DNA of 64,000 nt from Flavobacteriaceae bacterium (GTDB lineage: Bacteria > Bacteroidota > Bacteroidia > Flavobacteriales > Flavobacteriaceae). Shown piece after piece: positions 1-64,000 of the stretch. The DNA is taken from contig JABISF010000036.1 in assembly GCA_018699935.1 (NCBI GenBank), forward strand, positions 22,973-86,972, in the 5' to 3' direction. A program made the translations under genes and the position numbers. Within the stretch, counting starts at the first letter, position 1, and each line of letters opens with the position of its first letter. The notes below the pieces were generated by a model. The model was not told the DNA's origin, searched no databases, and was given only the letters and a program-made list of their open reading frames with translations.

Positions 1-1062
1 CAACTGTTCTTGTTTTTTTTCAACATCATTCGTTAATTCCATTTTTACTATCTGCTTTGTTTGTTCCATCCGATTGAGGGAATCCAAATGCTTTCTGGCC
101 ATTTTAAAATGAAACAGTCCTTTTTTTGAATCCCCCAAACCTTCATAACATTTTGAAAGATATTCATGGGTATTTACCAGACCCTCAGGATGCGCCTTTA
201 TGGTTTTTTATTGCAACCCTTTTTTAAAAATGGGTAATGCCTCGGCGTACCTGTCCGTATTGCTCAACAATATCGCTTTACTATGTTCATTTAAGACAAA
301 CGATTGCTTCCCAAACCAAAATGGAATTTGTTTAAAAAAAAAGGAGGCTTGATCAAAATGTTTAATCGCTTTTTTAGGTTGCTTTGTAAAAACCTCGTGA
401 TAAATTCCAATCGTTTTTTCTTTTAAGCCTTTTAAGAAACTAGATTTAGGATTTATTTTAGAATATTCATCTATGAGCTTATCTAATTTTTTTTGAGACG
501 AAGAATCCACTTTATAATACAACCTTTGGGATTCCAAATCTATTTTTAAACTCAAAAGACGAAAACGATCTACTTCATTTAACCGTTGAACTTTTACGGC
601 TTCAAGATGATCCTCTAATAAAGGATATAAGTGTTTTTCTGCAGGAGAAAATAGAATGATATAGCTAATCGTCGCCAAATGAAATTGATTTTCCCAAAAA
701 ACATCAGATGTTTTTTGAAAACGATTCAACTGTTGGAGCAAAAGTTGATGCAGTTCTTTCCTATAAGTTTTTGCTGTCCTATTTTGTTGAATTACATATA
801 AAATAATCGCCAAAGGATTTTCTTCCTCTCTTATTTTTTCTATACGAGCGGAGTCAATAGTTCCCGTTTTCAGATATTGTATTTCTTTAAAAATAAGCTC
901 ATAGAGTAAAAAAGAACCCCCTTGAGGCATTTTGTTTTCCAATCTTTCAATATTGTATTCATATAGGTACTCAAGCCACTGTTGCTCTTCTAAATAAGAA
1001 TTAAAAGTGCCTAATATGAAAAAAACAATCACTGCAAAGTATGCTGGTGAAATCATGCTCAT
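1..1062 (-). pseudogene. TPR-like membrane-anchored protein, interrupted by an in-frame TAA (208-210) and running off the left edge
   Basis: The 284-aa ORF (208..1062) has an N-terminal hydrophobic helix and TPR-like helices. The same frame continues after TAA without further stops to base 1 as KTIKAHPEGLVNTHEYLSKCYEGLGDSKKGLFHFKMARKHLDSLNRMEQTKQIVKMELTNDVEKKQEQL. Confidence 0.6.
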
Positions 1063-1697
1063 TCCTTATTGAACTGAAACGATACCTGACACAAATGCCC
1101 CCCTACTCTTAATTTCATTTGACCATTAGATGAATCACATAAATCGTCTAAATCATTGGCTTGATGATGATGACGCACTCTATCCATTTTACCGATGTAG
1201 GCTTTGGGGTCATTTATTTCATAATAAAAGCTCTTTGGGATTAAGGGTGTTTTGCATTGTTCTTTTTTAAAGTTCAGGTCGATGAACAATAGATCACCTT
1301 CCCGCTTAGGCGGGTCTATAGAGGAAATCGAGTAAAAACTGTCTTCGGAGTTCATCAGGATAAATTCAAGTGATTTGATCTTCGTTTCCCCGTCTATAGA
1401 AACGGTGTCCGAAACTCGTGCAGAAACGACAAAATTTTTGTCGTTTTCCAAACTTATATAGTAGGTTTGAAATCTGCTTTTATCATTGGCATCCAAAATA
1501 AAATCTGAATCAATAAATTTACAAACTGTTTCTTTCTCGCCCGGATGAAATAAGTCTCTTTCTGAAGTATCAGTCAAACAACATTTTTGGCCGGAGCTCG
1601 TGTGAGTGTTTGTACAGGGACCTTTTTTAAAATAAATCGCCAAAGCAATGGCCAATAGACCTAATCCAGTGAAAATTGTAGTAATTGTTTTTTTCAT
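1059..1697 (-). CDS. Hypothetical membrane-anchored/exported protein
   Basis: ORF of 212 aa with an N-terminal hydrophobic segment; its end overlaps the start of the neighbouring TPR-like gene. Confidence 0.6.
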   Translation of the reverse strand: MKKTITTIFTGLGLLAIALAIYFKKGPCTNTHTSSGQKCCLTDTSERDLFHPGEKETVCKFIDSDFILDANDKSRFQTYYISLENDKNFVVSARVSDTVSIDGETKIKSLEFILMNSEDSFYSISSIDPPKREGDLLFIDLNFKKEQCKTPLIPKSFYYEINDPKAYIGKMDRVRHHHQANDLDDLCDSSNGQMKLRVGGHLCQVSFQFNKE

Positions 1698-1743
1698 GAT
1701 GATAAAATTTGAGTTGATATTGATTTTTTAAAAATGTTACTAT

Positions 1744-2214
1744 TTAATCTGAAATCCAGGAATATTCTGAAACTTCTACAGGGAGTTGCGAGGAAGTAGT
1801 CCTCCACTTTCCATAAAATCCTCCTCCGATTCGAACGCCTAAATAATAGATTCGCCAAAACCGAAACTTTGCTTTTTTCAGCATGATCAAAAAAATTAGA
1901 TCTGCTTCTTTTCTTGAAATTTTCATCGTTTGAGCATTTTTATATTGATAGATCGCATCGTGAAACATGGAGGCATAATAGGTTTTAGGTTTTTTAGTCT
2001 TAGGGTCAATCCGGCCATCCGGGGTGCCAAAAATCTTGCCTGAAATTTTCCATTTTGGCGAGCAACCGTCCCAAGCATACCCATGCTCCTGAGCTCCTTT
2101 TAAAGTAATTCTTCCATTACTTTCGATCTTAAGCCACCGATTTTCAAAATCCTTTTTCGTTAGGTTGGTCTGTATCCAATCTTCTTGGTGGTGGGTAAAC
2201 TTATATATTGCCAT
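1744..2214 (-). CDS. DUF1353-like protein
   Basis: 156 aa with YAWDGCSP...ASMFHDAIYQ...RKEADLIF...YYLGVRIGGG, resembling the DUF1353 pattern. Confidence 0.55.
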   Translation of the reverse strand: MAIYKFTHHQEDWIQTNLTKKDFENRWLKIESNGRITLKGAQEHGYAWDGCSPKWKISGKIFGTPDGRIDPKTKKPKTYYASMFHDAIYQYKNAQTMKISRKEADLIFLIMLKKAKFRFWRIYYLGVRIGGGFYGKWRTTSSQLPVEVSEYSWISD

Positions 2215-2354
2215 AGTTCAAAATTTGGGATCAACAATAAAATTAATTCGGGTGCGCATGACACCTCTTAAAAATATTAATTTTTAATATAATTGTCGTG
2301 TCCTATTCTTAGATCAATTTGCTTGTCGATGGAACTAATTGTGCTTGTTGTCGT

Positions 2355-2681
2355 TTAAGTAGGACTAGTGGTATTTAACTCATCTTTAAAAGAAGAAGAA
2401 AGGAAAAAATCTTTTTTATTTTCCTTGACAAATTTTCTAGTTGCATCGGTCATTTCTTGTATAAGTAACAAAGGGACTTCTTTTTTTAACAGAAATTCTT
2501 TACAAAAAAAAGCGTTCTTTTTTGTAGAAGCACAAATGGTAAACTTCTTTTCTCTCGCATCGTATTTATATTCATATTGGATTCCCAAAATGTCAACAGT
2601 GAAGTCTTGGGCGTATGTTGTTATAGAAATACAACTTGTAAAAACTATTAAAAAGAAATTTTTGTTTTTCAAAGGAATCAT
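2355..2681 (-). CDS. Small secreted hypothetical protein
   Basis: 108 aa with signal peptide MIPLKNKNFFLIVFTSCISITTYAQ; preferred over the antisense ORF 2368..2700. Confidence 0.5.
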   Translation of the reverse strand: MIPLKNKNFFLIVFTSCISITTYAQDFTVDILGIQYEYKYDAREKKFTICASTKKNAFFCKEFLLKKEVPLLLIQEMTDATRKFVKENKKDFFLSSSFKDELNTTSPT

Positions 2682-2696
2682 TTTAATCTTCCATGT

Positions 2697-3248
2697 TTAA
2701 TTACAATATGAACATGTTGGTTTTTCTCCTACTCCATTCCAAAGCGCCTCTACAGCTTGCTTAAAACTTTGGCAATAGGTAGCTACTGCCTCTGCTCCTC
2801 CAGCACATAAATAGGCATAAGCCGCCTGACAATGAGCATCCAACTGAATATCGGGAGAAGCTCTTTCATACGCTTCATTACATCCTGCGTTTGCAACTGC
2901 ATCGCCTTGAGTTTCTTTCTTTTCAAAAACATCCGGATAACCAGCATAAAAGATATATGATTTACCTGCTTCGGGCTGAAATCCCGTAAATCCAGTAGAA
3001 TAGGCATCGTAATCGTTTAAATCTGTGTTTCCTGAGGCATCGTCAGTCCATAAGGAAACACCGTTCGGGTTTATTTCTCCTTCGATTGTGATTTTTCCAT
3101 CAGGAGCTACTTTCACGGGCTCAAAAGAATTACTGCTTACTTCCACTTCAAAATTCCATGGATTATTTATTGTTAGCATAAACTGATTTGATTCTTTAGA
3201 ACAAGAAAAAGAACAGATAATGAGAATAAAAATAAAGTGTTTTTTCAT
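2697..3248 (-). CDS. Lipoprotein with cysteine-rich C-terminal domain
   Basis: 183 aa; lipobox-type signal MKKHFIFILIICSFSC; C-terminal half contains multiple Cys (GCNEAYERA...DAHCQAAYAYLC...YCQSF...CSYCN). Confidence 0.6.
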   Translation of the reverse strand: MKKHFIFILIICSFSCSKESNQFMLTINNPWNFEVEVSSNSFEPVKVAPDGKITIEGEINPNGVSLWTDDASGNTDLNDYDAYSTGFTGFQPEAGKSYIFYAGYPDVFEKKETQGDAVANAGCNEAYERASPDIQLDAHCQAAYAYLCAGGAEAVATYCQSFKQAVEALWNGVGEKPTCSYCN

Positions 3249-3306
3249 GATATAAGATTTTTTGGTTCACCCCAAAACTATTCGGCTTTTAAGGTGTTTT
3301 CCAAAA

Positions 3307-3341
3307 AAATGTCGTGAATGACATAATAAATGTCGTGAATG
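3307..3341. repeat. Two copies of AAATGTCGTGAATG with 21-bp period
   Basis: Exact 14-bp direct repeats at 3307-3320 and 3328-3341, in the intergenic region between divergent genes. Confidence 0.85.
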
Positions 3342-3381
3342 GTAACTTCATTTTCTAAACGGTATTTTTTATCTTCGGCAA

Positions 3382-3858
3382 GTGCAAAAAAAATCATCCT
3401 TTACCGTCGCTGAGGTGCAAAAAAAATTGGAGCACTATTGTGCCTACCAAGAGCGATGTCATTGGGAAGTCGAGCAAAAATTAAAAAGCTATGGAATGAT
3501 CCCCGAGGCAAGGGAAGTCATCTTGACCCAACTGATCCAAGACAATTTTTTGAACGAAACCCGTTTTGCGCAAAGTTTTGCTCGGGGCAAGTTTCGAATC
3601 AAAAATTGGGGAAAACAACGTATTGTTCGTGAACTCAAAGCCCGATACATTTCCGATTTTAACATTAAAATTGCACTTAAAGAAATTCCCGAACAGGAGT
3701 ACAACACCGCTTTTTGGAACTTGTTTCAAAAGAAAAAGTTAGCGGTTAATCACTTACCGATTGAACAACAAAAGAAAAAAATTGCTGCATTGCTCCTTTA
3801 CAGAGGTTGGGAAAGCGAAAAAGTGTATGAAGCACTCACTTCTATCTCACAAAAATAA
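3382..3858 (+). CDS. recX: Regulatory protein RecX
   Basis: 158 aa; RecX-like helical repeats (WEVEQKLKSYG, LNETRFAQSFARGKFRIKNWGKQRIVRELKAR); GTG start. Confidence 0.85.
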   Translation: MQKKSSFTVAEVQKKLEHYCAYQERCHWEVEQKLKSYGMIPEAREVILTQLIQDNFLNETRFAQSFARGKFRIKNWGKQRIVRELKARYISDFNIKIALKEIPEQEYNTAFWNLFQKKKLAVNHLPIEQQKKKIAALLLYRGWESEKVYEALTSISQK

Positions 3859-3873
3859 GGGGCGTAGCGTCGC

Positions 3874-5709
3874 TTAAAACTGATATTTCAGGCTGAGCAA
3901 ACCATTGCTCCCCGGCATGGGAACCAAATTGGTTTCGCTATATAGGGTATTTAAAATATTGTTGGCACTGAGATCGATAGTAAAATGCCCTTTTTGCCAT
4001 TGCAGATTGACATCTAGAACGGTATAACCCTCTTGCTCGGGACGTTGCCCGTATTTCAGTGCAGTGGTCAAAAGAAATTGTGAGGACAACTGCGCTAGAG
4101 AAGCAAACGTAAAATGATGTTTTAAAGAATTGATGCTGTATCTGGAAAAATTCACTTCCGCTTCCTTTAAATCGTCCACTAAATAGGTGTAGCCCATTTT
4201 AAGGCGTTGGGACTGTTTACCGATAAGAAACTGATACTGAACTTCAGTCTCCACCCCTTGTGTTTGAAGAGCAGCGATATTTTCGGCTTTCCAAAGGTCG
4301 GCGGCACTACTTTTCACATAATCAATCAGATTTTTGGATCGGCGAGTAAAATAGGCTACATAAAAATTCCATTGCAAAGGTGTATAACGCAGACCCAACT
4401 CTGCCGCCAAAGCTTGTTCGGGTTTTAAGTCGGCATTTCCTATAGTGGTTCTATCCCTGTAGTACAAATCCGTATACGTAGGAATGCGATACGTATAACC
4501 CATATTTCCATAGATGCGCCAGCTGTTGTTGAGCTGAACTCCCAAATCCAATCCGGGATAGGCAAATGCCCCAAAATCGCTGTATCTATTCACAGCAATA
4601 CCGGGGGTCAAATCAATGAGATCCCAAAAAGAAAAGCGTTGTTCCAAAAACAAAGCAAAAGTTTCCCGATGATGTTGACCTAAATTATTACTGGAAATGG
4701 AAACTCTGGACACATCAACCCCCACGCCTGTTATACCATAATCGGACACATAAGTGGCGTGCAATGCCGTTCCTAGCTTATGTGTTATATGCCAATTCTC
4801 ATATATTTCTGGTTGCGAACGGAGGTAAATATAATGATCCTGCCCTCTCCGCCAATAGAGCTTGGGACGCAGCCGCCAGTTGTTGATTCGAACATCGGAT
4901 TGAACAGCAAGCAAGCTCGCTTCGGTTTCTTCATACTGATCTTTGGCCTCGGGCGAGGCATAAAAACCATTGGCGCCAAACTTACGCCCGCCATAGGTGG
5001 CTAATAATTGAATTGGAAAGGTGGTTGCTTTTCTAAAATCAGCCTTGACAAATGCATTGTAATTATTAAAATCGGTATTGTAACGATAACCCTCAGACTT
5101 CATCCGAGAGAAATCAGCTACAAAATTGGATTTCGCATCACTTCTATGAACGTTTACCCCTCCAAAAAGCTGTCCGTAAGAACCGCCTTTAAGGCGCACT
5201 TGACCCCCTGATGGAGTTTCTTTTTTGGTAACAATATTGACGGCACCCGTAAAAGCATTTTGACCATACACCCTTGAGGCTGGTCCTTTGATGACCTCTA
5301 TTCGTTCAATCATGGCTATTGGGGGCAAGAAATTGAGGCTGTGATGCCCCGTTTGAGCATCATCCATAGGAATGCCATCGATGAGTAAAAGCGTTTGATC
5401 AAAACCCCCGCCACGCAGGTATAAATCGGCCTGAGTACCAGCCAAACCTCTGCGCCGAATATCAACTCCAGCGATTTGTTGCAATGCCGCTACAGCAGTC
5501 ACAAAACCGCTTTGCTGCAATTGTTCTGCAGTAATCCACTGAATCGTCCGAGAGTCTTTGGAAAAAGGAATGTCGATTCGGTTGGAGGAAACAACGACTT
5601 CTTTTAAATTTTGATTTTTGCTTATGCTATCGTTTTGCGCATAAAGGGACAGAGCAGGAAAAAGAAGCCCTATTATATACACAAAAACAAAGCGTTTTGA
5701 TATACTCAT
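3874..5709 (-). CDS. TonB-dependent receptor (BtuB-like)
   Basis: Signal peptide, plug domain (GVDIRRRGLAGTQADLYLRGGGFDQTLLLIDGIPMDD) and C-terminal beta-barrel ending LKYQF. The track starts at TTG 5730, but that codon lies in a -7 box; ATG at 5709 (MSISKRFVF) is more likely. Confidence 0.9.
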   Translation of the reverse strand: MSISKRFVFVYIIGLLFPALSLYAQNDSISKNQNLKEVVVSSNRIDIPFSKDSRTIQWITAEQLQQSGFVTAVAALQQIAGVDIRRRGLAGTQADLYLRGGGFDQTLLLIDGIPMDDAQTGHHSLNFLPPIAMIERIEVIKGPASRVYGQNAFTGAVNIVTKKETPSGGQVRLKGGSYGQLFGGVNVHRSDAKSNFVADFSRMKSEGYRYNTDFNNYNAFVKADFRKATTFPIQLLATYGGRKFGANGFYASPEAKDQYEETEASLLAVQSDVRINNWRLRPKLYWRRGQDHYIYLRSQPEIYENWHITHKLGTALHATYVSDYGITGVGVDVSRVSISSNNLGQHHRETFALFLEQRFSFWDLIDLTPGIAVNRYSDFGAFAYPGLDLGVQLNNSWRIYGNMGYTYRIPTYTDLYYRDRTTIGNADLKPEQALAAELGLRYTPLQWNFYVAYFTRRSKNLIDYVKSSAADLWKAENIAALQTQGVETEVQYQFLIGKQSQRLKMGYTYLVDDLKEAEVNFSRYSINSLKHHFTFASLAQLSSQFLLTTALKYGQRPEQEGYTVLDVNLQWQKGHFTIDLSANNILNTLYSETNLVPMPGSNGLLSLKYQF

Positions 5710-5727
5710 AAAATTGGAAAATAGGGG

Positions 5728-5757
5728 CAAAAATAGAACTACGAACTAGTCCGTCAA
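5728..5757 (-). promoter_or_regulatory. Bacteroidota-type promoter for the BtuB-like receptor
   Basis: Minus strand TTG-N19-TATTTTTG, matching a -33 TTG / -7 TAnnTTTG arrangement; overlaps the 3' end of atpC. Confidence 0.6.
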
Positions 5758-6021
5758 CAAAATAACTTTGTTGTCGCGCATTTCAATCGCTCCCGAAGTA
5801 ATATCGAAGAGTGTCCAGTCCCCTTCATTTCTAAATTTATCTTGAACCGCAGCGGCTACTTCAAGTCGTCCGGCAATCTTTACTGTCCCTTCGATTAAAG
5901 TAGAAACTATGGGCGCATGGTGATCTAATACTTGAAAAGAGCCAGAACTTCCGGGAAGAATCAAACTGGATACTTCACCACTAAAGAGACGGGCTTCGGG
6001 GGATACAATTTCGAGCTGCAT
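5746..6021 (-). CDS. atpC: ATP synthase F1 subunit epsilon (short form)
   Basis: 91 aa MQLEIVSPEARLFSGEVSSLILPGSSGSFQVLDHHAPIVSTL, directly downstream of atpD. Confidence 0.95.
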   Translation of the reverse strand: MQLEIVSPEARLFSGEVSSLILPGSSGSFQVLDHHAPIVSTLIEGTVKIAGRLEVAAAVQDKFRNEGDWTLFDITSGAIEMRDNKVILLTD

Positions 6022-6025
6022 GATT

Positions 6026-7546
<1,521 letters not shown>

Positions 7547-7784
7547 TTAAAGAATTATTTTACTAATTGATTTTAAAGCTGCAAATATACAGTCTTCCAT
7601 CTAAAAAATACCCTAGATTTAATTTTTTTGCGCGCTTTTCAGAATTTTATTCTGTTGCCTATAAAAAGTAAAAAAGATTCCCCCTGAATTGGGGCTTGGA
7701 CTGTTTCAGAAATTGTAGGAGCTGCGTTAAAAAAGTAGCGCAATAAACCTTGTTTCAATCTTATTTTAGGGTAATAGTATTACA

Positions 7785-8270
7785 TTAATCATACGCCAAG
7801 ACTAATAATTCTGCCACACAGGCAGGCTTGTCTTGTCCTTCAATTTCAATGGTAATTTCCAGTTTATATTTTGCTCCAGAAGGGAGAGCGGTAAACTCCA
7901 TCAAACGAACGCGACCTCGAACTCGTGCCCCTGAGGGAGTGGCCGCAGGAAATCGCACTTTGTCCAAGCCGTAATTGATCACTCGGGAAACCCCTTCAAT
8001 CGCATAGGCATCAAACATGATTTTGGAGCACATGGAGAGTGTTAAAAACCCATGAGCAATCGTTTGTTGGTAGGGTGACTCTTTTGCGCAACGCTCTTGA
8101 TCCAAATGAATCCATTGTTCGTCTTGGGTGATGCTCGCAAAGTGGTTGATCCGCTCTTGATCCATGACCAACCAAGGCGTAAGCCCCAGTTCTTTCCCAA
8201 CAACTGGTTCCATTTCAGCGAGTTGTTTGAAATGCGAGCGATAGGAAGTTGATGCTCCTTGTGATTCCAT
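7785..8270 (-). CDS. MaoC-like dehydratase
   Basis: 161 aa hotdog-type sequence with FASITQDEQWIHLD and TIAHGFLTLSM. Confidence 0.9.
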   Translation of the reverse strand: MESQGASTSYRSHFKQLAEMEPVVGKELGLTPWLVMDQERINHFASITQDEQWIHLDQERCAKESPYQQTIAHGFLTLSMCSKIMFDAYAIEGVSRVINYGLDKVRFPAATPSGARVRGRVRLMEFTALPSGAKYKLEITIEIEGQDKPACVAELLVLAYD

Positions 8271-8357
8271 AAGATCGTTATTTGGGTTAAACTTTTGATT
8301 ATTGATGTTCCCTATTTTAAATGGTTCTTTTACATAAACGAAAATAGAAAGACTGGA

Positions 8358-9101
8358 TTACATAGGCATGGCACCGCCATTGGCGTGTAAGGTAATGCCC
8401 GAAATGTATCCCGCTTCTTTGGAGGCTAAAAACAAATACGCATATCCCATATCTTCCACGGTCCCTATTCTTCCCACAGGAATTTGAGCAATTTGTTGCT
8501 CGATCACGGCTTTAGGCATAGAATCAGTCATCTCTGATTTTATAAACCCGGGAGCCACTGCATTCACGGTTACTCCATATCGGCCTAATTCTTTGCACAA
8601 AGCTCTTGTAAAGCCTGCAATCCCGGCTTTGGTGGCGGCATAATTGGTTTGCCCAAAAGCCCCTTGAAAGCCATTGATGGAAGAGGCCGATACAATCCTT
8701 CCATAGCCCGCTGCTTTCATATGGGGTACTACTGCTTTACAGGTGATGAACAAGGCATTTAAATTGACATTCATCACCGTGTCCCAATCCGATTGCTCCA
8801 TTTTCAGGAACGAACGATCGCGAATGACCCCAGCATTGTTGATCAAAATATCAATTTTTTGGTGCTTTTCGATGAGCTGCGCCACCGCAGCTTCTACTTC
8901 ACTTTTGGAAGTGATATCGACTTTCTGATAAAAGATCGAAGCCCCACTTTGTGCGATTCGAGCAGCAGTTTCAGCACCTGAATCCAAGACGTCCCAAAGG
9001 GCAACCGTCGCTCCGGCTTTGCAAAATAGCTCACAAATACCCGCACCAATACCTCGAGCTCCTCCGGTAACGATGGCCACTTGACCTTCTAAACGTATCA
9101 T
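8358..9101 (-). CDS. SDR-family 3-oxoacyl-ACP / acetoacetyl-CoA reductase
   Basis: 247 aa; GGARGIGAGIC, NNAGVIRD, YAATKAG and an SDR tail. Confidence 0.9.
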   Translation of the reverse strand: MIRLEGQVAIVTGGARGIGAGICELFCKAGATVALWDVLDSGAETAARIAQSGASIFYQKVDITSKSEVEAAVAQLIEKHQKIDILINNAGVIRDRSFLKMEQSDWDTVMNVNLNALFITCKAVVPHMKAAGYGRIVSASSINGFQGAFGQTNYAATKAGIAGFTRALCKELGRYGVTVNAVAPGFIKSEMTDSMPKAVIEQQIAQIPVGRIGTVEDMGYAYLFLASKEAGYISGITLHANGGAMPM

Positions 9102-9201
9102 TTGTAGTTGCTTTTGTTAAAGATAAGATTCCCTCGCTAGTTATACAAACTAAGGACGTCCAATTTTATCCCAACGCATTGAAAAGGGTTGCGTATAAAG
9201 C

Positions 9202-9230
9202 AAAAAAAAGACTGCACTAAGGCAGTCTTT
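9202..9230 (-). terminator. Rho-independent terminator downstream of TonB receptor
   Basis: AAAGACTGC-ACTAAG-GCAGTCTTT, 9-bp stem, with an A8 tract on + (T8 on the minus strand). Confidence 0.85.
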
Positions 9231-9247
9231 CTTTATTGCTATAAAAT

Positions 9248-12200
9248 CTACTGAAGATCGATAGTTGCTTTGAGCAATACACGTCTTCCTATGATGGGCA
9301 TTTGTGGAAATGCTCTGTATTTTTGATTGAACAAGTTGGTGGCAGAAAGATCCAACGAAAAATTATCTGAAATTTGATAACCAAAGTTGGTGTCTACTAG
9401 GTTTTTCTTTTGAACCGTTCCGGAGAAAAACCCTTGATTGGATTCAAACTCATCATCGTGTTGAAATGACAAGGCTGCTCTGAAACCTGAGTCGGCATTA
9501 AAATTAACTCCCGTTCTGTATTTGAATCTAGGCGCATTCAAATAGGAAGAAAAAGGAAGATCATCATCGTCTGCCGCGCCGGGAATCCATTCATTTTGAC
9601 TCAACCAAGAGGCATTCCCCCACCAAGACCAATTTTCAGAAGCTCTATACTTGAGCGAAATATCCGCCCCCACATGACTCCGTGTCGCATCTCCAAATCG
9701 TCGATAACCTGCCGGGATGTGTGTTATGCCGTCGTTTTGTGGAACGCTTTGCGTCTCTACGGTTCCGAAAACACTGGTGATTGGAGTAATCGCATTGGCG
9801 TAACCAGCACCTCCGAGTGCAAAGGCTTGTCCTACCCCGCCTGCCAGTTGGGCAATGGCTCCCTCAATATTAGCCGGAATTAATCCCGCAGCAGTTGCCG
9901 CCGTAGCATCTGCTACAGAGGGAATCGCTTGAGAACCGGGAAAAAGAGCGTCAGCAGGAAGTCCCGTTTCCCAAAAAATTTCGGGAATTCCTAATATATT
10001 TTGATATTGTGCCTCTACTTGTTGACGTACCGCCGCTGTAACAGCGGCAGTAGTAGCTGCAGTGATCACAGCGTTAATGGTTGGGTCGGCAGCAAAATCA
10101 GCCGCAACAGCATTACTTAAATCTTGAGAGATATTTTCAGACCCTGTCAATCTATAGGTAGGTCCTATTGCAGTAAATTGAGTAAATCCTGTTCTTTCAT
10201 AAGTGTATACATCAATGCCTAAAGACCATTTGTCTCCCAACAGTCCTTTGTAACCCACTTCCCAAGATTTTAAAGTTCCAATAGCCGCAGAGCCCGTTCC
10301 AGCGAGCGAATTCATGGCTTCTCCATTAAACAAGTTATACGGGGATAGGGTTCCTGTGGTTTTATCCAAACTAGGTCCAGCATAATTGTTGAAAAAGTTT
10401 TGGACAAAGGGCAACAAGCCGGCGGTTTGTGGACTCGCTCCCAATCCAGCATAAAGTGCTTCTAAAGTGGGGGCTGCCACTGCTCCATAAGGAATGGCCA
10501 AAGGAAGGCTAGAGGTTCCATAAGGAAGCGTAACGCCTCCCGTACCTGTTAATTCTATGGGTGCTCCGGAAGCAAACTCTTGGGGGTTGATTTGACCCGA
10601 TAACCAAACATCTAAGACCCCTGGAGCTGGTGATGAAACCGGAAAATCAATATAGGTTTCCAATGCGGAAGGACCATAAGTGGCCACATTATAGGAAAGT
10701 CTGAAGGAACTTTTAGGACTTACTTTATAAACCATTGCAAGTCGTGGAGCAATTGCTCCTTTATCGATAAAGTTAAATTGATCGTAACGCAAGGCATAAG
10801 TCAAATCAATTTTTTCACCTAATCGAGAAGTCCCTTGACCGTAAACACCAGTAATTACATAATCATCAGTGTCATCATTTCTACCATAAAGTGTGTATTC
10901 TGAATCGGATGCGGTGTTTCTGTAGTCCGTTCCAACGGTGAAATTAGAATCTAAAAAATTGGGGGCATCAAAGTTATATTGCAATTGCGCTTCTAAAGAA
11001 GTTCGTTTTGCCACCTGACGAAAGCCTGTTCCATATAAGAAGGTAGGATGCTCTGCATCTCCTCCATCGTTATAGTTGTAATACACTTGGGCAAATAAAC
11101 CTCCTCTTTGCAAACGCCCTTGCGCCCAATAGTCACTTCCTTGGGTGTATCCAACACCTTGAGAATTGAAAAATAATCCGCCTCCATTGTTAACACCCCC
11201 GGCAATTACCCCAGAAGTATTGTCGTTGGGACGAAACTCAAGATGTGCATTAACGGCAAAGTTTTGATATTCAGAGGCCATCGGGTTGCCATCTCCATCG
11301 GGATCTAAATCGGAAGCAGTGAGCAATGTGGTTCCGGCCTGAGTTGCATCCACCACTTTGTTTTTAATAGCGGGTTGTCTGACCGTGCTTTGAAATGTTG
11401 AAATAAAGTCGGCATCTTCAACGGGATCAAGGATGAAATCGTTCCCTCGATTGAAACGTGCGTTTATTTTATATCCAAAAGTTTTACTGTCATTTCGGGC
11501 AGCATGACGGAGGGCACCTCCAAAAGTAGAAAGACTACCGCCATACATTTCCACCGTGGTTCCGGGATAATCAATGGGTTTTTTGGTGAGAAAGTGAACC
11601 ACACCGGAAGTTACTCCTGGGCCATACAAGGCAGAGGCTGCACCACGCACCACTTCAACACGCTCTATATCAATATTGGAAAGTCCCGTTTGAAAACTAA
11701 AAAAGGAACCTGCAGATGGGGTAACCAAATATCTGTAGTCCAAAATCGGAAAGGTAGAAGTACCAAAGACTCCCGAACCGGCTCTCATTTCAATGTTTAA
11801 TGAATTGGCGGAATGTTGTTGAATCTGAACTCCGGGGATATTGACCAAGTTTCTTACCGGATCGGTAACATTGGGCGAATTTTGTAAATCTTTGGAAGAA
11901 ATTATCGAAACCGAAGCAGGAGCATCCTGAACTTTCTCGGCACGTCTGGAAGCTGAAATGATCACCTCATCAAGGTTTTGACCAAATTCCAAAGCAACCG
12001 TGATTTGTTGATCGGCGGAGGTGATGTCAATTACTTGGGATTCAAATCCAATAGAACTCACCTCAATTTGAAAGGGAATATCAGCACTGGTATTCAATGT
12101 GAAATTTCCGTCAAAGTCAGTGGCTGTACCGGTATTTGAACCTAATACGATAATATTTGCGCCGGGCAGCGACTCCCCAGAATCGGCATCAGTAACGACA

Positions 12201-12289
12201 CCCGATATGGAGGATTGTGCATGAAGGACACTCGCCGCGAAGCATAACACGGTAAATATCGCTGTTTTAAAAAAGTTTTGTCTTTTCAT
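9248..12289 (-). CDS. TonB-dependent receptor with N-terminal carboxypeptidase-like domain
   Basis: 1013 aa; signal peptide, SISGVVTDADSGESLPGANIIVLGSNTGTATDFDGNF, plug domain and beta-barrel terminus. Confidence 0.93.
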   Translation of the reverse strand: MKRQNFFKTAIFTVLCFAASVLHAQSSISGVVTDADSGESLPGANIIVLGSNTGTATDFDGNFTLNTSADIPFQIEVSSIGFESQVIDITSADQQITVALEFGQNLDEVIISASRRAEKVQDAPASVSIISSKDLQNSPNVTDPVRNLVNIPGVQIQQHSANSLNIEMRAGSGVFGTSTFPILDYRYLVTPSAGSFFSFQTGLSNIDIERVEVVRGAASALYGPGVTSGVVHFLTKKPIDYPGTTVEMYGGSLSTFGGALRHAARNDSKTFGYKINARFNRGNDFILDPVEDADFISTFQSTVRQPAIKNKVVDATQAGTTLLTASDLDPDGDGNPMASEYQNFAVNAHLEFRPNDNTSGVIAGGVNNGGGLFFNSQGVGYTQGSDYWAQGRLQRGGLFAQVYYNYNDGGDAEHPTFLYGTGFRQVAKRTSLEAQLQYNFDAPNFLDSNFTVGTDYRNTASDSEYTLYGRNDDTDDYVITGVYGQGTSRLGEKIDLTYALRYDQFNFIDKGAIAPRLAMVYKVSPKSSFRLSYNVATYGPSALETYIDFPVSSPAPGVLDVWLSGQINPQEFASGAPIELTGTGGVTLPYGTSSLPLAIPYGAVAAPTLEALYAGLGASPQTAGLLPFVQNFFNNYAGPSLDKTTGTLSPYNLFNGEAMNSLAGTGSAAIGTLKSWEVGYKGLLGDKWSLGIDVYTYERTGFTQFTAIGPTYRLTGSENISQDLSNAVAADFAADPTINAVITAATTAAVTAAVRQQVEAQYQNILGIPEIFWETGLPADALFPGSQAIPSVADATAATAAGLIPANIEGAIAQLAGGVGQAFALGGAGYANAITPITSVFGTVETQSVPQNDGITHIPAGYRRFGDATRSHVGADISLKYRASENWSWWGNASWLSQNEWIPGAADDDDLPFSSYLNAPRFKYRTGVNFNADSGFRAALSFQHDDEFESNQGFFSGTVQKKNLVDTNFGYQISDNFSLDLSATNLFNQKYRAFPQMPIIGRRVLLKATIDLQ

Positions 12290-12625
12290 AATCAGTTTGT
12301 TTTTTAGTTGTATCCGTCTTTTAATTAGGCCGTTAAGGGTAAGAAGTGGAAAGTTGTCAATGTAATTTATAATAAAAAAATATGGGAAGTAAGTTAGTAC
12401 ATTTTTTAATGTTACTTATTAATTAGATTCATTTTTAACGCTTTATTGGGCGATTTTTTGGTTTTACTGAAAAAAACATAAAGCTCCCCCATAACTATCC
12501 AATAGGAACTATTTAATTTTATGAATTGATAGAATGCCGGTCTTACGCAATTAAATTTTGACCAAACTTCAGAGATTGTCTTAAAATGTGTATTTTTCAA
12601 TTTCATTAACTCTAGTGCTCTACTA

Positions 12626-13660
12626 TTGAAAAAGCTTGTCTATTATTTTGTCAAATATCTGTTGTGGTGTTACAATGATCTTTTTTTTAGAACCATAAAA
12701 ATTTACGGAAAAGAGCGCATTCCTCAAGACGGAGGCGTACTCTATTCTCCCAACCATCAGGCGGCCTTTCTGGATCCTTTGCTCGTTGGAGCATATACGC
12801 CAAAAAGAATTACTTCCTTAACCCGAAGCGATGTTTTTGGGGGTCCTTTACAGTGGTTTTTGGATGCTTTTCAAATGCTGCCTGTGTATCGGATACGAAA
12901 TGGTTACAGCAGTTTAAAAAACAATGATGCCACTTTTGAAAAATGCTATTCGATTTTGGGCAATGGCGGAAATCTCAACATGTTTTCCGAGGGGGGTCAT
13001 CACGATGAATATTATCTCCAAAACCTTTCTAAAGGGAGTAGTCGTTTGGCGTATCAAGCGCAAAAAGTCAATCCCGGGAAAAAGGTATACCTAATGCCGG
13101 TGGGTTTGAATTACGGCAACCATCGTCAAGCGCGCATTACTTTACATTTGGTATTTGGCGAACCTATATTGATTAGCGAGATGATGAACCCCAACAACAC
13201 CGACGCCGAAAACATCAATACGCTGCGCGCGTTGTTACAAGACCGTATGAAAGATTGCATGTGGCTCCCCGAAAAGGACGCACTTTATCCAGAGAAAAAA
13301 TTACGCATCAACAAACGCACTACAGAACTGGAGTTTTCGCATTTGAAAAAAATACTTGCTGAGGATTACGAAAAGCTTCCTAAAAGAGAACAAATAACGG
13401 CGGCAAAGCAAAACTTGGCTTCCTTACTCGCACTCCCCAACCTCATTCCGCTCTGGGCTACCCGAAAAATAAATGGGCTTTTTGAGGATATTGTATTTAC
13501 AAGTTCCATCAAATATGCCTCTGGTTTTACGGTCTTTGCTTTGTGGTGGTTAATCAGTTGCTCCTTGCTGGGTGGATTCTTTGGAAACCCCGTCGCTATT
13601 GCTTTTTTGGCTGTTAGTATTGGAAGTTTATTTTGGAGGCAAAAGATATTGTTATATTAA
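12626..13660 (+). CDS. 1-acyl-sn-glycerol-3-phosphate acyltransferase-like (PlsC domain)
   Basis: 344 aa; acyltransferase NHQAAFLDPLL (HX4D-like) and FSEGGHHDE; TTG start. Confidence 0.85.
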   Translation: MKKLVYYFVKYLLWCYNDLFFRTIKIYGKERIPQDGGVLYSPNHQAAFLDPLLVGAYTPKRITSLTRSDVFGGPLQWFLDAFQMLPVYRIRNGYSSLKNNDATFEKCYSILGNGGNLNMFSEGGHHDEYYLQNLSKGSSRLAYQAQKVNPGKKVYLMPVGLNYGNHRQARITLHLVFGEPILISEMMNPNNTDAENINTLRALLQDRMKDCMWLPEKDALYPEKKLRINKRTTELEFSHLKKILAEDYEKLPKREQITAAKQNLASLLALPNLIPLWATRKINGLFEDIVFTSSIKYASGFTVFALWWLISCSLLGGFFGNPVAIAFLAVSIGSLFWRQKILLY

Positions 13661-13815
13661 AATAATATTTAATAGTTTTTATCTATTATTCGATTTATTA
13701 TTCTCCTTTATTTTTTTAAATATACTCATAATTAGTGGTTTATCAATTATAAATAAATTTAGTATCATTTTTATTTATAGTAACTTATTAACGCACTCTT
13801 CGTACCTTTGCAACT

Positions 13816-14781
13816 ATGTTAGATCTTATCATTATCGGAGCGGGTCCCATCGGGATGGCGTGTGGCATTTCAGCCCAGAAACAGGGACTTTCTTATGAAA
13901 TCATTGAAAAAGGAACTTTGGTAAATTCCATATACCACTATCCCCAAAACATGACTTTTTTTTCCACCTCCGATCGCTTGGAGATCGGGAACATTCCTTT
14001 TATATCACACAATCCAAAACCCACTCGGTCAGAAGCTTTGGAGTACTATCGAAGAGTAGCTATGCATTGGCAGCTTAACATCCGTCTCTATGAAGCGGTG
14101 GAAAATGTCAAAAGTTTACATCCCGGGTTTGAGGTGCATACGTCCAAAGGAAGTTATCGAGCGCACAATATGGTGGTGGCTTCGGGCTTTTACGACCTTC
14201 CCTATCTACTCAACGTAAAAGGAGAAGAACTTCCAAAAGTATTACATTATTATTCCGAACCCCATCCTTTTTTTGGGATGAATATAGTCGTTGTCGGCGC
14301 GGCCAACTCTGCCGTTGATGTGGCTTTGGAAACCTACCGAAAAGGCGCCAAAAGTGTCACCATGATTATCCGAGAGCCGAAAATTGGAGAAAACGTGAAA
14401 TATTGGGCACGCCCCGATATTGTCAATCGGATTGAAGAAGGGAGCATCCCTGCCTATTTTGATTCCGAGATTACGGAAATTACTCCCACCGAAGTGCACT
14501 TTAAAACACCCGAGGGGAATAAAACCATTGCCAACGATTTTGTGTTGGCGATGACAGGGTATCAACCCAATTTTGCACTATTGGAACAATTGGGCGTCGA
14601 CTTTCAGACAGATACTTTTAGAACTCCAAAGTATACTCCTGAGACGATGGCCTCCAATGCCCCGGGTGTCTACCTTGCCGGAGTGGTTTGTGGGGGATAC
14701 AAAACCAATAAATGGTTTATCGAAAATTCTCGGGAACACGCAGAGCGAATCACCGCTGCGATTCAAAGCGCTAAAGGATAA
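13816..14781 (+). CDS. ypdA: YpdA-like putative bacillithiol disulfide reductase
   Basis: 321 aa; GxGPIGMACG Rossmann motif, YHYPQNMTFFSTSDRLEIGNIPF, second nucleotide-binding VVVGAANSAVDVA. Confidence 0.88.
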   Translation: MLDLIIIGAGPIGMACGISAQKQGLSYEIIEKGTLVNSIYHYPQNMTFFSTSDRLEIGNIPFISHNPKPTRSEALEYYRRVAMHWQLNIRLYEAVENVKSLHPGFEVHTSKGSYRAHNMVVASGFYDLPYLLNVKGEELPKVLHYYSEPHPFFGMNIVVVGAANSAVDVALETYRKGAKSVTMIIREPKIGENVKYWARPDIVNRIEEGSIPAYFDSEITEITPTEVHFKTPEGNKTIANDFVLAMTGYQPNFALLEQLGVDFQTDTFRTPKYTPETMASNAPGVYLAGVVCGGYKTNKWFIENSREHAERITAAIQSAKG

Positions 14782-14859
14782 TATTCAAATATCCATTATG
14801 AATTTCACCCGCTGAGCATTCCGATAAGTTTAGTACTTTAGACTTTTAGGATTTATTTA

Positions 14860-15993
14860 GTGAAAATTTTAATCATCCCGGATTCATTTAAAGGCAGCCT
14901 GACAGGAAAAGCTGTGGCTCGGGCAATGGAAAGGGGTGTGCAATCTGTGTATCCAAATGCGGAATGCGTCCTTATGCCCTTTTCCGATGGCGGCGAGGGG
15001 GCTCTTGATGTGCTTCAACAGCATGTCGCTGGAACTTTAAATTATTGCTCAACACGTGATCCTTTAGGCCGACCCATTGAGGCTCCTTATTTTCGGTTTA
15101 AAGACCAGCCCACGGCTTGGGTGGAATTATCACAAACTGCAGGCCTGCAAAATTTAACCCCCGAAGAATACAATCCTTATGAGACCAATACTTATGGGAC
15201 AGGATTAATGATTCTTCATGCCTTAGAAAAGGGATGTACTTCCATAATTTTAGGAATCGGCGGCAGTGCTACTCACGACATGGGCAGTGGTATTTTTTCT
15301 GCTTTAGGGGGGCGAATTTTTGATCAAGAGGGCAACACTATACCGCCAAATGGAAGAAATTTAGAATTAATTAAAAGATTGAATAATAATGAATTATATA
15401 TTAAAAATAAAAGCTGGGATTTAACCATAGCATGTGATGTTTCCAACCCTCTTTTAGGTGTTAACGGTGCCGCCCACACCTATGCCAAGCAAAAAGGAGC
15501 TCGTCCTGAAATGATCGAACGTTTAGAGGCAGGAAGTGCCCATTTTGCGAGAGTTATTGAGCAACATTTTGGCAGAACAATCACTGCATTAGCTGGAGGA
15601 GGTGCTGCCGGTGGAGTGGCTGCCGGTTTGTATGGCTTTTTTGGAGCACAACTTCAAAACGGTTTTGATCTTTTGGCGTCCCACACCCACTTACAAACTC
15701 AGATCGACGCGGCAGACCTGGTCATCACCGGCGAAGGGCGGTATGATCAGCAAAGTGATTTTGGAAAATTGCCCCAGCGGATTATCACATTAACCCAAAA
15801 AAAGCAAATCCCCACCTTTCTTTTTTGTGGCTCCATCGAAGCCAAAAATACACCACGACCCAGTCACTTGTTGGGAATTGAAAAAATTAAACCCGACACA
15901 ATGCCTCTTGACGAAGCGATGAAAAATGCGGCATCCTTATTGGAAAAAAAAGTAAGTGATACCTTAACCCACTATAAAAACAATCCTTCCTGA
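14860..15993 (+). CDS. Glycerate kinase
   Basis: 377 aa; MKILIIPDSFKGSLTGKAVARAMERGV, PFSDGGEGALDVL, LGIGGSATHDMGSG; GTG start. Confidence 0.93.
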   Translation: MKILIIPDSFKGSLTGKAVARAMERGVQSVYPNAECVLMPFSDGGEGALDVLQQHVAGTLNYCSTRDPLGRPIEAPYFRFKDQPTAWVELSQTAGLQNLTPEEYNPYETNTYGTGLMILHALEKGCTSIILGIGGSATHDMGSGIFSALGGRIFDQEGNTIPPNGRNLELIKRLNNNELYIKNKSWDLTIACDVSNPLLGVNGAAHTYAKQKGARPEMIERLEAGSAHFARVIEQHFGRTITALAGGGAAGGVAAGLYGFFGAQLQNGFDLLASHTHLQTQIDAADLVITGEGRYDQQSDFGKLPQRIITLTQKKQIPTFLFCGSIEAKNTPRPSHLLGIEKIKPDTMPLDEAMKNAASLLEKKVSDTLTHYKNNPS

Positions 15994-17324
15994 TGTATCT
16001 TCCACTCCTTTATATTGTACTCACCATCCTTTGGATCATCATTGGCAGCTCGTATATCAAATGGCATCCTTTTTTAGTGTTATTAATAGGAAGTTTTTTG
16101 TTGGCACTATTGGTGGGAACGCCCATCGTAAACACCTTCGAACAGATCGGAAGCGGATTTTATAAAATTGTAAAAAGTATTGGATTATTGATCTTATTTG
16201 GAACCATCATTGGTGCCGCATTAGAACAATCGAAAGGAACGCTCTCGCTAGCAGGTGGAATCCTGAAACACTTGAGTCGACTCCCCTTGCCCTATGCCAT
16301 CAGCTGTATCGGCTATTTGGTTTCCATTCCTGTTTTTTGCGATGCCGCCTTTGTTATTTTATCCCAACTCAACAAAACATTGTCGAGACAAACCAAAACC
16401 CCATTGGTCGGCTTGGCGGTGGCACTATCCACCGGTCTTTTTGCGCCGCATGTACTGGTACCTCCTACGCCGGGCCCTTTGGCGGCCGCAGCAAATTTAA
16501 ATTTAGACAACCTATTGCTGCTCATCGTCATTGGGGGAAGTATTGCCTTTATTTTGATTATGGTGGGAGGTGCCTATGGTAATTATTTATCTAAAAAAAT
16601 GGAATATATTCCCGAAGGAGAATCGGAGACGCTCGACGATGGAACTGAAATTACAGCACTTCCTTCTTTTAAAAAAGCGTTACTCCCCATTGCGCTTCCC
16701 ATACTTTTGATGTGTTTGGGGACAATCCTTCCCACTTCAGCCATGCCCCAAACGATGGTTCAAATGCTTAAGGCACTAACACAGCCTACAACGGCACTTT
16801 TTGTTGGGATGCTTTTTGCTTTGGGCTTAGATTTTAGAAAAAAAGGGTTTGTCCGTGCATCTTTTCAAGAGGGTGTAAAAAAAACTTTTCCCATTCTCCT
16901 GATTACCGGAATGGGGGGAGCTTTAGGAGCGATTATACAAACCCTTCCTTTGGTGGAATACGCAAAAGCACTGACACAAATGGAAGGCTTGGGCATACTG
17001 ATTGCCTTTTTGATAGCGGCTCTTTTAAAAACGGCGCAGGGTTCGTCCACCGTAGCCATCATTACAACCTCATCCATCCTTTTCCCGCTATTACCGCTGC
17101 TTGGTTTGGACAGTGAAATGGGGAAAATATGGGCAATTATGGCTTTGGGCGTAGGCTCAATGACCGTATCCCACGCCAACGATTCCTACTTTTGGATCGT
17201 TTCGCAAATGAGCGGAATGGATGTAAAAACGGCCTATCGCACGCATACGTTTGGAACCTTTATTCAAGGGATGGTTGGGTTACTGGTGGTACTGATCGGA
17301 TATACGCTGTGGCAACTCTTTTAA
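15993..17324 (+). CDS. GntP-family permease (gluconate/glycerate type)
   Basis: 443 aa polytopic protein; LVPPTPGPLAAA, TAQGSSTVAIITT; directly follows glycerate kinase. Confidence 0.92.
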   Translation: MYLPLLYIVLTILWIIIGSSYIKWHPFLVLLIGSFLLALLVGTPIVNTFEQIGSGFYKIVKSIGLLILFGTIIGAALEQSKGTLSLAGGILKHLSRLPLPYAISCIGYLVSIPVFCDAAFVILSQLNKTLSRQTKTPLVGLAVALSTGLFAPHVLVPPTPGPLAAAANLNLDNLLLLIVIGGSIAFILIMVGGAYGNYLSKKMEYIPEGESETLDDGTEITALPSFKKALLPIALPILLMCLGTILPTSAMPQTMVQMLKALTQPTTALFVGMLFALGLDFRKKGFVRASFQEGVKKTFPILLITGMGGALGAIIQTLPLVEYAKALTQMEGLGILIAFLIAALLKTAQGSSTVAIITTSSILFPLLPLLGLDSEMGKIWAIMALGVGSMTVSHANDSYFWIVSQMSGMDVKTAYRTHTFGTFIQGMVGLLVVLIGYTLWQLF

Positions 17325-19162
17325 AAAGCAGTGTAAAGTAGCTCGAGTTTTACTTTTTTATCCTCGTTTTCCACACCGGTGTTCGAACCTATGAGCACCG
17401 TACCCAAGGGATTGAGAACTGCAGCAGCGGGATAATCAATAACATTAGCATCATCGATAAATCCTTTTTTAAGTGTGGCGTCACCAATATTGCCAGTGAC
17501 CACTACCCCCAAATCCACATTCAACGAGTCTTTGCGCAAGATTTGCGAAATATGATTGGTGATACGGAATTTGTATCGATAGGGGCGATTGTTCTCGTCG
17601 CGTTCCAATATCCCACTAAAAATCCGTTTGGCCTGGGTGGATCCTGAAGCAACCGGAGTGGTAAGGTCGTTATTATAATCGATAACAGGATTACCCGAAT
17701 TGTACTTATAAAGGTACAAACGAGGAGCAACTAAAGCGTCGTCGCTGGTTAGGGAATTCTGATCCAGATAAAACACCAAATTGGCTTCATTAATCAACCA
17801 AGATTGATTTCGTAAGTTGTTCAACAAAGTATTGTCATTGGAATTGGCTTCGGGAGTAAACAATCGTACTTTTCCGTGAAATTGCCCACTCTTGACAAAC
17901 ACTTTATCAGAAGGTTCCCCCAATTTAGAACTTGCAATACGTTCCAAAATTGCCGTGTCAAAAGCTTCATTTTTCAAATGGTTGACACGAATCCCATTCA
18001 TACCTATTGAAAAGGTTGTCGGGATTTGATCGATGGTGTCATCGGTAATGTCGTCTTCTGTGCCTTGTTTGTTGTATTTATCATAAATATAATTGATCTT
18101 AATCGCTGCATTGCCGATGTCGAGCAACATATATAAATCATCTGAAAACCCATCGGCATGAACAATAATCCCTTTGAGATAGGCTTGGAAATTTCCTAAA
18201 TTTGCCAACTCTGGCGCACCTTCCATATCAATCAGTCGCTCTTGGAAAAAAGTGCTGTTTAAAGGAATACGAAGCCGAGGGGTGAGTCGAGTTTCCACTT
18301 GGGTGGTTTCATCCACATCGGCTGTTTCTGGATCATCCTGAGCGTAATTGAAGCGCAATTCATCAAAACTCAAGCTGACATTACCGTCAAAAAGGGTTTC
18401 TCCACCAAAGCCTTCTGCCAAAAAATCTTGATTGGAATAATAGGCTTGAGCCGTTTCAAAATTCATGCTCGGATCCAAACTGTTTAGATAATAGTTGAGC
18501 TCCTGAACTTTTAAATTAAACGTTGCTTCTCGATTCCCATAAATAGAATCGATTTCGTATACTTTATTCTCATTGTCATAAGTCGCATTGTCATCGTCGT
18601 CGTGATCAAGTATTCCATCATTATCACTGTCCGAACTCAAGGGATTTAGACCCGCATTGGTTTCCACCAAGTCGGTCAATTCATCCCCATCCGAATTACT
18701 TTGCGGATCGTCTGGGTCGCTGTCCAAAATATCGATAACTCCATCGGCGTCACGGTCGTTGGTATTATTGAAAAAAGGGATTTCCAAATACACCTCCTGC
18801 ACTTTTTCGTTTTCGGGTATTATTAAGATATTGTCATTGTCTTCATCTTCCTCCAAAGATTGGGAATAGACCCCAAAAATGGGACTGTCGGAAATACTCA
18901 GCTGTGTAGTAAAATCGGCTTCAGAATGACCAAAAACAGGATGATTGATGACGCCCAATTGAACTAAAGAAAGTCCATTGGTTTGGACTTTTTCCAAATG
19001 TTCTTGAAAGGTAAAAACAGGAATCAATTCTTGATTGGTTTTTATGGCAGAAACACCCAAAATTTCATCACCTACGACAATGAAATCTTTGTTGCACTGG
19101 ACAACTGTAAAAAACAATACAAACAATATAAAAATGGGGAGGAACCGATACTTAAATAGCAT
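17321..19162 (-). CDS. DUF4270-like lipoprotein with calcium-binding-type aspartate repeats
   Basis: 613 aa; signal peptide ending ...VQC; DRDADGVIDILDSDPDDPQSNSDGDELTDLVETNAGLNPLSSDSDNDGILDHDDDD resembles thrombospondin type-3 repeats. Confidence 0.8.
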   Translation of the reverse strand: MLFKYRFLPIFILFVLFFTVVQCNKDFIVVGDEILGVSAIKTNQELIPVFTFQEHLEKVQTNGLSLVQLGVINHPVFGHSEADFTTQLSISDSPIFGVYSQSLEEDEDNDNILIIPENEKVQEVYLEIPFFNNTNDRDADGVIDILDSDPDDPQSNSDGDELTDLVETNAGLNPLSSDSDNDGILDHDDDDNATYDNENKVYEIDSIYGNREATFNLKVQELNYYLNSLDPSMNFETAQAYYSNQDFLAEGFGGETLFDGNVSLSFDELRFNYAQDDPETADVDETTQVETRLTPRLRIPLNSTFFQERLIDMEGAPELANLGNFQAYLKGIIVHADGFSDDLYMLLDIGNAAIKINYIYDKYNKQGTEDDITDDTIDQIPTTFSIGMNGIRVNHLKNEAFDTAILERIASSKLGEPSDKVFVKSGQFHGKVRLFTPEANSNDNTLLNNLRNQSWLINEANLVFYLDQNSLTSDDALVAPRLYLYKYNSGNPVIDYNNDLTTPVASGSTQAKRIFSGILERDENNRPYRYKFRITNHISQILRKDSLNVDLGVVVTGNIGDATLKKGFIDDANVIDYPAAAVLNPLGTVLIGSNTGVENEDKKVKLELLYTAF

Positions 19163-19173
19163 GGACGATAGGG

Positions 19174-19977
19174 TTAACTAAGTTTATTCGTGTAAAAATC
19201 AATATAGGCATTGGGTTCTTTGATTTGCTCATAGGCTAAATAAGGTTTATTACTCTTGTCAATCAAAGATTTTAAATCTGCTGGGAAATCTTCCGTTGCA
19301 ATGATTAGACCGTCCGAATGCTCAACGGTTAGTTTAGTTAAATGATGATAATCTGCTGTTTCTATTGTTTTTAAATGATCCTCTTCGACCTGATCAAAGG
19401 CCACTTTGTCTTTCATGTCGCTGGAGAGTACCCCTTCAAAATCTTGGGCGTAAATGGAACTCACTACTTGACTGTCTGCAAACAGGGGCTCGTCTTTATA
19501 AAACGTCTTGAGATAGAGCGGAAAAAGGGAGGTGAACCACCCGTGCAAATGGATGATGTCCGGAGACCAATTTAATTTTTTAACGGTTTCTACTACGCCT
19601 TTGGTAAAGAAGATCATTCGTTCATCATTATCCGAAAAAATCTTTCCATCCGCATCGTGCAACAAAGCACGACGCTTAAAATATTCATCGTTGTCAATAA
19701 AATAGACCTGCATTCTTTCTTTGGGAATAGAGGCCACTTTGATTACCAAAGGCACGTCCAAGTCATTGACAATCATATTCATTCCGGACAAACGGATGAC
19801 TTCATGCAATTGGTGACGGCGTTCGTTAATCATGCCATACCGCGGCATAAAAATACGTGTCTGACCACCGTGATCGTTAATATTTTTTGGTATTTCAAAT
19901 GAATTTATAGCTTGCTCAGTCTGGGGCAAATACGGAACAACCTCTGAAGAAATAATCAGTACATTCTTATCTTTCAT
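19174..19977 (-). CDS. Glycogen/starch synthase-like protein (GT5 N-terminal domain only)
   Basis: The track's ORF starts at 20007, but MKDKNVLIISSEVVPYLPQTEQA is the likely start; LNWSPDIIHLHGWFTSLFPLYLK is GT5-like; no C-terminal GT-B half. Confidence 0.8.
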   Translation of the reverse strand: MKDKNVLIISSEVVPYLPQTEQAINSFEIPKNINDHGGQTRIFMPRYGMINERRHQLHEVIRLSGMNMIVNDLDVPLVIKVASIPKERMQVYFIDNDEYFKRRALLHDADGKIFSDNDERMIFFTKGVVETVKKLNWSPDIIHLHGWFTSLFPLYLKTFYKDEPLFADSQVVSSIYAQDFEGVLSSDMKDKVAFDQVEEDHLKTIETADYHHLTKLTVEHSDGLIIATEDFPADLKSLIDKSNKPYLAYEQIKEPNAYIDFYTNKLS

Positions 19978-20071
19978 AATTCTGTTTTTCCAAAGGGAAG
20001 TCTGCAAAAATACAAAATTTATGCTTAAATACTTAAAAACTGGCTACTTTAGCCCGTTAATCTTTTACTAA

Positions 20072-20917
20072 ATGCAGGTATTCAAGACCCATAAAAAATT
20101 AAATGAGGCACTAAAAGGTTCGGGCATTTCGTTGGGAATGGTTCCTACCATGGGTGCCTTACATGAAGGGCACTTGGCATTAATCCGTCAAGCTTTGAAG
20201 GAAAATGATCGGGTGGTCGTGAGCATCTTTGTCAATCCAACGCAATTTAACGATGCCGAAGACCTTAAAAACTACCCGCGAAATCTTGACGATGATTTGG
20301 CGCAATTGGAGCCTTTAGGTGCCGCTCTCTATATATACACCCCCAAACCCCAAGACCTCTATGCTGAGGGGGTCGTTGCGCAGCCTCAACATTTGATGGG
20401 ACTGGATTTGGTCATGGAAGGTGCTTTTCGCCAACATCATTTTGACGGAGTAGCCACTGTTGTGGAGAAACTCTTGCGTTCTGTAAATCCCGATCGCGCT
20501 TATTTTGGTGAAAAAGATTTTCAACAACTCCAAATTATCCGCTGTTTGGTGGAACAACAAAAGATCCCGGTGCAAATCATCGGTTGCCCCATCGTGCGGG
20601 CTGCCGACGGATTGGCACTGAGCTCGCGCAATTTGCTGCTCAACCCTGAACAAAAAAGCGCAGCTCCTTTTCTTTATCAAATTTTACAAGACGTCCAGCA
20701 CCAATGGCCTCCTAAAAAGCTGTCCGATTTGACCAAATGGGTAGATCAACAGTTCAAAGAACAAGCCTTATTCTCTTTAGACTATTTTGTCATTGCCGAA
20801 GAGGAAAACTTACAATCCGCTCAAAGCCTTGAAAAAGGAAAAAAATACCGTTCGTTTATAGCCGCAAAATTAGGCGGGATTCGACTGATTGATAATATGG
20901 GATTACCAATAATATGA
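20072..20917 (+). CDS. panC: Pantothenate synthetase
   Basis: 281 aa; [43 protein letters not shown]. Confidence 0.98.
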
Positions 20918-20930
20918 ATACCTTTGTCGC

Positions 20931-21281
20931 ATGTTAATCGAAGTTTTAAAATCTAAAATCCACCGCGTTCGAGTAACCGGTGCGGATTTAAATTATATTG
21001 GCAGTATCACTTTGGACAAAAATCTTATTGATGCCGCACAATTGTTGGTGGGCGAGAAGGTGCAAGTAGTCAATATTAACAATGGCGAACGACTCGAAAC
21101 CTATGTCATTGAAGGCAAAGCAGGCAGTGGGGAAGTCACCCTAAACGGTCCGGCGGCTCGAAAAGTGCAAAAAGGAGACCTCATTATTATTATTGCCTAT
21201 GCGCACATGGATTTGGAAGAAGCTCGCCAGTTTAAACCCAGCATGATTTTCCCCAACGAAATCACTAATCTTTTAGACTGA
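20931..21281 (+). CDS. panD: Aspartate 1-decarboxylase
   Basis: 116 aa; [15 protein letters not shown] (GS processing site), [20 protein letters not shown]. Confidence 0.98.
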
Positions 21282-21283
21282 TT

Positions 21284-22246
21284 TTGAAATTTCTGCGCGC
21301 TTCTTTAAAAATCATTCTCCCCTTGGGTATAGGGGTTTTATTTATTTTTTTAACCTTCAACACCACTACTCCCGAAGAACGGGAATTGATTTACGGCTAT
21401 ATCCGGAACGTGGATTTGCTGTTTGTTTTATTATCGCTTCTTTTTGGAATATTGAGTCATGTTTCCAGGGCCTATCGATGGAAATTTATGTTGGCCCACT
21501 TGGGCTATCGTCCTAAGTTTATCAACAGTGTTTTAGCCGTTTTGATTGCCTACATTGCTAATTTGGGCATTCCGCGTTCTGGAGAACTCCTGCGTGCCAC
21601 CACCCTGAGCACCTATGAAGACATTCCTTTTGAAAAAGGCTTTGGAACCATCATTGCTGAACGCTTGGTCGATCTTGTCATTTTATTACTTTTTATTCTC
21701 ATTGCCTTGGGTTTACAGTATGATTTAATTATGGGTGCGCTTGCTTTAGAAACAATTTCGTTGCCTAAAATCTTTCTTCTTGGAAGTGTTTTGATCTTAC
21801 TGTTCATCGGGCTTCGATTGCTCTTTAAGAAATCTCAAAAACCTTGGGTGCTTAAAATCAAATCAAAAGTACAAGGCTTGATTGAAGGCATACTTTCCAT
21901 AAAAAACATGCCTAAAAAAGGCGCCTTCATTGCCCATACCTTATTTATATGGATCATGTATCTGGCCATGTTCTATGTCATTAAGTGGACGGTTCCGGAA
22001 ACCGCTGTGTTGGGCTTGGGTGCCATCCTTCCGGCGTTTGTCATCGGTGGCTTGACCATTTCAGCCACCAATGGAGGCATTGGAATTTATCCTTTTTCAG
22101 TGGCGTTGATGTTGTCCGCTTTTGACATTTCCAACGAGTCGGGCTTGGCCTTTGGGTGGATTATGTGGACGTCGCAAACAGCGATGATTATTCTTTTTGG
22201 AGGGCTTGCTTTTTTTGTACTACCTTTAGTAAATCAAAAAAAATAA
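21284..22246 (+). CDS. Lysylphosphatidylglycerol synthase transmembrane-region-like membrane protein
   Basis: 320 aa polytopic; RAYRWKFMLAHLGY, NLGIPRSGELLRATTLSTYEDIPFEKGFGTIIAERLVDL. Confidence 0.85.
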   Translation: MKFLRASLKIILPLGIGVLFIFLTFNTTTPEERELIYGYIRNVDLLFVLLSLLFGILSHVSRAYRWKFMLAHLGYRPKFINSVLAVLIAYIANLGIPRSGELLRATTLSTYEDIPFEKGFGTIIAERLVDLVILLLFILIALGLQYDLIMGALALETISLPKIFLLGSVLILLFIGLRLLFKKSQKPWVLKIKSKVQGLIEGILSIKNMPKKGAFIAHTLFIWIMYLAMFYVIKWTVPETAVLGLGAILPAFVIGGLTISATNGGIGIYPFSVALMLSAFDISNESGLAFGWIMWTSQTAMIILFGGLAFFVLPLVNQKK

Positions 22247-22262
22247 TCGAGTTTCTTCTCTT

Positions 22263-23618
22263 ATGTCTAAAATAAAAAAAGGGTTTTTTTGTCAAAATTG
22301 CGGCACCCAACACCCCCAATGGCAAGGGCAATGCAAGGCTTGTAAGGAGTGGAATACGTTGGTGGAGGAAGTCATTGAAAAAACCCCTGCAAAAGCATGG
22401 GAGGAGCAAGCCACTGCCACGCTCAATCAACCTCTCCCCTTGGATGAAATTGCCGCACAACAATTGCCGAGAATCAATACTTTTGACGCTGAACTAAACC
22501 GTGTTTTGGGTGGAGGAATTGTCCCTGGATCGGTCATCTTATTGGGCGGTGAGCCCGGAATTGGAAAATCCACGCTTTTGCTACAGCTTTCCCTGCAGCT
22601 TCGAAAAAAAGTCCTTTATGTTTCTGGCGAAGAAAGTCAGCATCAAATCAAGTTGCGTGCCGATCGTATGGATCAGGAGTCCCATCAGTGTGTGGTTTTG
22701 AGTGAAACAGAAAGTCCTCGTATTTTTCAGCATTGTAAAAAGGTTCAGCCTCAATTGCTTATCATTGATTCCATTCAAACCCTTCACAGTCCGTTGATCG
22801 ACAGTAGTGCAGGCAGTGTCTCACAAATTCGCCATTGCGCTTCAGAATTTATTCAATTTGCAAAAGCTACCAATACCCCCGTCATTTTAGTCGGTCATAT
22901 CACTAAAGAAGGGCAAATTGCCGGGCCCAAAATTTTAGAGCACATGGTCGATACCGTGTTGCAATTTGAAGGGGATCGCAATCATTTATACCGCATCGTT
23001 CGGGCACAAAAAAACCGTTTTGGAGCCACCTCTGAAATTGGCATCTACGAAATGGTTGCCAAAGGATTGCGGGCAGTGAGCAACCCCAGTGAGGTATTGA
23101 TTTCCGAAAAAGAGGAAGCCTCAAGTGGTCATGCCATTGCCGCTACCATAGAGGGGATTCGCCCATTATTGGTAGAGATTCAAGCGCTGGTCAGTACGGC
23201 GGTCTATGGCACGCCTCAACGCAGCAGTACGGGTTTCAACAGCAAACGTTTAAATATGCTCTTGGCGGTGTTGGAAAAACGTGCTGGATTTGCTTTGGGT
23301 GCCAAAGATGTGTTCATCAATATTACGGGAGGAATCAGCCTTGAAGACCCCGCCATTGACTTGGCCGTAGTGGCGGCTTTACTTTCCAGCCATAACGACC
23401 TCCCCATTGGCCACCAGATTTGTTTTGCGGCTGAAATTGGTCTTTCGGGCGAAATTCGTCCCGTAGCCAAGGTGGAACAGCGTATACAAGAAGCTGCAAA
23501 ATTGGGTTTTGAGGATATTATTGTTTCCAAATTTTCTAAATTCACAACACCACCGAGCTCCATTCGTGTCCATTCTTTTTCAAAAATTGAATCAGTGATT
23601 GAATTTCTTTTCGGATAA
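22263..23618 (+). CDS. radA: DNA repair protein RadA
   Basis: 451 aa; N-terminal zinc finger CQNCGTQHPQWQGQCKAC, GGEPGIGKSTLLLQLS, KNRFG motif. Confidence 0.98.
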   Translation: MSKIKKGFFCQNCGTQHPQWQGQCKACKEWNTLVEEVIEKTPAKAWEEQATATLNQPLPLDEIAAQQLPRINTFDAELNRVLGGGIVPGSVILLGGEPGIGKSTLLLQLSLQLRKKVLYVSGEESQHQIKLRADRMDQESHQCVVLSETESPRIFQHCKKVQPQLLIIDSIQTLHSPLIDSSAGSVSQIRHCASEFIQFAKATNTPVILVGHITKEGQIAGPKILEHMVDTVLQFEGDRNHLYRIVRAQKNRFGATSEIGIYEMVAKGLRAVSNPSEVLISEKEEASSGHAIAATIEGIRPLLVEIQALVSTAVYGTPQRSSTGFNSKRLNMLLAVLEKRAGFALGAKDVFINITGGISLEDPAIDLAVVAALLSSHNDLPIGHQICFAAEIGLSGEIRPVAKVEQRIQEAAKLGFEDIIVSKFSKFTTPPSSIRVHSFSKIESVIEFLFG

Positions 23619-23637
23619 TTTTTTTTTCGAAAAATGA

Positions 23638-25008
<1,371 letters not shown>

Positions 25009-25010
25009 AG

Positions 25011-25742
25011 ATGTCCGTAATTCAAAATGTAATCGTTTTAGGCACCCTTAAATATGGAGATAGCAGCCTTATCGCTCATTGTTATTCCGCAGAGTATGGA
25101 CTTCAATCCTATATGCTAAAAGGGGTTTTGGGAAAACGAACCAAAACGGGACTTCAAAAATCCATGTTTCAACCCCTCAGTATACTCGAAATTGTTGCCA
25201 CCAAAGTAGCCTCCGACCGTTTGGGTTACATAAAAGAAGTACAAGTAGAATCACATTATCAGACCATTCCTTTTGATATGCGGAAAAAAGGAATGGTCTT
25301 TTTTTTATCTGAAACTTTACATCAAGTTTTACGAGAAGAAGAAGGTGCCCATCCGGAATTGTTTGCTTATTTAAAAAAAGCATTGATTTGGTTGGATCAA
25401 AATGATGCTATTGGGCTATTCACTGTTAAAATCATGCTTGATTTAACTCATTTCTTGGGACTTTCTCCCCGAATTAATAATCCTGATGACCCTTATTTTG
25501 ATCTGGAAAACGGATATTCAACCCCGCTTATCCCTTATGGAAAACATATCGGAGAAGCGTTAAATATCCACTGGAAAACTCTTTTAGGTACGGATTTTGA
25601 TGGAATCGCTAAAATTTATACCAGTCAAGCTGAAAAATCGATACTTTTGGATCACGCATTAGATTATTACAGTTTCCATTTACAACAGTTCAAAACACCA
25701 AAATCAAGAGTCATTTTAAATGAAGTGTTTAAACCCGTATAA
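25011..25742 (+). CDS. recO: DNA repair protein RecO
   Basis: 243 aa; N-terminal OB-fold-like VIVLGTLKYGDSSLIAHCYSAEYGLQSYMLKGV; position after gdhA. Confidence 0.9.
   Translation: MSVIQNVIVLGTLKYGDSSLIAHCYSAEYGLQSYMLKGVLGKRTKTGLQKSMFQPLSILEIVATKVASDRLGYIKEVQVESHYQTIPFDMRKKGMVFFLSETLHQVLREEEGAHPELFAYLKKALIWLDQNDAIGLFTVKIMLDLTHFLGLSPRINNPDDPYFDLENGYSTPLIPYGKHIGEALNIHWKTLLGTDFDGIAKIYTSQAEKSILLDHALDYYSFHLQQFKTPKSRVILNEVFKPV
25261..25306 (+). terminator. Terminator-like hairpin internal to recO
   Basis: AGACCATTCCTTTT-N11-AAAAGGAATGGTCT (14-bp perfect stem) followed directly by a T8 tract. Confidence 0.7.
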
Positions 25743-28206
25743 AATTATTTTCGTGTTTTTGATGGCTTGGGGAACCAGCTTGGGACAGTACATACAAGTG
25801 GTGGATGAAAACACAGGGTTTCCCCTACAAGAGGCTGCCGTTTATACTAAAAATCTTGAAAAAAGCCGACTAACGGATAGTGAAGGGAAGGTTCCTACAA
25901 CTTTTTTTCTGGTAAATGATGACCTGATTGTTCAACTTAACGGTTATGAAGAAAAAGCGTTTAAGTTAACACCAAATATTTTTGAAAATGGGATTCAGAT
26001 TACCTTGGCAGAAAGGGAAGAACGCTTGGAAGAGATCATCCTCTCAGTGGCAAGAAGAGTCTCTACCCGTAAGCAAATTGCGGAAAAAGTGGGCCTTTTG
26101 GAAAGCGCATCCATTGCATTTAGTAGCCCTTCCAATGGAGCCGACTTGGTGGGACTGATTCCGGGTGTTCGAATTCAAAAATCGCAAGGTGGCGGAGGCA
26201 GCCCTATTTTAAGGGGTTTTGAAGCCAACCGCCTGCTATTGGTGGTGGATGGGGTTCGGATGAACAATGCCATCTATCGCAGTGGGCATTTGCAAAATGC
26301 CATTACCGTAGATCCACACAATATTGACCGCTTGGAAGTCGTGTTCGGTTCTTCCTCCGTAGGTTATGGCTCCGATGCTTTGGGTGGGGTAATTCATTAT
26401 TATACACGAACCCCCAGAATTAATAGCGATAAAAAAATAGTAACTCGAGTAAACAGTGATTTTGAATCGGCTTCCCTAACAAGTATCAACAACATCTCTA
26501 CAGAATTGAGTTTTAAGAACTGGGCCAGTCTCACCAGCATCAGTGCCTCCCATTATGGAGATATAAGAATGGGTAAAAACCGAACCCATGGATATACAGA
26601 ATGGGGTCTTAACCCTTTTTATTCGGACAATACAAATACTTACTACAATCCTGAACCCATGATTAATGACAAGCCGTGGATTCAAAAAAATACGGGCTAC
26701 GAGCAATTGGATCTTTTTCAAAAATTCGTTGTTCAATTGCCGCAACAACAGCAACTTTTACTTAATTTTCAATATTCCAACTCCTCCAATATTTCTCGCT
26801 ATGACAAATTGGTCGAACTAAAAAACAACCGGCTCCGTTATGCAGAATGGTATTACGGTCCTCAAAAAAGAATCTTTTTTTCCCCCCAATGGAAGTTTTA
26901 TCCCGAGAAAAAATACATGAAAAAGGGAAGCTTAATTTTTGCCTTCCAAGATGTGTATGAATCCCGAATTGATAGAGCCTTTAAAGAATTGACGCGCAAC
27001 CATCAGCGAGAAAATGTTAAGGTTTATAGTTTAAATGCAGATTTTGAATTTGAAATGCCTGAAAATCATTCTTTTATATATGGAACCGAGGCAACTTACA
27101 ACAGGATTCGATCGTATGCCTTTAAAAGTGATCTAATTACCAGTGGCAATAATATTATAGGCTTGACGCCCAGTTTGAGTATCCCTACGCGTTATCCCAG
27201 CAGGGGGAGTTCCTATGCCAGTAGTGCCGTTTATTTCAACTGGGTTTGGGATATCAATCCCAAAATCACCCTGAATGCAGGAACGCGTTTTACGCTGACC
27301 CAACTTGAAGCACGATGGAAAGAAACCGCCAATATTAATGCCCTCATTTCGGAAGTTAATTTTAATGCAAAAGCACTAACGGGCACTGTGGCAATGACCT
27401 ATCGTCCCAACGAAAAATTCCAATGGAACGTCATTCTTTCCGACGGTTTTCGCAATCCAAATATAGATGATGTTGGAAAGATTAGGGAAAGCAAAGGGCA
27501 ATTGGTTGTGCCCAATCCCAACCTTTTCCCCGAATACGCCTATAATTTTGAACTTGGGCTCACCAAATATTTTAAAAACTCTGAAAATTATATCGCCCTA
27601 CGGTCTTTTTCCACGCTCGTTTCCAGACATATCGGGCGTAATGAATACCAAATTTTTGCAGACATCACCACAGAGGATCTTTTTACCATTTTGTATAATG
27701 GAGAAGAAGTAAACACCTACGCCAATGACAATTTGGGGAATCGTTATCTGTTTGGAGGTTCTGTGGATAGTAATTTTGTTTTGGCACGCCATTTGAATTT
27801 TATAGGTAGTCTTACCATGATTAATGCAGCTAAGGAACCACTTTATGGTCCGCTACCTTCTATTTCACCCACTTTGGGAGCACTCATGTTACAATACGAC
27901 AATGCGCCATGGAAAGTTCAATTAGATCTACAATTTAGTGGATCAAAAAATCCCAAGGATTATAGTCTAGGAGGAGAGGACGGTTTGGAAGAAACGCCCA
28001 TTTTATCCTCTGATGGAAATTCAATCCTCTATGCTGGCAGCCCTGCATGGAACATCCTTTCTTTACAATCGCAATATGTTTTTAGTGATCAAATCCGACT
28101 GAGTTTTGCTATCGACAACCTACTGGACAAGCACTATCGAACATTTGCCTCCGGTATTTCTTCTCCGGGGAGAAATTTTAAAATCGGTTTACAGGTGGGG
28201 TTCTAA
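25720..28206 (+). CDS. TonB-dependent receptor
   Basis: 828 aa; signal peptide, GADLVGLIPGVRIQKSQGGGGSPILRGFEANRLLLVVDGVRMNNAIYRSGHLQN plug; overlaps recO by 23 bp. Confidence 0.93.
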   Translation: MKCLNPYKIIFVFLMAWGTSLGQYIQVVDENTGFPLQEAAVYTKNLEKSRLTDSEGKVPTTFFLVNDDLIVQLNGYEEKAFKLTPNIFENGIQITLAEREERLEEIILSVARRVSTRKQIAEKVGLLESASIAFSSPSNGADLVGLIPGVRIQKSQGGGGSPILRGFEANRLLLVVDGVRMNNAIYRSGHLQNAITVDPHNIDRLEVVFGSSSVGYGSDALGGVIHYYTRTPRINSDKKIVTRVNSDFESASLTSINNISTELSFKNWASLTSISASHYGDIRMGKNRTHGYTEWGLNPFYSDNTNTYYNPEPMINDKPWIQKNTGYEQLDLFQKFVVQLPQQQQLLLNFQYSNSSNISRYDKLVELKNNRLRYAEWYYGPQKRIFFSPQWKFYPEKKYMKKGSLIFAFQDVYESRIDRAFKELTRNHQRENVKVYSLNADFEFEMPENHSFIYGTEATYNRIRSYAFKSDLITSGNNIIGLTPSLSIPTRYPSRGSSYASSAVYFNWVWDINPKITLNAGTRFTLTQLEARWKETANINALISEVNFNAKALTGTVAMTYRPNEKFQWNVILSDGFRNPNIDDVGKIRESKGQLVVPNPNLFPEYAYNFELGLTKYFKNSENYIALRSFSTLVSRHIGRNEYQIFADITTEDLFTILYNGEEVNTYANDNLGNRYLFGGSVDSNFVLARHLNFIGSLTMINAAKEPLYGPLPSISPTLGALMLQYDNAPWKVQLDLQFSGSKNPKDYSLGGEDGLEETPILSSDGNSILYAGSPAWNILSLQSQYVFSDQIRLSFAIDNLLDKHYRTFASGISSPGRNFKIGLQVGF

Positions 28207-28252
28207 ACTTTAAAAATCCATTTCAAAAAGCATCTCCATCATTTTTGCTCTT

Positions 28253-28271
28253 CCATTTTCCTTGAAAATGG
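28253..28271. repeat. Perfect inverted repeat CCATTTTC-CTT-GAAAATGG next to the ileS promoter box
   Basis: 8-bp arms; lies immediately upstream of TACTTTCG (28273-28280). Confidence 0.6.
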
Positions 28272-28413
28272 TTACTTTCGCACATTAAAGTTGACAACAC
28301 CTATTTTACCTATAAAAACAACTATTAAAATTTTAAATTTGAGCGCAAACTAATTTCGATAAGTTTTCGACATTAAATAACTTGTTTTCAGGTAAATACA
28401 TAAATTTAAACCT

Positions 28414-31400
28414 GTGAAATTTAAAGAATACAAAAGGCTATCACTTCCTGAAATTGCTGCTGAGGTACAAAAAACTTGGGAGCACAATAAAACCTTTGAA
28501 AAAAGCATGGCTTTTCGGGAAGGAAAACCCTCTTTTGTTTTTTATGAAGGGCCCCCTTCTGCCAACGGAATGCCCGGTATTCACCACGTTATGGCAAGAG
28601 CGATCAAAGATATTTTTTGTCGCTACAAAACCCAAAAAGGATTTCAAGTCAAACGCAAAGCCGGCTGGGATACGCATGGTTTGCCCGTAGAACTGGGTGT
28701 TGAAAAAGAATTAAACATCACCAAAAACGACATTGGCGAAAGCATCACTATAAAAGACTATAACGAAGCCTGTAAAAATGCTGTGATGCGATATACCGAT
28801 GTATGGAATGAACTAACACAGCGTATTGGCTATTGGGTAGATATGGAGGACCCTTATGTGACCTATACGCCGAAATATATTGAATCTGTATGGTGGTTGC
28901 TCAAACAAATTTTTGATAAAGGGCTTTTGTATAAGGGCTATACCATACAACCCTATTCACCCATGGCAGGAACGGGTTTAAGTTCACATGAATTAAATCA
29001 GCCGGGCACCTATCAAGACACCACCGACACCACTGTTACCGCCCAGTTTAAAACCCTTAAGGAATCGCTCCCAACTGCCTTGCAAGACCCGCTCCCCCTC
29101 TATATTTTGGCATGGACAACCACGCCTTGGACGTTGCCTTCCAATACCGCTTTAACCGTGGGTAAATCGATTGATTATGTGGTGATCCGCACTTTTAATC
29201 AATACACCCATCAACCCATTCGAGTGCTGCTCGCCAAAGATTTGGTGCAAAAACAATTTGGGAAAACCTATATTGCCTCCGAAGATTTAGACGCCTATCA
29301 GGCGGGAGATAAAAAAATTCCTTACCGCATCGAACAGCAACTCAAAGGCGCTGCACTGTTGGAGATCCGATACGAACCCATTTGGAAGGAAGCACCGCTC
29401 CCTTTGGAACATCCCGAAAACGCTTTTCGGGTGATTGCCGGAGATTTTGTTACCACTGAAGACGGAACGGGAATCGTACACACTGCGCCCACTTTTGGCG
29501 CAGACGATGCCCGAGTGGCCAAAACCGCAGTTCCTGAAGTCCCGCCCTTGTTGGTTTTGGATGAGCTTGGCAACCGGGTTCCTTTGGTTGATCTGCAAGG
29601 ACGTTTGAGAAAAGAAGTGGGCCGTTTGGGAGGAAAATACGTCAAAAACGACTATTATCCAGAAGGCACTGCACCCGATCGTTCTGTAGATGTCGAAATT
29701 GCCATCCAGCTGAAAGAAGAAAACCGCGCCTTTAAGGTGGAAAAATATGTGCATTCCTATCCCAATTGCTGGCGTACGGATAAGCCTATTCTGTATTATC
29801 CCTTAGATTCTTGGTTTATTAAGGTGACTGATGTTCGCGATCGCATGTCCGAACTTAACAACTCCATCAATTGGAAACCCAAGTCAACCGGTGAAGGGCG
29901 TTTTGGAAATTGGCTTTCCAATGCCAACGATTGGAATCTATCACGCTCCCGATTTTGGGGAATCCCACTTCCCATTTGGCGAACCGAAGACGGTCAGGAA
30001 ACAAAAATCATAGGTTCTATGGCAGCATTGATGGAAGCCATTGAAACTTCCGTCACAAAAGGATTTATGAAGTCAAATCCTTTTCAAGATTTTAAAGTAG
30101 GCGATTGGTCTGACTCCAATTACAACCAAATTGACCTCCATAAAAATATTGTAGATGCCATTGTCCTATGCAGCGACAAGGGGCTTCCGATGAGCCGTGA
30201 AACGGATTTGATTGACGTTTGGTTTGATTCCGGAGCCATGCCCTATGCCCAATGGCACTATCCATTTGAAAACAAAGAAAAAATCGATCAAGGAGAAACC
30301 TTCCCCGCCGATTATATCGCCGAAGGAGTGGATCAAACCCGAGGATGGTTTTATACTTTACACGCCATTGGAACGCTGGTGTTTGATAGCGTTGCGTATA
30401 AAAATGTGGTTTCCAATGGTTTGGTCTTAGACAAAAACGGGCAAAAAATGTCCAAACGTTTGGGGAATGCCGTTGACCCATTCACCACCTTGGATCAGTA
30501 CGGTCCGGATGCCACACGTTGGTATATGATTTCCAATGCCAATCCTTGGGACAACTTGAAATTTGATAGTGAAGGAATCGCCGAGGTACAGCGCAAGTTT
30601 TTTGGTACTTGGTACAATACCTATTCTTTTTTTAGTCTATACGCCAATATCGATGGATTTGTCAATCAAGAAGCACCCATACCTATGGCGGAACGTCAGG
30701 AGTTGGATCGATGGATACTTTCGGAATTAAACAGTTTAATTTTATCAGTTGATCAAGCTTTCGAGGACTATGAGCCCACCAAAGCGGCACGAAACATAGC
30801 CGATTTTGTGCAAGAAAAATTGAGCAACTGGTATGTTCGCCTGTGTAGAAGACGCTTTTGGAAAGGCTCTTATGAAAAAGATAAAATTGCAGCTTATCAA
30901 ACGCTGTACGAATGTCTTTTGACCCTCACCCAATTGGCAGCACCCATTGCACCTTTCTATGCAGATCGGATGTATGTTGATTTAACCGCCATGGATGCAC
31001 ATGCTCCAGATTCGGTGCATTTGACGGACTTCCCCGTGTACCAACCGGAGTTGATCGATCAAGAATTACAGCATCAAATCAATACGGCTCGCACCCTTAC
31101 ATCTTTGGCCCTTTCGCTGCGCAAAAAAGAGCAAATAAAAGTACGGCAGCCACTGCAAAAGTTGATAATCCCCGTAAAAAATGAAATCGAAAAACAACGG
31201 GTTGCCAAAATCCAAGATCAATTGCTTTCGGAAGTCAACGTAAAAAGTATTGAATTGTTGGACGATGCCAGTACTTTGTTGGTGAAGGAAATCAAACCCA
31301 ATTTTAAAAATTTAGGACCCAAATACGGAAAGGATGTTAAGGCCGTAGTCCAATGTATTCAAGCGCTGACAGCAACACAGATAGCCACTTTGGAAGAAAA

Positions 31401-31806
31401 TAAATCCTTGGAAGTGGTAATCAATGAAAAAAATATTAATTTAGGAGCCGATGATGTAGAGGTCTTTTTTAAAGATATTGAAGGTTGGCAAGTCGCCCAA
31501 GGAGGAGGAATGACCGTAGCTTTGGACATTTCCCTTACCCCCCAACTCAAAGAAGAAGGATTGGCGCGCGAATTGGTCAACCGTATTCAGAACTTTAGAA
31601 AGGATCAAGGACTCGAAGTAACTGATAAAATTGAGATTCATTTGCAGTATGATGCGGTGCTATTTCCTGCAGTAAATGCCAATAAATCGTATATTTTATC
31701 CGAAACATTGGCGCAAGACATTCACTTTGAGGAGCAACTCTCCGAAGGGAATGAAACTGCATTTGACAATATTAATACCGTGATTCAAATCAAAAAAATA
31801 GGATGA
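28414..31806 (+). CDS. ileS: Isoleucyl-tRNA synthetase
   Basis: 1130 aa; GPPSANGMPGIHH (HIGH region), KMSKRLGN (KMSKS), WDTHGLPVE. Confidence 0.98.
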   Translation: MKFKEYKRLSLPEIAAEVQKTWEHNKTFEKSMAFREGKPSFVFYEGPPSANGMPGIHHVMARAIKDIFCRYKTQKGFQVKRKAGWDTHGLPVELGVEKELNITKNDIGESITIKDYNEACKNAVMRYTDVWNELTQRIGYWVDMEDPYVTYTPKYIESVWWLLKQIFDKGLLYKGYTIQPYSPMAGTGLSSHELNQPGTYQDTTDTTVTAQFKTLKESLPTALQDPLPLYILAWTTTPWTLPSNTALTVGKSIDYVVIRTFNQYTHQPIRVLLAKDLVQKQFGKTYIASEDLDAYQAGDKKIPYRIEQQLKGAALLEIRYEPIWKEAPLPLEHPENAFRVIAGDFVTTEDGTGIVHTAPTFGADDARVAKTAVPEVPPLLVLDELGNRVPLVDLQGRLRKEVGRLGGKYVKNDYYPEGTAPDRSVDVEIAIQLKEENRAFKVEKYVHSYPNCWRTDKPILYYPLDSWFIKVTDVRDRMSELNNSINWKPKSTGEGRFGNWLSNANDWNLSRSRFWGIPLPIWRTEDGQETKIIGSMAALMEAIETSVTKGFMKSNPFQDFKVGDWSDSNYNQIDLHKNIVDAIVLCSDKGLPMSRETDLIDVWFDSGAMPYAQWHYPFENKEKIDQGETFPADYIAEGVDQTRGWFYTLHAIGTLVFDSVAYKNVVSNGLVLDKNGQKMSKRLGNAVDPFTTLDQYGPDATRWYMISNANPWDNLKFDSEGIAEVQRKFFGTWYNTYSFFSLYANIDGFVNQEAPIPMAERQELDRWILSELNSLILSVDQAFEDYEPTKAARNIADFVQEKLSNWYVRLCRRRFWKGSYEKDKIAAYQTLYECLLTLTQLAAPIAPFYADRMYVDLTAMDAHAPDSVHLTDFPVYQPELIDQELQHQINTARTLTSLALSLRKKEQIKVRQPLQKLIIPVKNEIEKQRVAKIQDQLLSEVNVKSIELLDDASTLLVKEIKPNFKNLGPKYGKDVKAVVQCIQALTATQIATLEENKSLEVVINEKNINLGADDVEVFFKDIEGWQVAQGGGMTVALDISLTPQLKEEGLARELVNRIQNFRKDQGLEVTDKIEIHLQYDAVLFPAVNANKSYILSETLAQDIHFEEQLSEGNETAFDNINTVIQIKKIG

Positions 31807-32189
31807 TGAATACAGAAACAAAAACACGTTATTCAGATGCGGAATTGGAAGAATTCCGAGTTTTGATCAAAGAAAAAATTGAAAAAGCCAAAGCTGATTT
31901 AGAGCTCTTAAGAAGCGCCTACATGAACGATGGGAACAACGGAACGGAAGATACCGCCCCAACGTTTAAGGCCTTTGAAGAAGGTTCAGAAACCATGTCT
32001 AAAGAAGCCAACACCCAATTGGCCTTGCGACAAGAAAAGTTTATCCGCGACCTTAAAAATGCTTTGGGACGAATTAAAAACAATACCTATGGCGTTTGTC
32101 GAGTCACCGGAAAACTAATCAATAAAAAAAGGCTTTTTCTTGTTCCTCATGCCACCTTGAGCATCGAAGCCAAAAACATGCAGAAATAA
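31803..32189 (+). CDS. TraR/DksA-family transcriptional regulator
   Basis: 128 aa; coiled-coil N-terminus and a degenerate zinc finger YGVCRVTGKLINKKRLFLVPHAT; start overlaps ileS stop. Confidence 0.88.
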   Translation: MMNTETKTRYSDAELEEFRVLIKEKIEKAKADLELLRSAYMNDGNNGTEDTAPTFKAFEEGSETMSKEANTQLALRQEKFIRDLKNALGRIKNNTYGVCRVTGKLINKKRLFLVPHATLSIEAKNMQK

Positions 32190-32797
32190 AAAAAGTCCTA
32201 CCCCTTCTGGTCTTTCTCTTTTTTCATTGCCTTGTTTTTAGTCAACAACTGAAGCAACAACAATGGGAGGCATCTGCTTTTACCAAGATTATCATCCATG
32301 CGCCTTGGGTGACCACTTTTCACCTCGAAGGATCCGCTGAGTCCGATTCTATTGTACTTTCCTATCGAGGGAGTGGTGAATATCAAAATCGCGTACTTCT
32401 AAAAACTGTGCCCCATCAAAAAACCTTATTCCTTTCAGAAATGATCTCTCCCCTGGCGATTTCCCATAACGATAAACTCGGAGCGCACAAGGTGATTGCG
32501 ACTTCTCTACGAATAAAAATTCCTTCCCAGCTGCCCATTCAAATTGAATTGGAAGAAGCAGAGACCTCTGTTTTCGGAACTTTGGAAGCTCTTGAAATGG
32601 TACAAAACAAAGGGAAATGTACCCTCCATGGAAAGGTTGCAGGAACTCTTCAAACAGCTGGAGCCAATGTTGCGGTTCTATTAGCTGACCTTCCCATCTT
32701 AGCCAAAAGTTTAAGTGGAGATATCGCTATCACCAAGCCCTCCACGTCAGCAATGCTTCAAATTTCAACGATCTCCGGCAATATCCATCAACCCTAA
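32186..32797 (+). CDS. Exported hypothetical protein (non-canonical start)
   Basis: The track starts at GTG 32309, but the frame is open upstream and encodes a signal peptide (I/M)KKVLPLLVFLFFHCLVFSQQ. The best start is ATA 32186, overlapping the dksA-like stop as ATAA. Confidence 0.6.
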   Translation: MKKVLPLLVFLFFHCLVFSQQLKQQQWEASAFTKIIIHAPWVTTFHLEGSAESDSIVLSYRGSGEYQNRVLLKTVPHQKTLFLSEMISPLAISHNDKLGAHKVIATSLRIKIPSQLPIQIELEEAETSVFGTLEALEMVQNKGKCTLHGKVAGTLQTAGANVAVLLADLPILAKSLSGDIAITKPSTSAMLQISTISGNIHQP

Positions 32798-32838
32798 ATT
32801 TTTAATTTCTATTTTTGCCTCAATAAAAAAATAAAATT

Positions 32839-33519
32839 CTGAAAAAGCAGCTTCCCCACTTAACGCATCTTTGGGCCTTTCTGATCATCTTGGGCATACT
32901 CTTTTTGGATCAAGGTTTAAAAATCTATATCAAACTCAATTATCCCTTAAGCTCTTATGGTGCCCCAGCCATCGTTGATTGGGGGTTTTTTAAATTGCTT
33001 TTTGTAGAAAATAAAGGCATGGCCATGGGGACCAAGCTGAATGATTTTCTTCCCTTTTTCACCGAAAAATCAGCCAAACTTTTTTTAACGGTCTTTCGCT
33101 TGTTTGCGATCCTAGGTATTGGTTACTGGCTTTGGGACAATATTCGTAAAAAAACGCACCTTCTGCTTCATTGGGCATTAGCCTTGATTTTTGCCGGAGC
33201 TTTGGGGAATATTTTGGACTCTGTTTTTTACGGACGCCTCTTTTCACACAGCTATGGACAAGTGGCAACCTTTCTACCCCCAGGGGGTGGCTATGCTCCA
33301 TTATTTTATGGTCATGTGGTCGATATGCTCCAATTTCCATTGGTGGAGTGGACTTGGCCGAAGTGGATGCCTTGGGTGGGCGGAGAAAATTATTTGTTTT
33401 TTCAGTATGTCTTTAATGTTGCAGATACCGCCATCAGTACCGGAGTGGGGATTTTAATCGTTTTTAATAAAAAGATTTTTAAACCTCAGGTGAAAAAAGA
33501 TAAGACCGCAGCGGAGTAA
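32839..33519 (+). CDS. lspA: Signal peptidase II (lipoprotein signal peptidase)
   Basis: DQGLKIYIKLNYPL, NKGMAMG, GNILDS and FNVADTAIS. The first TM helix extends upstream of TTG 32890, so the start is probably CTG 32839 or ATT 32836. Confidence 0.9.
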   Translation: MKKQLPHLTHLWAFLIILGILFLDQGLKIYIKLNYPLSSYGAPAIVDWGFFKLLFVENKGMAMGTKLNDFLPFFTEKSAKLFLTVFRLFAILGIGYWLWDNIRKKTHLLLHWALALIFAGALGNILDSVFYGRLFSHSYGQVATFLPPGGGYAPLFYGHVVDMLQFPLVEWTWPKWMPWVGGENYLFFQYVFNVADTAISTGVGILIVFNKKIFKPQVKKDKTAAE

Positions 33520-34057
33520 CGCAGGCGGTGAGTGGAATATCAAAAGCATCGACATCTGCGATGCGCTCCACGGGTTCAAAAAAAGACAATCCCACTTTGA
33601 TGACTTGAGGCGAACAAGCCGCTAAAAAGCGATCGTAAAATCCTTTTCCATAACCCACCCTATTTCCTTGCGTATCAAAAACCAATAGCGGAACAAATAC
33701 CACTTCGATCTTCTCCGGAGGAATCAAAATACCGGAGAGCGGCTCCGGCACGCCCCATGCATTGAGTTTGATTTTGGTTGCATCTTGAAGGAGAATGTGT
33801 TCCAAATTACCCTCGGGCAGGATTTTCGGCACTACTATACTTTTGTCGCGCCCTTGCAAAAGTGTCAGCAAAGGATTGGTCACTACTTCGTTTTTTTGCG
33901 TGATGGAAAGAAATAAATGAAATATTTCTTTTTCCCACATCGGAAGTTCCAAACAACGATTGGCTATGGCCAAACTGGCTGTGTCTACTTCCTCTATACT
34001 GAGGGCTAGACGTTTTTCCAGATACTGTCGCCTGAGAAAGGATTTTGTGTGTTCCAC
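33479..34057 (-). CDS. 5-formyltetrahydrofolate cyclo-ligase
   Basis: 192 aa; KSFLRRQYLEKR, VPLLVFDTQGNRVGYGKGFYDRFL. Confidence 0.93.
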   Translation of the reverse strand: MEHTKSFLRRQYLEKRLALSIEEVDTASLAIANRCLELPMWEKEIFHLFLSITQKNEVVTNPLLTLLQGRDKSIVVPKILPEGNLEHILLQDATKIKLNAWGVPEPLSGILIPPEKIEVVFVPLLVFDTQGNRVGYGKGFYDRFLAACSPQVIKVGLSFFEPVERIADVDAFDIPLTACVTPLRSYLFSPEV

Positions 34058-34182
34058 AGAAAGGGTTATTTACGTTCGCAAATATCGCAATATTCTATGG
34101 AAGCAACCGCGCTTGGAATGAAATCGAAATGAAGTCTTCTACTTACATTTTAAATCCAAACAGAATTCAATACCTTCGTTTA

Positions 34183-35982
34183 ATGATTCCAGAGCAGGTC
34201 GCTTTACAGTTAAAAGGTCTTCCCGAAGAACCCGGCGTTTATCAATACTATGATAAACAGGACAAAATCATCTATGTAGGGAAGGCAAAAAACTTAAAAA
34301 AAAGAGTCGCTTCCTATTTTACCAAAACCCACGACAACAGAAAAACGGCGGTTTTAGTAAAAAAAATTGAACGTATCGAACACATCGTTGTCACCTCCGA
34401 GATGGATGCCCTCCTTTTGGAAAACAACCTGATTAAAAAATACAGGCCCCGCTATAATGTCCTGCTGAAAGATGATAAAACCTACCCCTGGTTGTGCATC
34501 AAAAAAGAAGATTTTCCGCGTATTTTCTCCACCCGAAGGGTCATCAAAGACGGGTCGGAATACTACGGCCCTTATACCCATAAAAAGACCATCTATACCT
34601 TATTGGATTTGATCAAAGGCTTATATCCCATTCGCTCTTGTACCTATGACCTAAGCCCTGAAAAAATTGCATCCAAAAAATACAAGCTCTGTTTGGAATA
34701 TCACTTGGGAAACTGCCTAGGCCCATGCGAATCAAAAATGACCGCTGAAGATTATGCGGAAAATATTGCTGCGGTTCGAAACATCATTAAAGGAGATTTT
34801 AAAAGTGCTTTGATCGATTTAACAAAGCAGATGATGCAGTATGCGGATGAATTGGCTTTCGAAAAGGCACAAAAAATCAAAGAAAAAATTGAAAGCCTAG
34901 AAAACTATCAATCCAAATCGACCATTGTTAATCCAAAAATCAACAATGTGGATGTTTTTTCCATCATCAGTGATGAAAGTTATGGTTACATCAATTATTT
35001 ACAGGTAGCGCACGGGGCTATTGTTCGTTCGCATACCTTGGAAATCAAAAAAAAATTGGAAGAGACCGATGCAGAATTGTTACAATTGGGAATCATCGAA
35101 ATTCGGCAATTGTTTTACAGTAGTGCTACGATTGTTTTTTCTTCTGAAAAAATCACCTTGGGGGAATCCATAAAAGTTGTTTTACCCCAACAAGGGGACA
35201 AACGAAAACTCCTTGACCTTTCGTTGCGAAATGCGAAATTTTTTAGGATGGATCGGTTTAAACAGATGAAGATTGTGGATCCCGACCGTCATGTCAAACG
35301 CATCATGAGCCAGATGAAGGCCGACTTACGTTTGTCTGCCGAACCCTATCATATCGAGTGTTTTGACAACTCCAACATTCAGGGCAGCAATCCGGTTGCC
35401 GCATGTGTAGTGTTTAAAAGTGGAAAACCCAGTAAAAAAGAGTATCGGCATTACAACATCAAAACCGTTGTTGGTCCCGACGACTTTGCTTCCATGGAGG
35501 AAGTCGTATTCCGACGTTATAAACGATTGAAGGAAGAGGACGCACCACTGCCCCAATTAATTGTCATCGACGGAGGAAAAGGGCAGCTTTCTTCTGCTGT
35601 AAAAAGTCTTGATCTCTTGGGTTTAAGAGGGCAAATCGCCATCGTAGGCATCGCCAAACGCTTGGAAGAAATCTACTTTCCCGAGGACCCTATTCCACTG
35701 TATTTGGATAAAAAATCTGAAAGTCTAAAAATCATTCAGCGGGCAAGAGACGAAGCCCACCGTTTTGGAATTACTTTTCATCGTCAAAAAAGAAGCAATC
35801 AAAGTTTGCATTCCCAACTGGATCAAATTGAAGGCATTGGTCCCACCACCCGTGCTGCCCTATTACAACAATTTAAATCCTTTAAAAGAGTTCAAACCGC
35901 TAGTGAACAAGATCTGGTATCCTTGTTGGGTGCAAAAAGAGGGAAGAAAATTTTCGCTGCCATAAAAGTAGCAACTTCCTAA
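34183..35982 (+). CDS. uvrC: Excinuclease ABC subunit C
   Basis: LPEEPGVYQYYDKQDKIIYVGKAKNLKKRV GIY-YIG domain; ECFDNSNIQGSNPVAACVVF. Track ORF starts at 34045, but MIPEQVALQLK at 34183 fits the family. Confidence 0.97.
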   Translation: MIPEQVALQLKGLPEEPGVYQYYDKQDKIIYVGKAKNLKKRVASYFTKTHDNRKTAVLVKKIERIEHIVVTSEMDALLLENNLIKKYRPRYNVLLKDDKTYPWLCIKKEDFPRIFSTRRVIKDGSEYYGPYTHKKTIYTLLDLIKGLYPIRSCTYDLSPEKIASKKYKLCLEYHLGNCLGPCESKMTAEDYAENIAAVRNIIKGDFKSALIDLTKQMMQYADELAFEKAQKIKEKIESLENYQSKSTIVNPKINNVDVFSIISDESYGYINYLQVAHGAIVRSHTLEIKKKLEETDAELLQLGIIEIRQLFYSSATIVFSSEKITLGESIKVVLPQQGDKRKLLDLSLRNAKFFRMDRFKQMKIVDPDRHVKRIMSQMKADLRLSAEPYHIECFDNSNIQGSNPVAACVVFKSGKPSKKEYRHYNIKTVVGPDDFASMEEVVFRRYKRLKEEDAPLPQLIVIDGGKGQLSSAVKSLDLLGLRGQIAIVGIAKRLEEIYFPEDPIPLYLDKKSESLKIIQRARDEAHRFGITFHRQKRSNQSLHSQLDQIEGIGPTTRAALLQQFKSFKRVQTASEQDLVSLLGAKRGKKIFAAIKVATS

Positions 35983-36076
35983 ATTTCGGAAGGCTAACGA
36001 TCAAAAAATAACGCCCCCTTAACAATTTGTGGAATGGTTTTAGCGTTATTCCCATGAGCAATTTCTATTTTTGAAT

Positions 36077-36874
36077 ATGAAAAATATTTTTCTACTCATC
36101 CTCGCATTATGGATGTTCAGCGGTTTTCAACAATTACCGGAAACCACTTCCTCCTATCCTATTCCCCCTTTTAAGGAGGGCGAATGGTTTCAATTACGCA
36201 TCCATTACGGGCTCATTAATGCGGGTTATGCAACGCTTTCCCTAGAAAAAGACAGCCTTGAAAACAAAGCCGTTTTCCACGCCAAAGGTTTTGGTGAAAC
36301 TACCGGGATTTCGAGTTTTTTCTTTAAAGTGGAAGATTATTATGAAAGTTATTTTGACGAAAAAAGTGGTCTCCCCTATAAGTTTATCCGAAATATTGAT
36401 GAAGGAGGATATACCAAGAATGTGGAAATCAACTTTGACCATGAAAAAAGGATCGCTCATGTGAATGACAAAAAGAAGAACACCCAAAAAAAGTTTGTCT
36501 TTGAAAAAGACGTACAAGATTTGATTTCTTGTTTTTACTATTTGCGAAACTTTTATCCCGAAGAGGAAATTCTTGTCAATGAAAGTTTTAGTTTAAATAT
36601 GTTTTTCGACAATGAAAATTATATATTTAAACTAAAGTACCTCGGCAAAGAAAACGTGAGCACAAAATTTGGCGAAGTGCGTTGTATCAAATTTCGCCCG
36701 CTCGTTCAGTCGGGGCGTGTGTTTAAGGAACAAGAGAGTTTAACGTTGTGGATTTCGGACGACAAAAATAAAATCCCTGTTCGTCTTCAAGCCGATATTT
36801 TGGTGGGATCCATCAAGGCCGATTTGGAAAATTTCAAAAATTTAAAACATCCCTTTGAAATCCAGGTTCGTTGA
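36077..36874 (+). CDS. DUF3108-like exported protein
   Basis: Signal peptide; FKEGEWFQLRIHYGLINAGYATLSL...; start at ATG 36077 rather than TTG 36071. Confidence 0.8.
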   Translation: MKNIFLLILALWMFSGFQQLPETTSSYPIPPFKEGEWFQLRIHYGLINAGYATLSLEKDSLENKAVFHAKGFGETTGISSFFFKVEDYYESYFDEKSGLPYKFIRNIDEGGYTKNVEINFDHEKRIAHVNDKKKNTQKKFVFEKDVQDLISCFYYLRNFYPEEEILVNESFSLNMFFDNENYIFKLKYLGKENVSTKFGEVRCIKFRPLVQSGRVFKEQESLTLWISDDKNKIPVRLQADILVGSIKADLENFKNLKHPFEIQVR

Positions 36875-36961
36875 AGGGTTGCTGTGAATTGTAAATAAAA
36901 ACCTCGCATCCGTTGTATTAAATTCTTAAGCTTCTTAACTTTGATTCCCAAAAGCACTTTC

Positions 36962-38257
36962 GTGAAACAAACTATATTCTTGCTAAGCCTGCTCCTTCTT
37001 TGGCGTTGTGGGGATTCCCCCGTGTCCGAACAAATGGAAGAGAAAACGCCCGAGGTGGTGATTCCAGAAACAAAATTTGGCCTCGATTTAGATCGCTTTT
37101 CAATCGTGGAACGCAAAATCAAAAGCGGGGATACCTTCGGAAAAATTTTGGAAGGCTTGAATATAGATTACCCCCAGGTATATAATATTTTGGAGGCTTT
37201 AAAGGGGACAGAGGTCAGTGTACGAAAACTCACTTTGGGGAAACCCTACAGTGTTTTTTATACCAAAGACAGCCTTCAACGCCCGGAGTATTTTGTATAC
37301 CATCCCAGTATTGCCAGTTATACCCTCATTCACCTCCAAGACAGCCTCTACGGAGCAAAAATCAGTAAGCCCGTTCAAATCCGAGAATTATCTGCCTCGG
37401 GAGTGATTGAAAGCTCACTCTACGAAACACTTCAAAACAGCAATATCAATGAGGACATGACTTATTCCTTGTCCGAAATTTATGCTTGGACGATAGATTT
37501 TTTCCGTTTGCAAAAAGGCGATCGTTTCAAGGTAATTTATACCGAAAAATTTGTGGACGATAGTATTTCTATTGGCATTGACCGAATCAAAGCGGCCTAC
37601 TTTGAACACAAAGGCGAACCGCTCTATGCCTTTGAATTTGAATCTGATCCTGAAAAAGGGATTATTGATTATTTCGACCAAAATGCAAAAAATCTAAGAC
37701 GTGCCTTTTTGCAAGGCCCTTTAAAATTTAATCGCATTTCTTCGCGTTATAATTTAAAAAGAAGAATTGCCTATTACGGCAACCGCATCCGACCCCACAA
37801 AGGAACTGATTTTGCCGCCTCTGTAGGAACCCCCATTTTGGCAACCGCCAGTGGAAATGTGGTCAAATCCGCCTATACCAAAGGCAACGGGAATTATGTT
37901 ACTATAAAACACAACAATACCTATTCTACCCAATACCTCCATATGAAAAAACGAAAAGTTCGTGTGGGAGAATATGTAAAACAAGGCGATGTCATCGGTT
38001 GGGTAGGGATGACCGGGAATACCTCTGGACCACATGTGTGTTATCGTTTTTGGAAAAATGGACAACAAGTGGATCCCTTCAAACAAAAGTTACCCGACGC
38101 AAAACCCATTTCTTCCGAATTAAAATCTAAATTTGCCGTCAAAATGGAACCCTATAAAGAACAGCTTGACTGCATTGGTTTTGAAGAATCAACGCCGGTA
38201 CAAATGGCTGATTTTCAACAAAACAATAAAAATGGCAAAAACACTTCCCAATCATAA
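36962..38257 (+). CDS. M23-family peptidoglycan endopeptidase
   Basis: HKGTDFAASVGTPILATASGNV...YLHM...VGMTGNTSGPHVCYRF; track ORF starts TTG 36941; GTG 36962 is an alternative start. Confidence 0.93.
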   Translation: MKQTIFLLSLLLLWRCGDSPVSEQMEEKTPEVVIPETKFGLDLDRFSIVERKIKSGDTFGKILEGLNIDYPQVYNILEALKGTEVSVRKLTLGKPYSVFYTKDSLQRPEYFVYHPSIASYTLIHLQDSLYGAKISKPVQIRELSASGVIESSLYETLQNSNINEDMTYSLSEIYAWTIDFFRLQKGDRFKVIYTEKFVDDSISIGIDRIKAAYFEHKGEPLYAFEFESDPEKGIIDYFDQNAKNLRRAFLQGPLKFNRISSRYNLKRRIAYYGNRIRPHKGTDFAASVGTPILATASGNVVKSAYTKGNGNYVTIKHNNTYSTQYLHMKKRKVRVGEYVKQGDVIGWVGMTGNTSGPHVCYRFWKNGQQVDPFKQKLPDAKPISSELKSKFAVKMEPYKEQLDCIGFEESTPVQMADFQQNNKNGKNTSQS

Positions 38258-39872
38258 TCCTCTCCATTTAAAAAGCTGGAAAGCCCTTCAACAACACCAA
38301 CAAGAACTTGCTCAAACCACCATCGCCGATCACTTCCTTCAAGAACCCGATCGTATAGAATACAGTGTCTTGGAATGGGAAGATTTTTATGTGGATGTGT
38401 CCAAAAATAGGATCAATAAACGCACCCTAGAACTTTTACTGCAATTGGCCAATGAGTCTGGACTAGAACAAGCCATCCAAGCACAATTTAACGGTGTTGC
38501 AATCAATGAAACTGAAAATAGAGCCGTATTACATACGGCCTTACGACAAGTGGACTCCCAACCTGTTTTGGTTTCCGGTAAAAACATACTCCCCGAAATT
38601 GCATCCACCAAAGAAAAAATGTATCAGTTCTGTGAGCAGATCATATCTGGACAATGGAAAGGCTATACAGGAAAAGCCATTACGCATGTGGTGAATATCG
38701 GTATTGGAGGTTCCGATCTAGGACCCGCCATGGTATACGAGGCCTTGGCCTTCTACAAAAATCATTTGGACGTTCGATTTGTGTCCAATGTGGATGGGGA
38801 TCACTACCGGGAAAAAATCAAAGATTTAAATCCTGAAACCACCCTTTTTGTAGTGGTTTCAAAAACCTTTACCACCCAAGAAACGCTTTCCAACGCCAAC
38901 AGTATCCGCGCTTGGTTTTTGGAGCAAGCACCAGAATCTGCCGTAAAGAATCATTTTGCTGCCGTCTCTACTAACTTGGAAAAGACTACTGCCTTTGGAA
39001 TCGCCGCGGAAAACATCTTCCCGATGAACGATTGGGTGGGCGGTCGATTTTCATTGTGGAGCACTGTGGGTTTAAGTATCGCATTGGCGGTGGGTCCCAA
39101 GCATTTTGAAGCCTTGCTCAACGGTGCTGGACAAATGGATGTGCATTTTAAAACAAGCACTTTTGACAAGAATATTCCTGTCGTTTTGGCACTTATAAGT
39201 ATTTGGTACAACAATTTTTGGGGGGCAGAAACAGAAGTTTTAGTGCCTTATACGGAATATCTGAGACAACTCCCTGCCTATTTGCAACAAGGAATCATGG
39301 AAAGTAACGGCAAAGGCGTTGGCAGAGATGGCAAAGCCGTTGCGCATCAAACCGGCACCATCATTTGGGGGGCTTCTGGAACCAATGCACAGCACGCGTT
39401 TTTTCAATTGATTCATCAAGGAACCAAATTAATCCCTGCGGATTTTATTGGCTTTAGAAAATCCATCCACGGAAATCAGGATCATCAACAAAAACTTTTG
39501 GCCAACTTTATTGCGCAAACGGAAGCGTTGATGAAAGGCAAATCAGCAGCTACTGTTGAAACGGAATTAAAAGCCAAAGGAATGGATACTGCTGCTATTG
39601 CCGCACTGACTCCTTTCAAGGTGTTTGAAGGCAACCGCCCCACCAATACCCTTTTTATTGAACAATTGACCCCTTACAATTTGGGCGCACTAATTGCGCT
39701 ATACGAGCACAAAATTTTTGTTCAAGGAATTCTTTGGAATATATACAGCTACGATCAATGGGGTGTGGAATTGGGGAAAGAATTGGCAAATACCGTCTTG
39801 GAAGATCTTAATTCGCAACACCCTCAAAAGCACGATCCTTCCACCGATGCTTTGATTGCAAGATCAAAATAA
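38232..39872 (+). CDS. pgi: Glucose-6-phosphate isomerase
   Basis: GIGGSDLGPAMVYEAL, VSKTFTTQETLSNA; start ATG 38232 (MAKTLPNHNPLHLKSW); overlaps the end of the M23 gene by 26 bp. Confidence 0.97.
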   Translation: MAKTLPNHNPLHLKSWKALQQHQQELAQTTIADHFLQEPDRIEYSVLEWEDFYVDVSKNRINKRTLELLLQLANESGLEQAIQAQFNGVAINETENRAVLHTALRQVDSQPVLVSGKNILPEIASTKEKMYQFCEQIISGQWKGYTGKAITHVVNIGIGGSDLGPAMVYEALAFYKNHLDVRFVSNVDGDHYREKIKDLNPETTLFVVVSKTFTTQETLSNANSIRAWFLEQAPESAVKNHFAAVSTNLEKTTAFGIAAENIFPMNDWVGGRFSLWSTVGLSIALAVGPKHFEALLNGAGQMDVHFKTSTFDKNIPVVLALISIWYNNFWGAETEVLVPYTEYLRQLPAYLQQGIMESNGKGVGRDGKAVAHQTGTIIWGASGTNAQHAFFQLIHQGTKLIPADFIGFRKSIHGNQDHQQKLLANFIAQTEALMKGKSAATVETELKAKGMDTAAIAALTPFKVFEGNRPTNTLFIEQLTPYNLGALIALYEHKIFVQGILWNIYSYDQWGVELGKELANTVLEDLNSQHPQKHDPSTDALIARSK

Positions 39873-39881
39873 GTCTCTTTA

Positions 39882-41588
39882 CTAGGACGTTTGATCGCTT
39901 TTAAAAACAATGTCTTTGACTTTTAATTGGAGGCTAACCGTTCCATTAAATTCATTTTCTTCCAAGGTGTAGAGTACATCAAAAAATTCTTGTCCTTTAA
40001 TCCGGAGTAGTTTTTCTCCCAATCCAAAACCAATTCCGCTAAACACCACACCATCGGTATCGACCATTTCCAATTTCAAGTGGTTTTGATCTTTTCCAAC
40101 CAATCGAGTGCCGCCGCTGTCTTTGCAATTCCGAGTAACGAAAACGGGGCGCATATTTTGAGGCCCAAAAGGTTCCATTTGATGCATGATGCGAAAAATT
40201 TTTGGGCTTATTTCGGAAAACAAAATCTCCAAATCATATCGCTGTGAAGGGATTTGCTGCTCGGGCGTAATGGTCGCTTTGACTTGTGCTTCAAAGGCTG
40301 ATTTAAAGGCCTCCAATTGCTCGGGTTCAAGCGTTAGACCCGCTGCATACTTATGTCCTCCAAATTGTAATAAAGATGCTTCGCAACCCACCAAAGCATC
40401 ATAAACATTAAAGCCCGACACCGACCGGACAGACCCTGCCAATACATCGCCAGAGGCCGTAAGTACGACAGTGGGACGATAATATTTTTCAATCAATCGA
40501 GAGGCTACGATGCCCACCACCCCTTTGTGCCAAGCGGGATGGTATACCACCGTGGTGGCTTTATTTTCAGCTTCTTGTAAAACGATTTGCTGTAGGGCTT
40601 CTTCGGTAATCCGCTCGTCGGTACTACGCCGTTCGGTATTAAAAAACTCTATGGAACGGGCAATGGGAAGTGCCTCCTCAAGTGTCGTCGCCGTGAGTAG
40701 ACTCACTGCATTTAATCCATGATCCATCCTCCCCGCTGCATTGATTCGCGGAGCAATAATAAAAACCAAATCAGAAACAGAAAGTTGGCGTTTCAAGGTT
40801 TTTAAAAAAAATTGAAAGCCCGGCCGAGGATGCATCCGCAATTGCTCCAACCCAAAATAAGTTAAGTGCCGATTTTCACCAATCATCGGAACTATGTCTG
40901 CGGCAATGGCCGTAGCAACCAAGTCCAAAAAGGGTGTCAAAGCCTCCAAGGGTTGTCCAAAATGGTGTTGCAAGGCTTGAATTAATTTAAATCCAATCCC
41001 GCAGCCACACAATTCATCAAAGGGATAAGAACAGTCTGAACGTTTGGGATCGAGAACCGCCACGGCAGCCGGCAAATGTGCTCCGGGGGTATGATGGTCG
41101 CAGATGATAAAATCGATTCCGAGATCCGTTGCATAATCCACCCATTTTACCGCTTTTATGCCACAGTCCAAGGCAATGATTAAACTTATCTTTTTTTCTT
41201 TTGCCGTATCGATCCCTTTTTGAGAAATACCGTACCCTTCCGTGTAGCGATCGGGAATATAACAAAGAATTTCGTCCAAATAAGTTTTGAGATACGAAAA
41301 CAGCAAGGCAACAGAAGTGGTGCCATCGACGTCATAATCACCATAAATCATGATTCGCTCCTGCGCAGTTATGGCTTTTTGAATTCGCTTGACGGCAAGC
41401 TCCATATCTTTCATCAAAAAGGGATCGTGCAGTGCTGACAAAGAAGGGCGGAAAAAATCTTTGGCGGTTTCGAAAGAGGTAATATTGCGCTGCACCAAAA
41501 GTTTCGCAATCAATTGGGGGACCCCCAGAGACTGTTCCAAGGCATCAACAAGCTCGGTTTCCGGAATGGGTTTTGGGATCCATTGCAT
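39882..41588 (-). CDS. recJ: Single-stranded-DNA-specific exonuclease RecJ
   Basis: 568 aa; IYGDYDVDGTTSVALL, IICDHHTPG, RINAAGRMDHG. Confidence 0.97.
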   Translation of the reverse strand: MQWIPKPIPETELVDALEQSLGVPQLIAKLLVQRNITSFETAKDFFRPSLSALHDPFLMKDMELAVKRIQKAITAQERIMIYGDYDVDGTTSVALLFSYLKTYLDEILCYIPDRYTEGYGISQKGIDTAKEKKISLIIALDCGIKAVKWVDYATDLGIDFIICDHHTPGAHLPAAVAVLDPKRSDCSYPFDELCGCGIGFKLIQALQHHFGQPLEALTPFLDLVATAIAADIVPMIGENRHLTYFGLEQLRMHPRPGFQFFLKTLKRQLSVSDLVFIIAPRINAAGRMDHGLNAVSLLTATTLEEALPIARSIEFFNTERRSTDERITEEALQQIVLQEAENKATTVVYHPAWHKGVVGIVASRLIEKYYRPTVVLTASGDVLAGSVRSVSGFNVYDALVGCEASLLQFGGHKYAAGLTLEPEQLEAFKSAFEAQVKATITPEQQIPSQRYDLEILFSEISPKIFRIMHQMEPFGPQNMRPVFVTRNCKDSGGTRLVGKDQNHLKLEMVDTDGVVFSGIGFGLGEKLLRIKGQEFFDVLYTLEENEFNGTVSLQLKVKDIVFKSDQTS

Positions 41589-41592
41589 GGCT

Positions 41593-42294
41593 TTATTTTT
41601 TTCCTCCGATCACCAAAACGAATTCACCTTTTGGCGTATGTTTTGCAAAGTGCACTATTGCCGATTTTAGAGCTCCTCTAAAATTTTCTTCAAACAACTT
41701 GGTTAGTTCTCTGACGACAGCCACCTCTCGATCTTCACCAAAAGCCACTGCCAATTGTGTTAAGGTTTTTTCCAATTTGTGGGGGGACTCGTAGAGAACG
41801 ATGGTACGGGCTTCTTCGGCCAAGCTCTCGATTTTCTTTTGACGCCCTTTTTTGGGAGGAAGAAAACCTTCGAACACAAAGCGATCGCAAGGGAGTCCAC
41901 TTTGCACCAATGCCGGGATAAGTGCCGTTGGTCCCGGCAAACAAAAGACCGGGATTTCCTCTTTTAGTGCTTCGCGCAGCAACAAAAACCCAGGATCGGA
42001 AATGCCGGGAGTTCCTGCGTCCGAAATCAATCCCATCGTTTTCCCCCCCTGTAGTTCCCGAATGATCCCGCCTAATTTTCGGTGTTCATTGTGCATATGA
42101 AACCCCATCATGGGAGTGTTAATTTCATAATGCTTTAAAAGTTTTGCACTCACGCGGGTATCTTCAGCCAAAACAACATCCACCTGCTGCAAAACCGTGA
42201 GGGCGCGCAAAGTAATATCTGCCAAATTTCCAATGGGAGTAGGTATAATATACAGTCCCGCTTCTAACGGTTTTTGAATTTGCGCTATGGACAT
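41593..42294 (-). CDS. rsmI: 16S rRNA (cytidine-2'-O)-methyltransferase RsmI
   Basis: 233 aa; GLYIIPTPIGNLADITLRAL, AEDTRVSAKLLKHY, ISDAGTPGISDPG. Confidence 0.97.
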   Translation of the reverse strand: MSIAQIQKPLEAGLYIIPTPIGNLADITLRALTVLQQVDVVLAEDTRVSAKLLKHYEINTPMMGFHMHNEHRKLGGIIRELQGGKTMGLISDAGTPGISDPGFLLLREALKEEIPVFCLPGPTALIPALVQSGLPCDRFVFEGFLPPKKGRQKKIESLAEEARTIVLYESPHKLEKTLTQLAVAFGEDREVAVVRELTKLFEENFRGALKSAIVHFAKHTPKGEFVLVIGGKK

Positions 42295-42295
42295 A

Positions 42296-42967
42296 CTATT
42301 GAGGCGATGTAAATTTGTTTTCTAAAATGGTGAGAAAACGGTTTTCATACATTTCCAAACCTTCCCAATTTTCGTATTCGGGTTTTACAATTTTATGAAT
42401 AAAATGTTGCACCTCTTCCCAATCTCCAAAGGTTTGTATCTGAGACAGTACCTGCTCATAAGCTTTGGCATCCTTATCAAACAAATGATTAATAAATGCA
42501 ATCCGATCATTTAAGCCTATTTTCAATCCTTTGGAAAGGCGATCGTTTAAATTTTGTTCCCTAGGGGCTTCTTTGTCCGAAGGAGTAAGCGTTTCTTTTT
42601 CCACAAAGGTGGGTGTTTCGTGAATCTCCTCAAACATTGGTTCCACTTCCGGCATCTCCGTCACCATGTCCTTGATGGTTTCCATCATGGGGTGTACTTC
42701 AAGGCTTTTTTGAGTTTCATCCCTAGTTGAGACTGATTCGGAAGCAGACAAAGCGGTAATGCTTTCAATGACAGCTTTAAGCTTGGCTTCATAATAATGC
42801 CATTCGGTTCCTGCGGGTGCATCGCTGGTGATCAAGTGCTTGTTGATGATGGACAACTCATAAAGCTCCTGTAAGCCTTTATGCACGGCATCGGTATCCC
42901 AATTTTCTGCATTCTCTAAAATGATTTTAGCCCATTGTTGGAGTGCTGCTCTAATTTGATCCGTCAT
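42296..42967 (-). CDS. Conserved hypothetical protein
   Basis: 223 aa acidic/coiled protein, 1 bp from rsmI. Confidence 0.65.
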   Translation of the reverse strand: MTDQIRAALQQWAKIILENAENWDTDAVHKGLQELYELSIINKHLITSDAPAGTEWHYYEAKLKAVIESITALSASESVSTRDETQKSLEVHPMMETIKDMVTEMPEVEPMFEEIHETPTFVEKETLTPSDKEAPREQNLNDRLSKGLKIGLNDRIAFINHLFDKDAKAYEQVLSQIQTFGDWEEVQHFIHKIVKPEYENWEGLEMYENRFLTILENKFTSPQ

Positions 42968-43055
42968 AGTACCATCGCTTTCATTAACCCCATAGTTTTT
43001 TAATACCTTTGTTTAGAAACGGTTTGAAATAAAAATTCCTTTTGAAAATTACAAA

Positions 43056-43661
43056 ATGTTTTTAGAAAATGCAGTAAACCCTAACGAACAATTTGGCTGG
43101 ATCGAAGTGATCTGCGGCTCGATGTTTTCGGGAAAAACGGAAGAGTTGATCCGGCGTTTAAAACGCGCTCAATTTGCACAACAGAAGATTGAGATTTTTA
43201 AACCCTCGATCGATCAACGCTATGATGACAGTTTGGTGACTTCGCATGATGAAAATCACATCCGTTCCACTCCGGTTCCAGCAGCCGCCAATATTCCTAT
43301 TTTGGCAAATGATTGTGAAGTGGTGGGGATCGATGAAGCCCAATTTTTTGACGATGAAATCGTCAAAGTCTGTAACGACTTGGCCAACCGTGGTGTTCGT
43401 GTGATCGTCGCTGGATTGGACATGGATTATCAGGGAAAGCCATTTGGTCCTATGCCCGCACTGATGGCAACTGCAGAATATGTCACCAAAGTACATGCTG
43501 TTTGCACGCGAACCGGGAATTTGGCGCATTACAGTTATCGAAAATCACCGAATGACAAATTGGTTCTGCTGGGAGAAAAAGAAAATTACGAACCCTTAAG
43601 TCGCTCTGCCTATTTTAAAGCACAACAAAGTAATTTAGATCAAAAAAAGAAAAAATCTTAA
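43056..43661 (+). CDS. tdk: Thymidine kinase
   Basis: 201 aa; CGSMFSGKTEELIRRLKRA, GIDEAQFFDDEIV. Confidence 0.97.
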   Translation: MFLENAVNPNEQFGWIEVICGSMFSGKTEELIRRLKRAQFAQQKIEIFKPSIDQRYDDSLVTSHDENHIRSTPVPAAANIPILANDCEVVGIDEAQFFDDEIVKVCNDLANRGVRVIVAGLDMDYQGKPFGPMPALMATAEYVTKVHAVCTRTGNLAHYSYRKSPNDKLVLLGEKENYEPLSRSAYFKAQQSNLDQKKKKS

Positions 43662-43670
43662 GACCGCAAC

Positions 43671-44759
43671 TTGAATACACTTACTCTTCATTTGGCTCAT
43701 TTGGAGCACAATTATAAGGTTCTCCGAAAGCAGTTGCAGCCGAAGACCCAAATGGTCGCGGTTGTAAAAGCGCAGGCCTACGGCAGTGCCACCCTTCCTT
43801 TTGTGCGACGTCTTGTTCAACTGGGCGTAGATGCGCTCGCCGTTGCCTATACCGAAGAGGGCGTTGAATTGCGAGAAGCCGGAATCGACCTTCCCATACT
43901 CGTTTTTTATCCGCAAGCCGACACCTTGGAGGCGCTTTTGGATGCTCATTTAGAACCTTGTCTGTATAGTCGTTCGTTAGTAAACCGCTTTAAAGTACTA
44001 CTTCAGCAAAAACAACAACAACATTATCCCGTTCATATCAAATACAATACGGGCCTTCAACGGGTGGGTTTTAATACAACGGATACCGCGTGGATTTTGG
44101 AAGCAATGGAACTAGAGTGTTTCCAATTGCGCAGTGTATATTCCCATTTAGCGGCCTCCGAAGCGCCGCGCCCCTGTTCCCTTTGCGACGATCAAATCAT
44201 GCAATTTGAGAAGTTAAAAACGGCCTATCAAAAAGCCTGTGACCCTCCTCCCAAATTTCATTTACTCAATAGCTCTGGAGTGTTTAATTATCCCGAACAT
44301 CAAAATGAGATGGTACGTTGTGGTATTGCATTGCACGGCTTTGCCAATCGGCCGGAATGGGATGCTTTGTTAAAGCCCATAGCCCGCTTAAGCACGCAAA
44401 TATGCCAGCTGCATCATGTCCAAAAAGGGAGTTATGTGGGCTACGATCACGGTTGGCAAGCACCGCAAGATTCCGTCATTGCTACACTGCCATTGGGGCA
44501 TGCCGATGGGATTGGCAGACACTACGGTCATGGGCGAGGGAGTGTTGAAATCAATGGTCAAAGGGCACTTATAGTGGGGAATGTTTGTATGGATATGTTG
44601 ATGGTAAATGTTACTAATATTGCGTGTAAAGAAGGGGACAAAGTTCTGTTTTTTGGAGGGCAAAGCACTGCAGCAGATTTTGCAAAGAGTGCAAATTCCA
44701 TCAGTTACGAACTTTTGACCGGTTTAGGAAGTCGCATCCAAAAGGTCATTGAAGAATAA
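43671..44759 (+). CDS. alr: Alanine racemase
   Basis: 362 aa; VAVVKAQAYGSATLPFVR (PLP Lys region), GLQRVGFN, GNVCMDMLMV; TTG start. Confidence 0.96.
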   Translation: MNTLTLHLAHLEHNYKVLRKQLQPKTQMVAVVKAQAYGSATLPFVRRLVQLGVDALAVAYTEEGVELREAGIDLPILVFYPQADTLEALLDAHLEPCLYSRSLVNRFKVLLQQKQQQHYPVHIKYNTGLQRVGFNTTDTAWILEAMELECFQLRSVYSHLAASEAPRPCSLCDDQIMQFEKLKTAYQKACDPPPKFHLLNSSGVFNYPEHQNEMVRCGIALHGFANRPEWDALLKPIARLSTQICQLHHVQKGSYVGYDHGWQAPQDSVIATLPLGHADGIGRHYGHGRGSVEINGQRALIVGNVCMDMLMVNVTNIACKEGDKVLFFGGQSTAADFAKSANSISYELLTGLGSRIQKVIEE

Positions 44760-44929
44760 TCCCTCAACCTTTAAAAACTTTTCTTTTTTGTTCCGTAAAG
44801 GAAACCCAAAAATAGAGGATTAACTAATTGATTTACAATATTTTTGTGCATTTATTAAGGTCCCTAAATAAATAGATTTTGTTGTATTTATAACGTTTTG
44901 TTATTTTATTGATAAATCTGTAGCAGTCG

Positions 44930-44960
44930 TTTGCTCGTGTAATTTTTAGTTCTATTTTTG
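44930..44960 (+). promoter_or_regulatory. Bacteroidota-type promoter upstream of asd
   Basis: TTTG (44930-44933), N19, TATTTTTG (44953-44960). Confidence 0.6.
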
Positions 44961-44975
44961 CCAAAAATTAAAAAC

Positions 44976-45965
44976 GTGAAAATAGCAGTTGTTGGAGCTA
45001 CCGGAATGGTAGGTCATGTAATGTTAGAGGTGTTGGCGGAGCGTCAACTTCCCATTAGCGAACTTCTTTTGGTTGCCTCGGAGCGATCGGTAGGGAAAAC
45101 CATCCCTTTTAACGGAAAATCGTATACGGTCATAGGATTGGAGGCCGCTGTTGCAGCCCAACCGGACATTGCCTTATTTTCTGCTGGTGGTGCCACTTCT
45201 TTGGAATGGGCGCCAAAATTTGCCGCAGTAGGAACCACCGTAATCGATAATTCCTCGGCTTGGCGCATGGAAGCGGACAAAAAATTAATCGTTCCCGAAA
45301 TCAATGGCCATACACTCACCGCCGAAGACAAAATCATTGCAAATCCCAACTGTTCTACCATTCAAATGGTGATGGCAATTGCACCACTGCATCGAAAATA
45401 TCAGTTAAAACGATTAATTATTTCTACCTATCAATCCATCACCGGAACGGGCGTAAGTGCTGTACAGCAACTCGAAAATGAATACCAAGGCGTAGAAGGA
45501 GCAATGGCATATCCCTATCCCATCCACCGCAATGCACTTCCCCATTGTGATGTTTTCTTAGAAAATGATTACACCAAAGAGGAGATGAAATTGGTCCACG
45601 AAACCCATAAGATTTTGGGAGAAAATACATTTGGAATTACCGCCACCGCCATTCGAATTCCTGTGGTGGGAGGGCATAGCGAATGTGTCAATGCCGAATT
45701 TGAAAAACCTTTTGAAGTGTCCGAGATCCGACAATTGTTGAGCGAAACCGAGGGGGTCATCGTTCAAGACAACCCTCAAACGAACACCTATCCAATGCCC
45801 ATCTATGCACAAGGAAAAGATGCCGTCTTTGTCGGACGAATTCGAAGAGATACCTCGCACCAAAATGCTGTGAATATGTGGATCGTTGCCGATAACCTGA
45901 GAAAAGGAGCGGCCACCAACACCATTCAAATTGCCCAGTATTTGATTTCCAACCAATTGGTGTAA
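44976..45965 (+). CDS. asd: Aspartate-semialdehyde dehydrogenase
   Basis: MKIAVVGATGMVGHVMLEVL, IANPNCSTIQMV; GTG start at 44976 favoured over the track TTG 44958. Confidence 0.96.
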   Translation: MKIAVVGATGMVGHVMLEVLAERQLPISELLLVASERSVGKTIPFNGKSYTVIGLEAAVAAQPDIALFSAGGATSLEWAPKFAAVGTTVIDNSSAWRMEADKKLIVPEINGHTLTAEDKIIANPNCSTIQMVMAIAPLHRKYQLKRLIISTYQSITGTGVSAVQQLENEYQGVEGAMAYPYPIHRNALPHCDVFLENDYTKEEMKLVHETHKILGENTFGITATAIRIPVVGGHSECVNAEFEKPFEVSEIRQLLSETEGVIVQDNPQTNTYPMPIYAQGKDAVFVGRIRRDTSHQNAVNMWIVADNLRKGAATNTIQIAQYLISNQLV

Positions 45966-46120
45966 CTCCTTTAACGCATTTGTCTAGTTTCTGCGGTCGT
46001 GTTTTGCTGCTCAAAACTCCTCAGCGGAAGAACACGGAATACAGGGGTGTTTTAAAAACTACTATTAAAAATTAGTTTCAATCTTAATATTTTGTAATTT
46101 GAAAGTTAATTTCAATTTAC

Positions 46121-48199
46121 ATGATCTATAAGTATTGCTCCTTGGCTGTGATTCTTACGCTTGTGCTGTCCTTGATGGGCTGTCACACGAACACCTCACC
46201 CTTAGAAATAGCCCCCGTATTTTCAGATCATATGGTGCTGCAACAAAACAGTACGGTGGCACTTTGGGGAAGCGCTGCGCCCAATGAAAAAATTGAAATT
46301 GAAGGTTCGTGGGGGAGTCGTGTCTCGACCACCGCTACTGCTGCAGGACAATGGAATGCACAACTAGAAACTCCGGTTTATGGCGGGCCTTACACCCTGC
46401 AGCTGGCTTCAAAAACAAAAACAATCCAATTCAAGGACGTTATGATTGGTGAGGTTTGGTTGGCTTCTGGACAATCCAATATGGAATGGACCATGAACAA
46501 ACGCTTGAACAACCAAAAAGAAGAAATTGCTGCCGCCAACTATCCCAATATCCGAATGTTTTGGGTTCCAAAAGACCTCAACGGGGAAATGATTAATAAA
46601 GAAGCTTGGACCGTGGCAAGTCCGGAAACCATAGAAAAATTTAGTGCGGTCGGGTATTTCTTTGCCCGTAAATTAAATCAGGAATTGCGAATTCCCATTG
46701 GAATCATCAACAGCAGTTGGGGAGGAACACGGGTGGAAGCATGGATGAGTTTGGATCTTTTGGCAAGCTTAGACATCACCCAAGAAGCCGTCCAAGACCT
46801 TTATAAAGCGGGTGGATATGATGGGTTAAAAAACAAATTAAAGCGTTATAACGACTCCATCAGAAGTATCAATCAAAAGCTACTTCAGGGAGCTGCCCCG
46901 CTTTTTCCGGAACAGCCCAACGATCCATCGGAATGGGAATCTTTGCATTTGGGAGACGAAACCTTCCACCATGTCAACTATGATGACACCACCTGGAGCA
47001 CTGCGGAAGTGGTCTTACAACCTGATTTGTTGCCCTCCGAATCCAGCCTATCTCTTGAGCAATTTGTGGGAGAAAATAAATTTGCATCCAACGGGGTGAT
47101 GTGGTTCCGAAAAAGGTTTACAGTCACCAATCCCGATGCTGAATATACCCTTCGATTTGAAGGGGGTATTGATGACGGCGATCAAACCTATATCAACGGG
47201 ATATTGGTGGGAAACACTTGGAACTGTTGTACCGGCAGGACGTACACACTTCCCGAAGGCCTATTGAACGAAGGAGAAAACCTCCTAGCCATCCGTGTGA
47301 CAGATACCGGAGGTATGGGTGGGTTTTATGGAAATATTTTTTTAGGAGAAAATGGAGAAGAAAGTATCCTCAGTCAAGGGACTTGGAAATACCGCCATCA
47401 GGCCTTTTATATCCCCCCATATTTATACGAACATGCATTTTCTACATCCGATTTGCAAACCAATGGAACCCATTTGGAAGCTTCGCTTACATCTGGGCAA
47501 CATCTCAACGATCCGAATGCCTATAGCATCCTCTTCGAAAAAATGCTTTCTCCGGTGATGCCTTATACCATCAAAGGTGCACTTTGGTATCAGGGGGAAT
47601 CCAATGTAGGCAACCACCAAGAGTATACCGCCCTGTTTTCATCAATGATCAAAGATTGGCGTGCGCAGTGGAATGCAGATTTTCCTTTTTATTTTGCACA
47701 AATCGCACCCTATCGCTATACGGATGCCGCCAATTCTCAGGCACTCAGAGACGCACAACGAAAGAGTTTAAGTACGCCCAAAACAGGCATGGTGGTAACC
47801 TTGGATATTGGTGAAAAAGAAGACATTCATCCAGCCAACAAACAAGACGTTGGACTACGTTTTGCCTTATTGGCGTTACGCAATGATTATGGAAAAACGG
47901 ATCTCGTGGCTTCCGGACCCCTCTATAAAAGCCATCAAACCTTGGGAACTACTATTGAGATTCTTTTTGAAGAAACAGGAAGCGGTTTGGTTGGAAAAAA
48001 CAATCTCAACGGTTTTGAAGTGGCTGGAGCCGATGGGGTTTTTGTCAAAGCAAACGCAAAAATTACGGATAATAAAGTACGGGTAACCTCCCCCTCCATT
48101 TCCAACCCTGTCCATGTGCGCTACGGATGGTCGAATTATTTTGATGCCACCCTTTTTAACCAAGAAGGTCTTCCCGCGTCCTCTTTTAATACCTTTTAA
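46121..48199 (+). CDS. Sialate O-acetylesterase-like lipoprotein
   Basis: 692 aa; lipobox LSLMGC; SGNH motifs GQSNMEW, NSSWGGTRVEAWMS, WYQGESN; inserted jelly-roll-like domain around 47040-47350. Confidence 0.9.
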   Translation: MIYKYCSLAVILTLVLSLMGCHTNTSPLEIAPVFSDHMVLQQNSTVALWGSAAPNEKIEIEGSWGSRVSTTATAAGQWNAQLETPVYGGPYTLQLASKTKTIQFKDVMIGEVWLASGQSNMEWTMNKRLNNQKEEIAAANYPNIRMFWVPKDLNGEMINKEAWTVASPETIEKFSAVGYFFARKLNQELRIPIGIINSSWGGTRVEAWMSLDLLASLDITQEAVQDLYKAGGYDGLKNKLKRYNDSIRSINQKLLQGAAPLFPEQPNDPSEWESLHLGDETFHHVNYDDTTWSTAEVVLQPDLLPSESSLSLEQFVGENKFASNGVMWFRKRFTVTNPDAEYTLRFEGGIDDGDQTYINGILVGNTWNCCTGRTYTLPEGLLNEGENLLAIRVTDTGGMGGFYGNIFLGENGEESILSQGTWKYRHQAFYIPPYLYEHAFSTSDLQTNGTHLEASLTSGQHLNDPNAYSILFEKMLSPVMPYTIKGALWYQGESNVGNHQEYTALFSSMIKDWRAQWNADFPFYFAQIAPYRYTDAANSQALRDAQRKSLSTPKTGMVVTLDIGEKEDIHPANKQDVGLRFALLALRNDYGKTDLVASGPLYKSHQTLGTTIEILFEETGSGLVGKNNLNGFEVAGADGVFVKANAKITDNKVRVTSPSISNPVHVRYGWSNYFDATLFNQEGLPASSFNTF

Positions 48200-48221
48200 A
48201 TAATATTAATCCTTAATCCCA

Positions 48222-50342
48222 ATGTCAATGAAACCCACCCTTTTCTTGTTGAGCCTGAGTAGCATACTCATGCTCAGCTGTTCAAGTCCTCAAAACAACC
48301 GTGCGGCTTTTCAGCTTTTACCGGCAGTCCAAAAAATGGAATTTTCGAATGGTAATTCGAAAATGAATTTCCAAACTCCCGCTTTTGCCTACAGCCCTAA
48401 TGGAGATGCCCTACCCATTCGTTATGCTTTAACCAAAGACATCGTTCCCACCTCAGAAGCAAGTAAAGCCAACGTCATCTATCGTATCCAATCCGATATG
48501 GAACTGCCCGCAGAAGGCTACGAAATAAAAATTGAGGTCAATAAAATCAAGATAGATGCCAAAGATAAAGCCGGTTTGTTTTATGCTTTCGTCACTTTAA
48601 ATCAGCTTTTGGAGGATGCTCAGGAACAAGCACTACCGCTTCCTTTGGTTCGAATTACCGATTATCCTAAAATTGCTTTTCGTCCCATTCAATGGGACAT
48701 CAAACACCATCGTGAAAAAGAATCTTATTATTTTGATTTAATCGATGAATTGGCGCAACAAAAGGTCAACGGAATCATCGTCGAGTTTGAAGACAAACTA
48801 AAATACGAGCGCCGCCCAGAGGTAGGGGCTGCGGATGCATTTAGCATCGCGCAATGGAAGAACATCAGTAATTATGCAGAAGAACGACATATTAATGTCA
48901 ATCCGCTCGTTCAAGGACTAGGGCATGCCTCGTTTATTTTAAAACACGAAAAAAACATTCCCCTGCGCGACGATCCCAAAAGTGATTGGGCATTCAATCC
49001 GTTAGATCCGGAAACCTATGCCCTCCAATTTGATTTGTATTTAGATGCCATGGAAGCTACACCCCATGGAAAATACCTTCATGTAGGGGGTGATGAAGTA
49101 CAAACGACAGGGAGAAATAGTGGAAAATCTGCTTTGGAGTTAAACTTGATTTGGTTGAATAAAGTTTGTGCCTTTGCTGCGCAATACAACCGCATTCCGA
49201 TTTTTTGGGACGATATGCCCCTCAAACAAGCTGGATTGATGGAACCCATCTACGACCTTACAATGTCTGAAAAAACGGTGGATTCCATTTGGGCAAAAAA
49301 CGAACCTATACTCGGAAAGTTTATCGAACAATTTCCCAAAAACTGTGTTTATATGCGCTGGAATTACAGTCAGGCCGAATCCTATGGAAATGGTAAAGCC
49401 ATGGACTGGTTTTCAACACATGGTTTTGCCGTAATGGGGGCAACCGCGGGTCAGACTCGTTGGACCTTAATGCCACAGCGGGAAAGTAATATCGATCAAA
49501 TTCGAGTCTTTGCAGAAAGCTCCATCGATCGAAATTACGAGGGGCTCTTATTGACCCTTTGGGACGATGATTCTCCGCACTTTGAACTCTACAAAAGAGG
49601 AATCGCTGCTTTTGCTGAATATACTTGGGCAGGGCTACAACGCGACATTCCCGAATTTAAAAAAGCCTTCCGTCACCGCTTTTACGGAGCGGCTTTTGAA
49701 TCCGAAGCCTTTGAATTTATTGATGCCTTAGACGAGCCGGTGGACCATTGGACGAACGTGCTTTTGGAAAAAGGAATCCATCGCAATTCACTTGTTCATC
49801 GAGAAAATCCGATTGCAGAATTTGTCATGGACCTGCCTGATTTTGATAAAAAAGGGGCATGGTCCAAAAAATATGCAGATCGCTTGGCGGTGCTCCCAGA
49901 GCTGTTGAATCGTTTGGATCAAATTGAGATTACCCTGCTAAACATTGCCGCAGAAAAGGGTAAAAACACCTATAGTTTACAAGTATATCAACAAGTCATT
50001 GCCTTGGTACGCTACAATTTTAATGCCTTACAAGCTTTACAGGCCTATGATTCCGCCGAAGACGACAATGCCGAATACAATGCGCTTCAAGCGTTAAAAA
50101 CATTGAAAACAAGCTTTACCGATATGAGAAGTCAATTTGAAGCCGTTTACAGTGTTACGCGCATACTCAATAAACCGTACGGCTTTATACTCGATCAAGA
50201 TCACCATCATCATCCGGCCAACCAAAGTGTCAATTTTGATTGGCAATTCATGGCGGAGCTGATGTTCCTGGAAAAAGTAGATGCCCACTTCCAAACACAA
50301 GCCGCATGGCAGGAAGGCAAACAGACTGAAATCTTGCAATAG
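48222..50342 (+). CDS. GH20-like beta-N-acetylhexosaminidase lipoprotein
   Basis: 706 aa; lipobox LMLSC; GH20-like N-terminal domain (AGLFYAFVTLNQLL) and catalytic HVGGDEVQ. Confidence 0.8.
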   Translation: MSMKPTLFLLSLSSILMLSCSSPQNNRAAFQLLPAVQKMEFSNGNSKMNFQTPAFAYSPNGDALPIRYALTKDIVPTSEASKANVIYRIQSDMELPAEGYEIKIEVNKIKIDAKDKAGLFYAFVTLNQLLEDAQEQALPLPLVRITDYPKIAFRPIQWDIKHHREKESYYFDLIDELAQQKVNGIIVEFEDKLKYERRPEVGAADAFSIAQWKNISNYAEERHINVNPLVQGLGHASFILKHEKNIPLRDDPKSDWAFNPLDPETYALQFDLYLDAMEATPHGKYLHVGGDEVQTTGRNSGKSALELNLIWLNKVCAFAAQYNRIPIFWDDMPLKQAGLMEPIYDLTMSEKTVDSIWAKNEPILGKFIEQFPKNCVYMRWNYSQAESYGNGKAMDWFSTHGFAVMGATAGQTRWTLMPQRESNIDQIRVFAESSIDRNYEGLLLTLWDDDSPHFELYKRGIAAFAEYTWAGLQRDIPEFKKAFRHRFYGAAFESEAFEFIDALDEPVDHWTNVLLEKGIHRNSLVHRENPIAEFVMDLPDFDKKGAWSKKYADRLAVLPELLNRLDQIEITLLNIAAEKGKNTYSLQVYQQVIALVRYNFNALQALQAYDSAEDDNAEYNALQALKTLKTSFTDMRSQFEAVYSVTRILNKPYGFILDQDHHHHPANQSVNFDWQFMAELMFLEKVDAHFQTQAAWQEGKQTEILQ

Positions 50343-50367
50343 TTCATTTTGAAAAGATGATAGCAAC

Positions 50368-50396
50368 AAAAAAGGCTCCCATTGGGAGCCTTTTTT
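50368..50396. terminator. Bidirectional terminator between convergent GH20-like gene and accC
   Basis: AAAAAAGGCTCCC-ATT-GGGAGCCTTTTTT. Confidence 0.9.
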
Positions 50397-50419
50397 AATG
50401 ATAAAACCTTCTAAAAAAG

Positions 50420-51760
50420 TTAATCCTCCATTGAAAATGACTCCATAAACTTGGTGGTATATTCTCCTTTTACATAATCTGGATGATTCATCAGTTTGAT
50501 GTGAAAAGGAATGGTTGTTTTGACCCCTTCAATCACAAATTCATCCAAGGCGCGTTTCATTTTACTAATTGCTTCTACGCGAGTTTGAGCCGTAGTGATG
50601 AGTTTTGCAATCATGGAATCGTAAAATGGAGGTATGATATAGCCACTATACACATGAGTATCCAGTCGAACCCCATGCCCTCCGGGAAAATGTAGCGTAG
50701 TGATTTTACCAGGACTGGGACGAAAATCATTATAAGGATCTTCCGCATTGATCCGACATTCAATGGAATGAAGGTTGGGCAAATAGTTCTTCCCACTGAT
50801 GGGTTCCCCATAAGCCACTTTGATTTGCTCTCGAATTAAATCATAATCAATGACTTGTTCGGTTATGGGATGCTCCACCTGAATACGTGTATTCATCTCC
50901 ATAAAGTAAAAATTCTTATGCTTGTCTACCAAAAACTCGATGGTTCCCGCGCCTTCGTATTTGATATGTTCAGCGGCACGAACAGCAGCTTCTCCCATTT
51001 TTTTTCGCAATGCAGCCGTCATAAAGGGAGAAGGGGTTTCCTCGGTGAGCTTCTGATGGCGTCTTTGAATGGAACAATCCCGTTCTGACAAGTGACAGGC
51101 TCTTCCTGTAGAATCTCCCACGATCTGAATTTCGATATGTCGGGGCTCTTCAATAAGCTTTTCCATATACATGCCGTCATTACCAAAAGCAGCACCGGCT
51201 TCTTGACGAGCACTTTCCCACGCTTTTTGAAGTTCGTCGGCTTTCCAAACGGCACGCATTCCTTTTCCACCGCCTCCAGCGGTGGCTTTGAGCATGACGG
51301 GATAGCCAATTCCCTCAGCGATTTTTCCCGCTTCTTCCAAAGACTCCAAAAGACCCTCGGAACCCGGAATGGTGGGTACACCCGCCTCTTTCATCGTTGC
51401 TTTAGCAGAGGCTTTGTCACCCATTTGATTGATCATATCCGCCGAAGCACCAATAAACTTGATTCGGTGTTCTTCGCAAATTTTGGAAAACTTTGCGTTT
51501 TCAGATAAAAAACCATAGCCGGGATGAATGGCATCGGCATTGGTGATTTCAGCTGCTGCAATAATATTGGACATTTTTAAATAGGATTCGCTGCTGGCAG
51601 CAGGACCGATACAGACGGCTTCGTCGGCAAAACGGACGTGCAAGCTTTCCGAGTCGGCTTTGGAATGTACCGCCACCGTTTTGATGTTCATTTCTTTGCA
51701 AGTACGAATAATACGCATTGCAATTTCCCCTCGATTGGCGATTAATATTTTTTTAAACAT
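50420..51760 (-). CDS. accC: Acetyl-CoA carboxylase biotin carboxylase subunit
   Basis: 446 aa; [48 protein letters not shown]. Confidence 0.98.
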
Positions 51761-51770
51761 TCGGAAATAT

Positions 51771-52259
51771 TTAGGCAGGATTTAATAAAAACAGGGGTTG
51801 GTCAAACTCTACAGGAGAGGCATCATCTACCAAAATTTTGACTATCGTTCCGCTCAATTCCGATTCGATTTCGTTAAATAATTTCATGGCTTCTATCACA
51901 CATAAAACATCGCCCTCCTTGATTGTGCTGCCCACTTCGACAAAACTGGGTTTGTCCGGTGCCGACTTGCGATAGAAGGTTCCAATAATGGGAGACTTAA
52001 TGGTAATCAGATGATCCTCTTCTGTTTCCTTGACCGTTTCGGTGGTTGGGACTGCGGGAGCAATCTCTACAGGTAGGGTCACTGCGGGTGTAGCTGGAGC
52101 AGCCACAGGAAGGGGTTGAACCCCCTGAAAACCTTCAGATGCACTGTGATCCGAACCGGTTTTAATGGTGATTTTGATGTCTTCCATTTCCAGTTTCACT
52201 TCTTGTGCTCCGGATTTGGCAACAAATTTGATCAAGTTTTGAATGTCTTTAATATCCAT
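51771..52259 (-). CDS. accB: Biotin carboxyl carrier protein of acetyl-CoA carboxylase
   Basis: 162 aa; biotinyl motif [15 protein letters not shown]. Confidence 0.97.
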
Positions 52260-52274
52260 ATCTTTTAATTGAAA

Positions 52275-53282
52275 TTAATAGGCCCAGGTTAAATAAGCAG
52301 CCCCCCAGGTGAATCCTCCACCAAAGGCTGCAAAAATGAGTTTATCTCCTTTTTTAAAATTATTTTCAAAATCATTGAGTAACAACGGCAGGGTTGCAGC
52401 AGTAGTATTGCCGTAATAAGCAATATTCATCAACACCTTGTCGTCATGAATTTCCAAGCGCTTCGCCGTGGCGTCTACGATCCGCTTGTTGGCTTGATGA
52501 GGTACCAAATAAGACACATCGCTAGCGGTGAGAGAATTACGCTGGAGCATGGTTTCTGTAACATGCGCCATTTCTGTGACCGCATATTTATAAACCGTTT
52601 GCCCGTCTTGGCGTATAAAATGATCGCCAGCGTCGAGTGTTTGTTGTGTTGTGGGATGTAAAGAACCTCCGGCCTTGATCCGAAGGGCATCGCGGTCGGT
52701 GCCATTGGATCGGAAATATTCGTCCTCCCAACCATACCCCTCCGTATTGGGCTCGAAAAGTGCTGCTCCAGCACCATCTCCAAAAATGATACAGGTGGTT
52801 CTGTCGGTATAATCCACAATGGAAGACATCATGTCCGCACCAATAAGTAAAACTTTGTTGTAACGTCCGGAGCTAATATAGGCAGCAGCAGTGCTCATTC
52901 CATACAAAAACCCAGAACAGGCCGCCTGAAGATCGTAGGCAAATGCATTGGAGGCTCCAATCTGTGAGGCGACATAAGCTGCAGTTGCTGCAACAGGAAC
53001 ATCGGGTGTAATGGTGGCTACCATAACGAGGTCAATTGTCAGCGGATCCAGTTGCTTTTTTTGAATCAAATTTTGAGCCGCTTGTATGGCCAAAAAGGAG
53101 GTCGCTTTTCCGGGTTCTTTAAGAATTCTTCGTTCTTTAATTCCGGTTCTTGAAGTGATCCAAGAATCGCTGGTATCCACCATATTTTCAAGCTCTTGAT
53201 TCGTCAAAACCGTGTCGGGGACATAGGCGCCAACAGCGGTTATTGCTGCTTTAATTACTTCCTTTTGGTGATGATTCATCAT
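52275..53282 (-). CDS. fabH: 3-oxoacyl-ACP synthase III
   Basis: 335 aa; DLQAACSGFLYGM, VPHQANKRI, YGNTTAATLP. Confidence 0.97.
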   Translation of the reverse strand: MMNHHQKEVIKAAITAVGAYVPDTVLTNQELENMVDTSDSWITSRTGIKERRILKEPGKATSFLAIQAAQNLIQKKQLDPLTIDLVMVATITPDVPVAATAAYVASQIGASNAFAYDLQAACSGFLYGMSTAAAYISSGRYNKVLLIGADMMSSIVDYTDRTTCIIFGDGAGAALFEPNTEGYGWEDEYFRSNGTDRDALRIKAGGSLHPTTQQTLDAGDHFIRQDGQTVYKYAVTEMAHVTETMLQRNSLTASDVSYLVPHQANKRIVDATAKRLEIHDDKVLMNIAYYGNTTAATLPLLLNDFENNFKKGDKLIFAAFGGGFTWGAAYLTWAY

Positions 53283-53402
53283 ATAATTTAAAGCAAACTA
53301 ATCCTTCTATTCTCAAGTGAAGATAGTAGTTTTTTGATGCAAACAAAATATTTTCAGAGAAAAAAGCAGTTCCCCAAAATTGGAAAATGCGACTGATAAT
53401 GA

Positions 53403-53600
53403 TTAAGCTTCAGCAGCTTCGGAAGCGTCAATAAGGACTTTACCTCTGTAGTAAAGTTTTCCCTCATGCCAATGCGCACGATGATAGAGATGTGCCTCAC
53501 CAGTAGTCTTACAAGTTGCGATTTGTTGATCCGCCGCTTTGAAATGTGTACGTCTTTTGTCTCTACGCGTTTTGGAAATTTTCCTTTTTGGATGTGCCAT
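53403..53600 (-). CDS. rpmF: 50S ribosomal protein L32
   Basis: 65 aa [19 protein letters not shown]. Confidence 0.97.
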
Positions 53601-53624
53601 AATTATTATTTTTAACCCTCAGGG

Positions 53625-54146
53625 TTATAATAGATCGTTTAATTTGTCCCATCTGGGGTCTACCTGACCTTGAAGGGAATTTATTTTTGGTTCTAACGAT
53701 TTGAGTTTTTCAACAATTTCACTTTTTAAGGTTCCATCGGCGATGCCAGGATGAACGCGTTTGGTGGGCACTGCCAATACGATCATTTCGTAAAAGTATT
53801 GCGCCACATCTATTTGATACGTCCCCACAGGGACGATCAAAATTTCATCCGAACCTGTATCTACAACTTCTCCGAACTTTACCAATAGCTCAAATTGCGA
53901 ATCAATGGGTTGGTCGAATAGCTCTGTGGAAACATCACATGAAACGGTAACAAATCCCTTTGCTTTGAAGCTCAGCTCCAAGAACGTATTTTCTTTAAGA
54001 AGGACTAATTCCGCATCTATTTGTGCGTTGTGAAATTCATTATACTCAAAATCAGTAAAGAACGTATTGTCAATTGAAAAAGAGAAGAAGTGTTTTCCAA
54101 GCTTTAACCCCACAAAGGGAATGTTAAATAGACTGGATTTTTCCAT
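53625..54146 (-). CDS. DUF177 / YceD-family protein
   Basis: 173 aa immediately upstream of rpmF; family-typical DVSTELFDQPI and C-terminal DPRWDKLNDLL. Confidence 0.88.
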   Translation of the reverse strand: MEKSSLFNIPFVGLKLGKHFFSFSIDNTFFTDFEYNEFHNAQIDAELVLLKENTFLELSFKAKGFVTVSCDVSTELFDQPIDSQFELLVKFGEVVDTGSDEILIVPVGTYQIDVAQYFYEMIVLAVPTKRVHPGIADGTLKSEIVEKLKSLEPKINSLQGQVDPRWDKLNDLL

Positions 54147-54209
54147 CTCGTTTTAATTGAGGGGCAAATTTATAAAAAAATTGTATATTAAATATTAAAA
54201 ATATCAAGT

Positions 54210-55808
54210 ATGATTCGTGTGTGTCTTTTTTTAGTCCTCTTAACAGTGGCGGGCTGTTCCTCAAATACAGAAAAAACAGCAACAAGCCCCAATATTATCT
54301 GGCTGGTAGCAGAAGATCAATCCCCTGATTTTTTTCCTATGTACGGGGACAAAACCGTTTCACTGCCGCATTTAGAGGCTTTGGCTAAAGATGGGATTAC
54401 GTTTAACAACGCCTATGCGCCTGTGCCGGTTTGTGCCCCAGCTCGGAGCAGTCTCATTACGGGCATGTATCCCACCTCTTTGGGCACGCACAACATGCGA
54501 ACTTATAATGCCTATCGAGAAGAAAATCAACCCAGTATAGGAATTCCTTCCTATTCTCCTTTGGTTCCAGAAAATATTCGGATGTTTACAGAGTACTTGC
54601 GCGCTGCGGGCTATTATTGTACCAATAACGCTAAAGAAGACTACAACTTTAAAAAAGTGGCTTCGGCTTGGGACGAAAGTAATAAGACCGCCCACTGGAA
54701 AAATCGAGCCCCCGACCAAGCCTTCTTTGCTGTTTTTAATTTTAATAGCGCCCATGAATCCCAAATTTGGGGACAAGCAGACCAGCCGCTTTTGGTTGCT
54801 CCCGAATCGGTGCCCGTTCCCCCCATCCTTCCCGATCATCCCATCGTGCGCAAAGATTTGGCGGTGAATTACAGCAACCTCATCCGTATGGATCAGCAAA
54901 TTGGGAAAATCATCGCAGAGCTCAAGGCTGCGAATTTATATGATAACAGCATCATTTTTTTCTACGGCGATCACGGTGGACCCTTTCCTCGTTATAAACG
55001 TGCCTTGTACGAAACCGGATTACGGGTACCTTTGGTCATAAAATTTCCCGAAAATAAAAATGCAGGGAGTACCACGGAGTCCTTGATCAGTTTTATTGAT
55101 TTTGCCCCTACTGTTTTATCCCTTGCCGGAGTGACTCCTCCCGCATATATGCAAGGAAAGGCACTGTTTGGGACGAATAAAAGTGCGACCCCTCGCAAAT
55201 TTATCTTTGCTTCCTCCGACCGTTTTGATGAGCAAGTGGATCGGCTGCGAGCCGTACGGCATGGACGTTTTAAATACATCAAAAATTTTAACCCTAATAT
55301 TTCCAATGCATTGCCTGTCAGCTATAGACAACAAATGCCCATGATGCAACTGATGGATTCCTTGTGGAAAGAAAAGGCGTTGACTAAAAATGTTGCGGCT
55401 TGGTTTGAAACCCCTAAACCTCTTGAAGAATTATACGACATTGAACAAGACCCCTTTGAATTAATCAATCTTGCCGACCAAGCCCTCCATCAAGACACCC
55501 TCCGCTTTTTGAGGCAATCACTCGAAACGTGGATGCTGGAAACTCAGGACCTGGGTGCTGTTCCTGAAAAAGAATTGCTCAAACAATGGTTTCCCAATGG
55601 GAAAATACCCGTTTTAGCCCCTTTAAAAATCGTTGAAAAAGAAGGGCAATTAACGCTATCTCATCCCCAAAAGGATGTTACTATTGTTTGGAAAAGCCCA
55701 GAAGCAAAGGCTTGGAAAGTGTATGGACAACCGCTCGCCGCAGATTTACAGTTTACCGCTAAAGCCGTTCGCATTGGTTATGAAGACAGCCCGATTTTGA
55801 GCCATTAG
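54210..55808 (+). CDS. Type I sulfatase, lipoprotein
   Basis: 532 aa; lipobox LLTVAGC; formylglycine motif CAPAR followed by SSLITGMYPT; FYGDHGGPFPRYK. Confidence 0.93.
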   Translation: MIRVCLFLVLLTVAGCSSNTEKTATSPNIIWLVAEDQSPDFFPMYGDKTVSLPHLEALAKDGITFNNAYAPVPVCAPARSSLITGMYPTSLGTHNMRTYNAYREENQPSIGIPSYSPLVPENIRMFTEYLRAAGYYCTNNAKEDYNFKKVASAWDESNKTAHWKNRAPDQAFFAVFNFNSAHESQIWGQADQPLLVAPESVPVPPILPDHPIVRKDLAVNYSNLIRMDQQIGKIIAELKAANLYDNSIIFFYGDHGGPFPRYKRALYETGLRVPLVIKFPENKNAGSTTESLISFIDFAPTVLSLAGVTPPAYMQGKALFGTNKSATPRKFIFASSDRFDEQVDRLRAVRHGRFKYIKNFNPNISNALPVSYRQQMPMMQLMDSLWKEKALTKNVAAWFETPKPLEELYDIEQDPFELINLADQALHQDTLRFLRQSLETWMLETQDLGAVPEKELLKQWFPNGKIPVLAPLKIVEKEGQLTLSHPQKDVTIVWKSPEAKAWKVYGQPLAADLQFTAKAVRIGYEDSPILSH

Positions 55809-56824
55809 TGGGCCTTATCCTCTTCAAAGCGTTGCCGATTGAAGAAAATGGTTCGCCCAGTAAATAGGGCTTCTTTAAAAGAAGTGGCGTCGGCTTTTCC
55901 TTTTCCGGCAATGTCAAAAGCAGTGCCGTGATCGGGAGATGTGCGAACTTTGGTCAATCCCGCTGTGAAATTGACTCCTTCACCAAAAGTAAGGCTCTTA
56001 AAAGGAATTAACCCTTGATCGTGATACATGGCCAGCACCGCGTCAAAGTGACGATATTGTTGACTGCCAAAAAACCCGTCTGCGGGATAGGGACCAAAAA
56101 CCATATTCCCTTTTTCTTTATTCGATGCTATTAATGGTTTGAGAATGGTTTCTTCCTCATTCCCAATCACCCCGTGGTCACCACTGTGGGGGTTGATTCC
56201 TAAAATGGCAATTTTGGGCTTGGGTATTTCAAAATCCATTTGCAGAGAAGCCATCAACAAATCGATTTTTGCTTGCACTCTTTCTGCAGTGATGAAGGTT
56301 GCTGCTTGGCTGATGGGCACATGATCGCTCACCAACGCCACGCGGAGTTCTTGAGCCACCATAAACATCAAACTTTTACCGCCCAATTCGGTGGCCAAAT
56401 AATCCGTATGGCCCGGAAATTTAAAATCCTCCGCTTGTACGGTGGTTTTGTGCAAAGGTGCCGTTACCAAAATATCGATTTCTCCTTTTTTCAGAGCTGC
56501 TGTGGCCGCTTTTAAAGAGGCAACCGCCAAGGCACCTGCCTCCGCCGATTCTTTGCCAGGAGCCCATTGAAATACTGGTGTTTTAAGAGACAAAACATTG
56601 AGCTGTCCTTTGTTGGGTTTTTTAAGCTCATTCAACTTAAAAATTGCTGTTTTTAAATTTAGGGCTTTGCGTTGTTCCCAGATCAGATTGGAATCGGCAA
56701 AAACAATTGGGGTGAAAAAATCAAACATGCGTTTGTCTTCAAAAATTTTTAAAACAATCTCAATTCCGACGCCGTTGGGGTCGCCCATTGAAATTCCAAC
56801 TTTAATTTTATGATTTTCACTCAT
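55805..56824 (-). CDS. pdxA: 4-hydroxythreonine-4-phosphate dehydrogenase
   Basis: 339 aa; GISMGDPNGVGIEI, FPGHTDYLA, MYHDQGLIPFK, RTSPDHGTAFDIAGKG. Confidence 0.97.
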   Translation of the reverse strand: MSENHKIKVGISMGDPNGVGIEIVLKIFEDKRMFDFFTPIVFADSNLIWEQRKALNLKTAIFKLNELKKPNKGQLNVLSLKTPVFQWAPGKESAEAGALAVASLKAATAALKKGEIDILVTAPLHKTTVQAEDFKFPGHTDYLATELGGKSLMFMVAQELRVALVSDHVPISQAATFITAERVQAKIDLLMASLQMDFEIPKPKIAILGINPHSGDHGVIGNEEETILKPLIASNKEKGNMVFGPYPADGFFGSQQYRHFDAVLAMYHDQGLIPFKSLTFGEGVNFTAGLTKVRTSPDHGTAFDIAGKGKADATSFKEALFTGRTIFFNRQRFEEDKAH

Positions 56825-56877
56825 CCCCTGTTTGATTATCCTTATTTTTGGTCACAAATGTAACGAAATTAAAAAGT

Positions 56878-57462
56878 ATGTTTACCGGAATTATTGAGGC
56901 CTTTGGACGCATTACAGCCCTTGAAAAAGAGGATCAAAACCTGCATTTAACCCTCCAAAGCCCATTGGCTGCTGAACTCAAAATTGATCAAAGCCTTTCG
57001 CACAATGGGGTTTGCCTCACGGTTGTGGCCTGCAACGACAGTGAGTACACTGTTACGGCAATTAAAGAAACCTTGGACAAAAGCAATTTGGGAGTGCTCC
57101 AAATCGATGCTTTGGTGAATTTGGAACGCGCCATGAAATTGGGCGATCGATTGGATGGACATATTGTTCAAGGGCATGTGGATCATACGGCAAAATGTAC
57201 GAATATTCGTTTTGAGGGTGGAAGTTGGGTCTTTTCTTTTGAATATACCTCCGCCACGCCGCACGTTACCATCGAAAAAGGGAGTATCACCGTGAACGGT
57301 GTAAGCCTAACGGTGGTCGATTCCAAAACCCATGGTTTTTCTGTAGCCATTATTCCCTATACCTACGAACACACCAACTTTCACACGTTCGAAGTTGGAA
57401 GTATTGTCAATATTGAATTTGATATGATTGGTAAATACATCAGTAAACTCCACGCCAAATAA
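56878..57462 (+). CDS. ribE: Riboflavin synthase (alpha chain)
   Basis: MFTGIIEAFGRI..., SHNGVCLTVV, GHIVQGHVDHTA; start at ATG 56878, not the track GTG/TTG at 56848. Confidence 0.96.
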   Translation: MFTGIIEAFGRITALEKEDQNLHLTLQSPLAAELKIDQSLSHNGVCLTVVACNDSEYTVTAIKETLDKSNLGVLQIDALVNLERAMKLGDRLDGHIVQGHVDHTAKCTNIRFEGGSWVFSFEYTSATPHVTIEKGSITVNGVSLTVVDSKTHGFSVAIIPYTYEHTNFHTFEVGSIVNIEFDMIGKYISKLHAK

Positions 57463-57560
57463 ATATTTCAGCATTAAATAGTCCTGCGCTATAATAACAG
57501 AAGGTTGAAAACTCTGTTTAAAAAAATTCGGAAAGGTGTCATTTCTCTTAAATCATTTTA

Positions 57561-57568
57561 TAGCTTTG
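57561..57568 (+). promoter_or_regulatory. Predicted -7 box (TAGCTTTG) of the oxygenase leader transcript
   Basis: Matches TAnnTTTG; no convincing -33 element seen. Confidence 0.45.
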
Positions 57569-57615
57569 TATGGATTCGTTAACGCTGTGACAACAGCCAT
57601 GTCTAATTAATGTAG

Positions 57616-57691
57616 AAAGGAGGTGCTTATGTTTTATGAAAATCATTTGAGGAATTTGAGACAAGAAGTGCCTACTGTGGCACGATTGTGA
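57616..57691 (+). promoter_or_regulatory. Shine-Dalgarno plus leader micro-ORF (MFYENHLRNLRQEVPTVARL)
   Basis: AGAAAGGAGGTG (57614-57625), 5-nt spacing from AGGAGG to ATG 57629, 20 codons, TGA 57689-57691. Confidence 0.6.
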
Positions 57692-57711
57692 AAAATCCTT
57701 ATCTACGATAA

Positions 57712-57738
57712 AGCGAGTCGATGGGCTCGCTTTTTTTT
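57712..57738 (+). terminator. Intrinsic terminator immediately upstream of the oxygenase start codon
   Basis: AGCGAGTC-GATG-GGCTCGCT (8 bp with one GU) followed by a T8 tract. Confidence 0.85.
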
Positions 57739-57745
57739 ATTCGCT

Positions 57746-58696
57746 ATGGGAGAAATACCACATTTAGATTTAAATCGTTTTTTATCCGGTGATGCTCGTA
57801 TAAAGCAGACTTTTGTCGAAGCGATAGGAAAAGGCTTTAACGAAATTGGTTTTGTCGCCTTAAAAGGTCATTTTTTGAGTGCCGAACATATTTCCCAATT
57901 GTACGCCAGCGTGCAGTCCTTTTTTCAACTCCCCTTAGACGAAAAAATGAACTACCATATCGAAGGAGGGGGTGGCCAACGTGGCTATACACCCTTTGGT
58001 AAAGAATCGGCAGAAGGTAAAAATATTGGCGATCTCAAAGAGTTTTGGCATTTTGGTCAAGAAGTGGCTTCGGATTCCGAATATCACGCAGACTATGCCC
58101 CCAATGTTGCGGTTCCCGTAATTCCTCATTTTAATAGATTGGGGATGGAAACGTTTCGCTTATTGGAAAAAACAGCATTGGAAGTACTACGTGCCATAGC
58201 CTTGTATTTGGAATTGGAGGAAAATTATTTTGACCCCTACGTAAAGGAAGGAAATTCCATATTACGCGCAATTCACTATCCTCCCATTACCGCTGCACCT
58301 AAAGGTGCCGTTCGAGCAGCAGCTCATGGCGACATCAACCTGATCACCTTGTTGATGGGGGCACAGGGAAGCGGCTTGGAAGTAAAAAATAGAAAAGGTG
58401 AATGGGTGGCCGCTGTGGCAGAGGCAGACGAATTGATGATCAATATCGGAGATATGCTTTCTCGTTTTACGAATAATCACCTGAAATCCACCATCCATCG
58501 GGTGGTAAATCCTCCCAAAGCACAGTGGGGAAGTTCACGCTACTCCATCCCTTTCTTTATGCACCCAGTCAAAAACATGGATTTGAGTTGCCTCCCCTCC
58601 TGTGTGGACGCCTCTCATCCCAAACAGTTTGAAGACATTACTGCCGGGGCGTTTTTAGAGCAACGTTTACAGGCTTTGGGTCTAATAAAAAAATAA
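57746..58696 (+). CDS. Isopenicillin N synthase-like 2OG/Fe(II) oxygenase
   Basis: 316 aa; HGDINLITLLMG (HxD), distal HRVVNP and RYSIPFFMHP. Confidence 0.9.
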   Translation: MGEIPHLDLNRFLSGDARIKQTFVEAIGKGFNEIGFVALKGHFLSAEHISQLYASVQSFFQLPLDEKMNYHIEGGGGQRGYTPFGKESAEGKNIGDLKEFWHFGQEVASDSEYHADYAPNVAVPVIPHFNRLGMETFRLLEKTALEVLRAIALYLELEENYFDPYVKEGNSILRAIHYPPITAAPKGAVRAAAHGDINLITLLMGAQGSGLEVKNRKGEWVAAVAEADELMINIGDMLSRFTNNHLKSTIHRVVNPPKAQWGSSRYSIPFFMHPVKNMDLSCLPSCVDASHPKQFEDITAGAFLEQRLQALGLIKK

Positions 58697-58710
58697 AATT
58701 TCTTTTTCGT

Positions 58711-59556
58711 TTACAAAAACTCAAATGCTCCAATGTCTTGCGCCGCAGTCAAATCGGGCAAATGTTCTGATACCGGAATACAAAGCATGCTTTGTGGATG
58801 GTCCTTGACGGCATTTCGCACCGCTTCCGGCAATTCTTTTTCATCGCGGACGGGATGGATGGGACAATTTTTAATATATGGAAAGATTGAAGCTCCCTCA
58901 AAACTAAAAATATTCATACTTACTCGAATTTCTCCGACTGCATCTTGAAATTTTGAAATTCGATCCGGTTCTGGTTTTTCAATAATTTGTTTTAAAAATC
59001 CCTCCGCATCAATGTCCATAATGGCAAATTTGGAAATCCGTTCATCCGGAAATTGAAGCCCACTTCGGGCATAACTGATCAAAGCATTGGGGCTCTTTCG
59101 ATCTTCGCGGAGTTTAGAAAGCGCATTTACGGAATATAAATTATCCCCGTTGCAAATGGTAAAAGAAGTCGTTAAAAGTTCGGGATACTGTTCAAAGGTT
59201 TGTTCCAAAGCATCTGCCGTTCCGAGCGGTTTTTGACGCCCTTGAGGAACCTGCTGGATTGCAAAATGCACTTTTAAACCCAAGTAGGTATTGTCTTTGT
59301 TTTGCGCTCCTACCAAAGCGTGAAAGTTGTCGTTTTCGGGGCTGGTAATTAAATAGATGTCCTCATAACCGGCTTCGGCAGCATTTCGAAGCAAATAGTA
59401 CAACAAGGGTTGCCCGGACTTGCCCAAGGGAATAAGGCTTTTGTGAGCGGATTGTGCAATTTTTTTGGTGGCTTCGCTCAAGCCAGCCTCGTCTAGGGTG
59501 CGCTTCATGCGAGAGGAGGCCCCTCCCGCCATGATTAATAATCGGGTGTTTTTCAT
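58711..59556 (-). CDS. Sugar nucleotidyltransferase-like protein
   Basis: 281 aa; LLIMAGGASSRMKR...KSLIPLGKSGQPLLYYLLRNA, ICNGDNLYS. Confidence 0.82.
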   Translation of the reverse strand: MKNTRLLIMAGGASSRMKRTLDEAGLSEATKKIAQSAHKSLIPLGKSGQPLLYYLLRNAAEAGYEDIYLITSPENDNFHALVGAQNKDNTYLGLKVHFAIQQVPQGRQKPLGTADALEQTFEQYPELLTTSFTICNGDNLYSVNALSKLREDRKSPNALISYARSGLQFPDERISKFAIMDIDAEGFLKQIIEKPEPDRISKFQDAVGEIRVSMNIFSFEGASIFPYIKNCPIHPVRDEKELPEAVRNAVKDHPQSMLCIPVSEHLPDLTAAQDIGAFEFL

Positions 59557-59559
59557 CGT

Positions 59560-60612
59560 TTAGGATTGGGTTAATTGAACTTCATAGGCTGCCTTTGCTC
59601 CTGCTTGTAAAAAGGCTTCAATGACGGCGTCTTTGGTGGATGCTTCCACCAATGCAACCATACAGCCCCCCCCACCAGATCCAATAATTTTGGTGCCTAA
59701 AGCCCCTGCTGCGCGTGCGGCTTGAAGTTGTTTTACCATACTTTCTGGTGTATTTTGAATGTAGGTTTCCAAGAGATGTTGGTGGGCATTCATCAAGCCT
59801 CCCAATTCGGAGGGATCCGCTGGTTGGCTTTCCAAAAGGGCTTTGGCTTGAAGGGTAAGGTCGTAATTGTGCAGGGCAGCATACCAAAAAGGAAGGTAGT
59901 CTTTCGGGACAACCGCTTTGTAACGATCATAATCCGCCAAACTGGATGTTCGAATATCGAAATTCGGCTCTTGTTTTTTTACAGCGTTGATGGCATTTTG
60001 TGCATACGCTCTGGCATTTTTTAGTACGGTCATGGTTTGTTTGGCCAGTCCTGATTCTGCCACTACGAGCATTCCCATCTGCGGGTTTAGTCTTTGACAA
60101 ACCACCCGATGGGTATCGATAAAAATCAATCCTCCCAAAGCAATCGTATATTGATCCATCAAACCGCCGTGCTGATTAAAAAATGTCACTTCAGCCGCAT
60201 AGGTCAAGGCCGCAATCCTTTCATCGCTAAAGACTTGGTGTTCTTTTTGAGCCGCTACCAAAAAACGTATCCAACAGACGACTAAAGCAGAGGAGCTGGA
60301 CAAACCGGCATTGACAGGTATATTTCCCGAAATTGTAATCGCATAGCCCTGATTAAATACGGCACCTTCTTTTCTTAAAAGCGTGAGGGCAGCTCTCAAA
60401 TAATCATCCTGTTCTATGGGGGCATCGTCCGCTAAATCGATGGTGCGTGCTTTTCCAATATCGGGCATTTGTATGACAAATTGTGGCTTGTCAATGGGGT
60501 TTGCCTCCAGGTGAATGAAGCGATTAATGGTTCCGGCGATAACTGGCAGACCCAAGTAATCTTGATGATCCCCATAGAAACAAATTCTAGCAGGAACACG
60601 AATATTGATCAT
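59560..60612 (-). CDS. GHMP-family sugar kinase
   Basis: 350 aa; RVPARICFYGDHQDYLGLPVIAG, VNAGLSSSSALVV, GTKIIGSGGGGCMVAL. Confidence 0.85.
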   Translation of the reverse strand: MINIRVPARICFYGDHQDYLGLPVIAGTINRFIHLEANPIDKPQFVIQMPDIGKARTIDLADDAPIEQDDYLRAALTLLRKEGAVFNQGYAITISGNIPVNAGLSSSSALVVCWIRFLVAAQKEHQVFSDERIAALTYAAEVTFFNQHGGLMDQYTIALGGLIFIDTHRVVCQRLNPQMGMLVVAESGLAKQTMTVLKNARAYAQNAINAVKKQEPNFDIRTSSLADYDRYKAVVPKDYLPFWYAALHNYDLTLQAKALLESQPADPSELGGLMNAHQHLLETYIQNTPESMVKQLQAARAAGALGTKIIGSGGGGCMVALVEASTKDAVIEAFLQAGAKAAYEVQLTQS

Positions 60613-60654
60613 AGGAATATCCTTTGAAATGTTTTTTAAAAAATGAAATCAAAA

Positions 60655-62052
60655 TTATGGAATAATTTGAAGCGGTGGAGTACTTTTCCATTGACCCCGT
60701 GTGAAATCGGGAAACTCTTGGGGTGCTCCCCCCATAGCCACGGCCTGTTCGCTCAATGGTGCAACCGCACTCCACAGACAACCTTCATAGACATTTTGAT
60801 CCAAAGCCTCGCCTTTTTGCAAACATTCCACAATACGATACAACATCAAAAAGTCCATCCCGCCATGACCTCCCATTTTTTGGGAAACAGCCCCCAAACG
60901 TTTGTAGAGTGGGTGTTCGTGCTTTTCAAAAAAAGCCTCTAGGGCTTCTCCCATAGCCCAACTGTGATGACTTTCCGTCGCCCCTTCAACGCCTCCTTCT
61001 AAAGCAATCCGATTGGGAAATCCAGCCAAAGTCCCTTTGGTTCCTTGAATTAAATTGTGTCGCGAATAGGGTCTGGGGCTAGTTTCGTCCCATTGCACCA
61101 TGATGGTTCTACCCAAAACAGTTTTGATAATGGAAGTATTCATATCTCCCCCTTGGAAGTCCAATGCATTCCATTTATGTGATTCGGGATAATTTTTTTG
61201 AGCATATAACTGCCTGCCTTTGGCAGATGTAGAAAAGGAAACCAAGGACTGAAACTGATCTTCGGTTCTGCTGATATTCATATACTGTGCTACAGGACCC
61301 AAGCCGTGGGTAGGATACAAATTCCCATTCCTTTTGGCGTAATGAGGAGTACGCCAAGAACCCGTTCCGCGGTCTTGTTCCTCCATTTGAAAACGCAACT
61401 CGTGTATATAGGCTGCTTCGGCATGCAATACTTCTCCGATGATTTGTTTACGACATAGGTTTAAATAAATCAATTCCTCACGACCATAATTTACGTTTTC
61501 CATCATCATACAATGTTTTTGCGTACGTTCTGAAGTGTCTACGATGTCCCACATTTCTGCTAGCGTCACAGCAATGGGCACCTCAACAAAAGCATGCGCT
61601 CCTTGTTTCATGGCCGCTATTGCCATGGGGGCATGATTGTTCCAATTGGTGGCAATGAAAACGGCATCGGCTTTGACTTCCGCCAACATTTTCATCCAAT
61701 TATTTTCATCCCCAAAATAACGTGCAATGTTTTGATGTCTTCCTTTTCCTACTTCAACACAATTCGCCACAGAGCGATCCACCAAATCTTCATATAAATC
61801 TGAAATGGCAACAATCTCTGTCCCTTCGATGGAAGCCAATTGTTTGGCATGTCCACTCCCTCTGGCACCCACTCCAATAAGTGCGATGCGAACCGTAGGT
61901 AATTTGTCGGCGGCAAACCCTCCCATATATTGCCCTCCTGAGGCTGCTCTCTCTTTGGGAGGTGTACAACCGGATAGGGTATTCGTTAAAGCCACAGCAG
62001 CAGCAGATAGACTGGTGGCAATCAGAAAATTTCGACGATCTAGTTTTTTCAT
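60655..62052 (-). CDS. GH109-like Gfo/Idh/MocA enzyme (putative alpha-N-acetylgalactosaminidase)
   Basis: 465 aa; Tat-like RRNFLIA signal with a Cys lipobox-like site, GVGARGSGHAKQL, MMMENVNYGREEL, GNLYPTHGLGPVAQYMNI, PRPYSRHNLIQGTKG. Confidence 0.85.
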   Translation of the reverse strand: MKKLDRRNFLIATSLSAAAVALTNTLSGCTPPKERAASGGQYMGGFAADKLPTVRIALIGVGARGSGHAKQLASIEGTEIVAISDLYEDLVDRSVANCVEVGKGRHQNIARYFGDENNWMKMLAEVKADAVFIATNWNNHAPMAIAAMKQGAHAFVEVPIAVTLAEMWDIVDTSERTQKHCMMMENVNYGREELIYLNLCRKQIIGEVLHAEAAYIHELRFQMEEQDRGTGSWRTPHYAKRNGNLYPTHGLGPVAQYMNISRTEDQFQSLVSFSTSAKGRQLYAQKNYPESHKWNALDFQGGDMNTSIIKTVLGRTIMVQWDETSPRPYSRHNLIQGTKGTLAGFPNRIALEGGVEGATESHHSWAMGEALEAFFEKHEHPLYKRLGAVSQKMGGHGGMDFLMLYRIVECLQKGEALDQNVYEGCLWSAVAPLSEQAVAMGGAPQEFPDFTRGQWKSTPPLQIIP

Positions 62053-62403
62053 CTTAAAAAGGTTTGGTTAAAAATTAAAGGCATTGGGTTGTGTTGAATT
62101 ATAAAAGTAAAAAAAAATATGGAGCTTTTCTGTGATGTGTTCTTTTGGATTTAGAAGTTAAGGTAAAAAGCTTACAAAAAGTTATTATTGAAGTCGTCTA
62201 TTGTTTGCTTAAAAAAGGAAAAACATTTATCAAAAAAAATACAATATAAGAAATTTGTATATTTATTAATACATTGTTAATGTGTGATTTAAATAGGATT
62301 ATATAAATATTGAAATGATATAAGATGCTATTAAAAAACACTTAAAAAAAGGTTTAAAAACGATCCCTTTAAAATTGTATATTGTAATACTATTTTATCA
62401 GTT

Positions 62404-63123
62404 ATGGAGCCGTCAATTGTAAGAAGATACTTTATTCGTTATGTTTTTGAATTCATCGCCATCGTGATGGGAATCACCGCCTCATTTATTTTGGAGGATT
62501 ATCGCGAGAATGAGGAGCTTAAAACCCTTTCGGAGGATTTAACCTTAAATTTAATGGGAGAAGTGAGCGAAATTGAAAACTATATACAAGAACGAGAAAT
62601 TGCTTTCAAAGGAGATAAGGAATTGTTGGATGTGTTGCGCAGCGATACGCTCGATAAGGGGGCATTGAGTAAAACTCCCTCTAGGTACAAAACAGTTTTG
62701 TTCAATTATAGAGGCTTCCACCCTCCAGTGGCCTTTTATCATTCGATGATTAACGATGGTAAAATAAGATATCTTGAATCCAAAGAGCTCAAAAAATTAT
62801 TGGATGAAATTCACAACGTTCATTTTCTGTATATCACTGCAAATATTGAGGATGAAGCTGTTTCTCAAAGAAAAATCATCGATTATTTTCAATTTAATTA
62901 TCCCAACCTCATCATACAATCAGAAAGTAAGCAAGACAATGCGGATTATGTCGAACAACTAAAAACCATCGTGGAAAAGGATGACGTGTTAAAAGCATTA
63001 CTTTTTCAAAAAGCTTTGGCGATGACGGAAAAGATAATCGGTTTTGATAAATACAAAGCCTCCATCGCACAACTCAAAAAAGTTTTACAAGGCCAGGTAG
63101 ATTCCAAGTTAGCTGCTTTGTAA
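62404..63123 (+). CDS. Hypothetical membrane-anchored protein (DUF6090-like)
   Basis: 239 aa; RYFIRYVFEFIAIVMGITASFILEDYRENEE N-terminal TM followed by a helical domain. Confidence 0.6.
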   Translation: MEPSIVRRYFIRYVFEFIAIVMGITASFILEDYRENEELKTLSEDLTLNLMGEVSEIENYIQEREIAFKGDKELLDVLRSDTLDKGALSKTPSRYKTVLFNYRGFHPPVAFYHSMINDGKIRYLESKELKKLLDEIHNVHFLYITANIEDEAVSQRKIIDYFQFNYPNLIIQSESKQDNADYVEQLKTIVEKDDVLKALLFQKALAMTEKIIGFDKYKASIAQLKKVLQGQVDSKLAAL

Positions 63124-63829
63124 AAAAAGCACTGCTAACCATAAATCATGAAAGATTTTGCAAAAGGCAAAATAAATAAAAAGGAAGAATCTAGAAGAAA
63201 TTCGTAAATAGCCCCAGGATATTTTTGCTTCTAACTTTGAATGCAAATCAAAAATCGCTCTAATACAATAAAAATAATCTTTGATAAGGAAAAGGGGATT
63301 CGATGACTTAATTTTTGACAAGGTGCAAAAACGACTCGTATTTGATAGGCGTTTAAAAAAGGTTTTATATAAATAGCTGTTTATCTGTTATTTACATGTT
63401 AGAAATAAGTGTGCATTACAACTAAAAGCCATAAAAAAAGTGTGAAAAGAGGGGTAAAAAAAGCATTTTAAAATGATTCATTCACCTTTTTAAAGGTCAT
63501 TTTGAAAGACAAAAAAAATTAGACTGCCGAGGGGGATGAATAAGGTCGATAAGAGTAAAAATATATTCCACTCTAAATAGAAAAAACTGCAAATAAAATT
63601 GAAAATAAGGGGAAGGCAAATGCGTTATTGGTGTGCAAAATGAAATCAAAACGAGGATTACAGAAAGAAGTTTAAAAAAGGCTAAAAATAAGACAAAAGA
63701 ACTGAAAATTGATTCAAAAAAGGAGGAGATACATGCAATAAATAATTTTATACAGGTAAAATTAAAACGAAAATAAAAGGCTATCCTTTTTTTCTATACT
63801 TTTATAATAATTAAAGTAAATAATATAGA

Positions 63830-64000
63830 ATGAAAAAAGGAAGTCATCCGAAACGGTTCGATAATATCCCACAATACATGCTAGAAAGCATGGGAAGGAA
63901 GGAAAGGGAGAATATAACCACCTATCGCGCTTATATGAATCTGATTGAAAAGTGGATTTCTGAAATTTACTTTCTGAAAGAGGATATTAAAGAAATTGAA
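63830..64000 (+). CDS. Partial hypothetical protein running off the right edge
   Basis: Open frame ATG 63830 to the window end: MKKGSHPKRFDNIPQYMLESMGRKERENITTYRAYMNLIEKWISEIYFLKEDIKEIE (57 codons). Confidence 0.45.
   Translation, partial: MKKGSHPKRFDNIPQYMLESMGRKERENITTYRAYMNLIEKWISEIYFLKEDIKEIE

Follow-up and report, generated by a model that had tools for sequence, protein, structure and literature searches.

Within the 64,000-nucleotide stretch of Flavobacteriaceae DNA analysed here (the window), a compact set of transcription and translation signals lies directly before a gene for a 2OG-Fe(II) oxygenase. The initial annotation had picked out its elements, between 57561 and 57746, and all of them are found where it placed them. 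Together with the segments that pair with one another in the two predicted folds of the RNA, they are:

57561..57568, + strand: -7 promoter element TAGCTTTG, of the Bacteroidota TAnnTTTG type, recognized by TAnnTTTG at no more than 39 nt upstream of P1 in homologues
57584..57597, + strand: hairpin P1, GCUGU-GACA-ACAGC, close to the RNA's 5' end (93.5% of cells paired)
57613..57627, + strand: extended Shine-Dalgarno sequence (SD), UAGAAAGGAGGUG(CU), recognized by its duplex energy with the 16S tail and its genome-wide rarity
57629..57691, + strand: micro-ORF of 20 codons plus TGA, encoding MFYENHLRNLRQEVPTVARL (stop at 57689-57691), open in 64/64 homologues
57648..57653, + strand: ORF arm UGAGGA (codons 7-9), which pairs with the 16S-tail mimic in the open state (duplex energies, covariation)
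57667..57672, + strand: AGUGCC, closed-state partner of the SD tail GGUGCU (57622-57627) and, in the open state, part of P3 (94.7% of cells paired, the closed-state pairing being scored as helix 49-54/101-106)
57668..57683, + strand: hairpin P3, GUGCC-N6-GGCAC, inside the ORF, with equivalents GGUGC::GCAYC in L052 and L096
57696..57705, + strand: 16S-tail mimic UCCUUAUCUA, just past the stop codon, resembling the 16S 3' tail
57710..57738, + strand: intrinsic terminator AAAGCGAGUC-GAUG-GGCUCGCUUU with its U tract (99.8% of cells paired)
57746..58696, + strand: 2OG-Fe(II) oxygenase gene (Pfam DIOX_N and 2OG-FeII_Oxy), the downstream neighbour, outside the conserved unit

The element is about 165 nt long (the predicted promoter-to-terminator transcript is ~160-170 nt), and it is conserved as a whole: an alignment of 20 copies retains the promoter box, the P1 hairpin, the SD, the ATG, an ORF of 20-21 codons, the post-stop (U)CCUUAUCUA and the terminator. 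DNA searching at E<=1e-3 yields matches in 22 of 41 genomes, every one of the window's own genus; 21 of these 22 span the element (the match in G011 is a 32-nt upstream stretch only, and is left out for that reason), which amounts to 21 of 25 own-genus genomes. The elements first read from the letters, each at its coordinates and conserved in alignment, are thus real, and SD, micro-ORF and hairpin are kept in close relatives.

Scanning all species genomes of GTDB r220 with a pattern built from P1 and the SD retrieves 92 stretches, all but about five of them in marine Flavobacteriales MAGs or SAGs; the labels are Flavobacteriaceae, Crocinitomicaceae and Cryomorphaceae. The outside matches (Lachnospiraceae, Hungatella, a deltaproteobacterium and two Rhodococcus stretches with an inverted 16S 3' end) have no relation to the element, which accords with chance. 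A relaxed pattern, which could miss a diverged form of the element, matches 13 of 400 family genomes, all of 1.7-2.2 Mb; with this pattern, and with 298 genomes of the order added, broad occurrence in Flavobacteriaceae was not found, the matches being confined to these small-genome lineages. A phage origin was considered and rejected: viral contigs contain no match. The RNA of the window folds better than its shuffles (z = -3.0), and neither the window nor 12 homologous loci contain an Rfam 15 match above the gathering threshold, or anything meaningful at a relaxed E-value. No known RNA family explains the elements, and such families are rejected as an identification; no description of the element was found in the open-access literature searched. 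The element is an RNA family missing from Rfam. The homologue statistics that follow are for 64 non-redundant copies.

Is the element a leader of the oxygenase gene, as the initial annotation proposed, or a gene in its own right? Its two ends speak to the question. Of the 64 homologues, 53 have TAnnTTTG in the 39 nt that precede P1 (3.25 are expected after shuffling), and P1 itself has 4 of 6 pairs changed on both sides. At the other end, the 10-bp stem at 57710-57733 with its following T run ranks first in strength among 26 terminator-like sites between 45000 and 64000; 7 of its 10 pairs are changed on both sides, and a covarying terminator is present in all 64 copies. (A separate observation: the terminator loop GATGG, at 57720-57724 of the window, is invariant in all homologues while the stem covaries freely, which points to a function of the loop itself.) What lies beyond the terminator varies: of 100 loci surveyed, with some genomes counted twice, 57 have the oxygenase on the same locus, 15 have a GT2 glycosyltransferase and the remainder have neither of the two; the flanks include an ETF gene and an esterase-like one on the opposite strand, and the terminator is kept where nothing co-directional follows. 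An element with its own promoter and terminator and with varying downstream genes is not a dedicated oxygenase leader. As a general function that reading is rejected, the same promoter-to-terminator unit standing alone elsewhere or preceding a glycosyltransferase and unrelated or opposite-strand genes. Judged from its sequence, the RNA is an independent small gene, with a TAnnTTTG promoter at one end and a terminator at the other, both its own.

The upstream side has its own regularities. The common gene order is pdxA(-), ribE, nhaP, RNA, and this order is ancestral. In most relatives nhaP, the gene of an Na+/H+ exchanger, ends ~49 nt before the RNA; the window (57462-57560) has no nhaP between ribE and the RNA, and loci of the L043/L063 type lack it too. 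Loci of the Crocinitomicaceae-labelled type have a divergently oriented gene for an Na/Ca exchanger upstream of the RNA.

The attenuation that the initial annotation had in mind needs to be weighed separately: translation of the micro-ORF, or the fold around the SD, would control read-through of the terminator into the oxygenase in cis. The 57 oxygenase loci invite this reading, as does the spacing in the window's clade, in which the gap between terminator and oxygenase ATG is 0-20 nt and leaves no room for a promoter. Control by read-through predicts a weaker terminator at oxygenase-linked loci; none was seen, the stem having an energy of -16.4 kcal/mol there and of -15.8 to -17.2 kcal/mol elsewhere, and the terminator is just as strong at loci where a glycosyltransferase, genes on the opposite strand or nothing related follows. 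Nor does any conserved pairing compete with the terminator stem: the conserved alternative pairings involve SD, ORF and mimic only. In L026, moreover, a promoter-like site, TATCTTTG, is placed between terminator and oxygenase and suggests that the oxygenase of that locus has a promoter of its own. Attenuation is accordingly quite improbable. The assertion that the oxygenase can be reached only through the terminator holds for, at most, the clade with the 0-20 nt gap; in that clade, we infer, local read-through may have been added to the independent function of the RNA gene.

What, then, sets this small gene apart? Its ribosome binding site is one that Bacteroidota hardly use. The anti-SD of Bacteroidota ribosomes is sequestered by way of bS21, bS18 and bS6 (PMC9976891). 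The extended SD of rpsU is used by ribosomes lacking bS21 (McNutt et al. 2023, PMC9976891); in F. johnsoniae, ribosomes without bS21 translate extended-SD mRNAs (PMC9976891), and SD-dependent control in Flavobacteriales has been judged to be limited to rpsU (McNutt et al. 2023, PMC9976891). In the 64-kb window, the SD core AGAAAGGAGGTG at 57614-57625 has no second match, even with 1 mismatch allowed. The 16S tail with which it is compared is that of relatives (the window's own MAG has no recoverable 16S 3' end): it reads GGAACACCTCCTTTCTAG (CACCTCCTTTCTAG in the comparison with the mimic), and was verified in three genomes. The 12-nt complementarity that the initial annotation had drawn from an expected tail is therefore real; most homologues (AGAAAGGAGGTGT) are complementary over 13 nt. 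Every one of the 64 homologues has a strong SD; their SD::16S duplex averages -19.6 kcal/mol, which is stronger than the -13 kcal/mol taken as the threshold for rpsU-type, bS21-sensitive translation from an extended SD, and GGAGG is separated from ATG by 5-7 nt.

In the window's own genome the arrangement GAAAGGAGGT-N2-8-ATG is found only at the micro-ORF and at rpsU, which carries GAAAGGAGGTG. The SD is thus exceptional for the group, as had been claimed, and for the genome, but it is not unprecedented. (A technical note: rpsU with an extended SD is present in two copies, at the different loci L021 (G000:C1:2142-2162) and L023 (G000:C78:4170-4190), one of them on a possibly contaminant contig; both loci adjoin acyl-CoA dehydrogenase and integrase-like genes, and the second, L023, probably comes from a contaminating relative.) Among 29 genomes checked, all with the small RNA, rpsU is without the extended SD in about ten, and there the small RNA keeps its own. 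In the genomes of L034, L052, L063, L070, L083 and L105, with their SD-less rpsU, the micro-ORF is the only GAAAGGAGG-N3-9-ATG site; three extra SD hits in other genomes are within or antisense to other genes. (The SD-less rpsU genes are among loci L133, L136, L143, L147 and L149-L154; the bS21 of L143 has His in place of Tyr54.)

The SD serves an ORF that is real, on the evidence of its aligned copies. Its frame has no internal stop in 64/64 homologues, and it is 19-21 codons long in 63; the other two frames are interrupted by stops in 61/64 and 64/64. Indels preserve the frame: in the window a one-base insertion turns TGTAA into TGTGA and leaves the stop where it was. Two clades give a raw pN/pS of about 0.5. 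(In single lineages decay is possible: L050, near 7249, has lost the ATG (TTAGG), and L038, at 3545-3711, has lost the usual stop, its ORF running to 25 codons.) From lineage to lineage the peptide changes greatly (MSYDNHLRNSRQQVPTNGPL, MSIEKNSKELVGLLVPFVHLF and MSNTKYSSWNGLDDAFLVI are examples), and in L032 and L052 completely; it is thus less well conserved than the RNA.

One possibility is that the product is a functional micropeptide, acting on the ribosome by mimicking the C-terminal tail of bS21 (KAQY54-IQ-HLRD, compared with MxY-xN-HLRN). The two share a Y-x3-L-R register, with a shuffle p of about 0.004-0.05 in several Flavobacteriaceae genomes. The similarity is nonetheless absent from the L052/L070/L083/L096 type and from the codon-inserted L061 and L097, so that the mimicry, tested against shuffles, proves inconsistent between lineages; and the L-R codons coincide with an RNA pairing arm, UUAAGG, which accounts for their conservation. 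Mimicry of bS21 is very improbable.

The RNA pairings into which the ORF enters fall into two alternative sets. The closed structure consists of P1, SD::mimic, the SD tail with GGURCC, UGUCU::AGACA and the terminator; the open structure pairs the ORF arm with the mimic and ACAG with CUGU. Since the mimic is common to both, the two states exclude each other there. RNAalifold proposes the pairing of the SD with downstream segments; the mimic pairs with UAGAAAGGA of the SD in 95.8% of cells, and the SD tail GGUGCU is accompanied by its partner, as AGUGCC or AGUGUC, in L001, L103 and L090. For the closed structure over 64 sequences, 96.2% of cells are paired, compared with 41-52% when the partners are slid, and covariation exceeds that of all 500 shuffles, most of it coming from P1 and the terminator; for the open structure, 82% are paired, compared with 46-53% slid, and the covariation score again lies above all 500 shuffles (these shuffle controls, and the swap control below, ignore the relatedness of the copies). 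Over the SD the closed helix is nearly invariant and covaries weakly, mainly by wobble exchanges with few double changes, and its conservation may be due in part to that of the SD and the ORF. In ORF-arm::mimic, 5 of 7 pairs are changed on both sides, and cognate duplexes (mean, -8.85 kcal/mol) are more stable than swapped (-7.38) or shuffled (-6.27) ones. Hairpin P3 varies across homologues, and is for that reason moderately supported. Both SD::mimic and ORF-arm::mimic are, as far as the alignment speaks, conserved, the open pairing covarying more clearly. Neither state dominates the predicted ensembles across all species: at 15 C, the CCUU of the mimic has a mean pairing probability of 0.35 with the SD and of 0.53 with the ORF arm.

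These properties lead us to favour, with moderate confidence, the view that the autonomous small RNA gene acts as a switch of translation, set off by 30S subunits with an exposed anti-SD. The gene would have been inherited across streamlined marine Flavobacteriales, its transcript encoding a peptide of 19-21 residues behind an extended SD that normal Bacteroidota ribosomes, with the anti-SD held by bS21, bS18 and bS6, would use poorly. In the closed state the post-stop mimic UCCUUAUCUA would pair with the SD, and a segment of the ORF with the 3' part of the SD and the start region. Opening would shift the mimic to codons 7-9 and leave the SD free. The mimic could be displaced from the SD by the 16S tail (about -20 kcal/mol against about -10; the calculated energies are -19.6 for SD::16S and -9.7 for SD::mimic), and the micro-ORF would for that reason likely be translated mainly when the anti-SD of 30S subunits is exposed. 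Initiation on the SD, and with it translation of the micro-ORF, would fall to subunits lacking bS21, for example; replete ribosomes would manage it poorly, and the RNA would stay closed. We infer the trigger (bS21 or anti-SD exposure), translation in vivo and the output, be it peptide or RNA. The RNA, on this evidence, probably reports how many ribosomes have an exposed 16S tail. The suggestion, made at the outset, that anti-SD availability is sensed here is to that extent a good hypothesis; what falls away is the RNA's role as an oxygenase leader. A bolder and tentative version, which we consider doubtful, has the RNA as a dedicated ribosome-state sensor: it would gauge what share of the 30S subunits have their anti-SD exposed, remain the sole SD-dependent message in genomes whose rpsU no longer has an SD, and yield a product with a feedback effect on bS21 or on the maturation of ribosomes.

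Alternatively, the RNA itself might be the effector, a trans-acting or dual-function sRNA that pairs with mRNA targets or titrates 30S subunits whose anti-SD is exposed, its ORF being secondary. It has its own promoter and terminator and a conserved ORF, as a dual-function sRNA should; single-stranded and loop segments (the GATGG loop, the linker) are near-invariant; and the RNA elements are kept where the peptide is poorly kept between lineages. Against it stand the frame of the ORF, preserved in 64/64 homologues, and its stop, held in place in spite of an indel (TGTGA in the window, as against TGTAA), and this alternative is unlikely.

If the translational switch is the correct reading, SD-dependent translation in Flavobacteriales has in the small RNA a candidate for its second client. 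The anti-SD is hidden on Bacteroidota ribosomes, and among Flavobacteriales genes rpsU alone was previously thought to be controlled through an SD. Another gene, unannotated and conserved in marine Flavobacteriales, that carries the rpsU signal and keeps it in some genomes where rpsU has not, would mean that specialised ribosomes, poor in bS21, have another client; the small RNA would also supply a ready-made reporter of anti-SD exposure.

How does such a switch compare with systems already known? Small RNAs of Flavobacteria make up some Rfam families (6S-Flavo, Flavo-1 and others); neither these two nor any other Rfam 15 family matches the window or the 12 homologous loci. In the small RNA an anti-SD segment has two alternative partners, one of them the SD, as in translational riboswitches and SD-sequestering leaders; it differs from these in having neither a downstream main gene nor a known ligand, in placing the sequestering segment beyond the stop codon of the ORF under regulation, and in its proposed competing ligand, which is 16S rRNA itself. 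With leader-peptide attenuators it has in common a short ORF followed by an intrinsic terminator, but it lacks a conserved antiterminator overlapping the terminator, a run of regulatory codons and a conserved downstream gene. The nearest likeness is to the rpsU mRNA (PMC9976891), with which it shares the SD GAAAGGAGGTG, a duplex energy near -20 kcal/mol, suitable spacing, a short transcript of its own and the same genomes. The two part company in what follows the SD: rpsU encodes bS21 (64 aa) and autoregulates; the small RNA has an ORF of 20 codons, and is structured, with a built-in mimic of the 16S tail and a covarying terminator.
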